Assembly: GCA_000611775.1 (NCBI GenBank) | Contig: KK106987.1 | Span: 248,001 to 312,000 of the forward strand | Source: Umbilicaria muhlenbergii | Lineage: Eukaryota > Ascomycota > Lecanoromycetes > Umbilicariales > Umbilicariaceae | Length of the DNA stretch: 64,000 nucleotides | Direction: 5' to 3' | Shown: positions 1 through 64,000 of the stretch, piece by piece | How positions within the stretch are numbered: the stretch's first letter is position 1 | Layout: every line of letters starts with the position of its first letter | Position numbers and translations under genes: made by a program | Notes under the pieces: model-generated | Seen by the model: only the letters and a program-made list of their open reading frames with translations | The model's database searches: none | What the model was told of the DNA's origin: nothing

Positions 1-247
1 TGAGGTAGAGAGATTGATGGTGAATCTGAGCACAAGCTATCTATAATGATTCACTTTCCAGCCCACTGGATGCGTCGTTTTACATCTCGCAACGCGCGCC
101 TCAGCATTCTCAAAGGCATCAGAGGCGACCATACCGAAATCACAATATTGGAATGCTCTGGTCGTCCTATATAGTGAGCTACGCTAAATCTTTGACGATA
201 TGTCCGTTACCTCACTGACACCGTCAGCATCGCCATTACTATAGAAC

Positions 248-1501
248 TCACAGAGTACCAGCACTCACCTCCTTTTCCATGTCCAGATCCGCAATCTTGA
301 GTATAGCCTTGCCGAAATTCTGAATGATCGTCTTAGCAAATGAGCCTTTTGAGGTGTTGTAACTAGGGTTTCTACTCACTTCGCCCCTCAACATTCCCAA
401 CAGTCCGTCAATAGCATTTTCGATACCGTCTGTCACGCTCTGCTGTGCCTTGAACGTACCCTCATGGATCCATTTCTGCACGTTTTTCTGGTGCTCCGCG
501 GCGTACTTCGGCCCCATGTTGGGATCACCGACAATGAAGCCCTGGATTTTTAGCCTTTTGGCGACAACCCTGCAGCACCAACGATTAGCTCGATGTCTCC
601 AGGGTACGGGAGTTGAAGCTCACATCATCAGATTCTTAACGCCGTACGTCTCCTCCGGCTTCAGGTTGTACTGGGAGATCATACCACAAGCGACTAACAA
701 GGTTAGCGAGAAAGATTCTTGAGCTCAGTGCATGCTGGCATGCTCACTAATGCGCCCAAAATTCGACATGGCCCCAATGGCAGCTTCTAGCTGTTCACCG
801 CCAACATTTTCATAGTAGATATCAATGCCTTTTGGCGCCAACCTTGCCAGTGCGTCGCTCGCCTTCTCCTTCTTATAGTTGAAACCCTCGTCGAAGTTCA
901 AGTCTTTCTTGATGAACTCCAGCTTCTCATCACTCCCTACGCTACCGATCACGGTCAACCCATACTCTTTCGCAAGCTGCCCAACCAGTTGGCCAACGGC
1001 ACCGCTAGCTGCTGATATGAAGATTGTCTCCCCCTTTTTGGGCTGCCCAATCTCTAGCAATGAAGAATATGCAGTCAATCCTGGCATACCCAATGCTCCA
1101 ATGAAGATTTTCGGATCCAACTTGTACGGATTTTCCAATTTTTTAATGTATGTGTTCGCGACCTGCCCTTCGACCACCGAATACTCCTCCGTAGGGAGCA
1201 TCCCTGTAATGATGTCACCTTCCTTGAACTTTGAATTGTTCGACTTCAAGACTTTCGCCACGGCGCTGTTGGTGATGGGCTTTCCGAGTTCGTAGGGAGG
1301 GCTGTATGATGGCTTGTCCGCCGCGCGCATTCGTCCGCGCTGGTACGGGTCGAAAGAGACGTAGAAATTCTTGGTAGTGATACCATCCTTGGGCGGGGAA
1401 GCGTTCAAGTCGAATTCGCGCGTTTCGATGGCGAGATCCTTGCCAGCAACAGGCCACCCTGAGGGCACCGACTTGAAGATTAACCCTTTGTTCTGCACCA
1501 T
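248..1501 (-). CDS. NADP-dependent oxidoreductase, zinc-independent MDR/prostaglandin-reductase-like family
   Basis: Medium-chain reductase of the leukotriene B4 12-hydroxydehydrogenase/PTGR group, which reduces activated C=C bonds with NADPH in the cytosol. Four exons join on GT..AG borders: 1501-748, 693-624, 569-380 and 319-248. Joining gives about 361 residues, near the family length of 340-360. Visible motifs are the nucleotide-binding loop AASGAVGQLVGQLAKEYG, the SVGSDEK segment after it, YENVGGE, and the C-terminal QGFIVGD and KWIHEGTFKAQQSVTDG blocks. I chose the ATG at 1501 (MVQNKGLIFKSVP), because homologues start here and the 21 upstream in-frame residues look non-coding. Oddity: a second good donor (GTGAGTGC) follows the DMEKE codons near the end, with a CTGAC branch and CAG acceptor near 215. 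The true stop may therefore fall a few residues earlier in protein terms, at about 213-215. The substrate is not predictable. Confidence 0.88.
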
Positions 1502-2752
1502 TTCGATATTTCGAGGTATATAGACACTCAACGATGCCCTGCTTGAATTGCAAGAACTGGTCAACTAGTGTTGACGCTTAACAAACAAGGTTGAAAAAGC
1601 GCAGTGGATAGAATGAGGAGCAATGATAAGGAACAGAGCAGAGGAAGATAACAATATTGCGAAGAAGGTTTTTATTTACAGTTAGTTGGCATGGAGCAAA
1701 TTGTAAATCTCTTTAGTAAACTCTTTGAATTAAAAGCGCGGGAAGGAGGGCCGTAGTCCAGGTGCATTTGCGTCATCGCGTCCAGTCCCTCAGGCCTTTG
1801 AGAGAGAGGATGAATGGATGTGTGGATGTGTTCGGCTTCAAAGCGCCCAGTGCAGCAGTGCCTTAGCCGGCTCAACAGCGTCTTAAAGTCTATATCATTC
1901 TAGTGTCAGCTTAGATGCACTTTAGTGCGCGGTATGCTTGTCGTCCGGTAAGGCAGGCACGGAGGTGGGTACGTTGTATGGAGTAGCATCTCAATAATGC
2001 AGCAATAAAAACAAATGCCGCTCCGAAAGAAGCTCCTTGACCGTTGAATCCGCGGGCCGAGGTTCTCTTTGTGGAAGCTCGCGGCCTCGAAGCTCGATGC
2101 TCACAGCTGAACTTTTACGAGTAAAGCTAGATGTATTCGTATCGATGTTCTCGCATTCATGAGTGGAGAAATGAAAATTTCAGGAACATCGTGTCTTTCA
2201 TTCGATTGGTTATATTTTACAGTCCCCACACGACTGACTGGCAAGGTGTCGTGGAGCTTTCTTATTAATGATCCCGAGGTAGATGTGTAGAGTAGTAACA
2301 AACAACGCGAATGAGACTTTGGAAGGTGCTCTAGAAGGAGTATCCTGTGGTAGTCAGCAGCCCACTGACAGTGGAGATGTTCGAGTGCTGCTGTGGGCGT
2401 CCCCTCGCTGGTTCAAATTGTTCTGCATCTCGTGTGTGCGGTTGGTGGCATGTTCTAAAAAGTATAATACCTACTCCATAAGATTGTCTAGACACCCTTT
2501 CTAGACTAGCAAACTTAGCATGGTCATGAATTCAAGAGATACTAGAAGGTATCTGATGTTTCTTTTCTCTGCACGTTTGTAGGTACGGCTTCCTCAGGCG
2601 AATCCTTGCCGCCGAAACCATTCTCCGATTCACCGGGGTGGTAGGGGTGGTGCCGCGCGGTCGAGGCAGTCAGTGGCACTGTCTTCACTCGGCTTAAGAA
2701 TAGATGCTTTTCGAGCAATGCGTATCCTAACCATTGATATTGCATAAGAGCA
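1502..2752. other. Intergenic, divergent promoter region
   Basis: A 1.25-kb interval between the divergent oxidoreductase and Maf genes. Short open frames occur on both strands, but none has fungal-protein-like composition or recognisable motifs. I see no tRNA, transposon or strong repeat. It presumably carries both promoters and 5' leaders. Confidence 0.5.
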
Positions 2753-3618
2753 ATGGCAGATACAAAATATGTGCCTGCTCCAAAAGAGCCACCGCCCTCG
2801 TACGAGACTGCGGCCACGGGTCCCGTACCAAAGCCACCTCCATTACGAGTGCCCCTACCACTCGAGCTGCCAGCCTTGACTGCCCTAAGGGGGAAACGGA
2901 TCATACTTGCCTCAGCTTCGCCTCGACGCAAGCTGCTCTTAGCTCAGGTAGGTGCTGGAGGTGTATACTTGTTGTTGACGTTGCTGTGGTTGACCAGTCG
3001 TACCAGATAGGCCTTACGAATTTAGAAATCATCCCCTCAACTGTCCCTGAAGATTTCCCCAAGTCCCTCTCGCCCTTCGAATACGTTCTGCAGACAGCGA
3101 CACAAAAAGCCACAACGGTCTATGCCAATGAGGTCAACAATGCCTCCCTCGGCGAACCTGCTCTGGTCATCGCTGCCGATACTGTGGTGGTCTCGAGCAT
3201 GGGTCAGATACTAGAAAAACCAAGATCAGAGGCCGAGCATATATCAATGCTGACAAGTTTACGTGACGGAGGAGCCCATAGAGTGTACACCGCTGTTGTA
3301 GTGATCGCACCGTTGGAAAGTGCCATGGATCCCGGGTACGCGCTGGAAACCACTATAGAAGCGACGACAGTGAAATTTGACAAGGACGTCTCCGATGATC
3401 TGATTCTAGCGTATGTTAAGACAAGAGAGGGTGCGGACAAAGCTGGGGGGTATGGCATTCAAGGTACTGGAGCTATTCTTGTGGAGAGAATAGAGGGCAG
3501 TTTCGACAACGTTGTAGGATTGCCTTTAAGGGCTACGCTAGGGCTGATTGAGAAAGTCCTGGACCATGACGACGAGCTTGAGGATGAGCTTGCTGGAAAC
3601 GGCGAGGATTTACAATAG
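2753..3618 (+). CDS. Maf/Ham1-fold nucleoside triphosphate pyrophosphatase (Maf-like protein)
   Basis: Maf proteins hydrolyse non-canonical or modified nucleoside triphosphates to monophosphate and pyrophosphate, a house-cleaning role. Two exons, 2753-2947 and 3007-3618, are separated by a 59-bp intron (GTAGGT..CAG). They encode 268 residues. A proline-rich N-terminal extension of about 45 residues precedes the Maf domain. The domain shows the signature SASPRRKLLLAQ (about residues 53-64), the active-site region AADTVVVSS with its acidic residue, EKPRSEAEH, the GGYGIQGTGA loop and NVVGLPL near the end. The C-terminus is acidic. The ATG is preceded by GCA at -3 and fits the start of homologues. 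It converges on the bHLH gene with a 1.2-kb spacer. The assignment is secure at family level. Which nucleotides it cleaves is not visible. Confidence 0.93.
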
Positions 3619-4815
3619 AGTCGGTCAAACCGCTCACCAAGCCATACCGCAATTCCTGAGGTGTCACGAGTTTAAGGGGTGATTTGGTAACGGCACCTTT
3701 TGCTGATTCGAGCCCTTTCATACGCAGATCTCTCTCAAGTGATAGGACCACGTTTCTCGGCGTCAGGTCTCGTTTCACTCCCGTTTATTAGACTCTATAT
3801 TTGAGTGGTAAGAAGAATAAAATGTCATTGAAGTTTGTGATCAGGGAGTAAATTATCTGAATTGCCAGGCACAGAGTCACAGCCATTAGCCAACATCGAC
3901 TCAGCGCCTTTCTACGTGAAGCGATGCTCAGACGCTTTAAAGCTGAAACGGTAGAGCTCAATGGCTTCTAGCGCCTGCGCACTGACGGGTCTCGAAATTC
4001 TCCGTTGCTTACTCCGTAATCGAGAGGGCCCCCGCTAAGAACAAAGCCTTGTGCTTCAAAGCTGCCTTGATAGGAGGACTTGAAGAAGCTGGAAGGAAAA
4101 GGGTATGTTTGGGCGGGAATGCTGTGAATGCTCACAGGATCTCCTCCAACGAGTGCTCAGCCGCGAGGACTGTTTGAAGACCGTGACCTTGATAATGGGA
4201 TGCACTTCCCTCCGGACCCTTCACGGCGAGGTACGAGTAAATACACAACCCTTGCAGCTCAACATGCGACTCCGAAAGTTCACGGCTCTGGTATTCGAAG
4301 CGAACAGCAGTACATATAACCTTCCAAGCACACTAGAACGGTAGCGTTGTACTGGACATCGTATGTGAGGTTACTGCGTCAACAGGGCATGGGTGATATC
4401 TTGGATGGTCATCTGAAGACTGCTGGTGATGCGAACAAATATTGTGTGCCGCATAAAAAACCGTTGCATGTAGTCTCGACCATGTCTCGAGAATGTAAGT
4501 AACAATGGCCGCATATCCATGGCAGGTATCTCAAGCCTCTCATCTTTGTAAAGTGTCCCTCCCTCAAACTTCCCACGGCGGTTTCTTCTGCACGGTGTAA
4601 GCCTTCTGAACAGCGGTATAGCGCAACCCGCGCCAAATTATACCTTTGCCATGTATTCATGCTCTCGTAAGTTCTCCGGCAGCATCTTAACGTAGGCACT
4701 GCCTTGAGTATGTCAATCCGATGATTGGTAGGGCGCGTCGGTCGAGGGCCCTCTTGGACACCCCAGAGCGCTCGGTATTGCTTCAATCGTGGCATTTGTC
4801 TGGTAAATGGATGTT
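3619..4815. other. Intergenic, between convergent genes
   Basis: About 1.2 kb between the stops of the Maf and bHLH genes. Only short open frames with atypical composition are present on either strand. No domain, RNA gene or repeat was recognised. It is long for a convergent spacer in this block, so an unannotated non-coding RNA or an extended 3' UTR is possible but not supported. Confidence 0.45.
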
Positions 4816-5136
4816 TCACTTCCTCATCCCATCCTCAACAACTCCGCCTTTAGCTTCTATCTCTTTGACCAGCACCTGCCGCTCCTCTAGCTTTTCTCTT
4901 GCGAACTCCACAACCTTGTTCAGCACCATTCCTTCGCTCCTACCCTGCCCTTCCAAACCCGGTACCAGCTCCGTAAGTCTGTCGAAACCTTCCCGAATGG
5001 CTGCTCGTCGCTTCTGCTCCGAAGCAATATGGTTGTTCTTCTTTTCTTGCTCGGTGAGGCGGGGCTTCTCAGGAGTATTGGAGGCTTCATTGGCAGAGTT
5101 GGCGGAGTGTGCCGCCGGTGTAGTGGGCGAAGACAT
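4816..5136 (-). CDS. Small bHLH transcription factor, INO4-like
   Basis: A 106-residue single-exon protein consisting mostly of a basic helix-loop-helix. After an Ala/Ser/Pro-rich N-terminus, the basic region reads NNHIASEQKRRAAIREGFDR. Helix 1 ends in LTELVPG, a short Gly-rich loop EGQGRSEG follows, and helix 2 is VLNKVVEFAREKLEERQVLV. The H..E..R pattern in the basic region predicts binding to an E-box (CANNTG). Size and sequence resemble yeast Ino4 and its filamentous-fungus relatives, which act as heterodimer partners. INO4 itself controls phospholipid synthesis genes, but that role is an inference here. The start is the ATG at 5136, because the open frame upstream offers only a GTG. It is transcribed divergently from HIS4 across 347 bp. 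Confidence 0.87.
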   Translation of the reverse strand: MSSPTTPAAHSANSANEASNTPEKPRLTEQEKKNNHIASEQKRRAAIREGFDRLTELVPGLEGQGRSEGMVLNKVVEFAREKLEERQVLVKEIEAKGGVVEDGMRK

Positions 5137-5311
5137 GGGTGGCGTGGTGCTCAGATGCGAGTTGCACACCTTCGTCGTGATGATTGCTAGCCCTTGGATG
5201 CGTCCATCGAAGCTCTTTCTCTAGTCAGATAATTGAGGTGAATCATCAAAGCACGCCGCTTCCGAATCCATGCTTGAAAAGCTTCACGCTAGAGATGCGA
5301 TGCTTCACTGT

Positions 5312-5318
5312 TGACTCA
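5312..5318 (+). promoter_or_regulatory. Gcn4/CpcA-type site TGACTCA upstream of HIS4
   Basis: A perfect TGACTCA heptamer lies about 165 bp before the HIS4 start codon, in the 347-bp divergent interval shared with the bHLH gene. This is the consensus for the bZIP activator of general amino-acid control (Gcn4/CPC1/CpcA), a known regulator of fungal histidine genes. The position and target fit, but binding is inferred. Confidence 0.7.
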
Positions 5319-5483
5319 AAGAAAAAGTCGATGCCCCTCCCCCCACCAACTCACCAGCGCAAAGAGTTGCCGTTGGCAGGACAAGTGACGATTTGGAGAT
5401 TGCAAGTTTCTGCTTCGTCCTAATCCCCTCATCGTCCGGTATAACCGTCCATTTCTTTACGGGATCCTGGCAATACCCTTGTC

Positions 5484-8300
5484 ATGGCGGAGCGTTTCCT
5501 TGTGTCAATTGATCTCGAAGAATTGCAGTCCAGCCAGGGAGGTGGGCTAGACCTGAAGACCATATCTTATCTGGGTAGAGTGTACACTTCCGTCACACCG
5601 CAAACCGTCGATACCGCATGTCGTTTCTTGCAGCATCATTTCAGTCACTTCACAACCTACCTTGATGTCACTGCCCTGACCGACCTCAAGGACATCGTTC
5701 TGCTACTTGACCATGGAGCCGCAAAAGCCTTTGTTGAGATGTACCAATTGAAGGCTATAGTGGAGGACAGACTCGTTGAAGATCTAAGCCGGCTGGTGAT
5801 AGCCCTCGATCATGAATCTTGCACCGGAGACCCTGCAAATACGGCCCTCGAGATAAAGCAAGATGTCAAGGACATTGTTGGCAACCTGTCTGTGGGCGTA
5901 TATGTCCATGATGTGCACGAGTGGAAGCTGTTGGACAAGATGCATGAATTCTCTGGCCTTGACGGGTACCCTACGAGATACGTTTCGCTGGCGTCCAACT
6001 CATGGGATCACCACCAGAGAGCGGTCAAATACGGGCATATCCCCATTGTGCCCGCCAAAGCTCTGACCATAAACCCCGAAAAATACCCTCACTTGATTCC
6101 GGCCGAGTTACTGATTACTACATCGATCGTTAGTGATCGGCCGGACGGCCTCTATCCTACCGTCGTTACGGATGAGCATGGCATATGCTTAGGACTCGTT
6201 TACAGTAATGAAGAAAGTGTAACTGCAGCTTTGCGAACTGGGACTGGGGTATATTGGAGCAGGCACCGAGGACTTTGGTACAAGGGAAAAGAGAGCGGAG
6301 ATACCCAGGAGCTGGTCAGCATAGGCATGGACTGTGACGCCGATGCTCTTAGATTCATTGTGCGGCAGAAGGGGAACGGTAGGCTGTATATTCCATCAGG
6401 TTCGACGCCCAATCGCTGACCAATGCAGGCTTTTGTCATCTAAAGACGTCTACATGTTTCGGTCCCTATAGTGGCCTCTCTCGTCTCGAAAGGACACTAC
6501 ACGTTCGCAAACAGTCTGCGCCATCAGGATCATACACCGCTCGTATGTTCAAAGAGCCTCAAACACTCCAGGCAAAAATCATGGAAGAGGCTAGTGAACT
6601 GTGCGCCGCAAACACTAAGCAAGATATCGCTGCTGAAGCGGCAGACCTGCTGTACTTCGCTCTCACAAAATGTGTGGCGGAAGGCGTGAGCCTCGAGGAT
6701 GTCGAACGCAATCTCGATTTGAAGAGTCTGAAGACAACACGCCGGAAGGGTGATCCTAAGCCACAATGGGTGAAAAATGTCAGTGTTATGAATAGCGGGA
6801 AGGAAACCAACGGATTCATCAACCCCCAGGAAAGGCAAGAGATCATTAGGGAAGCAGCTTCGGTCCCAAAGAGCGATGGCGACGCGGCGGGAATGCAGAA
6901 AGGGAAGATCCAGATGAAGAGGTACAAGACCACCGAAACGGATCCTGAGATATTGAAAGATGTGCTTCAGCGTCCGTCGCAGAAGTCCACGGATGAGATC
7001 ATGAACATTGTTAACCCCATAATCAAAGAGATTCGACAAGGCGGCGATTCTGCCGTGCTGAAGTATACACACAAGTTTGAAAAGGCGACTTCGTTGACAT
7101 CACCAGTCCTACGCGCACCTTTTCCACAAAGCCTGATGCTGCTACCACAGGAAACTATCGAAGCTATTGACGTCAGCTTCGAGAATATACGGCGCTTTCA
7201 CTACGCGCAAAAGGAAGAAAAACCGTTGGAGGTTGAGACAATGCCTGGTGTTGTCTGCTCGCGCTTCTCTCGGCCCATTGAACGCGTGGGCCTTTATGTT
7301 CCGGGAGGGACGGCTGTTTTGCCGTCAACAGCCCTGATGTTAGGGGTGCCTGCAATGGTCGCAGGCTGTAAGAAGATAGTCATGGCTTCTCCTCCCCGCA
7401 GTGATGGGACAATCACACCCGAGATAGTCTACGTAGCGCACAAAGTTGGTGCGGAGAGTATAGTGCTGGCCGGTGGTGCGCAAGCTGTTGCTGCGATGGC
7501 GTATGGTACCGAGAGCATCACTAAAGTCGACAAGATTCTGGGGCCTGGAAATCAATTTGTCACCGCAGGCAAGATGATTGTTTCGAACGACACTACCGCA
7601 GGGGTCAGTATCGACATGCCCGCTGGACCCAGTGAGGTTTTGGTCATTGCCGACAAGACCGCGAACCCAGCTTTCGTGGCTTCGGACTTACTTAGCCAAG
7701 CTGAACACGGTACCGACTCCCAGGTCGTCCTCATCGCAGTCGACCTGAGTGAGAAGGAGCTGGCAGCTATCGAAGACGAGTTGCATGCCCAGGCCAATGC
7801 TCTGCCAAGGGTCGATATCGTTAGAGGAGCTATCGAACACTCCGTGACTCTTGTAGTTGAGGACATCAACGAAGCCATGGCATTAAGTAACGACTATGCG
7901 CCAGAACATCTAATCCTGCAGGTTGAAAATGCAGAGGCGGTGATGAAACTGGTGCAGAATGCGGGGAGCGTGTTTGTTGGGCCATGGACACCGGAGAGTG
8001 TAGGAGATTACTCTGCCGGTGTTAATCATTCTTTGCGTGAGTGAAATCCCCATCATATGTCCTATTCGGTCGGGTGAGACCTGTACTGACGCCTGGAAAG
8101 CAACGTACGGCTATGCTAAGCAATATTCCGGAGTCAATCTATCATCCTTTACGAAGCACATCACCAGCTCAAACCTCACTAAGGAAGGGCTCCGCAATGT
8201 CGGCAATGCGGTGATGCAGTTGGCCAAGGTTGAGCAGCTGGACGCTCACCGGATGGCTGTCAGTATCAGGCTGGAATACATGGACAGGATCGATGCTTAA
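5484..8300 (+). CDS. HIS4: Trifunctional histidine biosynthesis protein (PRA-CH / PRA-PH / histidinol dehydrogenase)
   Basis: Catalyses steps 2, 3, 9 and 10 of histidine synthesis. Three exons, 5484-6378, 6429-8036 and 8101-8300, encode 900 residues, consistent with fungal HIS4. The fungal-specific N-terminal region covers about 1-210. The phosphoribosyl-AMP cyclohydrolase follows, with GLWYKG, SGDTQELVSIG and the metal-binding DCDADALRF. The first 50-bp intron interrupts this domain exactly before FCHL. The phosphoribosyl-ATP pyrophosphohydrolase has KIMEEASELC and EAADLLYFAL (about 345-375). The histidinol dehydrogenase spans about 460-895, with YVPGGTAVLPSTALMLG, ILGPGNQFVTAGK, DMPAGPSEVLVIAD, LSQAEHGTDSQ and NDYAPEHL. 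The second intron falls after AGVNHSL, restoring PTYGYAKQYSG. A Gcn4-type site stands upstream. It converges with LYS1, another amino-acid gene. Confidence 0.98.
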
Positions 8301-8620
8301 GAAAAGCCACAACACACGGGAATTGAGAGGATGTTATCCGAAACCCTAAATCAGACACCGTAGGTATTTGCTTATAGAGGATAGGTGGGATCTTGCTCCT
8401 GTTTCACAGAGCTGCTTCGTCCGGCAACACTCTTTCACTGTTTCTGGGAGCCCGCTCCTCGCATTGCAACTTGTTGTGCATGCTTCCGCAGACTATACCC
8501 GCAGAAGAGTAGCATTACGTTACAACCTTAGATCGAAAGAAAAGCCACAAATTTGCTATGATAGAGCTCAGTTCATCAGGCTTATTGAGCCATTCGTCTA
8601 CTGAGCAAGGACTTCCCTAT
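8301..8620. other. Intergenic, between convergent HIS4 and LYS1
   Basis: A 320-bp spacer between two convergent stop codons, presumably holding both 3' UTRs and polyadenylation signals. Nothing else was recognised. Confidence 0.5.
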
Positions 8621-9945
8621 CTATGAGCTAACAGGGGGTATAGCATGTCCATTCGTATGGGCCTTCTCTTTTCCATGCTCGTTCGGTAACGTTGCCACCT
8701 TTTCTCGGAACAGCTTCTCCGCTTGCAGCCACACCCTCGCATCTGTCCTCTGGCCTAATTGAAGCAGACTGGGTAGCAAAGCTGAGCTGAAAGCTTCGCT
8801 CGCCTCCCTCGGCAACAGCGAAGGTAGATGATCGATGGCAATCACACTTAACGGTGGGCCCGCCTTTACTGGGACGGACAAAGTAGGCTTGTCAAACGTC
8901 GTTGCGACGTCGTAGATCGGGATGGGGCTGTTCGCATTACCGGTGTCGGCGCTAACATCACACAGCACGCTCAGCTTTCTGTTCGGGCCTGCGAGGGTTT
9001 CATGCGTAATAAAAGGAGGGATGGCGTGGTTAAGGTAGATACAGTTGACAAATATGTCCGATTCGACGACTTCGGGGAAAGGACCACCCTTGGCGGTTTC
9101 GGCCATATCCCATTTCAGTATCGAGGATTCAGGAATGCCTGCGGCTCGACATAAGTCCACAGCGCCCTTTCCGCAACGGCCCAGTGCCCCTATGACTATC
9201 ACCCTCGGTGGTTTCGTGCTCTTCTCTAGACCACGCGCCATGCTGGCTTTCACATCCTGTACCAGAAGATCTTGGTTCGCGTAGCTGCTGACACCGGGCA
9301 TTGGCGTTCCGTCCGGGTGATCAAGTGTCCATGCCCAATCCATCAGTGCCAAGGCACTCCCTGCGTACCCGGCATGGTATCCGAAGGCGGCGACTCGGCG
9401 GCCGGTGTCATCGGTCAAGAACTCGAGATCGAGCAAGGTACCACCGCCAGCTGGAAAGCGGGAGAGAACGGTGTCCCAATTGGGTTGGCCTTTGTAGCAG
9501 TGGGCGAATTGGACGTGTGTATGGTGGAGGGGAACTGTGAAAGCAGCTATGCGTCAGTCTTTACGTGATCAAGATAAGTTGTTGCGGCGGCAGAGGGGAA
9601 GAAGGAGGAGGAGAAGGATAAGGAGAAAAGCTAGGGCCGTACATGTGTCTTCCGGGAGCTCTTTGAGACCGATTATAATATGATCCTTGGGAACAGACGG
9701 CCATGAGCCCTCTGGCACCAGGGTTGCCCCCACTGCTGAAAACTCGTCGTCCTCAAATATACGCTCGGGACTTCGCTCCACGTTGACCTTGAAGCCAGCC
9801 TCAAGTAGGGCTTTGGTCGTAGTAGGGGTCACTAGGAAAGGTAAATTTGAATGTTCCTATAGGGCGTATAGAGCAGTTACTCACAAGCAGATCGGTGCTC
9901 CAGCGGCTTGCACTCCGAGCGCAGATGGAGAGTGGAGGCTGCCAT
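8621..9945 (-). CDS. LYS1: Saccharopine dehydrogenase (NAD+, L-lysine-forming)
   Basis: Final enzyme of the fungal alpha-aminoadipate lysine pathway: saccharopine + NAD+ gives lysine + 2-oxoglutarate. Three exons, 9945-9885, 9831-9643 and 9534-8621, are joined by GT..AG introns with TGAC-like branch sites. They encode 387 residues, close to the usual 370-380. The N-terminal alanine-dehydrogenase-like domain starts LHLRSECKPLEHRSALTP, and the Rossmann loop reads VIVIGALGRCGKGAVDLC. Family-typical segments are YANQDLL, DIFVNCIYLNHAIPPF, CDVSADTGNANSPIPIYD and AIDHLPSLLPREASEAF. The start MAASTLHL matches homologues; an open frame extending upstream is not needed. I saw no perfect TGACTCA in the upstream 700 bp, unlike HIS4. 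The C-terminus (HGKEKAHTNGHAIPPVSS) is a poorly conserved tail. Confidence 0.97.
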
Positions 9946-10704
9946 TATGCGTGCAAGGCACGAAGGCTGAAGGCTTGAAAGATCAATTTGATTGTGGCGG
10001 GATTCAAAGATTGGAAAGTAAGCTGGGGAATGGAATCGCCAAAAGATGATGTGACAGAGAGTCCTGTAGAGTCCGAGTTCAATTGAGTGATCGAGCTGCA
10101 ACTGTTTTTTCTTTCCACTGGTAGAAGCAGGCAGTCCGCCAGCGAACTCCCGTCAATATTTTCGAGGGCTTGATTCTGCCTCCTCAGCCTCTGTACTCAG
10201 GCGGGTTTTACCGGAGTACACCCTTGGTGAACATTTGCAATTGCAGCTTTCAGGATTCACGACGTAAGGTCTTCATAACGGCAAGAGATATAAGAAAGAT
10301 CTCAACTACGAGATTGTAGAGCTTAATGGAATCTCTATATAAGTAGTCAAACCTTACTTAGTATCTGTTCATGCTTTATAGTTAGGTTGTACAGCGGTTC
10401 AGTCAAAACACTGTCGCTAAGTGTGTGCACCTACTCCCGCCTGAGTACCCATCGATGCATAAACCAAACTGCATATCTTTATGCATCAGCGGCCGATGCG
10501 TCTAGATATCCACGGATTTAGACTCCAATTGGTGCAAAGGTGTTCAGACGGAGGTAACGAAGATGCCATCTGCATTCGTACGGGGACACCGCAATACTAG
10601 TTGGATTTCAAGTTCAATGTACAAAAGCTAAGTCAACTTCGTCGCGCCTCCAGCCCTAAGTCTATCAGGTACAATTTACAGAGTACAGAATGGCTCCCAT
10701 TCCA
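9946..10704. other. Intergenic between LYS1 5' side and MPP-beta 3' end
   Basis: About 760 bp between genes transcribed in the same direction. It should contain the LYS1 promoter and the MPP-beta 3' UTR. No gene, RNA or element was recognised. Confidence 0.45.
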
Positions 10705-12368
10705 TCATGCGTTCCTGCTTGTATCGTTCCTTATTCTCTGGTAGTCGAGGAGACCTTCAATTGAGCCAACGGCGCTGATAGCAACATCCTGGTCCCACAA
10801 TTTCCTCCTGGCGAAGTCCATCACATCCTTCTCAGAGATCTGACCCACTACTCGTTCGACCTCTTCAGGGCTCATACGCCGGCCTGTAGTAACGATTTGG
10901 CGGCCAATGTCCTCCGCAACTGCTGTCGTACCATCGAGGGAGAGTAGAATCGATGCCTTGAGCTGAGCCTTGGCGCGCTCCGTCTCGGCTTCGCTGACGT
11001 TGTACGATAATCTGGACCACTCGCGTAATGTGAAGTGGACAAGATCATCAATTTGTGTCTTGTTCTCCGTCACTAGATAGATCCCCCAAAGACTAGAACA
11101 GGTGTATCAGCTTCCTCTCCTTTCGCAGAATAGTCAGGGGTAAGGCTTACCCGGTGTCGCTATAGCTGGTTGAGAAGCTCATAAAGCTATTGGCGAGCTT
11201 GTTCTCATGGATGAATGTGCTGAGTTTGCTTCCTAGGTACGGCGAGTTTCCCATGGCGCGGTCCCAGTTGCCAACAATGGCCTGCGTTACCAAAGCCGTG
11301 AAGTAATCGTCATCGTTCCAGCTGACACCTTCCACGGCAATAGCAATATTCGCTGTCGGAATAGTGTCGTCTCTGATTCGGACTTCAGAGCCAATGAAGT
11401 CAGGTTTCCGTTTCTGTGCCGCGGCAACCCTAGCAGACGACGATGAGGGTGGCTCAGTAGGAAGGTTAGAGAAGTGCTTTTCTGCAAGGTCCACGAGCTG
11501 TTGATGGGGGACGCCACCAGCGCCAACCAAAACCATTCGCTCTGCCGTGTAGTTCTGCTTGATGTAGTTGACTAGATCGTCTCGTTGGATGCTTGCAATG
11601 TTCTCCTTTGGTCCAAGAATTGTACGGCCAAGTGGTTGTCCCTGGAAGGCGGTGGCGTGAAGATGGTCGAAAACCACCTCCTCAAGCTGCTTGTCCACCT
11701 CTTCCTGCTCGCGTAGTATGACATTACGCTCACGCTCGATGGCTTGTGGCTCAAGCTTCGAGTTTTGAAGGATATCAGAGAGAATGTTCACCGTCGCTGG
11801 GACGTCAGAGTTAAAAGATTTGGCATAATATACGGTGTTTTCACGCTACAGAACTGTGAGCATAAATTCCCGGGTTGGGCATTCAGGGAATGGACAACTC
11901 CACCATACCGAGGTGTATGCATTGAGGTGACCGCCCATGTTTTCTATTTCGAGCTCAAGTTGATGTTGACTTCGGTCTTTCGTTCCCTGAGGACACCACT
12001 TAGTCTCTCTTTCCGGCAAGTTATGACCTATGTTCTGCATACCTTAAAAGCGAGGTGCTCCAAGAAATGTGCTGTACCATTGGTCTTGTCGGTCTCTGCT
12101 CTGCTACCTGCATCAATCCACACCCCAACGGTTGACGTCTGTGCCCAGGGTGAATGCTCGGTCGCAATCTGCAATCCCTTTAGCTACGTATAGCGAGCGA
12201 GCTCTGGGGATTACATACCGTCAGACCATTCGACAGAGTGGTACTCTCCGTCTTGGATCCATGGCCTACTGGAGTTGCAAGGCCTCTGATCGGAGTGCGC
12301 ACAGCATTGATAGCCGCGCGACTTCGCAAGGCTTGACTGAGGTTGAGCGCTAGCCGCCGTGAAGCCAT
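10705..12368 (-). CDS. MAS1: Mitochondrial processing peptidase beta subunit
   Basis: Catalytic half of the matrix peptidase that removes N-terminal presequences from imported proteins. Five exons encode 478 residues: 12368-12219, 12168-12043, 11986-11909, 11845-11151 and 11092-10705. All phases agree. The N-terminus is Arg/Ala-rich without acids ([19 protein letters not shown]), a presequence. The M16 inverted zinc motif is HFLEH (His84, Glu87, His88), with the distal Glu at about 164 in ERNVILREQ. Other family blocks are [53 protein letters not shown] and [10 protein letters not shown] at the C-terminus. The intact HxxEH identifies beta rather than the non-catalytic alpha subunit or the complex III core proteins. 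It is divergent from SDH4, another nuclear-encoded mitochondrial gene. Confidence 0.97.
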
Positions 12369-12645
12369 GACTCTGCACTGAAGGAATCACAGGAGTTTGG
12401 CACGAGCTTTGGAGCTTCGAGGCTTGCTGGAGAAGGATAGATACCTTAGGATGTCCGGAACAGTTTGGTGGTCGTCGTGAGGATTTCCCATGACGCGCTT
12501 GTCAACCAATCAGATTCTTCAGAGATCGCTTATGTCATTGTCGTTCACCGAGGCATGGGCATGAACGACGACGACGACGACCACAATCTACAACCGGGAG
12601 GTCGCCTTTTGCTGTATTATCTCTCTACCCGTGCACAGCAGCAAC
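12369..12645. promoter_or_regulatory. Short divergent promoter shared by MPP-beta and SDH4
   Basis: Only 277 bp separate the two start codons, so both promoters must lie here or overlap neighbouring sequence. It includes a small GAC-repeat run near 12,566-12,580. The pairing suggests co-regulation of two mitochondrial proteins. No TATA box or specific factor site was identified. Confidence 0.6.
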
Positions 12646-13493
12646 ATGGCGTCGATGATACGGCCATCAATGCTTCGGCAGACCTGTCTGGCAATTCCAG
12701 CGCGAAGAACACTCATAACGAAAGCTCTCAGGCCGTTGGCTTCCGCACTCAACGCTCCGACCACCCGCACATACTTCATCACACAGCAATCCTCGTTGCT
12801 GCGCTCCAAACTTGGCCACAATGCCCTACCAGGCTCTATGAGGGTTGCGGCTTTCCATGCCAGCGCACGCCATGCCATCCTTCCTGCAGGACCTCGTGAG
12901 TGCCGTGCTTGAAACCCGAGCCCAAGATGGACAATCGAGCTGATCTGTATAAATAGAGCACATTGAAGGAACTGGTACGCATTCGACCTTGGAGTTAGTA
13001 TGTCTGTCACTTGTGGACACTGAATCTTGATCAGCAAATGACCCGGCGCCGGTCCCCGATCCGTCGCCTACACATGGTAGCTATCATTGGACATTTGAGC
13101 GGTATGATGCTTGATATGTTTCTGGATGCAAACGCTTACGGTCTTTCTAGATTGATTGCCGTTGCTCTTATTCCTCTGACTGTTGCTCCATTCGCTGCTG
13201 GGTCATTGAACCCTGTCACAGACGCCGCCTTGTGCGCCACCATTCTGATACACTCTCATATTGGATTTGAGTATGTCTGGATAGAATTGATTTCTGGACC
13301 TGGTCCACAGCTAACACGTCTCTAAAGATCTGTCATCATCGACTACATCCCCGCAAAGCGACTCCCAAAGACTCGGACTCTGTTCTGGTGGGGGCTTCGA
13401 GGAGCAACTTTGCTTGTCGGAGTTGGATTATACGAGTTCGAAACCAATGACGTTGGACTGACTGAAGGAATCAAGAGAATCTGGACTGCCTGA
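12646..13493 (+). CDS. SDH4: Succinate dehydrogenase membrane anchor subunit (CybS)
   Basis: Small subunit of respiratory complex II that anchors the catalytic dimer in the inner membrane and contributes to heme b and ubiquinone binding. Five exons join with correct phases to 206 residues: 12646-12895, 12957-12974, 13035-13101, 13151-13270 and 13328-13493. A long basic N-terminus (SMLRQTCLAIPARRTLITK) is a matrix-targeting presequence. The mature part begins near PTHGSYHWTFER, followed by LIAVALIPLTVAPFAAGSL (first membrane helix), ALCATILIHSHIGFESVIID (second helix with the conserved His) and LRGATLLVGVGLYEFETND (third). Exon 2 is only 18 bp. The start is the ATG at 12,646, since the frame upstream offers only GTG. 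Confidence 0.95.
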
Positions 13494-13925
13494 AAAGTAG
13501 ACCAGGTAGATTATGTACATACTATTGACGGAGCCAAGCGTGTTCCACGAGAATTGAGTTTATGACTTTAAAGTATACTGCTATATTTTCCACATGACTT
13601 GATGTTTGCTCCATTTAGCAAGTTGCACAGCACTTTGGTGGTGATGCTGGACCTTCATGTTGCAGCACAACTCACTCAGTAAGTACACCAGCAAAGTAAA
13701 AAAGTTACTAGGGAAGGAGACGAAGGAAGCCATTGCAAGGACCATTCATTGTGGATATACAGGTGTATGTGAGCCAATCTACATTTCCACTTGATGGTTG
13801 GCAGCATAGTCGAGCCTGGGCCCTCCCATCCATCCCAGTATAATGCAAGATTGAGATGGGTTTGCTTACAAGTGCCTTATCCTACGAAGTAAGGCACCAG
13901 GAAGATTTGAGATGAATGTGATAGA
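13494..13925. other. Intergenic, between convergent SDH4 and SDR gene
   Basis: A 430-bp spacer between two convergent stops. It is AT-leaning and without recognisable genes, presumably 3' UTRs. Confidence 0.45.
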
Positions 13926-14788
13926 TCACATCTTGCTAGGCATCCTCATTCCTCCATCCAATCTTAGCACAACCCCGTTCAGCATAACATTCTCTACTCC
14001 GTGCCTCACCAGGCTTGCAAACTCCTCCGGCTTTCCAGGCCTGCGCGGGAATTCCATAACTCTAGTCAGACTGCTCCTGACCTTGTCACTCATCAACGCC
14101 GTCATGCCTGAGTCGAAGAGACTCGGTGCGATCGTGACTACCCGGATCGCATATCTCGCAAGATCTCGCGTCAGAGGTAGCGTTAAAGATGCAATTGCCC
14201 CTTTTGACGCGGCGTAGGCCACTTGACCCGGTTGGCCATCGAATGCTGCTGAAGACGAGACCAACACGATGACCCCTCGTTCTCCGTCTGCTCCTTGAGG
14301 CTCGACCTTCGAGAGATGTGGTAGCACTTGCCGTATCAAATCAATAGAGCCGCGCACGTTGATGTTCATCACGAAATCAAATCCACCAAGATCGAATGGA
14401 TCACCGTTGCGATCAATGATCTTTGCCGGTGTCGAAACACCTGCGGCGGCGATCACACCCCCGACCTCCTTGCCAGTTTCCTGAACCCATACCAAGGTAT
14501 CCTTGACAGCTTTCGCGATGCTCTCGGTGTCTGAGACATCCACATGGAAGAACTTGGCCTTGTCGTTGCCTAGCTCTTTAACCAACTCTTCACCTAGATC
14601 TGCGTTCACGTCGAGGCAAGCGACATAACCGCCGGCTTGACATAGATTCTGTGCGGTGGCGCGACCGAGTCCGGACGCCCTGTCATCGGTAGAATTAGAT
14701 GTTGTGCACAAGTGCGTGGAGCTTTCCGAGCGCGGCCGTCAGAGACCTACCCACCCGAAACCAGAAACGTTCTCCCGTCAATCTTCAT
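13926..14788 (-). CDS. Short-chain dehydrogenase/reductase, HSD17B10 (3-hydroxyacyl-CoA dehydrogenase type 2)-like
   Basis: Two exons, 14788-14751 and 14679-13926, encode 263 residues, the standard length of a classical SDR. The first exon ends in VSGG, completing the cofactor loop SGGASGLGRAT across the intron. An acidic residue after beta-2 (ACLDVNAD) predicts NAD(H) preference. Other motifs are HVDVSD, AAAGVST in place of the usual NNAG, the Ser of VLVSSSAAFDGQPGQ, and the catalytic YAASKGA. The C-terminal LRLDGGMRM matches the HSD17B10 type, which oxidises short-chain 3-hydroxyacyl-CoA and, in animals, joins mitochondrial RNase P. Whether the fungal protein does either is unknown. I see no clear targeting sequence. 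Confidence 0.9.
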
Positions 14789-15095
14789 TGTCAAGTTCTT
14801 TGTATGAATTGCCACATGGGTTCGCAGCCCCGCGCCCCTGAGGTTGATTTAAAGACAGAGGCAGAGGAGGAAATGGGCGGAGCAGGCGTTACCTCCTTTA
14901 ACTCCCCGAAGCAGCCTCCGGAAGAGCCGAGGCAGACTCGCGGAGTCCCGTCCGAATCCTTCTACGCTACGAACTTTACAGCTTTAGAATACCTGCTTTG
15001 TCCATTTATATCTCATATTCGTATCGCCCCTTCCAAGCGTTCATTTCGAGATTCTATTAGGGTATCATAGCACTAGTACGTATCCGATGTCCGCT
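14789..15095. other. Intergenic upstream of the SDR gene
   Basis: A 307-bp tandem spacer between the UTP11 stop and the SDR start. It should hold the SDR promoter. Nothing else was seen. Confidence 0.45.
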
Positions 15096-16000
15096 CTACT
15101 TCTTCCTTTCACGAACCTTCCATTTCACCCCAGCTTCGGTAACCCCTCCTATGCTGTTACTCATCTTCGCGCGTTGAAGTTCCAAAGCCTGCTCTGCAGC
15201 TACAAGATCCCTCTCACGCACTTTCAAAGCTTCTAGCTTCGATTTCCGCACTTCTTGCTCCCTCTTGTGCCGCTTGCGTAGAGCTCTTGCCTCTTTGCGA
15301 GTTCGTTCCTCGGACCCTGCTATAATCCTAGACTTTGTAGATTCGTCCTTCGGCTGAGCCAACTCATCTTCAGTCTCCCGGTCACTATCTGAGAAGACTG
15401 GCTGTTCGGCTCGTGGTCTGTTGTATTTCTTGTCGAGACCGTCCGCGGTAGTATCAAAGAATTCTGCTGGGTTAAAGCTCTTTTGCTCCGCGGTGGTCTC
15501 AACATAGATTATGTGATGCCCAACATTGCCACTAGAGTTCCCTCCCAATACCATCACGCCGTTCCCTTCGCCTAGAGTGTACTCTTCCTCTAATCTCTCA
15601 CGCTCTTTCCGAGTTCTCTGTGCCATTGTCCTAAGGTAGCCAGCATCCTGAGTTTTCAAGAGCTTGACTGCATCGTGGCTTAGAGCTTTGCTGCCCCGAT
15701 CTGCGAGTTTTTGGCCGCCGCTGTGGGTTTTGCTGCTCATCATCCCAAAATGGAATTCATCTGGGTTTCTTTCCGCGGCTTTCTGCCGAAGGATCTTCAG
15801 GCGCTTCTTCTTCTCATTGTAGTCCTTTGCACGAAGAGAGTAGTCCTTTACCAATCCTCAGTATGTCGAGTCCTCCGGTTATCAGAACATGTTGACATGC
15901 TCACCTTGTGCTTCTCGAGAACACCCCACTTCTCACGTTCCAGCGGTTGTGCTCGCTCCTTATGATTACGCCGCTGCACAGCATTTCGCATGGACGACAT
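15096..16000 (-). CDS. UTP11: U3 snoRNA-associated protein 11 (SSU processome)
   Basis: Component of the nucleolar small-subunit processome required for 18S rRNA maturation. Two exons, 16000-15905 and 15845-15096, encode 281 residues. The N-terminus is the family hallmark: [19 protein letters not shown] followed by [50 protein letters not shown] and [13 protein letters not shown]. The rest is charged and helical, with a Lys/Arg-rich C-terminus (WKVRERKK) suited to RNA binding and nucleolar import. It is divergent from CMC1 across 311 bp. Confidence 0.95.
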
Positions 16001-16311
16001 GGCGAGCAGAAGTGTCAAGACCTAGGATAGTGTCGCGCGTTGAAGTGGTGATAAGTTGCGTAAGGCAAGTGCAGAAACTCAGTGAAGGTACGAGCCTAGA
16101 TCGAAGCCGCTTCTCAGCTTTAGCTTCCTCAGCCCTACAGCTCTTAGGCGGCATGAGCCGCTCTAGAGTACTCACATTTCATGTTCTCTGAGACTCCAGG
16201 TCTCCTTACGATGAATTACCAACTGCAATTACAATGACTCTTTCTTGCCCGAGTTGCTGTCTGTAACCTCATGTCGCGTTGTAGCCGTCCTGTCGTCTAC
16301 TCTCTTTCGAC
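16001..16311. promoter_or_regulatory. Divergent promoter between UTP11 and CMC1
   Basis: 311 bp between the two start codons, necessarily containing both promoters. No specific motif was identified with confidence. Confidence 0.5.
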
Positions 16312-16801
16312 ATGATGGCAACAACGAAACCGGAGTCACTCCCATTACCTTCACGAAACCCTCTGCCTCTCTCAGCCGCGCAAGAGGCCCAGGTCCGGGA
16401 TCTGTATTACAAAAGGGTACGGAGCCAGTGTGCGAACGAGATAAGAGGTGAAAAAAAGCCTGTCATCCTATGCAAGGCTCAGGGCATTAATCGTTTGAAA
16501 CCATCCAGATTTCGCATCCTGTGCCTTAAACAGGACCATCAGCGCCACATGGGCGTGTCGAACAGAGCGATTGGCAATGAACTCATGTATGGTGTTGCAC
16601 GCAACGCAACAGGAACAAGATGCAGCCAGGGAGGAGTGGTTTGCTACAAGGGACGTGAGAGCGCGCCAAAGGGAAGAAAAGGAGAAAAAGCGCAAGGAGC
16701 AAGAGAAGTTCCATCGGGAATGGTGGAACTTGCCTCCATTACCGGATGAGTCTGGGCCGGATCGGGATGGGTCAGTGCCTGCTAAGCCTGGGGAGCGATG
16801 A
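16312..16801 (+). CDS. CMC1: Cytochrome c oxidase assembly protein, twin Cx9C (Cmc1-like)
   Basis: Intermembrane-space protein supporting COX1 and copper handling in complex IV assembly. Two exons, 16312-16447 and 16509-16801, encode 142 residues. The joined product shows two exact Cx9C motifs, CANEIRDFASC and CRTERLAMNSC, the coiled-coil-helix fold oxidised by Mia40. The intron lies inside the first motif (Asp codon split), so the splice is needed to make it. The segment NSCMVLHATQQEQDAAREEW is typical of Cmc1. The C-terminus is Lys/Glu-rich then Pro-rich. Two ATGs occur in tandem at 16,312 and 16,315; I used the first. No cleavable presequence is expected in this family. Cmc2-like assignment is possible but less likely from the spacing. 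Confidence 0.9.
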
Positions 16802-17114
16802 GAGATGTTGAGCTGTGGGTTTACTTGCATAGCACGCCGGAGTACGGGGGTTCAGAATGGGTAAGGAACGCAGCATCGTCATTGGACAGGGCGATTTCAG
16901 GCGTTACGAGGTCGCAACCACAATGGACAGCTTTTTGAGAGCTTAAAGGTTGCTCAACATTTTGATCTCTGGTCCAAATGATTCTCTCGTTTTTGCTGCT
17001 CGCTTTCCGGGTCAAGCCCAGACACAGCTTGGGCAATCTTCCAACCCAACAACGCCTTGCCATGCAGCGCTTAAATACAACGACGGTCATCGGTCAGTTT
17101 TCCGTATGGTGGAA
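16802..17114. other. Intergenic, between convergent CMC1 and TAF9
   Basis: A 313-bp convergent spacer, presumably 3' UTRs. Nothing else was recognised. Confidence 0.45.
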
Positions 17115-17864
17115 TTAGTCTTCCGCCATGTCCTTGTCCTCTCCCTCCCCATCAAGCTGCTCCCCAAAAACGTCCTCCATCCGATCGTCAGCCTCGTCCT
17201 CTCCATTCCCCTCGCCATCTTCTGCTGCGCCTTCATTCATAACCTCATCTCCGCCCTCAGCTGTGGCCACCAGCTCGTCCTCCTCACTGTCCCATTCCTC
17301 TTTCAAACCCCACCCCACACCTGTAAGACAGTATCTCTCCGGTGGCAAGCGTACACCCCAGTCCTTCCCCACCGCCGGCAGCGCAACTCTGTTCCGCTCC
17401 TGCGCGAGGTCTTGATAATACTCTTTGGGTATGCTCGGATTGAACTGGTAATGCGTTCGGCTCGCGATGCTCAGCCGCAACGCGGAAAGGGTGATTGAAC
17501 CCATGTCATTGACGTTTGAAGTCGCACCGCCACGGCTGCCGCCGCCAGGGCCGCTACCGCCGTAGCCTTCCGAAGTGAGATGAAGCGCATCTTGGAGCGT
17601 TGAAGAGGTATAGCGATAGGCGAAATCCATGAGCTGAAGAGGGACTCGTTCTTGGTAGGCGGCCACGCCGAGGTTCGCGAGGATCATGTGGATGAGCCGT
17701 GCGTCACGAGGTCGCCTGGAGAGACCGTTATCCGCCAGCGATGTCGCCAGAAATACAGGATTGCTGGAGTTTATGGCCGCATGAGGGAGAGGCGGGGTGT
17801 GAGTGCTCGTCGGTTGAGGGTCGGATGAGAGGCCTTCTGAGGTTATGCCGTTTGGTTCTGCCAT
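17115..17864 (-). CDS. TAF9: TAF9, histone-fold subunit of TFIID and SAGA
   Basis: Histone-fold subunit that pairs with TAF6 in TFIID and SAGA. A single exon of 249 residues. The histone fold (about 50-97) reads RRPRDARLIHMILANLGV, AAYQERVPLQLMDFAYRY and TSSTLQDALHLTSEGYG, a strong TAF9 match. The fold is extended by a Gly/Ser insert (about 99-118) before ITLSALRLSIASRTHYQF. Then come the conserved LPAVGKDWGVRLPPERYCL and GVGWGLKEEW blocks. The last 45 residues are almost entirely acidic (Glu/Asp). The start ATG at 17,864 gives a Pro/Ser-rich leader of the kind seen in fungal orthologues. Confidence 0.95.
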   Translation of the reverse strand: MAEPNGITSEGLSSDPQPTSTHTPPLPHAAINSSNPVFLATSLADNGLSRRPRDARLIHMILANLGVAAYQERVPLQLMDFAYRYTSSTLQDALHLTSEGYGGSGPGGGSRGGATSNVNDMGSITLSALRLSIASRTHYQFNPSIPKEYYQDLAQERNRVALPAVGKDWGVRLPPERYCLTGVGWGLKEEWDSEEDELVATAEGGDEVMNEGAAEDGEGNGEDEADDRMEDVFGEQLDGEGEDKDMAED

Positions 17865-18437
17865 GTCGGATTCTCACCTAGTCAGTGCCGGCTCAAATTG
17901 CAAATACGTCTATGGCAACAAAGCCATGGCGGTTTCCAGACGTCGTACGCCTGTGCCTGGTGTGTCCCGGTTGCAACGACAAGGTCTAGAGTGGGGAGAT
18001 GTTTTCGAAGCACTCGAGGACCAATGCTCTGCGGCATCTTGAGTGCGCTAAACCTAAATTGGCCGTTTGCGACAGACACATCAGGTACGCGACTTGCTCG
18101 AGTAGATTGCGACAACAGATCTGGTTACTTGTAGATCCGTATGCCTATATAATTCCGTCACAACAATCCCCAGGACCACGGTTCGGGTCAACCTCGGAAT
18201 CCAGGTTCCCCCCAATGAAGAAGCACAACGCCAAGCAATGCCGCTCCTCAGCCAGCCAGCCAAACGCAATGCCACTATTTGTACAATGTGTACTCCAGAA
18301 TCCAATGCACCAAAAACCATATCCTCGCGGTATCGTAAAACTGGTTCGTTCAACATGCTATGCGGAGCTGAGAGAATTACTCCACAAAGCTGCCTGACCA
18401 TATCTCTGCCGCCAACCGCAATCCACGAGATGATATC
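17865..18437. other. Intergenic upstream of TAF9
   Basis: 573 bp between the PAH1 stop and the TAF9 start, both on the minus strand. It contains the TAF9 promoter and PAH1 3' UTR by position. No other feature was recognised. Confidence 0.45.
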
Positions 18438-21032
18438 CTAGCGCGAAGTCGCAAAGTCGCGACGCTCAGAATCTGGCGCAATGCTTGGTTGGTCCTCGAG
18501 ATTTCGTGGCCCTTGCGAATCATCAACAAATATGATCTCGGCTTCCCTTGGTTTGCTGGGATCAATCCTAATCCTCGCCAAAGGTACGCCGCCCTCATCT
18601 TCCAAAATATCTTCTTCCCCAAGGTCTCCGTCTTCAATACTTTCAATGATTGAATCGATCAAACCGTCCCCTTCCTCTATCGATTCTCTTGATAAGTAGC
18701 TCTCCTCTAGGTCGTCTTCCTGCTCTTCGTCATCAAGTCCTTCACTTCCTTCGTCTTCGCTTCGAACACTTCGTCGGTCTCTACTTCTCGTGCTACCATC
18801 TTCGCTGTCGCTGGCGGAAAAATCATCAATGTCTAGTGGAGCGCTCCGCCAGTAGTTGAAGTCTGTGAATTCTTCACCGCCTCCCATCACCAGAAGACCA
18901 ACCGGAGGGAAGAAGTGATCTACAACCTCACGCATCGTCACGTAGCTGCTCTTGTACTTGTTCAACGTGAGGAGGTCAAGTGACACTTCTGCGTTTGAGT
19001 TGATAGTAAATATTCGCGTGGAAGGTATGTTGACCGATCGATAGCTCAGGGCATCTGTCAGCCTGTTGCCAAAGCCCGCATAAAAAGGGTTTGCCTTGCG
19101 GCCGAAGAGATTCAGTATGTCTCGGAGACAAGCCATTTTGAAAACCTCTGGTTTGCGTAGATATATTTCTCTTCGCAGCGCGGCAACTGTCCGATCAGGG
19201 CTCATGATGACAGGTCCCCGGGGAAGCTTGTAACCTTCTTGAGAGACCCCATTTAAATAGGTTCTCGTCGTATCTGCCTGACCCACCGATCTGCTGGTCA
19301 AGTATAGAATGTTGTACCCATTTGCGACGATGTCTGTATATAGTTTTGCAACGCCAATATGAGTCCAGTCGCGGCCAATCATGTTCAACACGTGGCCAAG
19401 TGCATCGGACCTTGAAGGAGCAGGTCAGCCGGCACAAAGCGAAGGCAGGGTGACTTGTACTTACTTGGTTATTGTCCCATCAATGTCCGAAATGACAATG
19501 GGAACATCGTACGTCCAGTAGTACATGTACGCTTGACAAGTAGCTCTGTTCACAGTAAAGCTCATAAGGTTGGCGCCTGCCTTTAAGTTAAGAGCTTTCA
19601 ATTGATCACTAGTGAGTCGCAAAGTCTTTGCATAGGTTCGGTTCGGGTCACTGGTGCTTTCATTATCAGGCGGCGTTTGGGGTGGGGTGACGAGTCCTGT
19701 AGGCGCGATGTCTGACTGGCGTCGTTCATGCTTACCAGGGACAGACAGATCTGGGTTGCTCCGATCTTCATCGCTCTGATAGCCCGGATCCGAAGCTGCA
19801 TCGCTGAGAAGACCTCCAGTCGCCAGCCCTTGCAAACCAGCCTTCCGGCCTGCAGCCTCCTTGGCTTCTTCACTACTGTAAATCCAGAGGTTGCCATGCT
19901 CATCAGCACCTATAAGGGCACCTATATCATAGTTGCCTTCGAGCTCCTCCGCCAAGATCTTCCGCGCGATGACTTCTGCACGCAGAGCCTCGTCTTCGCT
20001 ACTTTTATATCCGGTCATATCCAGCATCAGGTCTCCACTGTCGTTGACGTGAGTTGGAATATTTGAGCTTGAGAGCTTCTTGGATAAGGATTTTGCGCGG
20101 TTAACAGCTTCATTGGCAGGCAGCGGAGGGGGGCTATTGGAACCGTCCGACGCAGTGGATAGGGTTGGTCCAGATGCTGGCGGTGGTTCGGACATTCTAT
20201 CTGTTAATGCCGATCGCTTGGAATCTTGAAGAGCAGTCATTTGCGCTCGTGCGGCTAAAGGCAGGAATTCTTCTGAAGCTGAGCGCTCCAGCGCTGCCCG
20301 GGGTTGGGTCGATGCACCGGTCCAGTCACCGAGAACGCTAGAGTTGTAGTTGCTATCTGGTGACACCGACAAGGGAGTGATGTTACCTTCTCTCACGTCA
20401 GCAATGGTTTTGCGATGATTTCCGGGTGAAATACCAGTATAACTCGGAGCCCTCCGGTCAGCGGACGGACCAGGCGAGCCGCCAACCCCGCTCATGTACT
20501 GATTGTTACTCTTCCCTTTACCTCCTTCCGTACTCAGATCCAAATAGTCGGGCTCTTGTAGTGCGCCCAACGAAGCTGAATCCTGCGCCGGAAGACCCTG
20601 AGGGCTGGTGGCCGGTGAGACCAAGGGCGATGTCTGTAAGGCCTCGGGGATCTCGTCAGAGGTTTCGAATACGAAGAAGGCTTCTCCCCCCTCGCCAAGT
20701 TTCATTGCGTAGTTTTGTTTGACATTGTTGACCTTGAACTCTACCTAGAGACGGGTTGAGCGATAGCCCCGGGAGTGATTCCATGCAGCTGACATACCTT
20801 CTTCTCATACGGTCGGAGCAAGGAGAATTTCCCGAAACGAACATGGAACGGAGAGCACGCCAACGAGCCTGAGAGCAAGTTAGCCGGTGAAGGCGGGAGC
20901 GTGAGGAGTAGCACCGGATTTACCATCCTCCTGCTCGATAACGATCACGTCAACGGCCCCACTCAATGTGGCGGGGTTGATGGAGTTCCAAGTCTTCGAC
21001 ACGGAGCCACTGATACTCCGCACATACTGCAT
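18438..21032 (-). CDS. PAH1: Lipin-type phosphatidate phosphatase (Pah1/Ned1)
   Basis: Mg2+-dependent enzyme dephosphorylating phosphatidate to diacylglycerol, setting the balance between storage lipid and membrane growth. Four exons, 21032-20924, 20868-20798, 20744-19465 and 19410-18438, encode 810 residues. The N-LIP domain starts at residue 1 (MQYVRSISGSVSKTWNSINP), with CSPFHVRFGKFSLLRPYEKK and KLGEGGEAFFVFET. A Ser/Pro-rich linker carries many SP/TP sites, as expected for phosphoregulation. The HAD domain has the catalytic DIDGTIT (DxDxT at Asp480-Asp482-Thr484) and continues through LYLTSRSVGQADTTR, GPVIMSPDR and FYAGFGNR. The last 130 residues are strongly acidic. Exon 3 ends inside the Lys codon right after the catalytic motif. 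Confidence 0.97.
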
Positions 21033-22116
21033 CTCCCAGTACGGATGCCAGTCCGGATGTCAAGCAGCTGTGCGCTGGTGGTGGAGGTCGGTCCACTCCG
21101 GTCCAGGCGATGGCGGGGACTGAGGCAGCCAACGGTAGCAAGCCGACCACATTCACCGACTTGTGCACGAGAACAAGGGGAAAGACAAGTAGACGGGATA
21201 AGTCTAGCTGGGCGATTGTGGAGGAGGTACGGTGCTTGAACACATGTATCAAAGGCCCATGCGCAAGATGGGTGTAGCCTGATGATCACACTGCTCACCG
21301 TTGCAGGGGATGCAGCTGACGTTTGCCGAGGCGGAATTGAAGCCGGGACTGAGGGACTGAGGGACCGAGCCTGGGAATTAGAGGTATGTGTTATGGATTG
21401 CGAATTGTGGCATATGGGTTATGGTTCACAATCGTAGATGATGAATTGCATCTAAACCAGAGGACAACTCGGTGTTGGCGGGTGATCAAGTGACGGTACT
21501 GTCGCTGTCGCTGTCGCTGTCGCTGACGATGCCGCTGCCGATGCCGCTGTCGACGCCGCTGTCGACGCCGATGCCGATGCCGATGCCGATGCCGATGCCG
21601 ATGCCGATCTCAGGGACACTCCTACCACAAGCGTTGGCTTGAAAGCGGCGGGCAGGGCGGTGGGGGTTGCATGCTTTTATGCTTGATGCTTGATGCTGTT
21701 ATACATCTGATACGCCCGAGGACCCTCTTGTGCCTGGGGCGGAACGCCTCCTAAGGCGGAACGCCTCCCGACGCTAGAGGACGGCGCAAACGGTCCGACG
21801 TGACGACTCCAACATTATTCCACATTCACATTCACGTTCACGTTCAGCCTCACATTCACCTTCGATCGCACGTTTGGTGTCGCACGTCCCGTGTCATGAG
21901 CATCACCCCTCCCAGCGCCACCTCCGTCTTGATGCTTGCATGCTCGGCAGTCGTGACCTCCTGAATCTGCCAGAATCACCTGCCAGAATCCCCCCGTTTT
22001 GGTGCATGAGTTCTCCTCTTCCCATTCCTCTTCCTCTCCAATGGTGCGCCGTCATCCGAGACTGGCTGTTGACGCCTCTATTGCATTTCTGCCGTCTTCT
22101 ACATCTGCAAGTACGG
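21033..22116. other. Divergent promoter region between PAH1 and the FN3 protein, with simple repeats
   Basis: About 1.1 kb between divergent starts. It holds a long GC-rich triplet microsatellite (21,501-21,609) and a short CATTCA/CGTTCA hexamer run (about 21,820-21,862). Open frames here are mostly repeat-driven. Confidence 0.5.
21501..21609. repeat. GTCGCT / GCCGAT compound microsatellite
   Basis: 109 bp of triplet/hexamer repeats. It begins as tandem GTCGCT, passes through GCCGCT and GTCGAC variants, and ends in at least six GCCGAT units. Lengths are multiples of 3, but no conserved protein spans it. It lies about 470 bp upstream of the PAH1 start and 500-600 bp upstream of the FN3 gene. 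Confidence 0.9.
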
Positions 22117-25100
22117 ATGGCCGTATTCCAGAATGCTGCCTTCGTTGGCGCCTTGCTGTGGTGAGTCTCGTGCCCGGAACAATCCGGACACAAGCCGGCC
22201 GAGTCCACGTTCCGCGGGGCATGACCGGTCCAGCTGATCAGTCTGTCTTCGTAGGCTGCTACATCGACTTTGGCAGGTGTATCAGAAACCGGTCAGGGAG
22301 CTTGTTGATGTTCTAGGCCTTGACATTCCACCCATTCCCGATGTGTCGTTGGCTGGCATCTCCGCCGACTCAGTGTTGTTGTATTGGAAACCCCCGGAGA
22401 ATCACCATGCGTCCCTCAAGCACATTATTCAGGTCAATGGGATTAATGGTAGGCTTCTCAATACTTGGCCGGTTAGCGCGTGGTAGGCAGGCGCTAACAT
22501 AGGTACTTTAGTCGGAGAGTTCAGTCGCTGGGACGCTTCCATACAAGTTACAGGTCTTAAACCCGGTCACTACTATAACATTCGAGCCATTGCCATAAAC
22601 GCCGCGAACTTCTCCACCCCGGGTCCCCTCATTCGACTTAGGACAAGTCTCCCACCCGCACGAAAAATGGATAGCGCGTCGACACTAGATAATACACAAA
22701 CCAATAGCGCCACATGTGCAACAGGTGCCATCGAACCTGCTGGACTCCGCGCCGCTGTCTCACATGCGGAAAGCACGGCTCCGATGCCGAGCCATCCAAT
22801 GGCAAGAGAACATAGTGGGAGTCAGAGTCACTACCACAACAAGCGAATAGTCAGCGGGCGCCGTGCTTCACCTGCGGCAAGTGGTGTTGAACATGCTGCA
22901 GGGCATTCTGGTGGTGTAGGTGGTGCAGATGAGCAAGATGAATCTGAGGAAACAATAAAGCAGTTAACTGAGAAGCTGGATTCTCTGCGTCACGAGTACG
23001 AGGACACTGAGAAGCAAATTGATGACGAGGAGGAGGAATTCGAAATCTCCCGGACCGCGATGATCAAGGAGCGGGACGGTCTCAAACAAGGGCTCAGGGA
23101 AAAAGAGGAGGCAAGCTTCGAGCTTAGAAAGCAAGTTAGGGAACTGGACAAGCTCAACAGAAGTACGCAGAGCAAGAAGGCAGCGAAGGAGAAGGTCCTG
23201 CATCAGAAACTCGCAGAGAGACAGAGAATGAAAGACGACATGATAAGATGGGACGAAGAAATTATAGAGATGCGCAAAGACACCGAGGAGATGGAGGCGG
23301 AGAAGATTGCCGTCATTGACGGGAAGGACAAGAAAGTGACCGATACAAGGAGGGCCATTCAACAATGTCAAGCCTCGATCAAGTCATTGGAAGAAGACAT
23401 TCGGGTCAAGGGAATCCAAATCAAATCCATAGAAAGGGACAGGAAGAGGTCAGACGAAGGCCAAGGCGACATTGACCGCGGCCTGGAACGGGTAGAGAAA
23501 GATCAAGATCAAGCATGGGATGTGAAGTTGCTAGCACTACAAGGCAAGTACACAAACTTATGGCAAACATTGCAACAGGTTCGTCTGCGTGTAACGTCAA
23601 CGGTATGTTTATCTGAAACTAATTACTCTTAGGCGGAAGCAAACTACCAACAAGCTCAAGAGCGTCTGGCATGGTGGACTGCGAAACGTGCAAGAGATTC
23701 TAGTCAGTTCGCACCCATTCTTGGGTTCGACTTCAATCCTTCTGTCCAAGCAAACAGGCAGCGGAGAACTCTGCAACTCAACTCTCGCACCAGCACGATA
23801 TCCTCTTCTCCAGGCGGATATCCAATGGCTTCCTCGGCATTCAACAGCATTTCTAGTATCTCGCCTACTTTCTCCTCGACGTCAACTTTTTTCAACATGA
23901 AAAACGGTATGGCCGTTCCGTCTACCATGGAGTACGGGGGTATCCCGCAAGCGGACGCTGATGTTTTGACTGGAGGGGCTCCGATGAGCCCCACTGCGAA
24001 TGCTCTCTTGCCCTCAAACCTTTTCCGCGACGAGGACGTTCCTGGTCCTCTTTTGCCGAACCGTGGTAACGGAGCTTTCTGCGGTGACCCTCTGTCCAGC
24101 CTCAGCCCTTCTGGTGGGGATAACGACCCACAAGGTCCAACCTCTCCTGTTTCTTCAAGTAGTCGATCCCCAAGCATCTTCTCTAGCCCACGCGACAGTC
24201 TCCAAAATGTACACAACTACCAAGCAGGCGCAGATCCATTGCTGGACAGTGACCGCCACTCAGTGAACTCAACCGGCGCGTCCTTTGCTCCTGTGGCCGT
24301 AGATACCAACCCAATGGCAGCGCGCAGACTTGCAAGCTTGTTTAATTTCAATCGTCAACGGGGAAAATCTACAAACGACCCTCCACCATTGGGTACATTG
24401 AAACAAGGTCAAAGTCAATCATTTCCGCGAAATCTCGATCAGGAGACGCTTGATCCAGTCGGTACCCGCCGCCGACGTGGCAGCTATGGAAATTGGGCGA
24501 ATCCTATGGCGAACTTTTTGGCCCGGAACGCGGCCATACCTGGGGATTCCGCTGAAGGTAACGGACCTCTGACCTCCCGTCCTGGCGTTGGTCGACGAAG
24601 CCGGCTCAACATGTTCGGTTCAAAATACGATCCATTGGAGCCGTCAGCGTTTCTTGAACGGCCTTCGTCTCCGCGACCGTCGTCGACATACTCGTTTGAA
24701 AACGCACTCCCACGACCGTCGACGGACAGCCAGCCGTTCGGATGGCCGGTCCTTGACAGTATGCCCCATCGCAATAGCCCTCTCGGCGCTGATTGGTCTG
24801 GCACTAGGGGACCCTGGTCACGAAGTCAGTCTCGTCGGCAATCAATACAACACGGTTCCACGAGTAATCTCTCTCTTGGATCTACACCCCTGGATCCGGA
24901 GGACTATCAGTCTACCTCAGGGAAGCAGATGTCGCCGCCAGCACCTATTGGCACTCGCCCACAATCATCCCAACGTCCAGTTACGCCGAAGCTCAACCCA
25001 GCTGCGCCCACTTTCAAAACCCTGTTCAGTCGTGGTGATGCGAGGAGGGCTACAAGAACCGAGAAAAACTCTGATAAAGCAGCGGAGAAGTTGAAAGACA

Positions 25101-25612
25101 AAGAAGGCGAAGAAGGCAAGGACCTGGAATCCGACCCACTCCTCGAAGAATCTTCTCCCACGAACCCGCGCTTGTCTAGAGATGCGCACTCCATTGCCAC
25201 AGCTACGTCTATGGCAGAATCCCACGACTCCCTTGACCGCTCTACATCCGGTACTCCTTCAGAAGCAGTGACTCCGTTGGGACCCAAGGAGACTTTGATG
25301 CAGAGAATCACGCGAAAGAGTAGTTCCAGCAAGTTTACCGTTCCCTGGGGCAAAGATAGGGGAAGCTTGTTCTCCAAGAAAATGGGAGAGCCGTCCACGC
25401 CTGGGGAGATAGATGAGGATGCTTCTAGCGAAGGCCAGCTAGGCAAAAGCCTAGACAGTGTCTCGAGCACTCCGCAACAAGAAAAGGGCAACCGCGGTAG
25501 CATCTCGTGGTCCAGCATCATGAGAAAATCGAAGAAAGGCGACAAGGCGACTACTGAAGCAGGCGAGCGAAGTAGTGAGACAACAGACGCCACGGACGAG
25601 GACGATGCTTGA
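22117..25612 (+). CDS. Membrane-anchored fibronectin type III / coiled-coil protein of unknown function
   Basis: Four exons, 22117-22160, 22255-22448, 22512-23578 and 23633-25612, encode about 1,094 residues. The N-terminus has a hydrophobic stretch (AVFQNAAFVGALLWLLHRLW), a likely membrane anchor. One FN3 domain (about 30-120) follows: PPIPDVSLAGISADSVLLYW, then VQVTGL-type strands and YYNIRAIAINAANFSTPGP. A long coiled coil runs from about 220 to 470 (IKQLTEKLDSLRHEYEDTEK and further Glu/Lys heptads), joined across intron 3 to the AEANYQQAQERLAWWTAKR segment. The rest is a low-complexity Ser/Pro tail with many SP sites and a Lys-rich segment. It resembles conserved filamentous-fungal 'fibronectin type III domain' proteins, but I know no established function. 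The start is uncertain: an in-frame ATG at 22,006 would add 37 residues. Confidence 0.85.
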
Positions 25613-26077
25613 GCTCTAGCCCCTCAAGCATGCAGATCTCATCCGTTCGCCTTCCCTGTGTCGTTTTTTCAGTAAGCTAACATAACGACAAAACTTCATG
25701 ACTGCAGGCAAGTTTATAGACTAGATACCAATCACCTAGAATAGCAGGGCGGAATTACCACTAAATCATATCATTGCAAAGCACCCAACCCCATCAGGTA
25801 AATGATTAAGTATGCGCATTGTACGCAGTCATTTGAGATGACAAGGCACAACATACTCCATGATTATGTCAGGTGTTTTGCCTCTGAACCGTCGAAAGCG
25901 TTGTTCGTGGTGTCGTAGTGCATGAAGCCAGGCTAAGAGCCTCGCTAGCAATTTGCCGATGGAATTCCGTGCTTCGACATGTTCCGCACTTGGGCGCTAT
26001 AGAGAACTGAAACAACTCAAGCGACCATCACTATCACTAGATACCCATGAACATGCAAGTGTAATGATTTCACGGAA
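25613..26077. other. Intergenic between FN3 gene and TMA23
   Basis: 465-bp tandem spacer holding the TMA23 promoter by position. Nothing else was recognised. Confidence 0.45.
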
Positions 26078-27043
26078 ATGGACACGACAGCGTACCTCAC
26101 CCGCCAAGGCTGGCTCGGTGCCGGCCATTCCCTGCAACCTGGCGGCCGTGGCATTAAAAAGCCTCTCCTCGTATCCAAAAAACCAAACGTCCTAGGCTTG
26201 GGCAAGAAACAGCACGATTCGCATGCAGATCAATGGTGGGCGCGCGCATTTGATAGCAGCTTGAAGAGTCTGGCTGTAGACAAGGACCGAGCTACGGGGG
26301 CGAACCATGTTATCGTGGGAGGCAGCGGGCCGCTGGAGATGGTGCAAAAGGGCGGGGGAAAATGGGTTGGGAAGGCTGGGCTATATGGAAATTTCGTTAG
26401 AGGGGAGGGACTGAGCGGGACCTTGACGCCTGAGGATCGAGCAACGGACGCGTTCAAGGCGCCGGAAGGCGAATTGAAGGGCGACAGGAGGAAACTTTTG
26501 GAGGATGGTGTTGATGGAGACCAGGATGGAGCAGAGTTACCGAGGAAGAGGAGGAAGAATCATGAGGCCTTAGATGTTCACGGTAATATCGTGGACGCGG
26601 GGGAGGTGTCGGACAACAATACAGACACCATACCTGGGTCCAGGTTGTCGAAGGAAGATCGACGTGATAGAAGAAAGGCAGGGAGAGAGACGGCCAAGCG
26701 TGGGGGCGTCCAGTCCGTCATCGCTGCCGGAGATGGTACTGTGAGTCCTGCGGAAGCTACAAGAAAACAGAAACGAAGGAAAGGTGGCGAGATCGCTGGG
26801 ACACAGCCGGGCCCGCCTCGTGGAGATAGTAGGGTTGTCATGGGCGTGAGGGAGGAGACTGAAGGCAAGGAATCGCCTGTGGTCACACTCTCCGATACCG
26901 CTCTTGAGAGAGCTCAGAAGAAGCGGCGGAAAGAGGAGCGGAGGGCGTGCAAGTCCAGTCGCAGAAGCAATGATGGGCCTAACCCATCACAGCCCAAGGG
27001 CAAGAATAGGGGCAAACGAAAACGAGAACGGAAACAAGAGTAG
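26078..27043 (+). CDS. TMA23: Nucleolar G-patch-like ribosome biogenesis protein (Tma23-like)
   Basis: Single exon, 321 residues. The first 60 residues match the Tma23 family: MDTTAYLTRQGWLGAGHSLQ, then GRGIKKPLLVSKKPNVLGLG and DSHADQWWARAFDSSLKSL. Yeast Tma23 is a nucleolar protein implicated in ribosome biogenesis. After a Gly-rich middle with GKAGLYGNFVRGEGLSG, the protein becomes extremely basic, with several KRRK-type clusters and a KGKNRGKRKRERKQE end, consistent with nucleolar localisation. It is longer than the yeast protein because of this tail, as in other filamentous fungi. It converges with THG1 over 155 bp. Confidence 0.88.
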   Translation: MDTTAYLTRQGWLGAGHSLQPGGRGIKKPLLVSKKPNVLGLGKKQHDSHADQWWARAFDSSLKSLAVDKDRATGANHVIVGGSGPLEMVQKGGGKWVGKAGLYGNFVRGEGLSGTLTPEDRATDAFKAPEGELKGDRRKLLEDGVDGDQDGAELPRKRRKNHEALDVHGNIVDAGEVSDNNTDTIPGSRLSKEDRRDRRKAGRETAKRGGVQSVIAAGDGTVSPAEATRKQKRRKGGEIAGTQPGPPRGDSRVVMGVREETEGKESPVVTLSDTALERAQKKRRKEERRACKSSRRSNDGPNPSQPKGKNRGKRKRERKQE

Positions 27044-27198
27044 GGAGTAGTCTCATTCATCTGCAGATATCATTTCTACCGGCTTTGGTACTCAACAAGC
27101 ATAAGAGCAGCGTTCAGTGGCAACCTCGCCGCGAAGTACTTTCGTTGCCCTTCAAACGGGCCGTGACAAGCTGGCATATTCTCAATTTATATGTCTTG

Positions 27199-28532
27199 CT
27201 ACGTATCTTTGGCACCTTTCGCCACGTGTTCTGATAGCAACCAAGGCTTGCCATCCCAGAAATCATCTTTGATGATGTCTACATGCTGTATTGCAAAGTT
27301 TGCCTTGGCGCGTCTTTTCTGCTCCTTCATTTTTTGTGTCTTCGACAGTTCATGTCCTTGAGGCTGAGGTTCGTCCTTGTCTTCCGAGGCCTGCTTGCCC
27401 GCAAGCTCGCCATCCAAGAGTCCATACTACGCTACTTAGCCTATATATGGGGACCGCGGTGCCCAAGACTTACGTCACGGAATATGGTGCTGCCTTTCTT
27501 GAACATTTCCGCCTCATTGTTGTAATTAACCTTGAATCTTGAAAATAGGATTTCATTCTTGTCAGATGCCACCGTGCCCTATATTTTTAGCAGACGTCTT
27601 ATAAAAACACGCCATGGACAAATCACACACCTTGAGCTCTCCCTCCGCCATCATAGGGTCCATACCCCCTTGCTGAACCATGGCCCAGAACGTAGTGTTG
27701 TAAAGGTTGTTGATGTGACCTGGGGGTGCACCGATTCAGCCGCAGCAAGCCACGAATGCGGCAAAGGTCATCAATCGCACAGTCTACCTGCCTCCAACTC
27801 AAATAATCCCTAAGATTTTGCAAACTGGGGTACTGTACCGCCCGTCCATCAAACGAAGGGAGAGGGGGCGATAGTGCCGTATCAGGGAAGTAGGACGACC
27901 ACAAGTGAACATAGTAAGACGTAAACGTAGCAGCGATAGTGGTAATGATTTTGCTACAGGAACAGTAAGCTATCGGAAGGACAGATATCGCAGAGCGAGC
28001 TGTCCCGTATTGCTTGCTTGCTCACCTCTCACGCCGGTCAAATAGGCTACACGATCTTCCAAGCACGAAACTATGGTAGGTCAGTCAAGCGTATTCTTCT
28101 TCCCTTTTTTCTTTTCATTCTTCTTCATTTTGGTCTTCTTTCTGCATTTTTCGTGTTCGACGTTGATCTCTCTATGCCCTCACCTAAACTCATCACTGAT
28201 GCCGTAGCCAAGTAAAATGTCCGGCACCTCTTTCATCAGGCCGATAGCCGCCGCATTCATCAGTTCTAGAGCCCGCCGATCATTTGGCTTTTCGAACCCG
28301 TATTTGGCCGAGAGCCTGCAAGCGGCCATGTCAGCCTATTTTGCGACGAGGCCACATGCAGGCCATGCTTCCTCTCACTTGTGAAATCCCCGGCCGTCGA
28401 TCCGCACCACAATCCACGTATTTGGCAACAGAATGTCGGCTCGCTCGAAGGACTTTACGTATTCATATCTAAAACAATAATGAGATGAGCGCGGTCAGCA
28501 AACGTAATGGGCACATACTTGGAATTGGCCAT
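27199..28532 (-). CDS. THG1: tRNA(His) guanylyltransferase
   Basis: Adds the essential G(-1) to the 5' end of tRNA-His by 3'-5' polymerisation. Eight exons with seven small introns, starting at ATG 28,532, join to 291 residues. The catalytic core is complete: [20 protein letters not shown] (metal-binding Asp29), [39 protein letters not shown], then [10 protein letters not shown] with the second metal site (Asp76-Glu77). Further blocks are [59 protein letters not shown] and [16 protein letters not shown]. The C-terminus ([16 protein letters not shown]) is typical. It is the most intron-rich gene here, and splicing restores every motif. One intron contains a long pyrimidine/T-rich stretch. Confidence 0.96.
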
Positions 28533-29165
28533 TGGAACAAAAGTTGTTACTGGAGCGGGTTACGCAAGTGCTGTGGAAGGGAAAGATGAGCCACCCCCGC
28601 CGGCAGCAGGGTGACAATCCGGGATAGTAAAAAGAGTTGCAAACTTCCTAATCTACGAGTTTCGCGATCACTGATGTGGGGTTACCAACATGCGCTTGTT
28701 CAATATGTTTTCATTTTGAGCATGTACTTTTAGGATTTCTGATACAGCTCGAAATCGGGCTACAGTAGCGACGATGCTGGCTCCCCTAACGCCTTGCGTG
28801 CGCAGCTTGCAGGTATCTAGAGATTCAGAGTGTCAAAAGACATTGAAAGGAAAGCCCTTGATGATGGCAATTTTGGGGTGGGCAACGCCGAGTGCTTAAG
28901 TAAAGCACGGTAAATGCAGCAGCAGATGACGCCATATGTGAAAATAAAATTTGTACCATCCAAACCAACCCTTTGCGCACCTAAAAATGCAGGTCAATAG
29001 AAGAGAACACCAGACGTGTGATTGTAGAAGTACACAGAGACCCTCGTTTTCGCATTAATGCAAAGACGGACAGAGTCTCCTCTGCCGCCATATTCATACT
29101 GCAAAGAGCGAGCAAGAAGGTTACGCCCTTTGGAGCATTCGCTCAAACCCTCGCCGAGGTCTGAG
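28533..29165. other. Intergenic between RPB1 3' end and THG1 start
   Basis: 633 bp, tandem on the minus strand, containing the THG1 promoter and RPB1 3' UTR by position. No gene or repeat was recognised. Confidence 0.45.
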
Positions 29166-32100
29166 CTAATTGCCCCGTGGCGAAGTGGGCGAGTACGTCG
29201 GAGAAGTGGGTGACCACTTCGGCGAAGACGCAGAGTAAGGGGCAGACCCTGGTGAAGTTGGGGACCCGTTGAAGTTTGGAGACGTTGGAGAGTAATTACC
29301 CGCAGGGCTCGTTGGACTGTACATCGGAGAGGTTGGACTGTAGCTTGCTGGTGAAGTAGGCGAGGTCGGCGAGTGCTGCTTCGCCGCCGCACCACCTCCA
29401 AACTGGGGGCTTGTCGGGCTGTATACTGGCGATGTAGGGCTATAGCTTGGCGACGTGGGGCTATAACTAGGTGATGTGGGGCTGTAATTCGGCGAAGTTG
29501 GGGAGTAACTTGGCGACGTCGGAGAGTATGAAGGGGACGTGGGCGAAATACCAGCTTGGCCGTAGGCGGGTGAAGTAGGGGAATAGCCTGGCGATGTCGG
29601 TGTGAAGGCAGGGCTGGCCGGTGAGAAACTTGGGCTAGACGCGAACCCTGGGCTGCTGATACTCATGCCTGGAGAGGTTGGGGAGTAACCAGGAGAAGTG
29701 GGCGAGAAGCCAGGTGAGGTGGGACTGGTATTGAAAGGGCTGCTGGGCGAATATCTACTACTACCTGGACTATGCGCTGAGTATGGGCTGAGGCCACCAC
29801 CGAATCCCGGGGGCTGGTACTCGGTAAATCCTCCAGGAGTTTCGGCACCGGAATTGACAATTGGAGAGAATGAAGCCCCATAATCCGGTGATCCAAGATA
29901 TCCGGCCTCTTGCATAGGGGAGCCACTATCATACGGTGTTGCGGCTCCATCTGCAATCATGCTGCCTTTGATGCCGATGTTTGGCATGATACCGAGTCTG
30001 GCATTGTCTGATATTACGGTGTCCAGCATCTTCTGGTCAAGGAAGACTTCGAGTTCACCAGTCCCAAGAGGTGCCAGCTGTCCGAGCATCACGTTTTCCG
30101 AGACTCCACGGCAGTCATCAAGCTCGCCGCAAGCAGCGGCATCAAGAAGAATTTCAACGGTCTCCTCGAAGGAGCATCTCATCAAAGCACCAGTGTCAGC
30201 TCTGTTGATACCATGACGCGTGATAGCCATGAGATGCCCGCGAGCGGTCATAACGTCGACAAGAAGCGCTAAGTGACGATGGTTGACATAGGACCCGTCG
30301 AAAGCCAAGACCTGAGTCAGTTCACGCATAAGGGCCGACCTAGTAGCTTCAATGCCAAAGACCTCGAAAACCTCAATGAAAGAGTTGGAATAAGTCCTGG
30401 TAGTATCGACACCGGGAATAGTGAGGACTTGTCCCAGTGAAGAGCCGCTTGTATCCAGGAACCATTCTTCGCAAAGGGGATCTTTCTTGCGCATCACCAA
30501 AGCTCCTTCTTCGTTCAAACGCAGCTTTGTCCTCGAATTGATGAAAGCCCGCTCAATACCTGGAACACCACGTAATGTAAGAGTGTCGAGGATGTGGTTT
30601 TCTAGGCGCTTCAGCATCAGGTCTTCCTCGAGCTCGTCGTCGTCCTCGCCCTTGCCATGATCTTGGATCATTCGTATTCGGATAACCTGCTCATCCGCGT
30701 TGTTGTCGCTGAATATGACTGCGAGGTCTTTCGCGTAATTTTCCTTAATCTTGGCTGCGACGTCCTGCACGGTCAAACCCTTATCAAGTAATTTTCGACG
30801 TCCTAGGATGATGCGTAGAAGCCAACGCGACTGACGGTGTGGATCATCTGCACTATCTTCTGGTATAATGAAGTAGGATTCAACCATGTCAAGATCTGCA
30901 TCAATGACGGTTGATTGAATGTCAGGGTCGTAGTAGACCTCGGTAGTCTCTGTCACAGAGCGAAGTGTTGTGTGCTCGACAGCGCTCCGCAACAGTTTGG
31001 CACTTTCCTTGTCACCGGTCTTGCCTTCTTCTTGATAGACTGTCATCGAAGGTGTCTTGATGTTCTTTGCCACATTAAGAATCTCCTTCAAGCGGGGTAC
31101 ACCCAATGTGACATTCTTCGAGGAGACACCAGCAAAATGGAACGTGTTCAGAGTCATTTGTGTAGCCGGCTCACCGATTGATTGTGCGGCTAGCACACCA
31201 ACCATCTCTCCAGGGTTCACAGCCGCTCGGCAGAATCGACTCTCGATCTCGCCCAGAACATGCTGGAACGCCAATTTATTGAGCGAGTACTCGGTCACAA
31301 TACGTTTGAAAGCCAGGCGGGAGCGAAGGTGAGCCTTGAACAACAACGTAGCATTGTGCTGGCCTTCCTTCGATAGAACGTCATCGCCCCGAACCACCAC
31401 GAGCCGATCTAACAAGTCTCTGACTTGCGGAATCACTTCGGCAGGATGTAGGTCACTACGAGCACCATCTTTAATCCTGAAGGTCGTTTTAGCCGTATCG
31501 AGGATACGCAGAACATTGATTGGTAGCTGCAGTTGCTCGTTGTCGTCTTGCTTGTTTTTACGCAGGAAAGCCCGCGCGGCTTTGAGTTGCTCCCACTCCT
31601 CATCCAAGTAGGTTTGAACCTTGACATCACCGGCGATCTCGTTTGCTTGGTCCAGGATGTCAGGAGAAATGCCCGCCTTCGGATCCATCAAATCCACACG
31701 GAACTTCTTCTCGAATTGCTCATCTGAGCAAGTGATGATATCAAGTCGCTGTGCTTCGATGTGAACACCGTCTAAACCATCTTCACCGTAAATGAATTGA
31801 ACAATATCTCCAAGGGAGTTCCTAACTGTGCCATCGTACTTCGCCATGACATCCTCCAGCGCTTTGACTAAGCGGCGTTGAATATAGCCAGTTTCTGCCG
31901 TCTTCACCGCGGTATCGATGAGACCTTCTCGGCCAGCCATAGCATGGAAGAAGAATTCCGTGGGCGTGAGGCCCCTTAGGTAGGAATTCTCGACAAATCC
32001 TCTCGATTCCGGAGAATAGTCATCCTTGGTGAAGTGAGGCAGCGTTCGATATTTGAAACCGAACGGAATGCGTTTGCCCTCCACCGACTGTTGCCCCACA

Positions 32101-34549
32101 ACGGCTGTCATTTGAGAAATGTTGATAGTCGACCCTTTGGAGCCAGAGCGAGCCATCTGAATGGCGTTGTTAAGATCCTTCAAACTCTCCTCGGTCTTAG
32201 TCCCAGCATCATCACGGGCTTTGTTGAGCGCCTTGGAGACCTTGCTCTCAAACGTCTCACGGACGTTCATGCCTGGCAGAGGCTCAAGTTCGTTCTCTGT
32301 AGCACTTCGTGTTATCTCTGCGACATCGGCTTTCTGGGTGTTGACTGCATCCTCGATCTGCTGGATCGTGTGCCGGTCCGGAATCGTATCTCCAATACCT
32401 ATACTGAACCCGTTGTGCAGAAGCCAGTAATTGACAACAGTCTGGGCACCGTTAAAGAAGTTCATGGCCACTTCGGAGCCCTTTTCGTTGAATATGATGT
32501 GGATTATGCCGCCAGCACTAGCACCAACAGATTTCTTGCTGAGCAGCCCGTACATCAGCTCGCCGCCGTGGACAAACAAACCATCGTCGTTTGCGGGCGA
32601 CAAGCCCTCTTCGCTAGTACGAATTAGATTCAACCCTGCGGGAATAACCAAGCTGATGAGCTGCTTCCCAGTCCACTTGGGACGCGGCTTTAGAATTGCT
32701 GGCTGCGGAATAACTCCATCCCAATCCGGAACCCATAGTAGGATGTTCATCACTTGCTCCTTAGTCAAGAACACGTCGCGCCGACACATTTTGTAGATAC
32801 CACAGAGAGTGTCTTGCACAATACCCATTAAGGGCCCATTGCGTTGCGGTGATACAATGTTGAGTGGAACCATGCAGAGTTGATTAATTTCGGCTCGAGT
32901 CTCCTCGCTCTGTGGTACATGCAAATTCATCTCGTCGCCGTCAAAGTCGGCGTTGTAAGGTGAGGTGACTGACAAATTCAACCTAAACGTGGAATATGGC
33001 ATGACACGGACCCTATGCCCCATCATTGACTCTTTATGTAAAGAGGGTTGCCGATTGAAGATGATGTAGTCACCGTCAACGATGTGCCGTTCGACTTTCC
33101 AACCGTATTGTAAAGATATTTCGCCAGCTCGTTTATGATGCCGCAAGTCGATTCTCTCTCCCGAGTCGCGAATAACATACTTCGCACCTGGATGCTCATT
33201 TGGTCCGTTCTTGACCAGCTGGTGAAGTTTTTGTATATTGTAAGGTGTCACTGTTTCCGGGTACGTCAAGGTTCTTGCGATGCTCCTTGGAACACCAACT
33301 TCGTCGAGTGAAAGATTCGGGTCACCAGTGATGACTGTACGGGCTGAGAAATCGACCCGCTTGCCCATCAAGTTCCCACGGAGACGACCCTCTTTGCCTT
33401 TTAGACGTGCACGAATTGACTTGACAGGACGACCAGACTTCTGCAAAGCTTGAGGCTGGCCTGCGATATCATTATCCATATAAGTCGCGACGTGGAATTG
33501 AAGGAGCGATTCGAACTCGCTGACAACATGTGCGGGAGACCCCTCGGTTTCGCAACGTCGGACATTGCCGTTTGCACGAATGATGTCCCCAAGCTTGTAG
33601 GTCAGATCATCTTCCCCACGCATACCTTGTCCGGTGCCATCCACTGATATACTTGGTCGGACCGGAGGCGGTGGCACAGGAAGGACTGTGATGATCATCC
33701 ACTCCGGACGTGCGTAGTCGTTGCTCAAACCCATCTTCCTTATCTCTTCGGTAGAGATGTGACGAAATATGTTGAGAGCCATCTGCGGTGTTATGGGCTT
33801 CTTCTCCGACTGCTGGCCTTCGTTCTCTTCGTCTCCTTTCTGAGCTTTCCACGTGCCAGTCAACTTAAGCCCTTCCCGACGAACTTCTGGTTGTATGTTG
33901 CCACATCCACCGTGGTCGTGTTTTGGTTCTTTCGAATCTTTCAGACTGTCCTCGTCCGGCACAGCCATCGTTTCGCAGACCATTTTAGGCTTGCAAAGTC
34001 GCCAGATCGCATCAAAGCGTCTCTTCGGATCTCGAAAACGTAGAGCGTCTGCAAATGCCGCATGGCTCTAGAAGTTCCAACAGTCAGCTCTGCATGTAAA
34101 GAGAAGATCTGTCACCCCGTAAGGGATGACTAACTTCATCTACGAGTATCTTGCCGCAGTTGTGGCAGACTGTCTCCAGTAGCTTCTTTATCTTTGTCAT
34201 AAAACCTATCGCACAGTGAGCAATGCGGACCGCCTAGCTGAGCACGCTTGAGTTGTTACTGACCAACATGGAAAACGGGTGTGGCAAGCTCGATATGTCC
34301 AAAATGCCCAGGACACTCTGACATATTTTCATCGCAAGTCGCACACTTGTAAGCTCTATCGATAGACCCAAGTCGAGGATCGTTGAGGCCCGCGTCTCTC
34401 GGACGTTGCTTCTGCTCGTCCATGGTCTCCGGATACTCGATGTGAGCCACGCTCATATTCTTGATTTCCTCCGGCGAAAGAAGGCCGAACTGGATCTCTT
34501 GAATAGAGCGCAGCGGCGCACTAGAGTATTGGAAGTTGAGATTCGCCAT
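29166..34549 (-). CDS. RPB1: RNA polymerase II largest subunit
   Basis: Catalytic largest subunit of Pol II. Three exons, 34549-34264, 34205-34135 and 34067-29166, encode 1,752 residues, the normal fungal size. The N-terminal clamp has the zinc-binding set [17 protein letters not shown], completed across intron 1 by CHNCGK. Further on are [20 protein letters not shown], the invariant active-site loop [10 protein letters not shown] (Asp492, Asp494, Asp496), the bridge-helix/trigger-loop region ([39 protein letters not shown]) and the cleft segments. The C-terminal domain from about residue 1,550 has roughly two dozen YSPTSPx-like heptads. These are degenerate in the first half and more regular toward the end. 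The second donor is GTTAGT, slightly off consensus. It is divergent from SWD1. Confidence 0.99.
29169..29760 (-). repeat. RPB1 CTD heptad-encoding repeat
   Basis: The 3' end of RPB1 encodes about two dozen variants of YSPTSPx. A regular core ([17 protein letters not shown] and similar) sits near 29,400-29,560. It is flanked by irregular units with SPGF, SPAF and inserts such as [11 protein letters not shown] and [13 protein letters not shown]. Confidence 0.95.
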
Positions 34550-35247
34550 CCTTGCGGCCGCTGTGTCGAGCTAGAGGTGGCGATGAAGGATTCGTGCAAT
34601 ATCCACAACCAGCTCACGTCCCTCTCTCGGAGGCCTCCTAAAAGAGCGTGATCAATCCTCACTAGTCCATACGAGCACCTTATTGACCTTCTCTAGACAG
34701 TGAGAAGTCGCACAAGCCCAAAGTGCAAGTTGTCGCGATTTCCAGACAGCCTCAGGCCGGCTCTGCCGCAAGGAGCTTCAGACCGCGCTCGCGCCCCAAG
34801 ATCCGATTTCTTAGTTCAAATGAGTGTGGTGGCTCCTGTGCGATGTAGTTATCGTGCCGATGAGATATCGCGATCTGGGGGACGATGTATTGTTGTGGTG
34901 GATAAGTTGAGAGTTGATTGTCGTGGTGTCAAGGAGGTCAAATCTGAAGTCAGAGCTAGCGCAGCAGAAAGAGCCTCATTCGCTTACCTTAGGCTGACTC
35001 CGCACTAGCGTGGGTGGCTGTACCTTATGAAATAGCAAAAACACAACTACCACCTTACCCTCTTTTTATTTGGCCTTCTCATGTTGCGATCGTGAATTGG
35101 ACATGGAGACACTGCCTATTTCATGAATTGAGCCGGATTTGCATTACAAGAATGATCGAGCTGTGGTCAACATACGCTCAAACCTTTGTCTGGCAGTAAC
35201 ATGGTATTACGGCATCTTATCGAAATGCTCCTCACTAATCAAGGGCA
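34550..35247. other. Divergent promoter region between RPB1 and SWD1
   Basis: 698 bp between two start codons on opposite strands, holding both promoters by position. Small open frames on either strand lack recognisable features. Confidence 0.5.
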
Positions 35248-36958
35248 ATGAATCTCTCCTTGATTGATCCTTTCGTTCTTGCGCAGGATTATCCTGACTC
35301 ACTTACCGGCAAACTAAGTGAGCACAAACCGATGCCATCACCTGTTTGTTCACTATATACTGAAAGGGTGTAGGTTCTGGGCATGCGACGTGCATTCGCT
35401 TCAATCGCAGAGGAGACTTCCTTGCCTCTGGCAGGGTATTGCTAGTAACCAGTTTTCCGATCTGCTTCTAGAAGGCCTGACGTTTCCTACTAGGTCGATG
35501 GCACCATTGTTATATTTGACGTTGAGACGAATGGGGTTGCTCGCAAACTACGCGGTCATACGCGCCAGATTCAGGCGCTGAGGTGCGACGGCACCTACTA
35601 CATGCGTGATGGGCGAAGCTAAGTGATCGCAGCTGGTCTCGCAACGGCAGATATCTTCTTAGCTCCTCTCAAGACTGGAAGTGTGTGCTCTGGGACCTGA
35701 AAGATGGCTCGAGAGTACGGACGGTGCGGTTTGAAGCTCCGGTCTACATTGCAGAGCTTCATCCATATAACCAGTTAGTGTCCGACTGCAATTCTCCAAA
35801 GGTGTGTGCTGATACTCGGGTCAGCCTTCTTTTCGTCGCTTCTCTCTTCGAAGATCAGCCATTGCTCGTAGATATCTCCAGCGCCGTACCTGTCAAACGC
35901 CGGATACCTTCCGCACCTCGGAGACTTCAAATGGACGGTGATGTCGTCAGTGAGAAGCAGATCGCTCAGGACGCCAAACAGTCAACATGTGTCACCATCT
36001 TCACTTCACTTGGCAACCACATCATAGCCGGTACTAGCAAGGGCTGGTTGAACATTATCGAAACGGAATCCTGTCAGACCATACATTCGACGCGTCTATG
36101 CAACGGGGTAGTTATATTCTTGCGACTAACAGCATCGGGACGTGACATGGTCGTCAACTCTAGTGATCGGATAATCCGTACGATCCCCATTCCGGATCTC
36201 TCTCGTGTCGACCTGGATATCGACAACATTAAGATTGAAGTGGAGCATAAATTCCAAGACGTCGTGAACAAACTATCTTGGAATCATGTAGCGTTCAGCT
36301 CCACTGGGGAATATGTCACTGCATCAACGTATATGAACCACGATATCTATGTTTGGGAAAGAAGTCATGGCAGCCTGGTCAAGATTTTAGAAGGGCCTAA
36401 GGAAGAACTTGGGGTAGTGGAGGTCTAGCCTAATGCCTTGATCACTGAGACGAGTACATGTTATTAACTATGTTGCAGTGGCATCCACTACGACCTCTGG
36501 TCGCGGCTTGCGGGCTTGAGACCGGGCGGGTTTATCTGTGGTCGATTATCACTCCACAACGATGGTCAGCTCTCGCTCCAGACTTTGCCGAAGTGGAAGA
36601 AAATGTCGAGTACATTGAGCGCGAGGACGAATTCGACATCCACCCCATCGAGGAGATTCACAAGCGGCGTTTAGATTTGGAGGATGAAGACGTCGACGTC
36701 CTTACCATTGAGCCTGTTAAGGGAGAGACCGAGGAAGAGACTTTCCGCATGCCTGTACTCTTGGACATCGATGATAGCGAAAGCGAAGAAGACATCGTGG
36801 CCGTTGGCCCTGGTACTATGAGGCGAAGGAGCCCTGGCGAAGGTAGAGAATGGATGAACGGAGCAGAGAGTGGAGCGAGTGGCGACGAGCGTGGTCCTTC
36901 GAAGAGGCCTGCTACCAATGGAACGACGAAAGCTCAGAATAAATCACGGCGGCGCTAG
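35248..36958 (+). CDS. SWD1: COMPASS subunit Swd1 / RbBP5-like WD40 protein
   Basis: WD40 scaffold of the Set1/COMPASS H3K4 methyltransferase. Six exons, 35248-35317, 35374-35435, 35494-35582, 35633-35773, 35825-36422 and 36479-36958, encode 479 residues. The product begins MNLSLIDPFVLAQDYPDSL. WD repeats include GHATCIRFNRRGDFLASG, RVDGTIVIFDVET and GHTRQIQALSWSRNGRYLLS. The Swd1 block follows: DLKDGSRVRTVRFEAPVYIA, HPYN joined across an intron to LLFVASLFEDQPLLVDIS. Then come SKGWLNIIETESCQ, LSWNHVAFSSTGEYVTAS and VEWHPLRPLVAACGLETGRV. The acidic hinge ENVEYIEREDEFDI is typical of RbBP5, which contacts the methyltransferase module. The tail is acidic then basic. The donor of the last intron is weak (GTCTAG), but the join matches the family. 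Confidence 0.95.
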
Positions 36959-37790
36959 GTGGGCTCAGAGTGGGCTTCCGGAGCATTTACTGCTTGAGGC
37001 CTTGGTACCTCTCTGCTATCATAATTGTTCTCATTGATATGCTGCATAGAAAGCAACAAGGGCGAGGGCAATTCTCAATGGCATTTGAATCGTCTTCGGA
37101 GTGGAACGAGCGGCAGTGCTGTAGCTAATGGGACGAGCAAGAGGTGGTTTGGAGATATTTTGTCTGTAAGGGTTGGACTGCATAACGCACCTTGCGAGCT
37201 ATGGGTCGCTCGTCATATGGTAACCATGCCGGCAAGAACACCACATGTACGACAATCTTTGCGATTCCTGGCATTGTTGACGACCTTGAGGTGCAGTCTC
37301 GCCAGTCTTGCCCCACACCGAGCGACAGTATTTTGACTAAACAGCTGAATAACTGTAGAGCATGAAGAGATAGGAAGTATCGTTTAACTGCACATATCGA
37401 GAGTTGATTAGCCCTACAGTTTCGTAGTTGAAAGCTTTTCTATTTTTGTTGTGGTTGTGAAGTTACACCGCTGTGAACTCTGAAGGCTGCAATTGTCAAC
37501 CCCCGCAGAGGATGGGCCGCCCCAATTAAGCACGTATAAGGTAAGTATCGGAGTAGGTAGTACGGTAAGCTAAAGTAAGGTAAAGGTGGCTCGGGTGGCA
37601 GAACAAGGCGAGTGACGAGACAGCTTGAAGCTTCTGGTTATCTGTTGGGGGCTGTGGGGGGATGCTAAAGGTGCTATCGGGACGGCAACATCCCTGTCTC
37701 GCCGATTGCCTTGGTGGGCACGGTGGGGTACGGGGCTTCAGCGGGAGGTCAGTTCGTTAAGATAAGATAGGGGTCTTGGTGTTGCCTTGG

Positions 37791-37822
<32 letters not shown>

Positions 37823-38124
37823 TTGGCCTTAACCTTGATCTTGATCTTGTCCGAGCTCATGTTCTCGAACTTGCTTCACCTTCGTCCCACCCCTCCGCCC
37901 ATGTGTGCCACTGGAACAGAGCTTTGTAGTCGTCTACCTTACATGGCCCTTTTACTTCATGTCCATTCACTGCTCGTTAGTGCAGTGCGCTAATCAGTCT
38001 TCATTTCATACCTTACCCTGACATCCTCAAATGTGTATGCATCCGCAGCTATTTGTGTCAACGTTTACGCACCACCGCTTTCAACACTGACGTTACACCT
38101 CTCTGGAGTTCTCCGCGCAGCGAT
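36959..38124. other. Intergenic between SWD1 and the glucosyltransferase gene
   Basis: About 1.2 kb tandem spacer. It has a G-rich, GGTAAG-rich stretch near 37,530-37,600 and a CCTTGA hexamer tract (37,785-37,850). No conserved coding sequence was recognised. Confidence 0.5.
37785..37850. repeat. CCTTGA hexanucleotide microsatellite
   Basis: A run of CCTTGG and CCTTGA units grading into CTTGAT units, about 11 copies, 275-340 bp upstream of the glucosyltransferase start. It resembles a promoter pyrimidine tract. Confidence 0.85.
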
Positions 38125-41100
38125 ATGTCGTTGAACGGCCACAAGTCCGGAGAGGCTTCCCCAGATGAGCCCGCCCTCCCACCAAGTGTGATTGCACAGG
38201 CCCAGGCTGCCGCAGCCAGCAGCGCAATGGATGCCAAACGGGTGTAAGATATTTACGACTTAGCTCATCCCCAGCCGCTAACCACATATCAGCAACCACG
38301 CGCCCGCAACCAAGTCTCCGGAGAACTTGGGAACGCCTGGTGCTGAAGCCGCCGCCAAAAGTAGCCAGGAGTATATGCAAAGCGCCATGCAAGATACACC
38401 CATCGAAAACGTGCCTCCTCCCGATTTCAGCGAGACCTATGGCCAGGTCGACATCAGCCAGGATGGGTTCGACACACAGGCAAGGGTCGCAAGTACGCAG
38501 ACTGCAGACCGGCGTCGGGGGCGCAAAAGCTGATGACTCATAGGTGATGGCCGAGTAAACATTAGGATTCATCAACAGTCCCGCCGATTATCTGATCTAC
38601 TCGTCCCGGCGCTGCGGAGCCAGCTTGATCTTCAGATTGCTGCGGATCGGCCAGCAAGCCCCGCTGCTTATGTTCCGCCCTCTTTGGGTGGATCCGCGAG
38701 CCAGGAGCATCCACCTCCCATGAATGTTGTCATCCATGTCGTCGGCTCCCGTGGAGACGTGCAGCCATTCGTCGCCTTAGGTCAGGTCTTGAAGCGTACG
38801 TATGGCCATCGAGTGCGCTTAGCTACTCACCCAACCTTCCGAACCCTGGTGGAGGAGAACGGCTTGGAATTCTTCAGCATCAGCGGTGATCCGGCAGAAC
38901 TCATGGCTTTCATGGTGAAGAACCCTGGTCTCATGCCCGGGATGGACTCTTTACGTAGCGGAGACATTGGGAAACGACGGAAAGGCATGTATGATATCGT
39001 CAAGGGCTGTTGGAGGTCATGCTTCGAAACCGGCGATGGTACAGGTGTCGAAGTCTCGGATGATCGTATGGACACACGCACGAGCTTCGACAGTGGTGTA
39101 TCCGTGGGTGGAGATCCTGCCACCAGACCTTTTGTGGCTGATGTCATCATCGCGAACCCTCCCAGCTTTGCCCATATCCACTGTGCAGAGAAACTTGGGA
39201 TCCCGCTACATCTGATGTTCACGTGAGTCCCATGCGCCTTCCCAGATGTGCGGACGCAGCTGACGGAGACAACAGTATGCCGTGGTCACCAACCCAAGCA
39301 TTTCCACACCCTCTAGCAAACATCCAGTCCTCAAATGCCGATACCAGTATGACAAATTTCGTCAGCTATGCCCTAGTCGAGATGATGACATGGCAAGGGC
39401 TGGGCGACGTAATTAACAGATTTCGAGAAAAGAGCCTAGGCTTGGAGCCAGTCAGTCTGATGTGGGCACCTGGTATGGCAAGTCGGTTACGTATCCCTTA
39501 CACATATTGCTGGTGAGATCCCGTCAATCTCTGCTCGCTTGTCCCTGTTACCCTCCGACTGCGTTATTCTAATTCACCTGTCACGTCAGGTCGCCGGCAT
39601 TGATACCTAAACCCAAGGATTGGGGACCACACATCTCTATCTCCGGCTTCTACTTCCTTTCTCTAGCGGGAAATTACACTCCTTCGCCAGAGCTTGCGGC
39701 GTTTCTCAACACTGGGCCGCCGCCTGTATATATTGGTTTCGGATCTATCGTGGTCGACGATCCCAATGCTATGACTAAACTCATCTTTGACGCCGTCAAG
39801 AAGACTGGTCAGCGCGCTCTGGTGTCGAAAGGATGGGGTGGATTTGGCGCCGATGCACTTGGAGTTCCTGAGGGCGTTTTCATGCTCGGTAATGTGCCCC
39901 ACGATTGGCTTTTTAAACGCGTATCATGCGTTGTGCATCATGGCGGTGCAGGCACGACTGCAGCAGGAATTGCTCTGGGTAAGCCGACTGTCATTGTGCC
40001 CTTCTTTGGAGATCAGCCTTTCTGGGGTGCCATGGTTGCGAAGGCCGGGGCTGGACCGCCACCTATTCCGCACAAACACTTGACCTCTGATAGTCTTGCT
40101 TCTGCCATCAAAGAAGCGCTGAAGCCCACTGCTCTACAGAGAGCGCGGGAGCTCGGAGCCAAGATTAGTACCGAGCAAGGCACGGAGGCTGGAGCGCAGA
40201 GCTTCCATAGAAACTTAGACGTGGATGCTCTGAGATGCGCTTTGGCACCCAGTCGGGCTGCCGTATGGCGGGTCAGACGTACCGACCTCAGGCTCAGTGC
40301 ATTTGCCGCCTCCACCCTTGCAAATGAAGGCCTGTTAAACTTCAGCGATCTTAGGCTGTGAGACTCACCACTCCAACCAAATTTTCCACCTGTATGCTGA
40401 CCATTCCCAGATATCGTCCCAAGGAGTACGATTCGGAGGATGGCCCCTGGGATCCCATATCGGGCGGTGCATCTGCGCTGCTTGGTACAATAGGTAGCAT
40501 GATGATGGGCTTCGCCGACTTTCCTGTGGAGATCCTAAGAGCAATCAAAGTCAAGCAGCCAGAACGTTCAGAAGTTGGAGGAAAGTTCGATGGTACCGAA
40601 CACGCTGATGCCACACCTAGTGGTAAGCCAGCAGACAGCACGACGGACATAAACGAGTCTGTGAAAGAAAAAGAACATCCTTTGGAGTCCGTTACGATCA
40701 GCGGTGTAGATAGCCATAACGCATCAACTCCTGGTGCGCATTGCGACTCGCTAGCTCATGCGCTCAACGGGCACACGCGCAGACCATCCCACAACAAACG
40801 GGACAGTTCGGATATGGGCCCGCCAAAGACTACGCAGTCCGCCCGTGAGACTTCTCCGTATGGAAGTCACATTTCGCTTGAGGCTGCCCTGGGTGCTGGA
40901 AAGGGAGTTGGCCGCATCGTGGGGGCTGGGCTTAAGTCACCAATGGACTTTACGCTTGGTCTTGCCAGAGGGTTTCATAATGCACCGAAGCTTTATGGAG
41001 ACGAGAGTGTTCGTACGCCAGAGAAGGTTACGGGATTTCATAGTGGGCTGAAAGTGGCAGGAAAGGTGTGTAAAACGCTCTCAAGATAAGTCTTGGGTTG

Positions 41101-42330
41101 TAGACTAACGATTAAAGGAATTTGGTTTCGGATTTTATGATGGTATCTCCGGGCTTGTCACACAGCCACTGGAAGGGGCGAAGAAGGAGGGTGTCGCAGG
41201 GTTCATCAAAGGCTTTGGCAAAGGCATTGGAGGGGTTGTTCTCAAGCCCGGTGCAGGTGAGTGCCCGTTCTTGCATACTTGCTGTGGGAAGAAACGCTTA
41301 CTATTTAGCCATATGGGGTTTACCTGGCTACACGTTCAAAGGTATCTACAAGGAACTCCAGAAGCACCTGGGTTCCAGCGTACAGAACTATATCATTGCT
41401 GCTCGCACCGCCCAGGGGTACGAGGATTGGAGGCTGTCCACCCATGAGGAACGTCTCGAGGTCGTTAGCCAATGGCATACGACCCAGGTCCAGATTGATA
41501 AACAAATTAAGAAGTTTGGCCGTAGCGGTTCTCAACTGGCCATGGAGTTCAACAAAACAAGACACATGACATTCGATAAGAGAAAGCAGTACGCCGAGGA
41601 GAAGAAGGAAAAGAGGCGAAAGAGAGAAGGCAGGGACCTCAGCCCGAGTGGAACCAACGCAGGAGCCGGCAGAGCAGGATCAGACAATTTCCATGCGCAG
41701 ACTGCATCGCAGAGTCCGCTCCATGAGAATGAGTCCGCAACCTACGAGAGGGCAATTCGTGAATCAGTCAAAGCCACTTCTCGAGGTGATCCCGATGAGG
41801 ATATGCTCATTGAGCGAGCCATCAGGGCTAGTGTCGCCGAGCTTCAACTGGCCACAGAGGAGAGAGATGAAGACAACGCTGTTCGGAGAGCAGTGCGCGC
41901 GAGTGTGGCTGAAGCTGGCCGGGTTCGTGATGAACGTGGGGGCCCCTCTGCCGCGGGCGCAGTGGATATCTCGGACGACCGCGATAGCGCACCAAAGCAG
42001 GCTCAAAAAAGGGATGACCACCGAAAATATTCCCAGAACGAAACAAATAGCGCCCTAGGTCTTAGCGAACCGACTGATTCAGGTATTGACACAGATGACG
42101 ACGAAGTAATGCAAATGATACTTGAAAAGTCCAAGCACACCTCTACGGCACCTGATACTGGAGAAGCCGATGTGCAGAAGGCGATTAAGCTTTCAAAGAA
42201 GACTCACTGGGAATCTGCAGAGAAAGAGTTGCGCGCTAAGGCTGAGGAGGAGATTGTGCTTGAATACGTCAAGAAGCAGAGTCTGGCTGAAGAACAATAT
42301 CAACAATCACGTGAAGCGAGAGGGTTATGA
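38125..42330 (+). CDS. Sterol 3-beta-glucosyltransferase-like GT28/UGT protein with C-terminal UIM-like repeats
   Basis: Eight exons, 38125-38243, 38293-38492, 38544-39222, 39276-39512, 39590-40357, 40411-41065, 41118-41256 and 41309-42330, encode 1,272 residues. The glycosyltransferase spans about 166-610: VVIHVVGSRGDVQPFVALGQ at the N-domain and VYIGFGSIVVDD, GNVPHDWLF, CVVHHGGAGTTAAGIALGKP and PFFGDQPFWG in the UDP-sugar-binding C-domain. This is the Atg26/UGT80 type, which glucosylates sterols. It lacks the PH/GRAM membrane domains of Atg26. Instead, a conserved glycine-rich helical segment, FGFYDGISGLVTQPLEGAKK and GFGKGIGGVVLKPGAAIW (about 886-960), resembles VPS13/ATG2 C-terminal sequence. 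Five UIM-like motifs follow (about 1,075-1,240), for example ERAIRASVAEL and VRRAVRASVAEA. The role of this tail is unknown. The gene ends about 100 bp before the AT-rich compartment. Confidence 0.93.
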
Positions 42331-43904
42331 GTTAGACTTATTCAGCAAGAATTGTCAAAGCGGAGACAGAAGCAAAAGCAAGAACTGTTGAGCTTTATCA
42401 ATTTTCCATTAATGACTTTAATATCAGTGCATCTTGAGTCTTGAACACTGTAAAACATTACTGTGTAAAGTTGTTTGCATTTTTGCTAAGATAAAGTATT
42501 AATAATATAAAAATTACTTTATTCACTCAGAACACTTTATTTTAAATTAATTATAATATAAGTTTATGATAAATATTTATAAAAAAACAACATAACTGTA
42601 ACTTAAAGATTATAAAGTTTAATAAGGTTTAAAAATTTATATATATCATAAGAATTAAATTTTTTACAAACTTTGTCTTTTAAATTTTAATAATAACTTA
42701 TTTAATAATATGTTATTTTTTATTGATTTTTATATTTATTTCTTTCTATATTTATAATATTATTTATATATTTATTAAAAATTTTATTGTAAGTTATTTT
42801 TTAAGTAGTATATTTATAGTTTCATTAATTTAATTTATTATAAGAAAATTATTTCAGTAAATACTTAAAATGACCTCTCTTAACTTGTAAATTCTTAAAA
42901 TAATCCTCAAAAGTTCATAATTCCTCATTTAACTCTTTATAAATATTAAAGTATAGAAACATTTACACTGTAAATTAACATCAAGAGATAAATTAATAAC
43001 AGTGTTTTACTTTCTTTCAAAACTTATTTCTTAAAGATTGAGTTTAAGATAAGTGTAGAAAATATTTGTGTTGTTGTATACTCATAATTTTTATTATAAG
43101 TAATTATACTTCATCTGCTTATAAGCTCATCTACTAATAATTGTTCAGTTGTTAAAAGAATTATTAGTGAGTGAACTTTGTAAAGTATGATTAGAAGTTT
43201 ACCTTAATTAAGATTATAATTAAAAACTTGATTAAAAGTGCTGAATTTTAGTTGATAAAAAATAATTACTGAACTTATTAAGAGCTTTATAAAGAAAAGA
43301 GGTAAGTGATTCAATGTAATAAATAAATTATAAATTAAAGTCAGTTCATACTTTGTTTAAATAATCTAAATTATATAAATAAATATATAAAATACAGCTT
43401 GAAAGTACCTTTATAGAAAGCTGAGAATTAAATAAAAAATTATAAAGTTTTAAGAGTTATTTCAGGAATTTACAAGTTAAAGAGGATTATTTTAAGTATT
43501 TATTAAAATTACATCAAAATTTATTATATTTATAGCTATAAAACTATAGTACTCTTTATTATAAAAAGTGTATAATTAAATATATAATAATATTATATAT
43601 AATTCTGTATTATTAAAATTAATAATTAAGAAATAAAAGAAAAAAGAAAATACAAAGTTTTAATATACATTATTCAATTATTTATAAAGTGTTAAATTAA
43701 ATATATTATTATATTATAATAATTATTTTTCTCTTTATATATTGACTTTTTAGCGTTGCTATAAAGGCTATTAAAATATTATTATTATAATATAACTATA
43801 ATGTGAGCATTCAGTGTACAGAACTCATCAGGTGCTAGTTTAAAATAAAAAAAATTATATTTAACAACAACATAATCTTGCAAAGATAACTTTTATTAAT
43901 GAAT
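42331..43904. other. AT-rich gene-free boundary segment
   Basis: The first about 70 bp after the stop still resemble the gene block. From about 42,400 onward the sequence is overwhelmingly A and T, with long A/T runs and almost no CpG. No protein, RNA or terminal repeat is recognisable. It is probably repeat DNA decayed beyond recognition; mitochondrial genes are not seen. Confidence 0.6.
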
Positions 43905-44062
43905 CAACTTCATGAAAAAGTTCAGTTAATAAACATCACTTCTGATACTTCATAAAAGTGATTAAAGAAGTTGACATCATTGATAACACTTCATGAAAAT
44001 GTGATTCAGTAATGAACACCTTGTAAAGACAACTTCATTAAGATGATTACTTCATGAAATCT
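43905..44062. repeat. Irregular short tandem repeat with ACTTCATGAAA words
   Basis: The word ACTTCATGAAA, with spacers such as GTGATTCAGTAATGAACA, recurs three or four times, irregularly, over about 160 bp. It sits just left of the oldest LTR-element remnant. It could be part of that element's terminal region or an older satellite. Confidence 0.5.
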
Positions 44063-44099
44063 TCCTCAAGCAGGCTTACTTTAGAAGAGATATATTATA

Positions 44100-46870
44100 A
44101 GATTAAAACATGTTTCACTTTCTTTTTTAATAATAATTCTCTATTTATTAACAATATTATATTATTGCAAATCATCAACTATAAGCTTAAGTTATTATTA
44201 TCATATAACTTTATAATTTCTTAGTTAAAATATTACCTCATGATAATATGCTTACAGTTTTATTGCTTCAATTTATTGTAAGAATGCTGTTCAGCAAGAA
44301 TGATTAAAAACTTATAAACTCCTCAATCAGCCTCTGTAATAATTTTATCAATCACTTCAAAAACTTCACAAGCAATAATTCAAGATGATTTTATCATTTA
44401 ACTTTTAATCATGACACATCACTCCTATATTCTCTGAGGAGCTTATTATGATGAATATCAGAATTTAACTTATGAAGATTCAACTCATGAGTGAGAAGGA
44501 ACATATTAAGCAGATTAAGCTTAAAATTTACAAATAATTTATATTAAATTCATCTTCAACTTTAAAACACACCTGTTATGAAAAGTGAGTCAAAGATGAA
44601 AATCTTTACTGTATGAAGAACTACTCTCACTTTCAGTAATATGTACATCAAATTAAGCACCTTCTTGTGAAGCTTCACCTTGAAGAGTCAGATTATTATC
44701 TGAACTATAAAATCATAAAATGATGAATCACACATTATAAAAAAAAGAGCTTGAAAGATATCTGAAAAAGTTAAAAGAACTTTTTAAAGTCTCTTTTAAA
44801 AAATCATAATAATCAGGTGTATAACACATAAATGAATTAAATAAATTATCACAAGTTAAGCAGTGAATCTGATGATGAGTATTTTCACAAGTCAGATAAA
44901 CTTCTGATTTAAATAAAAAATAAAGTGAAGAATTATCATTAAATTCAATTAATGATCTTCTTCAAAAGCTTGAATCATGTCATAAAACAGAAGATTTACA
45001 GACACTCTGTGTTTTTAAACTTTCATAAAGATTTAATTACATTTATGAAGAAACTCTGTCTCAACATTAAAATTAAAACTCACTTACAGATAATAATCAT
45101 GAATAATGATTTCAGCAGAAACATCTTTGTGAACATCATAAAGTGAAAAAATTACAAATTTACAACATTTATCATCATTACATCACATGATCTGAAATCT
45201 TTATGAGAAGTATTTTTTAATGAAGACTGCAACTACTGTGATAAGCATGAACATAAGGAACTGAATTGTCTTAAGAAGAAATTAAATAACACTGTGAGCA
45301 GAACTTTATCAACTGATTTAATTAATAATAATAATCATATCACAGCAGCCTCTGAGGCTATTATGAAAATCATCATAAAGTTAAAATCAGAGAAGAGTGC
45401 ATCATTTAAAATAAAAACATAATTATGACTTGTAATACATTTTATGAAAAAATCACTTTTAATTGTTTTTAACAATGTTAATGATCTCAATCTTTTTTGC
45501 AAGAATGTTGTGAAGAGTTTATCTTTAATCTTTAAGATATTATTGCTTCATCATGCTGAAGGAAATACCTTGTGAACTTATTTTTATTATTATGAAGTAA
45601 TAAAGGTTCAGAACTCTTTTGAAGTTTAAAAATAAACTCATGAATCTTTTACCTCTGCTGACTTAAAGATATCAGTGATCTTAAGATTATCATGATTATA
45701 ATGAAATAATCTGAAGATTGACTTCATCAATCTTATAATACAATGAAGATCAGATGCAGGGGACTTTTTAATAATTTTATTATTAAAAAAAATCATCATA
45801 AAAGGTCTCATAAGAAAACTCAGAGATCTTAAGATAAATTACATGATGCAGGAATTACAGGTGATAAATTTTAATAAATTAAAAAACTTCATGAACTTAA
45901 TTTTTGAAGCTTACAAGAGTCTTATGAAGATTTTTTTAAAAACTTAAGTGAAAACTCTGTCTTCTCATTACAAAGAAGATCACTTAATTAATTTGTTGAA
46001 GAAAACAATATCACTTTTTGATCTTATGTATAATCTTTTTATAAAGGAGTTGACTGTACTACAGAAGTATTTAAATATTAATCTCATGAATAAGTTTATT
46101 CAGTTGTTATGATCTTCTACAGGAGCATTAATACTTTTTGTATTTAAAAATAATAAAAGCTTGCAGCTCTGCATGAACTATTAAAAGTTAAATATTATTA
46201 CTTAAAAGAATTGATATCTTTTATCATTAATTAATAAGATCATGAATCATGTCTATAATACTTAAATCTTTATGAAGATTGATGTCAAAAACACTTATTA
46301 TCACATTCACATACATGAGGGTGATGAGTGAAAGACAGCATTTCATATTAAGTACAGATTGTATAAATATTTAATTATATTTTTTAAACTTATCAATGCT
46401 TCTGTGAGTTTTCAGTTTTACATTCATGAAGTTCTTCATGAATATTTAAACATCTTCATGATTATATTCCTGAATAATATCTTGATTTACTTAACAGAAG
46501 AGAGTTGACATAAATAATATATTTATATTATTTTGAAAGCTCTGCTCACAGCAAAGTTGTTCACAAAGCTTTTTAAATATTTATTTAATATGAAGCGTGT
46601 GCTCTTCCTGAGATATGTTATCACAGATACAGAGGTTGAAATGAAGATGAATCACATATTTATCATTATCAATTAATCAGAGTCAAAAAGTGTGCATAAA
46701 GTGTAAACATTTTTAAGCTTTATGAACTTTTACTGAAGATTCATAAAGAGTTTCTCATGTATCACTGCATCTTTCACAGAGATCACTAAAGAATTTAATG
46801 CAAAATTAAAAAAAAAGTTGATCTCATGAAGAGCAGACTTTTTATCTTCAGAGATGTAAATTATCTTTAA
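44100..46870 (+). mobile_element. Fossil Ty3/Gypsy LTR retrotransposon (element 0), partial
   Basis: Oldest-looking element of the nest, in plus orientation. Recognisable parts are a gag-like region ending in a CCHC zinc knuckle (about 45,225-45,290, spacing C-x2-C-x4-H-x4-C), a protease-like stretch and a Ty3/Gypsy reverse transcriptase (about 46,000-46,850). The reverse transcriptase includes the conserved catalytic neighbourhood NNILIYL and downstream family blocks. It is cut off at 46,870 by element A; its continuation is not seen in the window. The left end and any 5' LTR are undefined. It is heavily decayed, with dozens of breaks, and clearly dead. The family assignment rests on domain order and reverse-transcriptase similarity. 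Confidence 0.75.
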
Positions 46871-47090
46871 TGTCAAGTTTACACCTGAATGTTGTATTGA
46901 ACTGAACATTGTACTGAATGAATGACTGAATAAGTTAACAGTGATTAAATTAGTGAGCTTAATGCATACATAAAGACTTTAACCTTTGCACTTTTTCCTC
47001 CTTTTGCTTCTTAGACTAAAATTCTTCTCTGTAGCTAAATGTCAGCTGTTAAAACACATGCATTAATTCATAATCTGCATAGTTTTGATA
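46871..47090 (+). repeat. 5' LTR of element A
   Basis: 220 bp beginning TGTCAAGTTTACA and ending TTTTGATA. It matches, in inverse orientation, the two 263-bp LTRs of element B over its length, including the conserved ACATGCATTAATTCATAA block. It defines where A interrupts element 0. Confidence 0.85.
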
Positions 47091-50000
47091 TTATTTTAAT
47101 TTCTTTTTTTATCTCCTGCTGCAAGGCATCCTGAATGAATTCTGAATCAAATTAACATTAAAGTCAGACAGTTAATCAGAACCTGAATCAGAATCAAAAT
47201 TAAAAATTAATCATGATGATCAGAGAAACTGATAATAAAGTTTACTCATGAATTAAAGAGTCTTTGTTGACTTCTGTGAATGATGAACAATTCACTTTAA
47301 ATAAAAACTTGATTAATCAGATTCTAATCACCTTGACTGCAGAGATCTTGATTAATCTCTTATAAGAACATTCCTCTGAAGCAATGACTGCTCTTCAACA
47401 ACTGATCACTGATCATGAGCAGTCCCTGAATGAAATCAATATCATTATAAAGGCACATAAAGAACTACAAGCAGACTATGAAAGAATAAAGGATAAGAAC
47501 AAGAAACTGAAGAAAAAAGTCATTAAATAAATTGATGTGATAACATACCTTGAATAATGAATTATAATCATCTTCATAAGTACCCCCTGACCTGATTTCC
47601 CTCAATTCACAGTTGAAGGATTATTCAGCTTCAGATTATTAAAGCTCTCTGATTCACTGATGTTCTTCAATGATCATTCAAAATACAATGAATGAGTAGT
47701 GAAGATCAGAAACTACTTATTAATAATAAACAAATGATATCTTACTGAGCAGATAAAAATAACATACATGAAGACAAGAGTTGAGGATGACTTTATTAAA
47801 CACATAAAGTCTCAAATAAATTCAGCATCTTAAACAGTTTATTTAAATATTATTAAACTGCTAGAACATTTGACCTGAATTTACAGAGACTCAGATTGAG
47901 AATGTATCATCATTGATGAATTTCATAAGTTTTATTAAGAATTCAAAGACTTCCTGTCCTTCTGAGTTAATTTTCAGTGATATGTTACTGAACTGAATGA
48001 GTTTTTTAATTTATACTGAATAGGAGAACTTCTGAACAAGGTGAACAACATCATTTAATAATAATTAAACACTGATGATGACAGACTTGAAGATCTTTAT
48101 GAACTTATTAAATGCTGTCAGTAAATCAATCAGACTTTACAACTGCTTAACACAAAGAAGATCATCAGATCTCAACTGAATCAAATATTCTCTTTCACAA
48201 GTTAAACTCATACAAGGATTGAATGTTTCATTAAAACCTTAAAATCAACTACTTGAATGATCATTGAGTCAGTTCCATGAATACTGAACTGAATGTCACA
48301 CTCAAATGCCATCAAAGAACAACAGATGAAAAAAGAATGATGTTTTAAATATAATGAACAGAGACACCTCACCTTAAATTATTTAAATAAGAACAAAAAG
48401 AAAGAGACTTTGATATTAAAACAGATACAATGAATTATATTTAACTTTAATTTTAATTTTAAATCAGATTCAAGAAAAGGCGTTTTTCTATTAAAGTCAT
48501 GATAAGAAACAATGATAATCTTCTTGTGATATTAATACTGATGATTAATAAAGACATTCTGTTCATCTGAACATCATTTAAAGTGAATTGCAAGCTCACT
48601 CTGAATGAGGTCAAGCTACAAGTCAAGGCTTTACTTGATACTGAGTCAATTGAATATGCATTCATTAATGTCAACCTGGCAAAGACTCTGATTGAATGAT
48701 TTAAAATTAAAGCAGTATCACTGCCAAAGCCCTGAACCCTACATGATTTTCAGAAAAAGACAGTGAAATGAGTTACACATGTAATTTATTTAATTATAAA
48801 GGTTTGTGATCATTCTCAGTGACTCATCCTCATGATGATTGTAGACATGAAAGATCTCAACATTATATTAAAATTCTTTTAAATGAATCACACCTGAATT
48901 TTAATCAACCCTGTGAATTAGGTAATGATTTTCTCACTGAATGAATAAACTGAACTGAATAAATGAACTGAACTGAATAAATGAACTGAACTGAATAACT
49001 GAATGAATAAATGAATCAAATGATTGAATTTAAATCACTAAAAACTTATCAGATCTTGAAGAAATTCATTATAAAAGCAGATCTTGAATTAACCTCTGCA
49101 TTAAAAAGTAATAACCCCTCACATGCAGTTAATATCAAGATGATTGACACAATACTGTTCACATTAAATATGAAGAAAGGCAATGAAATCTTTATTATCT
49201 TTATTCAACAAATTAAGGAAACATTGAACTCTGAATTAAAATTAAGTTAATTAAATATTAAGATGATTTTTTCTTCTGAATATCATGACCTGATTGATGT
49301 CTTTTTTAAAAAAGCTGCAAATGAACTCTCTTCACATTAACCTTATGATCACAAGATTGTCTTAAAGGGTGAGTAAAAGCTAAAATACACACTTTTTTAT
49401 AATATGTCACATGAAGAATTGATAGCAGTGAAGAACTACATAGAAGACAACTTGCAAAAAGATTTCATTAAAGTCAGTCAATCATCAGTAGCCTCACTGA
49501 TTTTGTTTATACAAAAGAAAAATGAGTCTTTACAACTGTGCATTGACTACTGAAAGCTAAATTCAATTATGAAGAAAGACTGATACTCATTGCCTTTAAT
49601 TGAGGAAACCTTGACTCAGATTTCAAAGACAAAATACTTCATCAAGATTAATATACAACAGGCATTTCACTGCATATGAATGAATCTTGAATCTGAAGAC
49701 TTGACAACCTTTCAAACAAGGCATGATTTTTACAAAAATAAGGTCTTGCCTTTCAAACTCACTAATGAACCAGTTACCTTTCAGCACTTTATTAATGATG
49801 TATTATTTAATTTATTGAACACATGCTGTACAACATATTTAAATAATATTCTGATTTATTCAGAGTTCCTGTCTGAATATTAAACTCATGTTTAAACTGT
49901 TCTAGAATGACTGAGAAAGGCAAATTTACAAGCTGAAATCAAGAAGTGTGAATTTCACAAGACTGAAACTTAATACTTAAAACTGATCATAAGACATCAT

Positions 50001-50999
50001 AACATCTGAGTGAACCTTGAAAAGATCACAGTCATTAAGACTTAAGAGGTACTGATTAATTTAAAACAGCTGCAGATATTCTTAAATTTTTGTAACTTTT
50101 ACTGATGATTCATAAAGGGATATTCTAAAATCACAAAATCTTTAATCAGACTGACAGGCAAAAACATATTCTTTAATATGTAAATTGAACAGTGTCTTCA
50201 AGCATTTAATGAATTAAAGAACTAATTGATTAACATATTAATATTACAACACTTTAACTGAATCTGAATATGTTATTTTAAATATGATTCATCTGATCTG
50301 ATATCTGCAGGAGTATTATCTCAGAAAGATGATTAAAAATTAATGCATTCAATGACATTTTTCTTTAAGAAACTCATATCAGCTGAATTTAATTATGAAA
50401 TTTATAACAAGGAATTGTTGACTATCATTTAAAGTTTAAAAAAATGATGTGCTGAATTAACAGGAACAGAGAATCTGATTTAAATTTTAACAAATCATAA
50501 AATTCTGAAGTACTTTATAAAAATCAAGAAATTGACTCACAGATAAGTCAGATGAGCTGAATTCCTCTCATAATTTAACTTTATGATTACATACTGAACA
50601 GGCAAGGAAAATGAAAAGATAAACACACTCATTAAATACTTAAATGACTGACTAAAGAAGAATGAGGATGATGAGTGATTATGATATTAATTTTAAATCA
50701 TGCTACTGAGCTGCTGCTTAAACTCATGCATCATTATTAAACAAAAGAAAAAAGCTCCTCATCTTTTAAAATCAGCCCTGAATGAATCAGCTTTAAACAA
50801 ATCAGCTGAACAGACCCTGAATAAAACTTTAAATGAATTAATTACTCATTATGTGAAAGCAGATGATTTCTGCCAGGAAGTTATAAACTTATTATAAATT
50901 AAAACAAGATATTCAATCAAAATCTCTCTCAATGACTATACTGAAGATGCAAATGATTAATTACTGTATCAGGAACAGGTATGAGTCTCAGAAGTTAAT

Positions 51000-51262
51000 T
51001 ATCAAGACTATGCAGATTATGAATTAATGCATGTGTTTTAACAGCTGACATTTAACTACAGAGAAGAATTTTAATCTAAGAAGCAAAAGGAAGAAAGAGC
51101 ATGAAGATTAAAGTTTTTATGTACATGTTAAGCTCATTAATCTAAATCACTGTTAACTCATTCAGTCATTCAGCGCTAACTCATTTGATCATTCAGTTCA
51201 GTACATCATTCAGATCATTCAGGTCATTCAGTTCAATTTAATGTTTAAGTGTAAACTTGACA
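51000..51262 (-). repeat. 3' LTR of element B
   Basis: 263 bp, same length and orientation as 54,358-54,620. The TTAAT duplication abuts its left edge. Confidence 0.9.
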
Positions 51263-54200
51263 TTACCTTCTTCTTTATTTAATGAGCTTCATGAGCTGAT
51301 CATCTACTTTTCTCCTTTGTTGTTGATGTATTCAGTGACTCAATCAGCTTATTTGAGTACCTCTCATGAAATGCCTCTTTCAGTTCAGGTGAGTGTTTGA
51401 ATTCATCAGTGTTGTATCAGATCTTATCAGGTGAGTACTTTTTTCATGTCACTTTATACTGTAATCTGTTTTTTCATCAACAGTTATCATTAATTTGTTT
51501 AACTTCTCATTTCAGTTCAGCCTGTTTAGTTCATTCTAGAACAGTTTAAACATGAGTTTAATGTTTAAACAGAAACTTCAAATAGATCAGGATATCATTT
51601 AAATATGTTATACAACAAGTGTTCAATAAATTAAGTAATACATCATTAATAAAGTGCTGAAAGATGACTGATTCATTAGTGAGTCTGAAAGGCAAGATCT
51701 TATATTTGTAGAAATCATGCCTTGTTTGAAAGGTTGTCAAATCTTCAGAATCAGAATTCATTCATATGCAGTGAAATGCCTGTTGTATATTAATCTTGAT
51801 GAAGTATTTTGTCTTTGAAATCTGAGCCAGGGTTTCCTCAATTAAAGGCAATGAGTATCAGTCTTTCTTCATAATTGAATTCAACTTTCAGTAATTGATG
51901 CACAGTCATAAAGACCTGTCTTTCTTTCATATGAACAGAATCAGTGAGGCTACTGATGACTGACTGACTTCAATGAAATCTTTTTACAAGTTATCTTTTA
52001 TGTAGTTCTTCACTGCTATCAGTTCTTCATGTGATATATTGTAAAGAGGTGTGTATTTAAGCTTTTATTCATCTTTTAAAACAATTTTGTGATCATAGAA
52101 TTAATGCAGAGGGAGTTCATTTGCAGTCTTTTTAGAAAAGACATCAATCAAGTCATAATATTCAGAAGGGAGAATCACCTTGATATTTAATTCACTTAAC
52201 TTCAGTTCAGAGTTCAATGCTTTCTTAATTTATTGAATAAAGATAACAAAGATCTCATTGCCTTTCTTCATATTCAAGGTGAATGATGCTGCATCAATCA
52301 TCTTGATATTAACTGCATGTGAGGAGTTATTATTTTTTAATGCAGAGGTTGATTCAGGATCTGCTTTTGTGATGAATTTCCTCAGAATCTGATAAGGTTT
52401 CAGTGATTTAAATTCAATTGTTCAGTTTATTCAGTTTATTCAGTTGTTCAGTGTTTGATTCTTTAGTTTAGTTCATTTATTCAGTTTAGTTTATTTGTTT
52501 AATTCAGTTTATTCATTCAGTGGAAAAATCACTACCTGATTCACAGAGTCAATTAGAATTCAGATGTGATTCATTTAAAAGAGTCTTAATATAATGCTGA
52601 GATCTTTCATGTCTACAATCATCATGAGGGTGAGTCACTGAGAATAATCACAAACCTTCATAATTGAATAAATTGCATGTGTAACTCATCTCACTGTCTT
52701 CTTCTGGAAATCATATAAAGTTCAGGGCTTTGGCAATGATACTGCCTTAATTTCAGATCATTCAATCAAAGTCTTTGTCAGGTTAGCATTAATGAATGTA
52801 TATTCAATTGACTCAATATTAAGTAAGGCCTTGACTCATAGCTTAACCTCATTCAGAGTGAGCTTGCAATTCACTTTGAATAATGTTTAGGTGAACAAAA
52901 CATCTTCATTAATCATTAACATTAATATCATAAGGAGATTATCATCATTCTTTATCATGACTTTAATAGAGGAACATCTTTTTTGAATTTAATTCAAAAT
53001 CAGAATCAAAGTTGAATATGATTTATTGCACACATTTTAATGCTGAAGTCTCTTTCTTTTTATTCTTGTTTGAACAGTTTAAGGCAAGGTGTCTTTGTTC
53101 ATTATATTTAAAACAACATTCTTCTTTCATCTGTTGTTCTTTGGCGGCGTCTGAGTGTGACATTCAGTTCAGTATTCAAGGAACTGACTCAGTGATCATT
53201 CAGATAGTTGATTTTAAAGTTTTAATAAAACATTCAGTTCTTGTATGAGTTTAGCTTGTGAAGAAGGATGTTTAATTCAGTTTAATAATCTTCTTTATAT
53301 CAAGCAGTTGTAAAGTCTGATTGATTCATTAACAGTGCTTAATGAGTTCATAAAGATCTTCAGGTCTGTTATTGTTAATGTTTAATTATCATTAAATGAT
53401 GTTGTTCACCTTGTTCAGAAGTTCTCCTATTCAGTATAAATTAAGAAACTCATTCAGTTCAGTAACATATCACTGAAAATCAGCTCAGAAGGATGAAAAG
53501 TCTTTAAATTTTTAATAAAGCTTGCAGAATTCATTAATGATGATATGTTTTTAATCTGAGTCTTCATAAATTTAGGTTAAATGTTTTAGCAGTTCAGTAA
53601 CATTTAAATAAGCTGTTCAAGATGCCAGATTCATTTGAGACCTTATGTGTTTAACAGAGTCACTCTCAACTTTTATTTTCATATATGTTATCTTCATTTA
53701 TTTGATGAAGTATTATTCATTCATTACTAGTAAGTAGTTTCTGATCTTCACTACTCATTTGTTGTATTTTGAATGATCATTGAAGAACATCAGTGAATCA
53801 GAGAGCTTTAATAATCTGTAGCTGAATAATCCTTCAACTGTGAATTGAGGGAAATCAGGTCAGGGGGTACTTATGAAGATGATTATGATTCATTATTCAA
53901 GGTATGTTATCACATCAATTTATTTAATAACTTTTTTCTTCAATTTCTTGTTCTTATTCTTCATTCTTTCATAATCTGCTTGTAGTTCTTTATGTGCCTT
54001 TATAACAGTGTTGATTTCATTCAAAGACTGCTCATGATTGATGATCAATTGTTGAAGAGCAGTCATTGCTTTAGAAAGATGTTCTTGTAAAAGATTAATT
54101 AAAGTCTCTGCAGTTGAGGTGATCAGGATCTGATTAATCAGGTTTTCATTCAAGATGAATTGTTCATTATTCACAGAAGTCAACAAAGACTCTTTAATTC

Positions 54201-54357
54201 ATGAGTAAACTTTATTATCAGCTTCTTTAATCATCATGATTGAGTTCTGATTTTGATTTTAATTCTGATGTGTTGATCATCTGACTTCAGTGTCAATCTG
54301 ATTCAGAATTTATTCAGGATGCCTTGTGGCAGGAGATAAAAAATGAGATTAAAATAA

Positions 54358-54620
54358 TATCAAAACTATGCAGATTATGAATTAATGCATGTGTTTTAAC
54401 AGCTGACATTTAGCTACAGAGAAGAATTTTAGTCTAAGGAGCAAAAGAAAGAAAAAGCATGAAGATTAAAGCTTTTATATGTGTGTTAAGCTCACTAATC
54501 TAAGTCATCACTAACTCATTCAGTCATTCAGCGCTAACTCATTCAGTCATTCAGTTCAGTACATCATTTGAATTGTTCAGGTTGTTCAGTTCAATTTAAC
54601 ATTCAAGCATAAACCTGACA
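54358..54620 (-). repeat. 5' LTR of element B
   Basis: 263 bp. Its outer end reads TGTCAGGTTTATG on the minus strand. The TTAAT duplication abuts its right edge. Confidence 0.9.
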
Positions 54621-55805
54621 TTAATAATGATTCAAATAAAAATAAGTTACAACTTTGACTGATTCAAGAAGCACATGAACAACTGATTACAGAACATATA
54701 AAACATCAAAAGACATTAAAAATACTTACATGATTCTACTATTGACCCTGAATGAATTGAACAGTCAGTGATTTTGTTTGAAATTGCCACATTTGCCGCT
54801 GAACAAAGAACATGAATGAGCAGTATCAAGGAGCTTTAAAATCACTTTTAATTTCAAGTCATTCATGATAAGATATTTCACTCAACTTGATTACTGAGTT
54901 ATTTAAAAGTGAAGGATTCAATGCAATCCTGATAATTATTTACAGACTGATCAAGAAGAGATATTATATCTCTTGTTTAATGAATAAAAATAAGAGAATA
55001 TTAGCTGAATACATTGCTGAACTCTTGCTTCAAAATGTATGAAGATTTCATGAATTACCACAGATAATTACATCAGACTGAGGATCACAGTTTATAACAT
55101 TACTTTGAAAATACCTGTGTGAATGACTTTGAATCAGATTAAAACCTTCAACTGCTTTTCATCCTGAGACAGACAGGCAGTCTGAAAATGTGAATGCAAA
55201 TGTTAAACATTATCTTAAAGCATTTGTGAATTATCAGCAAGATGATTGAGCTAAATAACTGCTAATGACTGAGTTTGTAGTCAACAATGCAGATTTTGAC
55301 TTCATCAAAGTTTCATCATTCTTTGTAAATAAAGAATATCACCTCTGAATGAGCTTCAACCTTGAATGATTAATCATCTCACTGCTGACAAGAGAATGAA
55401 TTCTGAAGGAAAAAGCTGATTTCATAATAAATCATATGAAGGTTCTACATGCAATGTTATAAGAGAACATGACAGTGACACAACTTCAGCAAGAAGACTT
55501 CATGAACAGAATTTAAACATTAATCTCAACATATTAAGTGAGAGATTTGATATGATTATCAACAAAAAACATTTGAACAACTCATCTATTCAAAAAGCTG
55601 AATCACAAGAATGAAAAACCTTTTTGAATCAAGAAGAAAGTATCAACTCAAGTATATAAACTTGAACTGCTTAAATTAATAAAAATACACTCTGTATTTT
55701 ACACCTTCTTATTATGACTCACTGTGAATAATTTTTTATTTAAGTAAATTGAGTCATTATCATCACCTGTAATAACTGAACAGGCTAAATCAGAATGAGA
55801 AGTTG

Positions 55806-55929
55806 TGTCAAGGTCATCATATAATAATATGACAGTATAACACTAATATGACACTAGTATGACACTATAGTACGACACTATAGTATGACATTATATAAAT
55901 ATGATGACTCAGCGCCTAGCGCCTTGACA
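55806..55929. repeat. 124-bp repeat with TGTCAAGG...CCTTGACA inverted ends
   Basis: Exact 8-bp inverted ends (TGTCAAGG at 55,806, CCTTGACA at 55,922) enclose tandem TATGACACTA-like units. It sits exactly where the element A sequence ends and element C territory begins. It could be a short 5' LTR of element C, or part of one, or a tiny independent inverted-repeat element. No convincing target duplication and no second copy were seen. Confidence 0.5.
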
Positions 55930-58900
55930 TCAAGTAAAACTCTTTACAAGGAGGTTCAGAAACCTGCTTTCTCAATGATCAGTTTTGCCACTGAATAGAA
56001 GACATATAATCATTGCATTGATTTATCATGATTATATTGTCTACAACACCCTGTTCAACTCTTATATGATGACTGTTGTACACTCATTCTTTTACATACT
56101 GATCACTCAGTACCTTCAGGTGAATGATCACGTCAAAAGCATAAAACATGATGACATCAACATTTTAATCTCATCAGGTCAATGAAACAGTTGATAATCA
56201 AGCTGAGGCAGGCCCTTCAACTAACAGGTTTACATTATCAGTTGTTGATACCTCTACTTCTGACATCATTGATGATGATGAACATATTGCTGCAGGCAAC
56301 CTCAATGACATCATTAAAAACCTTGAGGCAGTCACTGCTCATAATCAGAAGGTCATCAAGTGTCAGTGATTACAATTATGATGCATATGACAAGAAATTG
56401 AGTTTGAAGATAATAAAAAAAAGCTTCAGGAGCTTAATCAACACCTGTAAGAAGATTCTTTAATTATGATTACAGTAAACTCAAGGAATGATGCAGGTTC
56501 ATCACATGAATTATGATGTCAAGTTATGACAGACATCACACCTCCCTCTTTTTAACATCTTGTAAAGTCATGAGAGCCTCACCTCTATGCAGGAGGCATT
56601 AAAGTCATGAGATGAAAACTTCAAAAATACCTGAATGAAATTAATCAGAATCAGGAGCTGATGTCAGAGTAATTCTTTATTGAATGAGATTTCATCATCT
56701 GAGCAGGCATCTACCTTGAGAAAACAGTCATGAGTGACTGATGAAAGCAAAAGGAGCAGCATGATCACACTTAAATCATTTATGACAACTTTTTAAAGAT
56801 TCTAGAGAAGAACTTATCCTCTGATGAAGACATGAATGAATGAAATATCATCACTTTCAATGCAGCTGAACTTCACAGTCATGATATAATTACCTCTTGA
56901 TATAATAAATTATCAGAACTTTACTGCTTCCTTTCAACTTCACACAAGGAAATCAGTGAGATGCTCATTCAAGATCACTGATGATCAAGGCTTCCTCATC
57001 ATGTCTTGACTGAATTATGATGTTGAGATCTGACGCAGGTTGCAAGACAGTTAATGCAGAAAATTTCAGCACATCTTGATATCATCATCAATCATGAATC
57101 ATTCTGAAGCCGCTCAGACATCAAAAAGGATCATTAAAGCAAAACTGATAATAATGACAAAAGTATGACACAGACGTCATACTATGACAGAAAAGAATCT
57201 TTCACTGAACAATAAACCTCTCACCCTCAATAATTCAATCATGAAAGAGGAAACAATTCATGAGGCTTTTATCAAGAAAGTAATCATGATCAAAGCTGAA
57301 ATTTAAACCACATACCAGTTGCAGAGAAAGTGATCATGACAATAATGCAGATGTTCACAGGACCCTCATGCTGACAAGAAGATTTTATTCTTAAGAATGA
57401 AGTAAATGCATGAAAAGCAGCAGGCCTCTGTATCAAGTGTGAAATCATCAGTCATTAAACAAATGAATGTATGATGAGATGATCAACAGCAGTCACTACT
57501 GCAGTTGATGTGAATAAATGATTTACAGTCAACCTTCAGCTCATCTTTTTACTTATCATTGATGATATCTCACATCTGATATCAAGGCAGTTAAAGGTGA
57601 ACTCTCATATGACAAGGAATGATCTGAAGAAAAAATACTCATATATTATTGACAATGACAGTCAAGGCAATATTATCACATGATATGTTGTCAATGAACT
57701 GTCTTTACAAACTGAACCCTATGAAGCTCAAGTCAATGCATGAGGCAATATGATTGACTTGTCAGAATTCATCATATTGACTATTACAGCATACAACATC
57801 AACAGTCAACTTTATCACTATAACAGCTGCTTTCTTGTCACATGAGACAACACATCAACTCCTTTCATCCTCAGGTTATCATTTCTAGTCAATGCAAACC
57901 TGAATCATGAATANNNNNNNNNNNNNNNNNNNNNNNNNNNNNNNNNNNNNNNNNNNNNNNNNNNNNNNNNNNNNNNNNNNNNNNNNNNNNNNNNNNNNNN
58001 NNNNNNNNNNNNNNNNNNNNNNNNNNNNNNNNNNNNNNNNNNNNNNNNNNNNNNNNNNNNNNNNNNNNNNNNNNNNNTTCACATGATCATGTCATTGACT
58101 TGAAATCAGAGCAGCAACCTTCATTTAAAAAGTTATACTTGATGTTCTCAGCTGAACTTAATGTACTGAAGGTATATCTAGATGATGTCATGAAGACAGG
58201 CATAATTTATAAATTAATATCATCTGCAGCTTCACCTGTTATGTTTGTACTGAAATCAGACAGCAGCTTATGATTAATCATTAATTATAAGTGCTTGAAT
58301 GATATTACTATTAAGAATTGTTACTCATTATCACTTATATCAGACATGTTGAATCATCTTTAAGGAGCTAAGAAGTTCACTAAGCTGAACTGCAAGAATG
58401 CATATAATCAAATATGAATTAAGAGTGAAGATGAGAGAAAAACAGCATTCTGAACATGATTCAGGCTGTTTAAATATCTTGTCATGCTTTTCAGTCTCAC
58501 AAATGCTCCTGCTATGTTTCAAGCCTTCATTGATAAAGTGCTTGATGAGTTTTTAAACATCACATGCATGATCTACTTGAATGATATCTTGATCTTTAGC
58601 AAAGATGAGTTTAAGCATGAAGAGCATGTATGATAAGTACTAGGTGCATTATGATGTCATGATCTTCATCTTAAGATCAGTAAGTGCTCATTTAATACAA
58701 CAGAAGTGAACTTCCTAGAATTTAAGATTAACATGAAAAACATATACATGAACCTGAAGAGGATTTAAGCTGTTGAAGAATAACTGCCTCTGAAGAATAT
58801 TCATGAATTGCAAGTCTTTTTAGGCTTCATCAACTTCTTTCAAAGATTTATAAGAGATTATTCATGAATTACAGCATCACTGTTAAACCTTCTGAAAACA

Positions 58901-61900
58901 GGAAGGAATAAAAATAAGATTAAGATTATATCAAGTTCTCTTTCAACTCACTGAACTGCTCCTCATCAAGACATTGAAGGAAAGCAGAGCAGCTCAATCT
59001 CATTGCAGAGGTTTAACACAGATTATTCAGCATGCAGCTTATAAGTCAGAGGAGAGTTATGACAAGAAAATGTCATATCTGCTTCTTTTTCACTTTCAGG
59101 AGCTGCATTGAAAGCATTTAATGTTCTGAAGGAGACCTTTATGAGTGCTTCATTATTACACTACTTCAATGAAAACAAACTCATGAGGGTTGAAATGAAC
59201 GCCTCTGAATTCACAATTGATGAAATCTTGATGCAACACTTCAAGGTCAACAGTCAATTGCATTGATTATCAGTTGTTTACTACAGTAAGAAGCTGCTAA
59301 ATACTGAGACTTGATATGATACAGGTGAGCAAGAGCTCCTTGTCATCATGAAAGTCATGCATCATTGACAGTACTACTGTCAGGGTGCTAAACATCAAAT
59401 TGTCATACTGACTGATCATGCAAACCTTGTTTGATTCATGATTACCTCAAACCTCACACAAAGGCAGCTCAAATGAGCTGAGAAGCTTGCTGAATATGAC
59501 TTCAAAGTCACATATCAAGAAGGCAAGAAGAACCCTGCTGATGATTTATTAAAACAGCTTGATTATGAACTGCTGAAGACTGTCAGTACCTTGACTGCTG
59601 CTGAAATAATACAACAGTCCTTTCACTTAAGAAGTGAGGATTATAAGTCAGTACAGAAGAAATTATACATGCTTGCTGTAATGACACTGCAGTCAAGGGC
59701 AGTATGACAGGAGCTACAACAAGAGAACATTATACCTGTCACAATGAATACTATCAGTATGATGAACACTGAAGACAGCAGTCTCATCAGAACATCAATG
59801 ATGTAAAATCTACCTACTTAAAAAGAAGCAAGCTGTAATGAAAATAATGAGAGTGTCATGTCAAATGAAGTCAGTGATATCATTGAAACATCAGCAGTGC
59901 ATCATCTACTCAGTATGATGAATACTGAAGCTGATGATATGATTAAAACATCAGCAGTTCATGACCTACATGCTTGAGAAGCAAGTCATGACTGAATAAG
60001 AGAGTTTAAGTATGCAGAGCCTCAGCAGCACTCAATCAAGGATAACTCAGCAAACACTGCAGTTATGAATGATGACACAAGTCATGTTTCTATTAGCTTT
60101 TAAATTGAGGATAACACTTCTGCTGACATTGTTGAAGCGCTTCAACTCATGTCTACTCACTCATCAATAAGTGAAGAGATAACAGCTTATACAAGAATGT
60201 TTATTAAATAACTTAAATGTGTGATTCATACTGAGCAGTTGAAAGACAGTTTGGTATGATGAGTACAACAGGGATTAACTACCCCTCTTAAGAATAAAAA
60301 CAACTTAGCTGAGTTCAAGATGATAAATATGAATATAAACATGAACCCTGAGATGATCATGACATCAGAGATGCAGCTAAATATGACATTTATACTGTCA
60401 AATATATGAAAACATTGACAAGAAATAAATGATGTCATACATTATGATGACAAGATCTACATTTCATAGAACTCTGCTCTTCACAATGCAGTGATCAGTC
60501 AATTTCATGATGATGTTTTTGCAGGTCATTTCAGGAAGTCAAGAATTACAAAATTGATGCAGTGATCTTATGATTGACTTGATGCTGTCAAAGATGTATG
60601 ATGTTACTGTCATGACTGTGTTGAATGTTAAAAGGTGAAGTCAGCTCATCACAAATCATACAAATTATTAAACTCATTATTAGTTCTGAAAGTGTCATGA
60701 CATACAGTGACAATGAACTTCATTATGAACCTGTCACTGAGCAGCACATATGAAAGTATGACATGAGATTCAATCCTCATCATAATTGATAAGTTGATTA
60801 AAATGGCTCATTATATTCCTGTACAGAAGACAATGTCAGTTGCTGACTTCATTGAAGTGTTTATTCAAGACATTATCAAGCATCATGACATGTCAAAAGT
60901 TCTAATCACAGACAGAGACAAGTTTTTTATGTCAGAGCAATGAATCAGCTTCTGCTTTCACATGTGATGTTGTCATAACATGTCAACAGCTTTTCACCTG
61001 CAAACTGATGATCAAACAAAGAGGCAGAATCAGTCTCTGAAGGTGTATTTATGCATATTCATTAATGAGCAGCAAGAGGATTGAGTTAAACTTCTACTTT
61101 GCATGAAGTTCTTGTACAACAACTTCATACATACTGCTACAAGAAAGAGCCCCTTTCAGCTTAACTTAAGATGAGATCCTCAGATGAGTCTAAGTAAGCT
61201 GTTTATACAGCACTCACATAAACAAATAAAACTTTATGCAGATGCACAGCAGCTTCAAGATCAAATTGCAACAGCTCAAGAGCAGTTATGACAGGTCAAC
61301 AAGATGTATGTAAACTATTATAATCAGTGCTGAATGAAGATAACATTCAAAGAAGGTGATTTAATACTGATTAATGAAAAGAATGTGTCAGTGAACAAGC
61401 AGATGAAGAAACTGCATTGAAAAAAACTCAGCTCATTCATGATATGACATGTGATAAATCAATCATCATATGAACTTGACCTCTCAGAGGATCAAAACAT
61501 TTATAATGTATTCAACATCACTCTATTGAAGTCATTTTAAGACACACGTCATGTGTTTCCTGCATTGACAGGAAAAGACCTACTACTTAATTAAGATGAT
61601 GAGTGAGAAGTCAAGACAATTGTGAATAATCATGTTCATGACAGCAGGCTTCAATACCTCATCAAATGAAAGTCAACAGATCAGGTGTGAGATGACACAT
61701 GAAAGTCAACACACTTCATCTGCAATGTAAAGACAAAAATGTGAAAATTTCATGCTGACAATCCTGACAAACTGAAATTCAGGTGAGTTGTATGATGTGA
61801 CTTTTTAAAGTTGATTGAGAAGTTGTCACAAAAGTCATGAGTCTTAAGAAAGCTGTCACAAAAGTCATGAGTTTTAAGAACTGAAAACTTTGTCAGCTTT

Positions 61901-62130
61901 GTTAACCTGATCTTTTATGACAGAGTCAGTGCTTTATAACAAGAATATGACAGGAGCTATGACACTATGATGAGATTTATAATAGAATTACTGCATGAAC
62001 TACATTATAACAGATGTGTCACATTGCAGAGAATCAAAGAACACTTAAGCACAGAAGCATTTCATTTCAAATTTAAAGATTAAAGTGAACTTGAGATCAA
62101 CACCTTGCACTTAACCTCTCATCAGTGCTG
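55930..62130 (+). mobile_element. Fossil Ty3/Gypsy chromovirus (element C)
   Basis: Plus-oriented element of a different family from A/B. Parts in order are a gag-like region (from about 56,180) with a CCHC zinc knuckle near 57,430-57,475, and an aspartic-protease-like region (about 57,600-57,780). After an assembly gap come reverse transcriptase (about 58,130-58,900), RNase H (about 59,100-59,560), integrase (about 60,480-61,300) and a chromodomain (about 61,620-61,790), which marks it as a chromovirus. A 33-bp tandem duplication lies just after the chromodomain (about 61,817-61,880). LTRs are not securely defined. It is heavily decayed, with dozens of breaks. Confidence 0.8.
57914..58077. 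other. Assembly gap (164 N)
   Basis: A run of N within element C, between the protease-like and reverse-transcriptase parts. The length may be estimated rather than real. Confidence 1.
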
Positions 62131-63255
62131 CATTAAATCATTTTCATTTATCTACTTGTCTTCTGTCATCTCAAACTCTTCTTCATTGTTTGATGAAGTC
62201 TTCAATCTCATCTCCTCAACATGATGCTGCTCACAGAGTTCAATATACTCTTGATGATGATGAGATTGATGAGCATTGAGGATGCAAAGAGCGTGAGCAG
62301 TGCTTTTCAGCAAAACAGCAAGAGCTTGAATGAGCTTTTCAGAATTACTGAATTAACATTAATCACCTCATTATGAATGTCATGAGACTCATGTTGAGGA
62401 GTGACTGCAGGGAGCATGAAGGATGCTGATAATGACTGATAAAAGATGACAACATGAGAATCTGATGATCAGTTGTTGAACATTATGATTAATTAACAAT
62501 GCAAAAGTATGACATAAAGTATGACAAAAGTACAACATAAAGTATGACACTTTGTCATACTAAACAAAACAAAAAGAGATTAAGAAAGGCAGACTTACAG
62601 TGTGCTGTCATCCCTCTGATCATCATAGACATGCACTGAGACAACAACATCAGAGCTCTCAGAGTTAAAAGCAGTGATGATTGAAGACTCTGCTGTGCAT
62701 TGCTCATGAGGATTACAGAGAGATATGCAACACATGCAGGCTCTTCTGTCTGACACAAAGCAGTGATCAACTTTAGCTCTTATATAAAAGTCACAGTGAG
62801 CAGTACCTGACAACATGTGACTGAGGTTCTCTTAAATCACACGCTCATGATGATGAGCCTGCTGCATGTGAGCCGGCAGTGAGATATCATTGTGACATCA
62901 CACAGAGCAGGAACTGCTGCTGAAGACATCACTTAAAGATAAACACCTGACTCTCTTCAGATGTTGAACAGTCAGTTTTATCACTCTGTTTCCTCATCTC
63001 TTTCTGAAGGTGTTGATCATCACAGTTTCATTCACTGACTTCAACTCAGAGCTCTCCTCATTACATTGAGCCTGAAGCTCAACAGGCTTCCCTGATGAAG
63101 GCAGGTCTTCACTGTTGTTCATGATCATGAGTTCAAGAGTTCAAGTATTGATTGCTTATATACCATGTTAGCATTCATACAAGGTATGACAGGAAGTATG
63201 ACACTGCAAATGAGACATGAACTGCAAGCTTCATGATGCTCTCTTCATGAGGTTA
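62131..63255. other. Unassigned CpG-poor repeat DNA with TATGACA clusters
   Basis: No protein domain was recognised. It contains repeated TATGACA words (about 62,506-62,560 and 63,184-63,206) like those in the 124-bp repeat at 55.8 kb. It also has a perfect hairpin AGTATGACA-CTT-TGTCATACT at 62,541-62,561. It may be the 3' non-coding end or a diverged LTR of element C. Confidence 0.5.
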
Positions 63256-63950
63256 CACTGCACCATGGGTTGAGTTTTACCCAGTGGGTTTGGGTTTGAG
63301 GTGAGTTTGGGTTGGGTTTTGAGGTGAGTTATACATGTCAAAACCCAACCCAGAAAAAACCCAACTCATTTAACTCAAACTCAGAAAATTCTGGGTTAAC
63401 CCAGTACATACAAATAGTTATGGTAGTCAAAAACGTCAGTTCAAAAGGTGCCTTCTCAAGTCATTTTCAAGGTCATTTTCTGAGGCTGTCATCAAAGCCA
63501 TTTTGGAAGCCGTTTTGGAAGCTGTTTTGAAAGTCATTTTTCGAGGCCGTTTTGAAAGCCTTTTTTTGAGGCTGTCGTTGAAGCTGTTTTGAAAGCTGTT
63601 TTGGAAGCTGGTTTTTGAGGCCGTTTTTCAAGGCCGTTGTTGAGGCCGTCGTTGAAGCCGTTTTGGAAGCCGTTTTGGAAGCCGTTTTGAAAGCCGTTTT
63701 TCAAGGCCGTTTTTCAAGGCCGTTTTTCAAGGCTGTTGTTGAGACTGTTTTGAAAGCTGTTTTGGAAGCTGCTTTGAAAGCTGTTTGAATGAGTCATATA
63801 CGTGAACTTGAACTGGGTTACCCAGTGAAAAACCCAACTCAAACCCAAAAAAACCCAACCCAGTGTGACTCAACCCAAAAGAAACTCAACCCAGTCTGGG
63901 TTGGGTCACAATAGTCAAAACCCAACCCAAACCCAACCCATGGTGCAGCG
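63256..63950. mobile_element. MITE with GGGTTG-rich terminal inverted repeats, TA target duplication
   Basis: 695 bp bounded by inverted ends. The left reads CACTGCACCATGGGTTG and the right, reverse-complemented, CGCTGCACCATGGGTTG; about 20 of the first 22 positions match. TA flanks both ends (63,254-63,255 and 63,951-63,952), consistent with Tc1/mariner-type insertion. Subterminal DNA is built of GGGTT(T/G)/AACCCAA words. The interior is a minisatellite and no transposase is encoded. CpG is retained far more than in surrounding DNA, suggesting younger age. Confidence 0.82.
63458..63787. repeat. 12-13-bp minisatellite inside the MITE
   Basis: About 25 variants of GAAGCCGTTTTG and CAAGGCCGTTTTT fill the MITE core. 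Many units carry GCTG in place of GCCG, so CpG decay has begun here. A short open frame across the left half is repeat-driven and not a credible gene. Confidence 0.85.
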
Positions 63951-64000
63951 TACATGAGGTGAACACCTCTGCAATGAGGAATGACATCATGAAGTCATCA

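Follow-up and report, generated by a model that had tools for sequence, protein, structure and literature searches.

A zone at ~42.4–63.4 kb of a 64,000-nucleotide stretch of Umbilicaria muhlenbergii DNA (assembly GCA_000611775.1, contig KK106987.1, positions 248,001–312,000; hereafter the window) is almost devoid of CpG and CCA and is occupied by decayed Ty3/gypsy elements. Base composition and the divergence between element copies suggest that the zone consists largely of elements that were probably wrecked by active, repeat-directed C-to-T mutation, a RIP-like process attributable to a RID-type enzyme with an altered sequence context. The label "repeat-induced" would rest on three elements in one window.

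Extent and content of the depleted zone

Dense CpG ends at 42,361 and begins again at 63,434. The nine 2-kb bins from 44,001 to 62,000 contained 0, 1, 1, 1, 2, 5, 4, 1 and 2 CpGs, that is 17 in 18 kb, with observed/expected (o/e) ratios of 0.00–0.11. Within 42,501–62,500, from which 164 N were taken out before counting, we found 19 CpGs against a mean of 437 (minimum 377) in 200 shuffles, and 20 CCA/TGG against 211 (minimum 188) in 200 dinucleotide-preserving shuffles. CTA was also low (200 versus 575 in shuffles), so CCA is not the sole depleted non-CpG triplet, and CCT/AGG was in excess (346 versus 170 in dinucleotide-preserving shuffles). CA/TG reached an o/e of 1.46 and TA 0.66 over 43,001–62,200. 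A first-pass annotation had noted a near absence of CpG, a great rarity of TGG/CCA and a persisting abundance of CA and TG, all of which these counts bear out; the interval that it gave, 44,100–62,500, is indeed decayed, but the zone is slightly larger.

The neighboring genes provided a control. CpG o/e was 0.76–1.02 across 21 2-kb bins of 1–42,000, and both CpG and CCA are retained in the gene block and at 63.4–64 kb; equal CpG loss among the genes, which the annotation had named as grounds for abandoning its reading, is therefore absent. Decay also covers 42.5–46.9 kb, a part without demonstrated repeat nature, and 63.4–64 kb is spared, in this single window. Three proteins were compared with non-basidiomycete PDB chains only: the UTP11-like protein scored 97.7 bits to 5oql_H, which we take to be a Chaetomium chain, and 77.6 bits to 5wlc_SY, presumably from budding yeast, and the best match of RPB1 was 3h0g_A. 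The gene set as a whole suggests an ascomycete. The features are as follows.

1–42,330, no strand assigned: gene block used as control, with RPB1, HIS4-type, lipin and other genes (counts on 1–42,000)
42,362–63,433, no strand assigned: CpG- and CCA-depleted zone, with 21 scattered CpGs inside
46,885–50,999, plus strand: E1, left part, Ty3/gypsy LTR element with LTR-like start and reverse transcriptase (RT)-RNase H, from a self-match to E2 and Pfam and Ty3 matches; ends approximate
46,919–49,910, plus strand: E1 arm aligned with the reverse complement of E2 51,531–54,530, at 86.5% identity
49,332–50,630, plus strand: E1 RT-RNase H piece, 433 codons with 25 in-frame stops (12 TGA, 13 TAA, 0 TAG)
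51,000–54,620, minus strand: E2, partial copy of the E1 family, reversed inside E1, from self-match
51,000–51,265, minus strand: first of the two E2 LTRs
54,358–54,623, minus strand: partner E2 LTR, as aligned; the element end at 54,620 is inferred from the duplication
54,641–55,165, plus strand: integrase pieces (zinc-binding, core), given to E1 by position only; 13 TGA and 1 TAA in 175 codons
58,112–61,561, plus strand: E3, Ty3/gypsy, with RT, RNase H, integrase and SH3 pieces, from protein-domain matches

Pfam scans covered 42,501–52,499 and 54,001–63,999 in the plus frames, and 45,001–54,999 and 54,001–63,999 in the minus frames. The Rfam search returned nothing at the gathering threshold and the tRNA search found none. 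A search of viral contigs for an undecayed relative of E3 gave one stretch that fitted the pattern and none that was confirmed.

Changes between element copies

E2 is flanked by TTAAT at 50,995–50,999 and 54,621–54,625 (by eye), which reads as a target-site duplication. The E1 arm and E2 differ by 388 substitutions, 373 of them transitions, and all 33 substitutions between the two LTRs of the nested E2 are transitions, so that transitions between repeat copies far outnumber other changes, as expected of RIP in general. TG in one copy stands against CA in the other at 36 arm sites and 8 LTR sites (the comparisons share some E2 sequence). Since so many differences are of this kind, the CpGs were whole when the copies formed and were later hit on either strand. 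The LTRs of a single E2 insertion differ, and hence the changes postdate insertion. The direction, C to T, follows from the TG/CA pairs together with the stop codons.

By a rough estimate (3 remaining CpGs; 15 transversions over 2983 sites), the rate of CpG loss per copy was ~1,540 times that of transversion. This figure bears on slow loss without RIP, in which CpG methylation of transposons by Masc2, DNMT5 or Dim-2 would be followed by spontaneous deamination of 5-methylcytosine. Such decay would account for CpG as the main target and, in the absence of strand runs, for its conversion to TG or CA, which affects both strands as in vertebrate-type deamination; Amselem et al. see methylation and deamination behind CpG signatures (PMC4352252, excerpt), and CpG methylation is heavy in Tuber (PMC7862722, excerpt). 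However, 5-methylcytosine decays at 10–50 times the rate of other transitions (PMC5870242, excerpt), and although the gap is smaller than it appears because the yardsticks differ (transversions against transitions), it is still large. Moreover, loss is not confined to CpG, the asymmetric triplet CCA being nearly gone too, and the zone departs from the vertebrate pattern in its block-wise edge beside unaffected genes. We consider slow loss distinctly unlikely. The annotation had offered both an enzyme of different context preference and slow methylation-deamination; the former fits better and the latter worse, because the depletion of CpG is nearly matched by that of an asymmetric non-CpG triplet and CpG loss far exceeds transversions.

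Neighboring decayed CpGs were hit on the same strand in 11 of 35 cases, against 17.2 expected, without same-strand runs. Their absence is neither proof of RIP nor support for a single-strand deaminase. An APOBEC-like cytidine deaminase acting on element cDNA or exposed single strands would produce the almost pure C-to-T change and strong context dependence, but enzymes of this kind prefer non-CpG contexts and leave one-strand tracts, whereas the strands alternate here and the differing LTRs of a single insertion point to change after insertion, making this explanation very improbable.

The pooled element pieces contain 52 TGA, 20 TAA, 1 TAG and no TGG in 1410 codons; the three aligned pieces of E3 (802 codons) account for 27 TGA, 6 TAA and 1 TAG, again with no TGG. 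At eight tryptophan columns of Ty3 (columns chosen by eye, codons checked) we found five TGA, two TAA, one GAA and neither TGG nor TAG. The TAA codons are skewed: the E1 RT-RNase H piece holds 13 of the 20, and the integrase piece placed with E1 has one, beside 13 TGA. The age of the element does not account for this uneven distribution across the E1 pieces. Elements poor in CG and CCA from the outset would be in keeping with a flank at 42.5–44 kb of only 10–24% GC, and AT-rich repeats are common in fungi. Such a native composition is nonetheless extremely improbable, given copies that disagree as TG and CA, TGA at Ty3 tryptophan positions and almost pure transitions. For the elements themselves it is largely refuted, CG and TGG having demonstrably been lost.

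Sequence context of the lost cytosines

With the gene-block ratios taken as 1, CCA/TCA stood at 0.012 in the zone, while CCC/TCC still reached 0.47 and CCT/TCT 0.46. Because TGA, and very seldom TAG, stands for tryptophan codons, the first C of CCA is the target, and CCA was lost by conversion to TCA. The survivors of both targets tend to have a 5′ purine: 15 of the 19 surviving CpGs are RCGY (545 of 2518 in genes) and 17 of the 20 surviving CCA are RCCA (783 of 1523 in genes). In 42,501–62,500, four CpGs preceded by a pyrimidine on one strand or the other remain, and TCG occurs once, against 1412 times in 1–42,000 (both strands counted); ACG, GCG and CCG are nearly gone as well.

Among 710 flank-identical C sites, divergence between copies depended on the +2 base (A, 57/142; T, 80/300; G, 30/178; C, 9/90), with a preference for A (CMH p 4e-8) and a weaker one for a −1 pyrimidine (p 0.002). 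At CpG sites a +2 A is a −1 T on the opposite strand, so the two effects are inseparable there. CCA retained five flank-identical sites, of which four diverged. CCT, though kept, diverged at 18 of 48 sites, on a par with CAA (40/103), and CTG (22/94) resembled CTT (26/115).

Unequal target speeds, with CpG and CCA nearly exhausted and others partly converted, could also arise from two overlapping processes, namely CpG methylation-deamination and a separate RIP enzyme favoring CCA, CTA and TCA, and RID, Dim-2 and DNMT5 are recorded side by side in some ascomycetes (PMC7862722, excerpt). The 5′ purine common to the survivors of both targets makes one enzyme simpler, and we regard two processes as unlikely. 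A mild skew in that direction is also present in the RCCT/YCCT control (p 0.006), which tempers the 5′-purine argument.

Under repeat-directed mutagenesis by one enzyme, a DNMT1-family protein of the RID/Masc1 type (or Dim-2) would encounter duplicated sequence during the sexual phase and, through methylation-coupled deamination, convert the C of (Y)C-G and the first C of (Y)C-C-A; its context would be a +1 G, or a +1 C followed by a +2 A. TCA, CTA, CAA and CCT would be slower, second-line targets. The outcome would be TGA stops out of CGA and TGG, and high CA/TG instead of TA. It is possible, and we propose it tentatively, that a RID-type mutator here reads two bases 3′, taking C*G and C*CA (target C marked by the asterisk) near completion with a preference for +2 A and −1 pyrimidine, and so constitutes a distinct dialect of RIP.

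Relation to known mutational systems

Classical RIP, the RID-dependent conversion of CpA to TpA in Neurospora and many Pezizomycotina, resembles the zone in C-to-T decay of duplicated transposons, AT-rich blocks, nonsense codons and spared neighbor genes. In contrast, the zone is enriched in CpA/TpG, its main targets are CG and CCA and TAG is nearly absent. TpA/ApT was low, at 0.47–0.77, and (CpA+TpG)/(ApC+GpT) was not, at 1.60–1.96, in the nine 2-kb bins of 44,001–62,000. With cut-offs from PMC6714961 (excerpt; product at least 1.1, composite above 0, substrate 0.75 or 0.9), 1 of 20 1-kb bins of 43,001–63,000 passed both product and composite (43,001–44,000, the very AT-rich flank), and 0 of 20 passed substrate at either value. 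These indices point away from classical CpA RIP, as the annotation had held.

CpG-type decay is not new to ascomycetes. Coccidioides is also counted among ascomycetes with CpG-type RIP, and Sharpton et al. in 2009 reportedly described CpG loss in its repeats. According to the available excerpts, the MATE elements of A. nidulans show CpG>CpA (PMC2621366), Tuber carries a CpG signature, and A. niger and A. fumigatus have one at CpG as well as at CpA (PMC4352252); the increase of CA/TG in Uncinocarpus reesii is read as compatible with RID and RIP (PMC7862722). The novelty implied by the annotation's remark on such a bias in an ascomycete is not supported. The zone shares with A. nidulans MATE, Tuber and Uncinocarpus, as excerpted, and with Coccidioides the change of CpG to TpG/CpA in transposons and the CA/TG rise. 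CCA-to-TCA loss and the +2 A preference do not figure in those excerpts; A. nidulans, for its part, has CpA to TpA in addition. With the RIP-like hypermutation of Pucciniomycotina (TpCpG to TpTpG) it has in common the CpG target and the 5′ pyrimidine preference, but C-to-T change is not mainly at TCG, ACG, GCG and CCG having been almost wholly lost too, and CCA is a second target. A CCA or +2 A rule was not found in the literature searched, which in its available portions mostly leaves trinucleotides unexamined; the spelling CpCpA is absent from the five top-ranked fungal RIP papers, and CCA occurs zero times in PMC12543289.

A survey, as excerpted, concludes that CpA preference is common to RIP-like defenses (PMC12543289), and one of Ascomycota relied on the product, substrate and composite indices (PMC7882544, excerpt). 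RIP surveys depend on TpA/ApT and CpA/TpG indices; in this zone, near-exhausted at its main targets, two of the three indices scored one of 20 bins as RIP-positive and the third scored no bin so. If the proposed dialect is real, its marks are TGA stops together with high CA/TG, and a survey of Ascomycota built on TpA would call it RIP-free. Should the CG and CCA rule hold genome-wide, a RID-type enzyme, the chemistry of which is to our knowledge still unsettled, would have a sequence code that can be tested, and the rule would suggest that ascomycete RIP has been undercounted.

Loss of CpG and CCA in the repeat-rich zone

The window falls abruptly into a gene block (1-42330), our control, and a repeat-rich zone of about 42.4-63.4 kb: dense CpG is last seen at 42361 and returns at 63434, with 21 scattered CpGs in between. 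The first-pass annotation had described CpG as very scarce and TGG/CCA as very rare here, and counting bore this out, with 17 CpGs in 44001-62000 and, in 42501-62500, 19 CpGs versus 437 in shuffles and 20 CCA/TGG versus 211 in dinucleotide-preserving shuffles. CCT/AGG shares the dinucleotide CC/GG with CCA yet exceeds expectation in that interval (346 vs 170), so the deficit is that of the triplet and not of CC alone. Equal CpG loss in the gene block, raised as a check, was not found; the block is unremarkable (CpG observed/expected 0.76-1.02, CCA Markov ratio 1.09). Between 42501 and 62500, CTA/TAG is likewise far below its shuffled expectation (200 vs 575) and CAG/CTG above it (753 vs 524), which a preference for A at +2, two bases 3' of the mutated C, accounts for only partly.

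The stretch at 42.5-46.9 kb is as depleted as the rest of the zone (no CCA/TGG and two CpGs in 43001-47000), and gave no protein match in Pfam (+ frames from 42501, - frames from 45001) and no lengthy match to other parts of the zone. Its outer part, 42501-44000, is very AT-rich (10-24% GC) and holds an 86-bp imperfect inverted repeat (42851-42936 / 43424-43509). Immediately adjoining the decayed zone at the far end, a tandem array of 12-base-derived units (63434-64000) retains CpG and CCA (17 and 37 in 63001-64000). An assembly gap of 164 N lies at 57914-58077.

Nested elements and divergence between copies

Element domains were found by Pfam and PDB searches with stop codons masked.

Features of the zone
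About 49.3-50.6 kb, + strand: reverse transcriptase (RT) and RNase H of E1, a Ty3/gypsy LTR element (Pfam/PDB)
51000-54620, - strand: E2, a partial copy, reverse-oriented, located after the E1 RT
51000-51265 and 54358-54623: LTR-like ends of E2
54641-55165 (54.6-55.2 kb): integrase pieces (Pfam/PDB), placed in E1 by position
58.1-61.6 kb, + strand: another Ty3/gypsy RT-RNase H-integrase-SH3 series, E3 (Pfam/PDB)

A perfect five-base repeat, TTAAT, flanks E2 on both sides (read by eye), and the E2-E1 match spans 46919-49910 of E1 and then stops; from its sequence, E2 therefore looks like an internally truncated E1-family derivative, inserted into E1.

The aligned arms of E1 and E2 differ by 388 substitutions in 2983 sites, 373 of them transitions. 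The two LTRs of one insertion are expected to be identical when inserted; those of E2 have diverged at 33 of 266 positions, every change being a transition. TG in one copy stands against CA in the other at 8 LTR and 36 arm positions, indicating that CpG was originally present and was hit on different strands. On the negative side, we found no same-strand runs of decayed CpG (11 of 35 neighbours alike vs 17.2 expected). The 36 arm sites give an estimated 72 ancestral CpGs, and 3 CpGs remain in the two arms together. From these figures each copy lost CpG at about 3.9, compared with 0.0025 transversions per site, which puts the ratio near 1,540; the estimate assumes equal strand choice and draws on 15 transversions. 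Slow deamination of methyl-cytosine is put at 10-50 times other transitions in PMC5870242; the denominators differ (transversions vs transitions), but the gap is still wide, making it unlikely that such deamination alone produced the decay.

Sequence context of the mutated cytosine

C/T ratios relative to the gene block are 0.001 for CGA, 0.019 for CGT, 0.056 for CGC and 0.19 for CGG, whose product TGG also gets lost. Among CCN triplets the ratio is 0.012 for CCA but only 0.47 for CCC and 0.46 for CCT; CCG is uninformative, with 3 CCG and 1 TCG left. The minima of the other series are 0.10 (CTA) and 0.18 (CAA). Separate evidence comes from 710 flank-identical C sites, 176 of which diverged between copies: 57/142 with A at +2, 80/300 with T, 30/178 with G and 9/90 with C (stratified p 4e-8, taking both strands of a single alignment and counting neighbouring sites as independent). 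A pyrimidine at -1, immediately 5', has a weaker effect (p 0.002). Surviving CpGs are RCGY (R, purine; Y, pyrimidine) in 15/19 cases versus 545/2518 in genes, and surviving CCA is RCCA in 17/20 versus 783/1523 (p 0.003). CCT, used as a control, leans slightly the same way (p 0.006). Several results count against the rule. The -1 and +2 effects become, at CpG, one effect viewed from either strand. CCA has just 5 sites to offer in the copy comparison (4 diverged), CCT diverges as often as CAA (18/48 and 40/103), and CTG much like CTT. The contrast of decayed repeats with spared neighbours comes from a single zone.

Stop codons bear on which C of CCA mutates. Five pol pieces (1410 in-frame codons) contain 52 TGA, 20 TAA, one TAG and no TGG. 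Eight Ty3 tryptophan columns, picked by eye in alignments to Ty3 before their codons were checked, read TGA five times, TAA twice and GAA once, and never TGG or TAG. A TGG-to-TGA change reads as CCA to TCA on the opposite strand, whereas TGG to TAG needs the second C mutated; TAA would fit a later step, TGA to TAA (TCA to TTA). Most TAA codons (13 of 20) lie in the RT-RNase H piece of E1, beside 12 TGA, whereas the integrase piece assigned to E1 has 13 TGA and 1 TAA. This speaks against a simple age effect unless the assignment is mistaken; the integrase pieces at 54641-55165 may belong to another element.

Relation to known RIP and CpG decay

CpG-type decay has been described in Coccidioides. 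In our zone, classical RIP (CpA to TpA) indices were negative in 19 of 20 1-kb windows, the sole exception being the AT-rich flank 43001-44000 (cut-offs from PMC6714961), in agreement with the annotation's view that the decay is not classical CpA RIP. Its further suggestion that CpG bias would be noteworthy in an ascomycete was not supported: such decay is recorded in A. nidulans MATE (PMC2621366), in Tuber, in A. niger and A. fumigatus alongside CpA (PMC4352252), and in Uncinocarpus (PMC7862722), and is thus already known in ascomycetes. The pucciniomycotine target is TCG. The excerpts on these CpG-decay and RIP cases make no mention of a CCA target or +2 rule, and none of the literature among the matches listed links fungal RIP to CpCpA. 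The CCA/+2 A rule is the part deserving pursuit, and the nested E2 (51000-54620), with its TTAAT duplication, is a handy substrate for mutation spectra.
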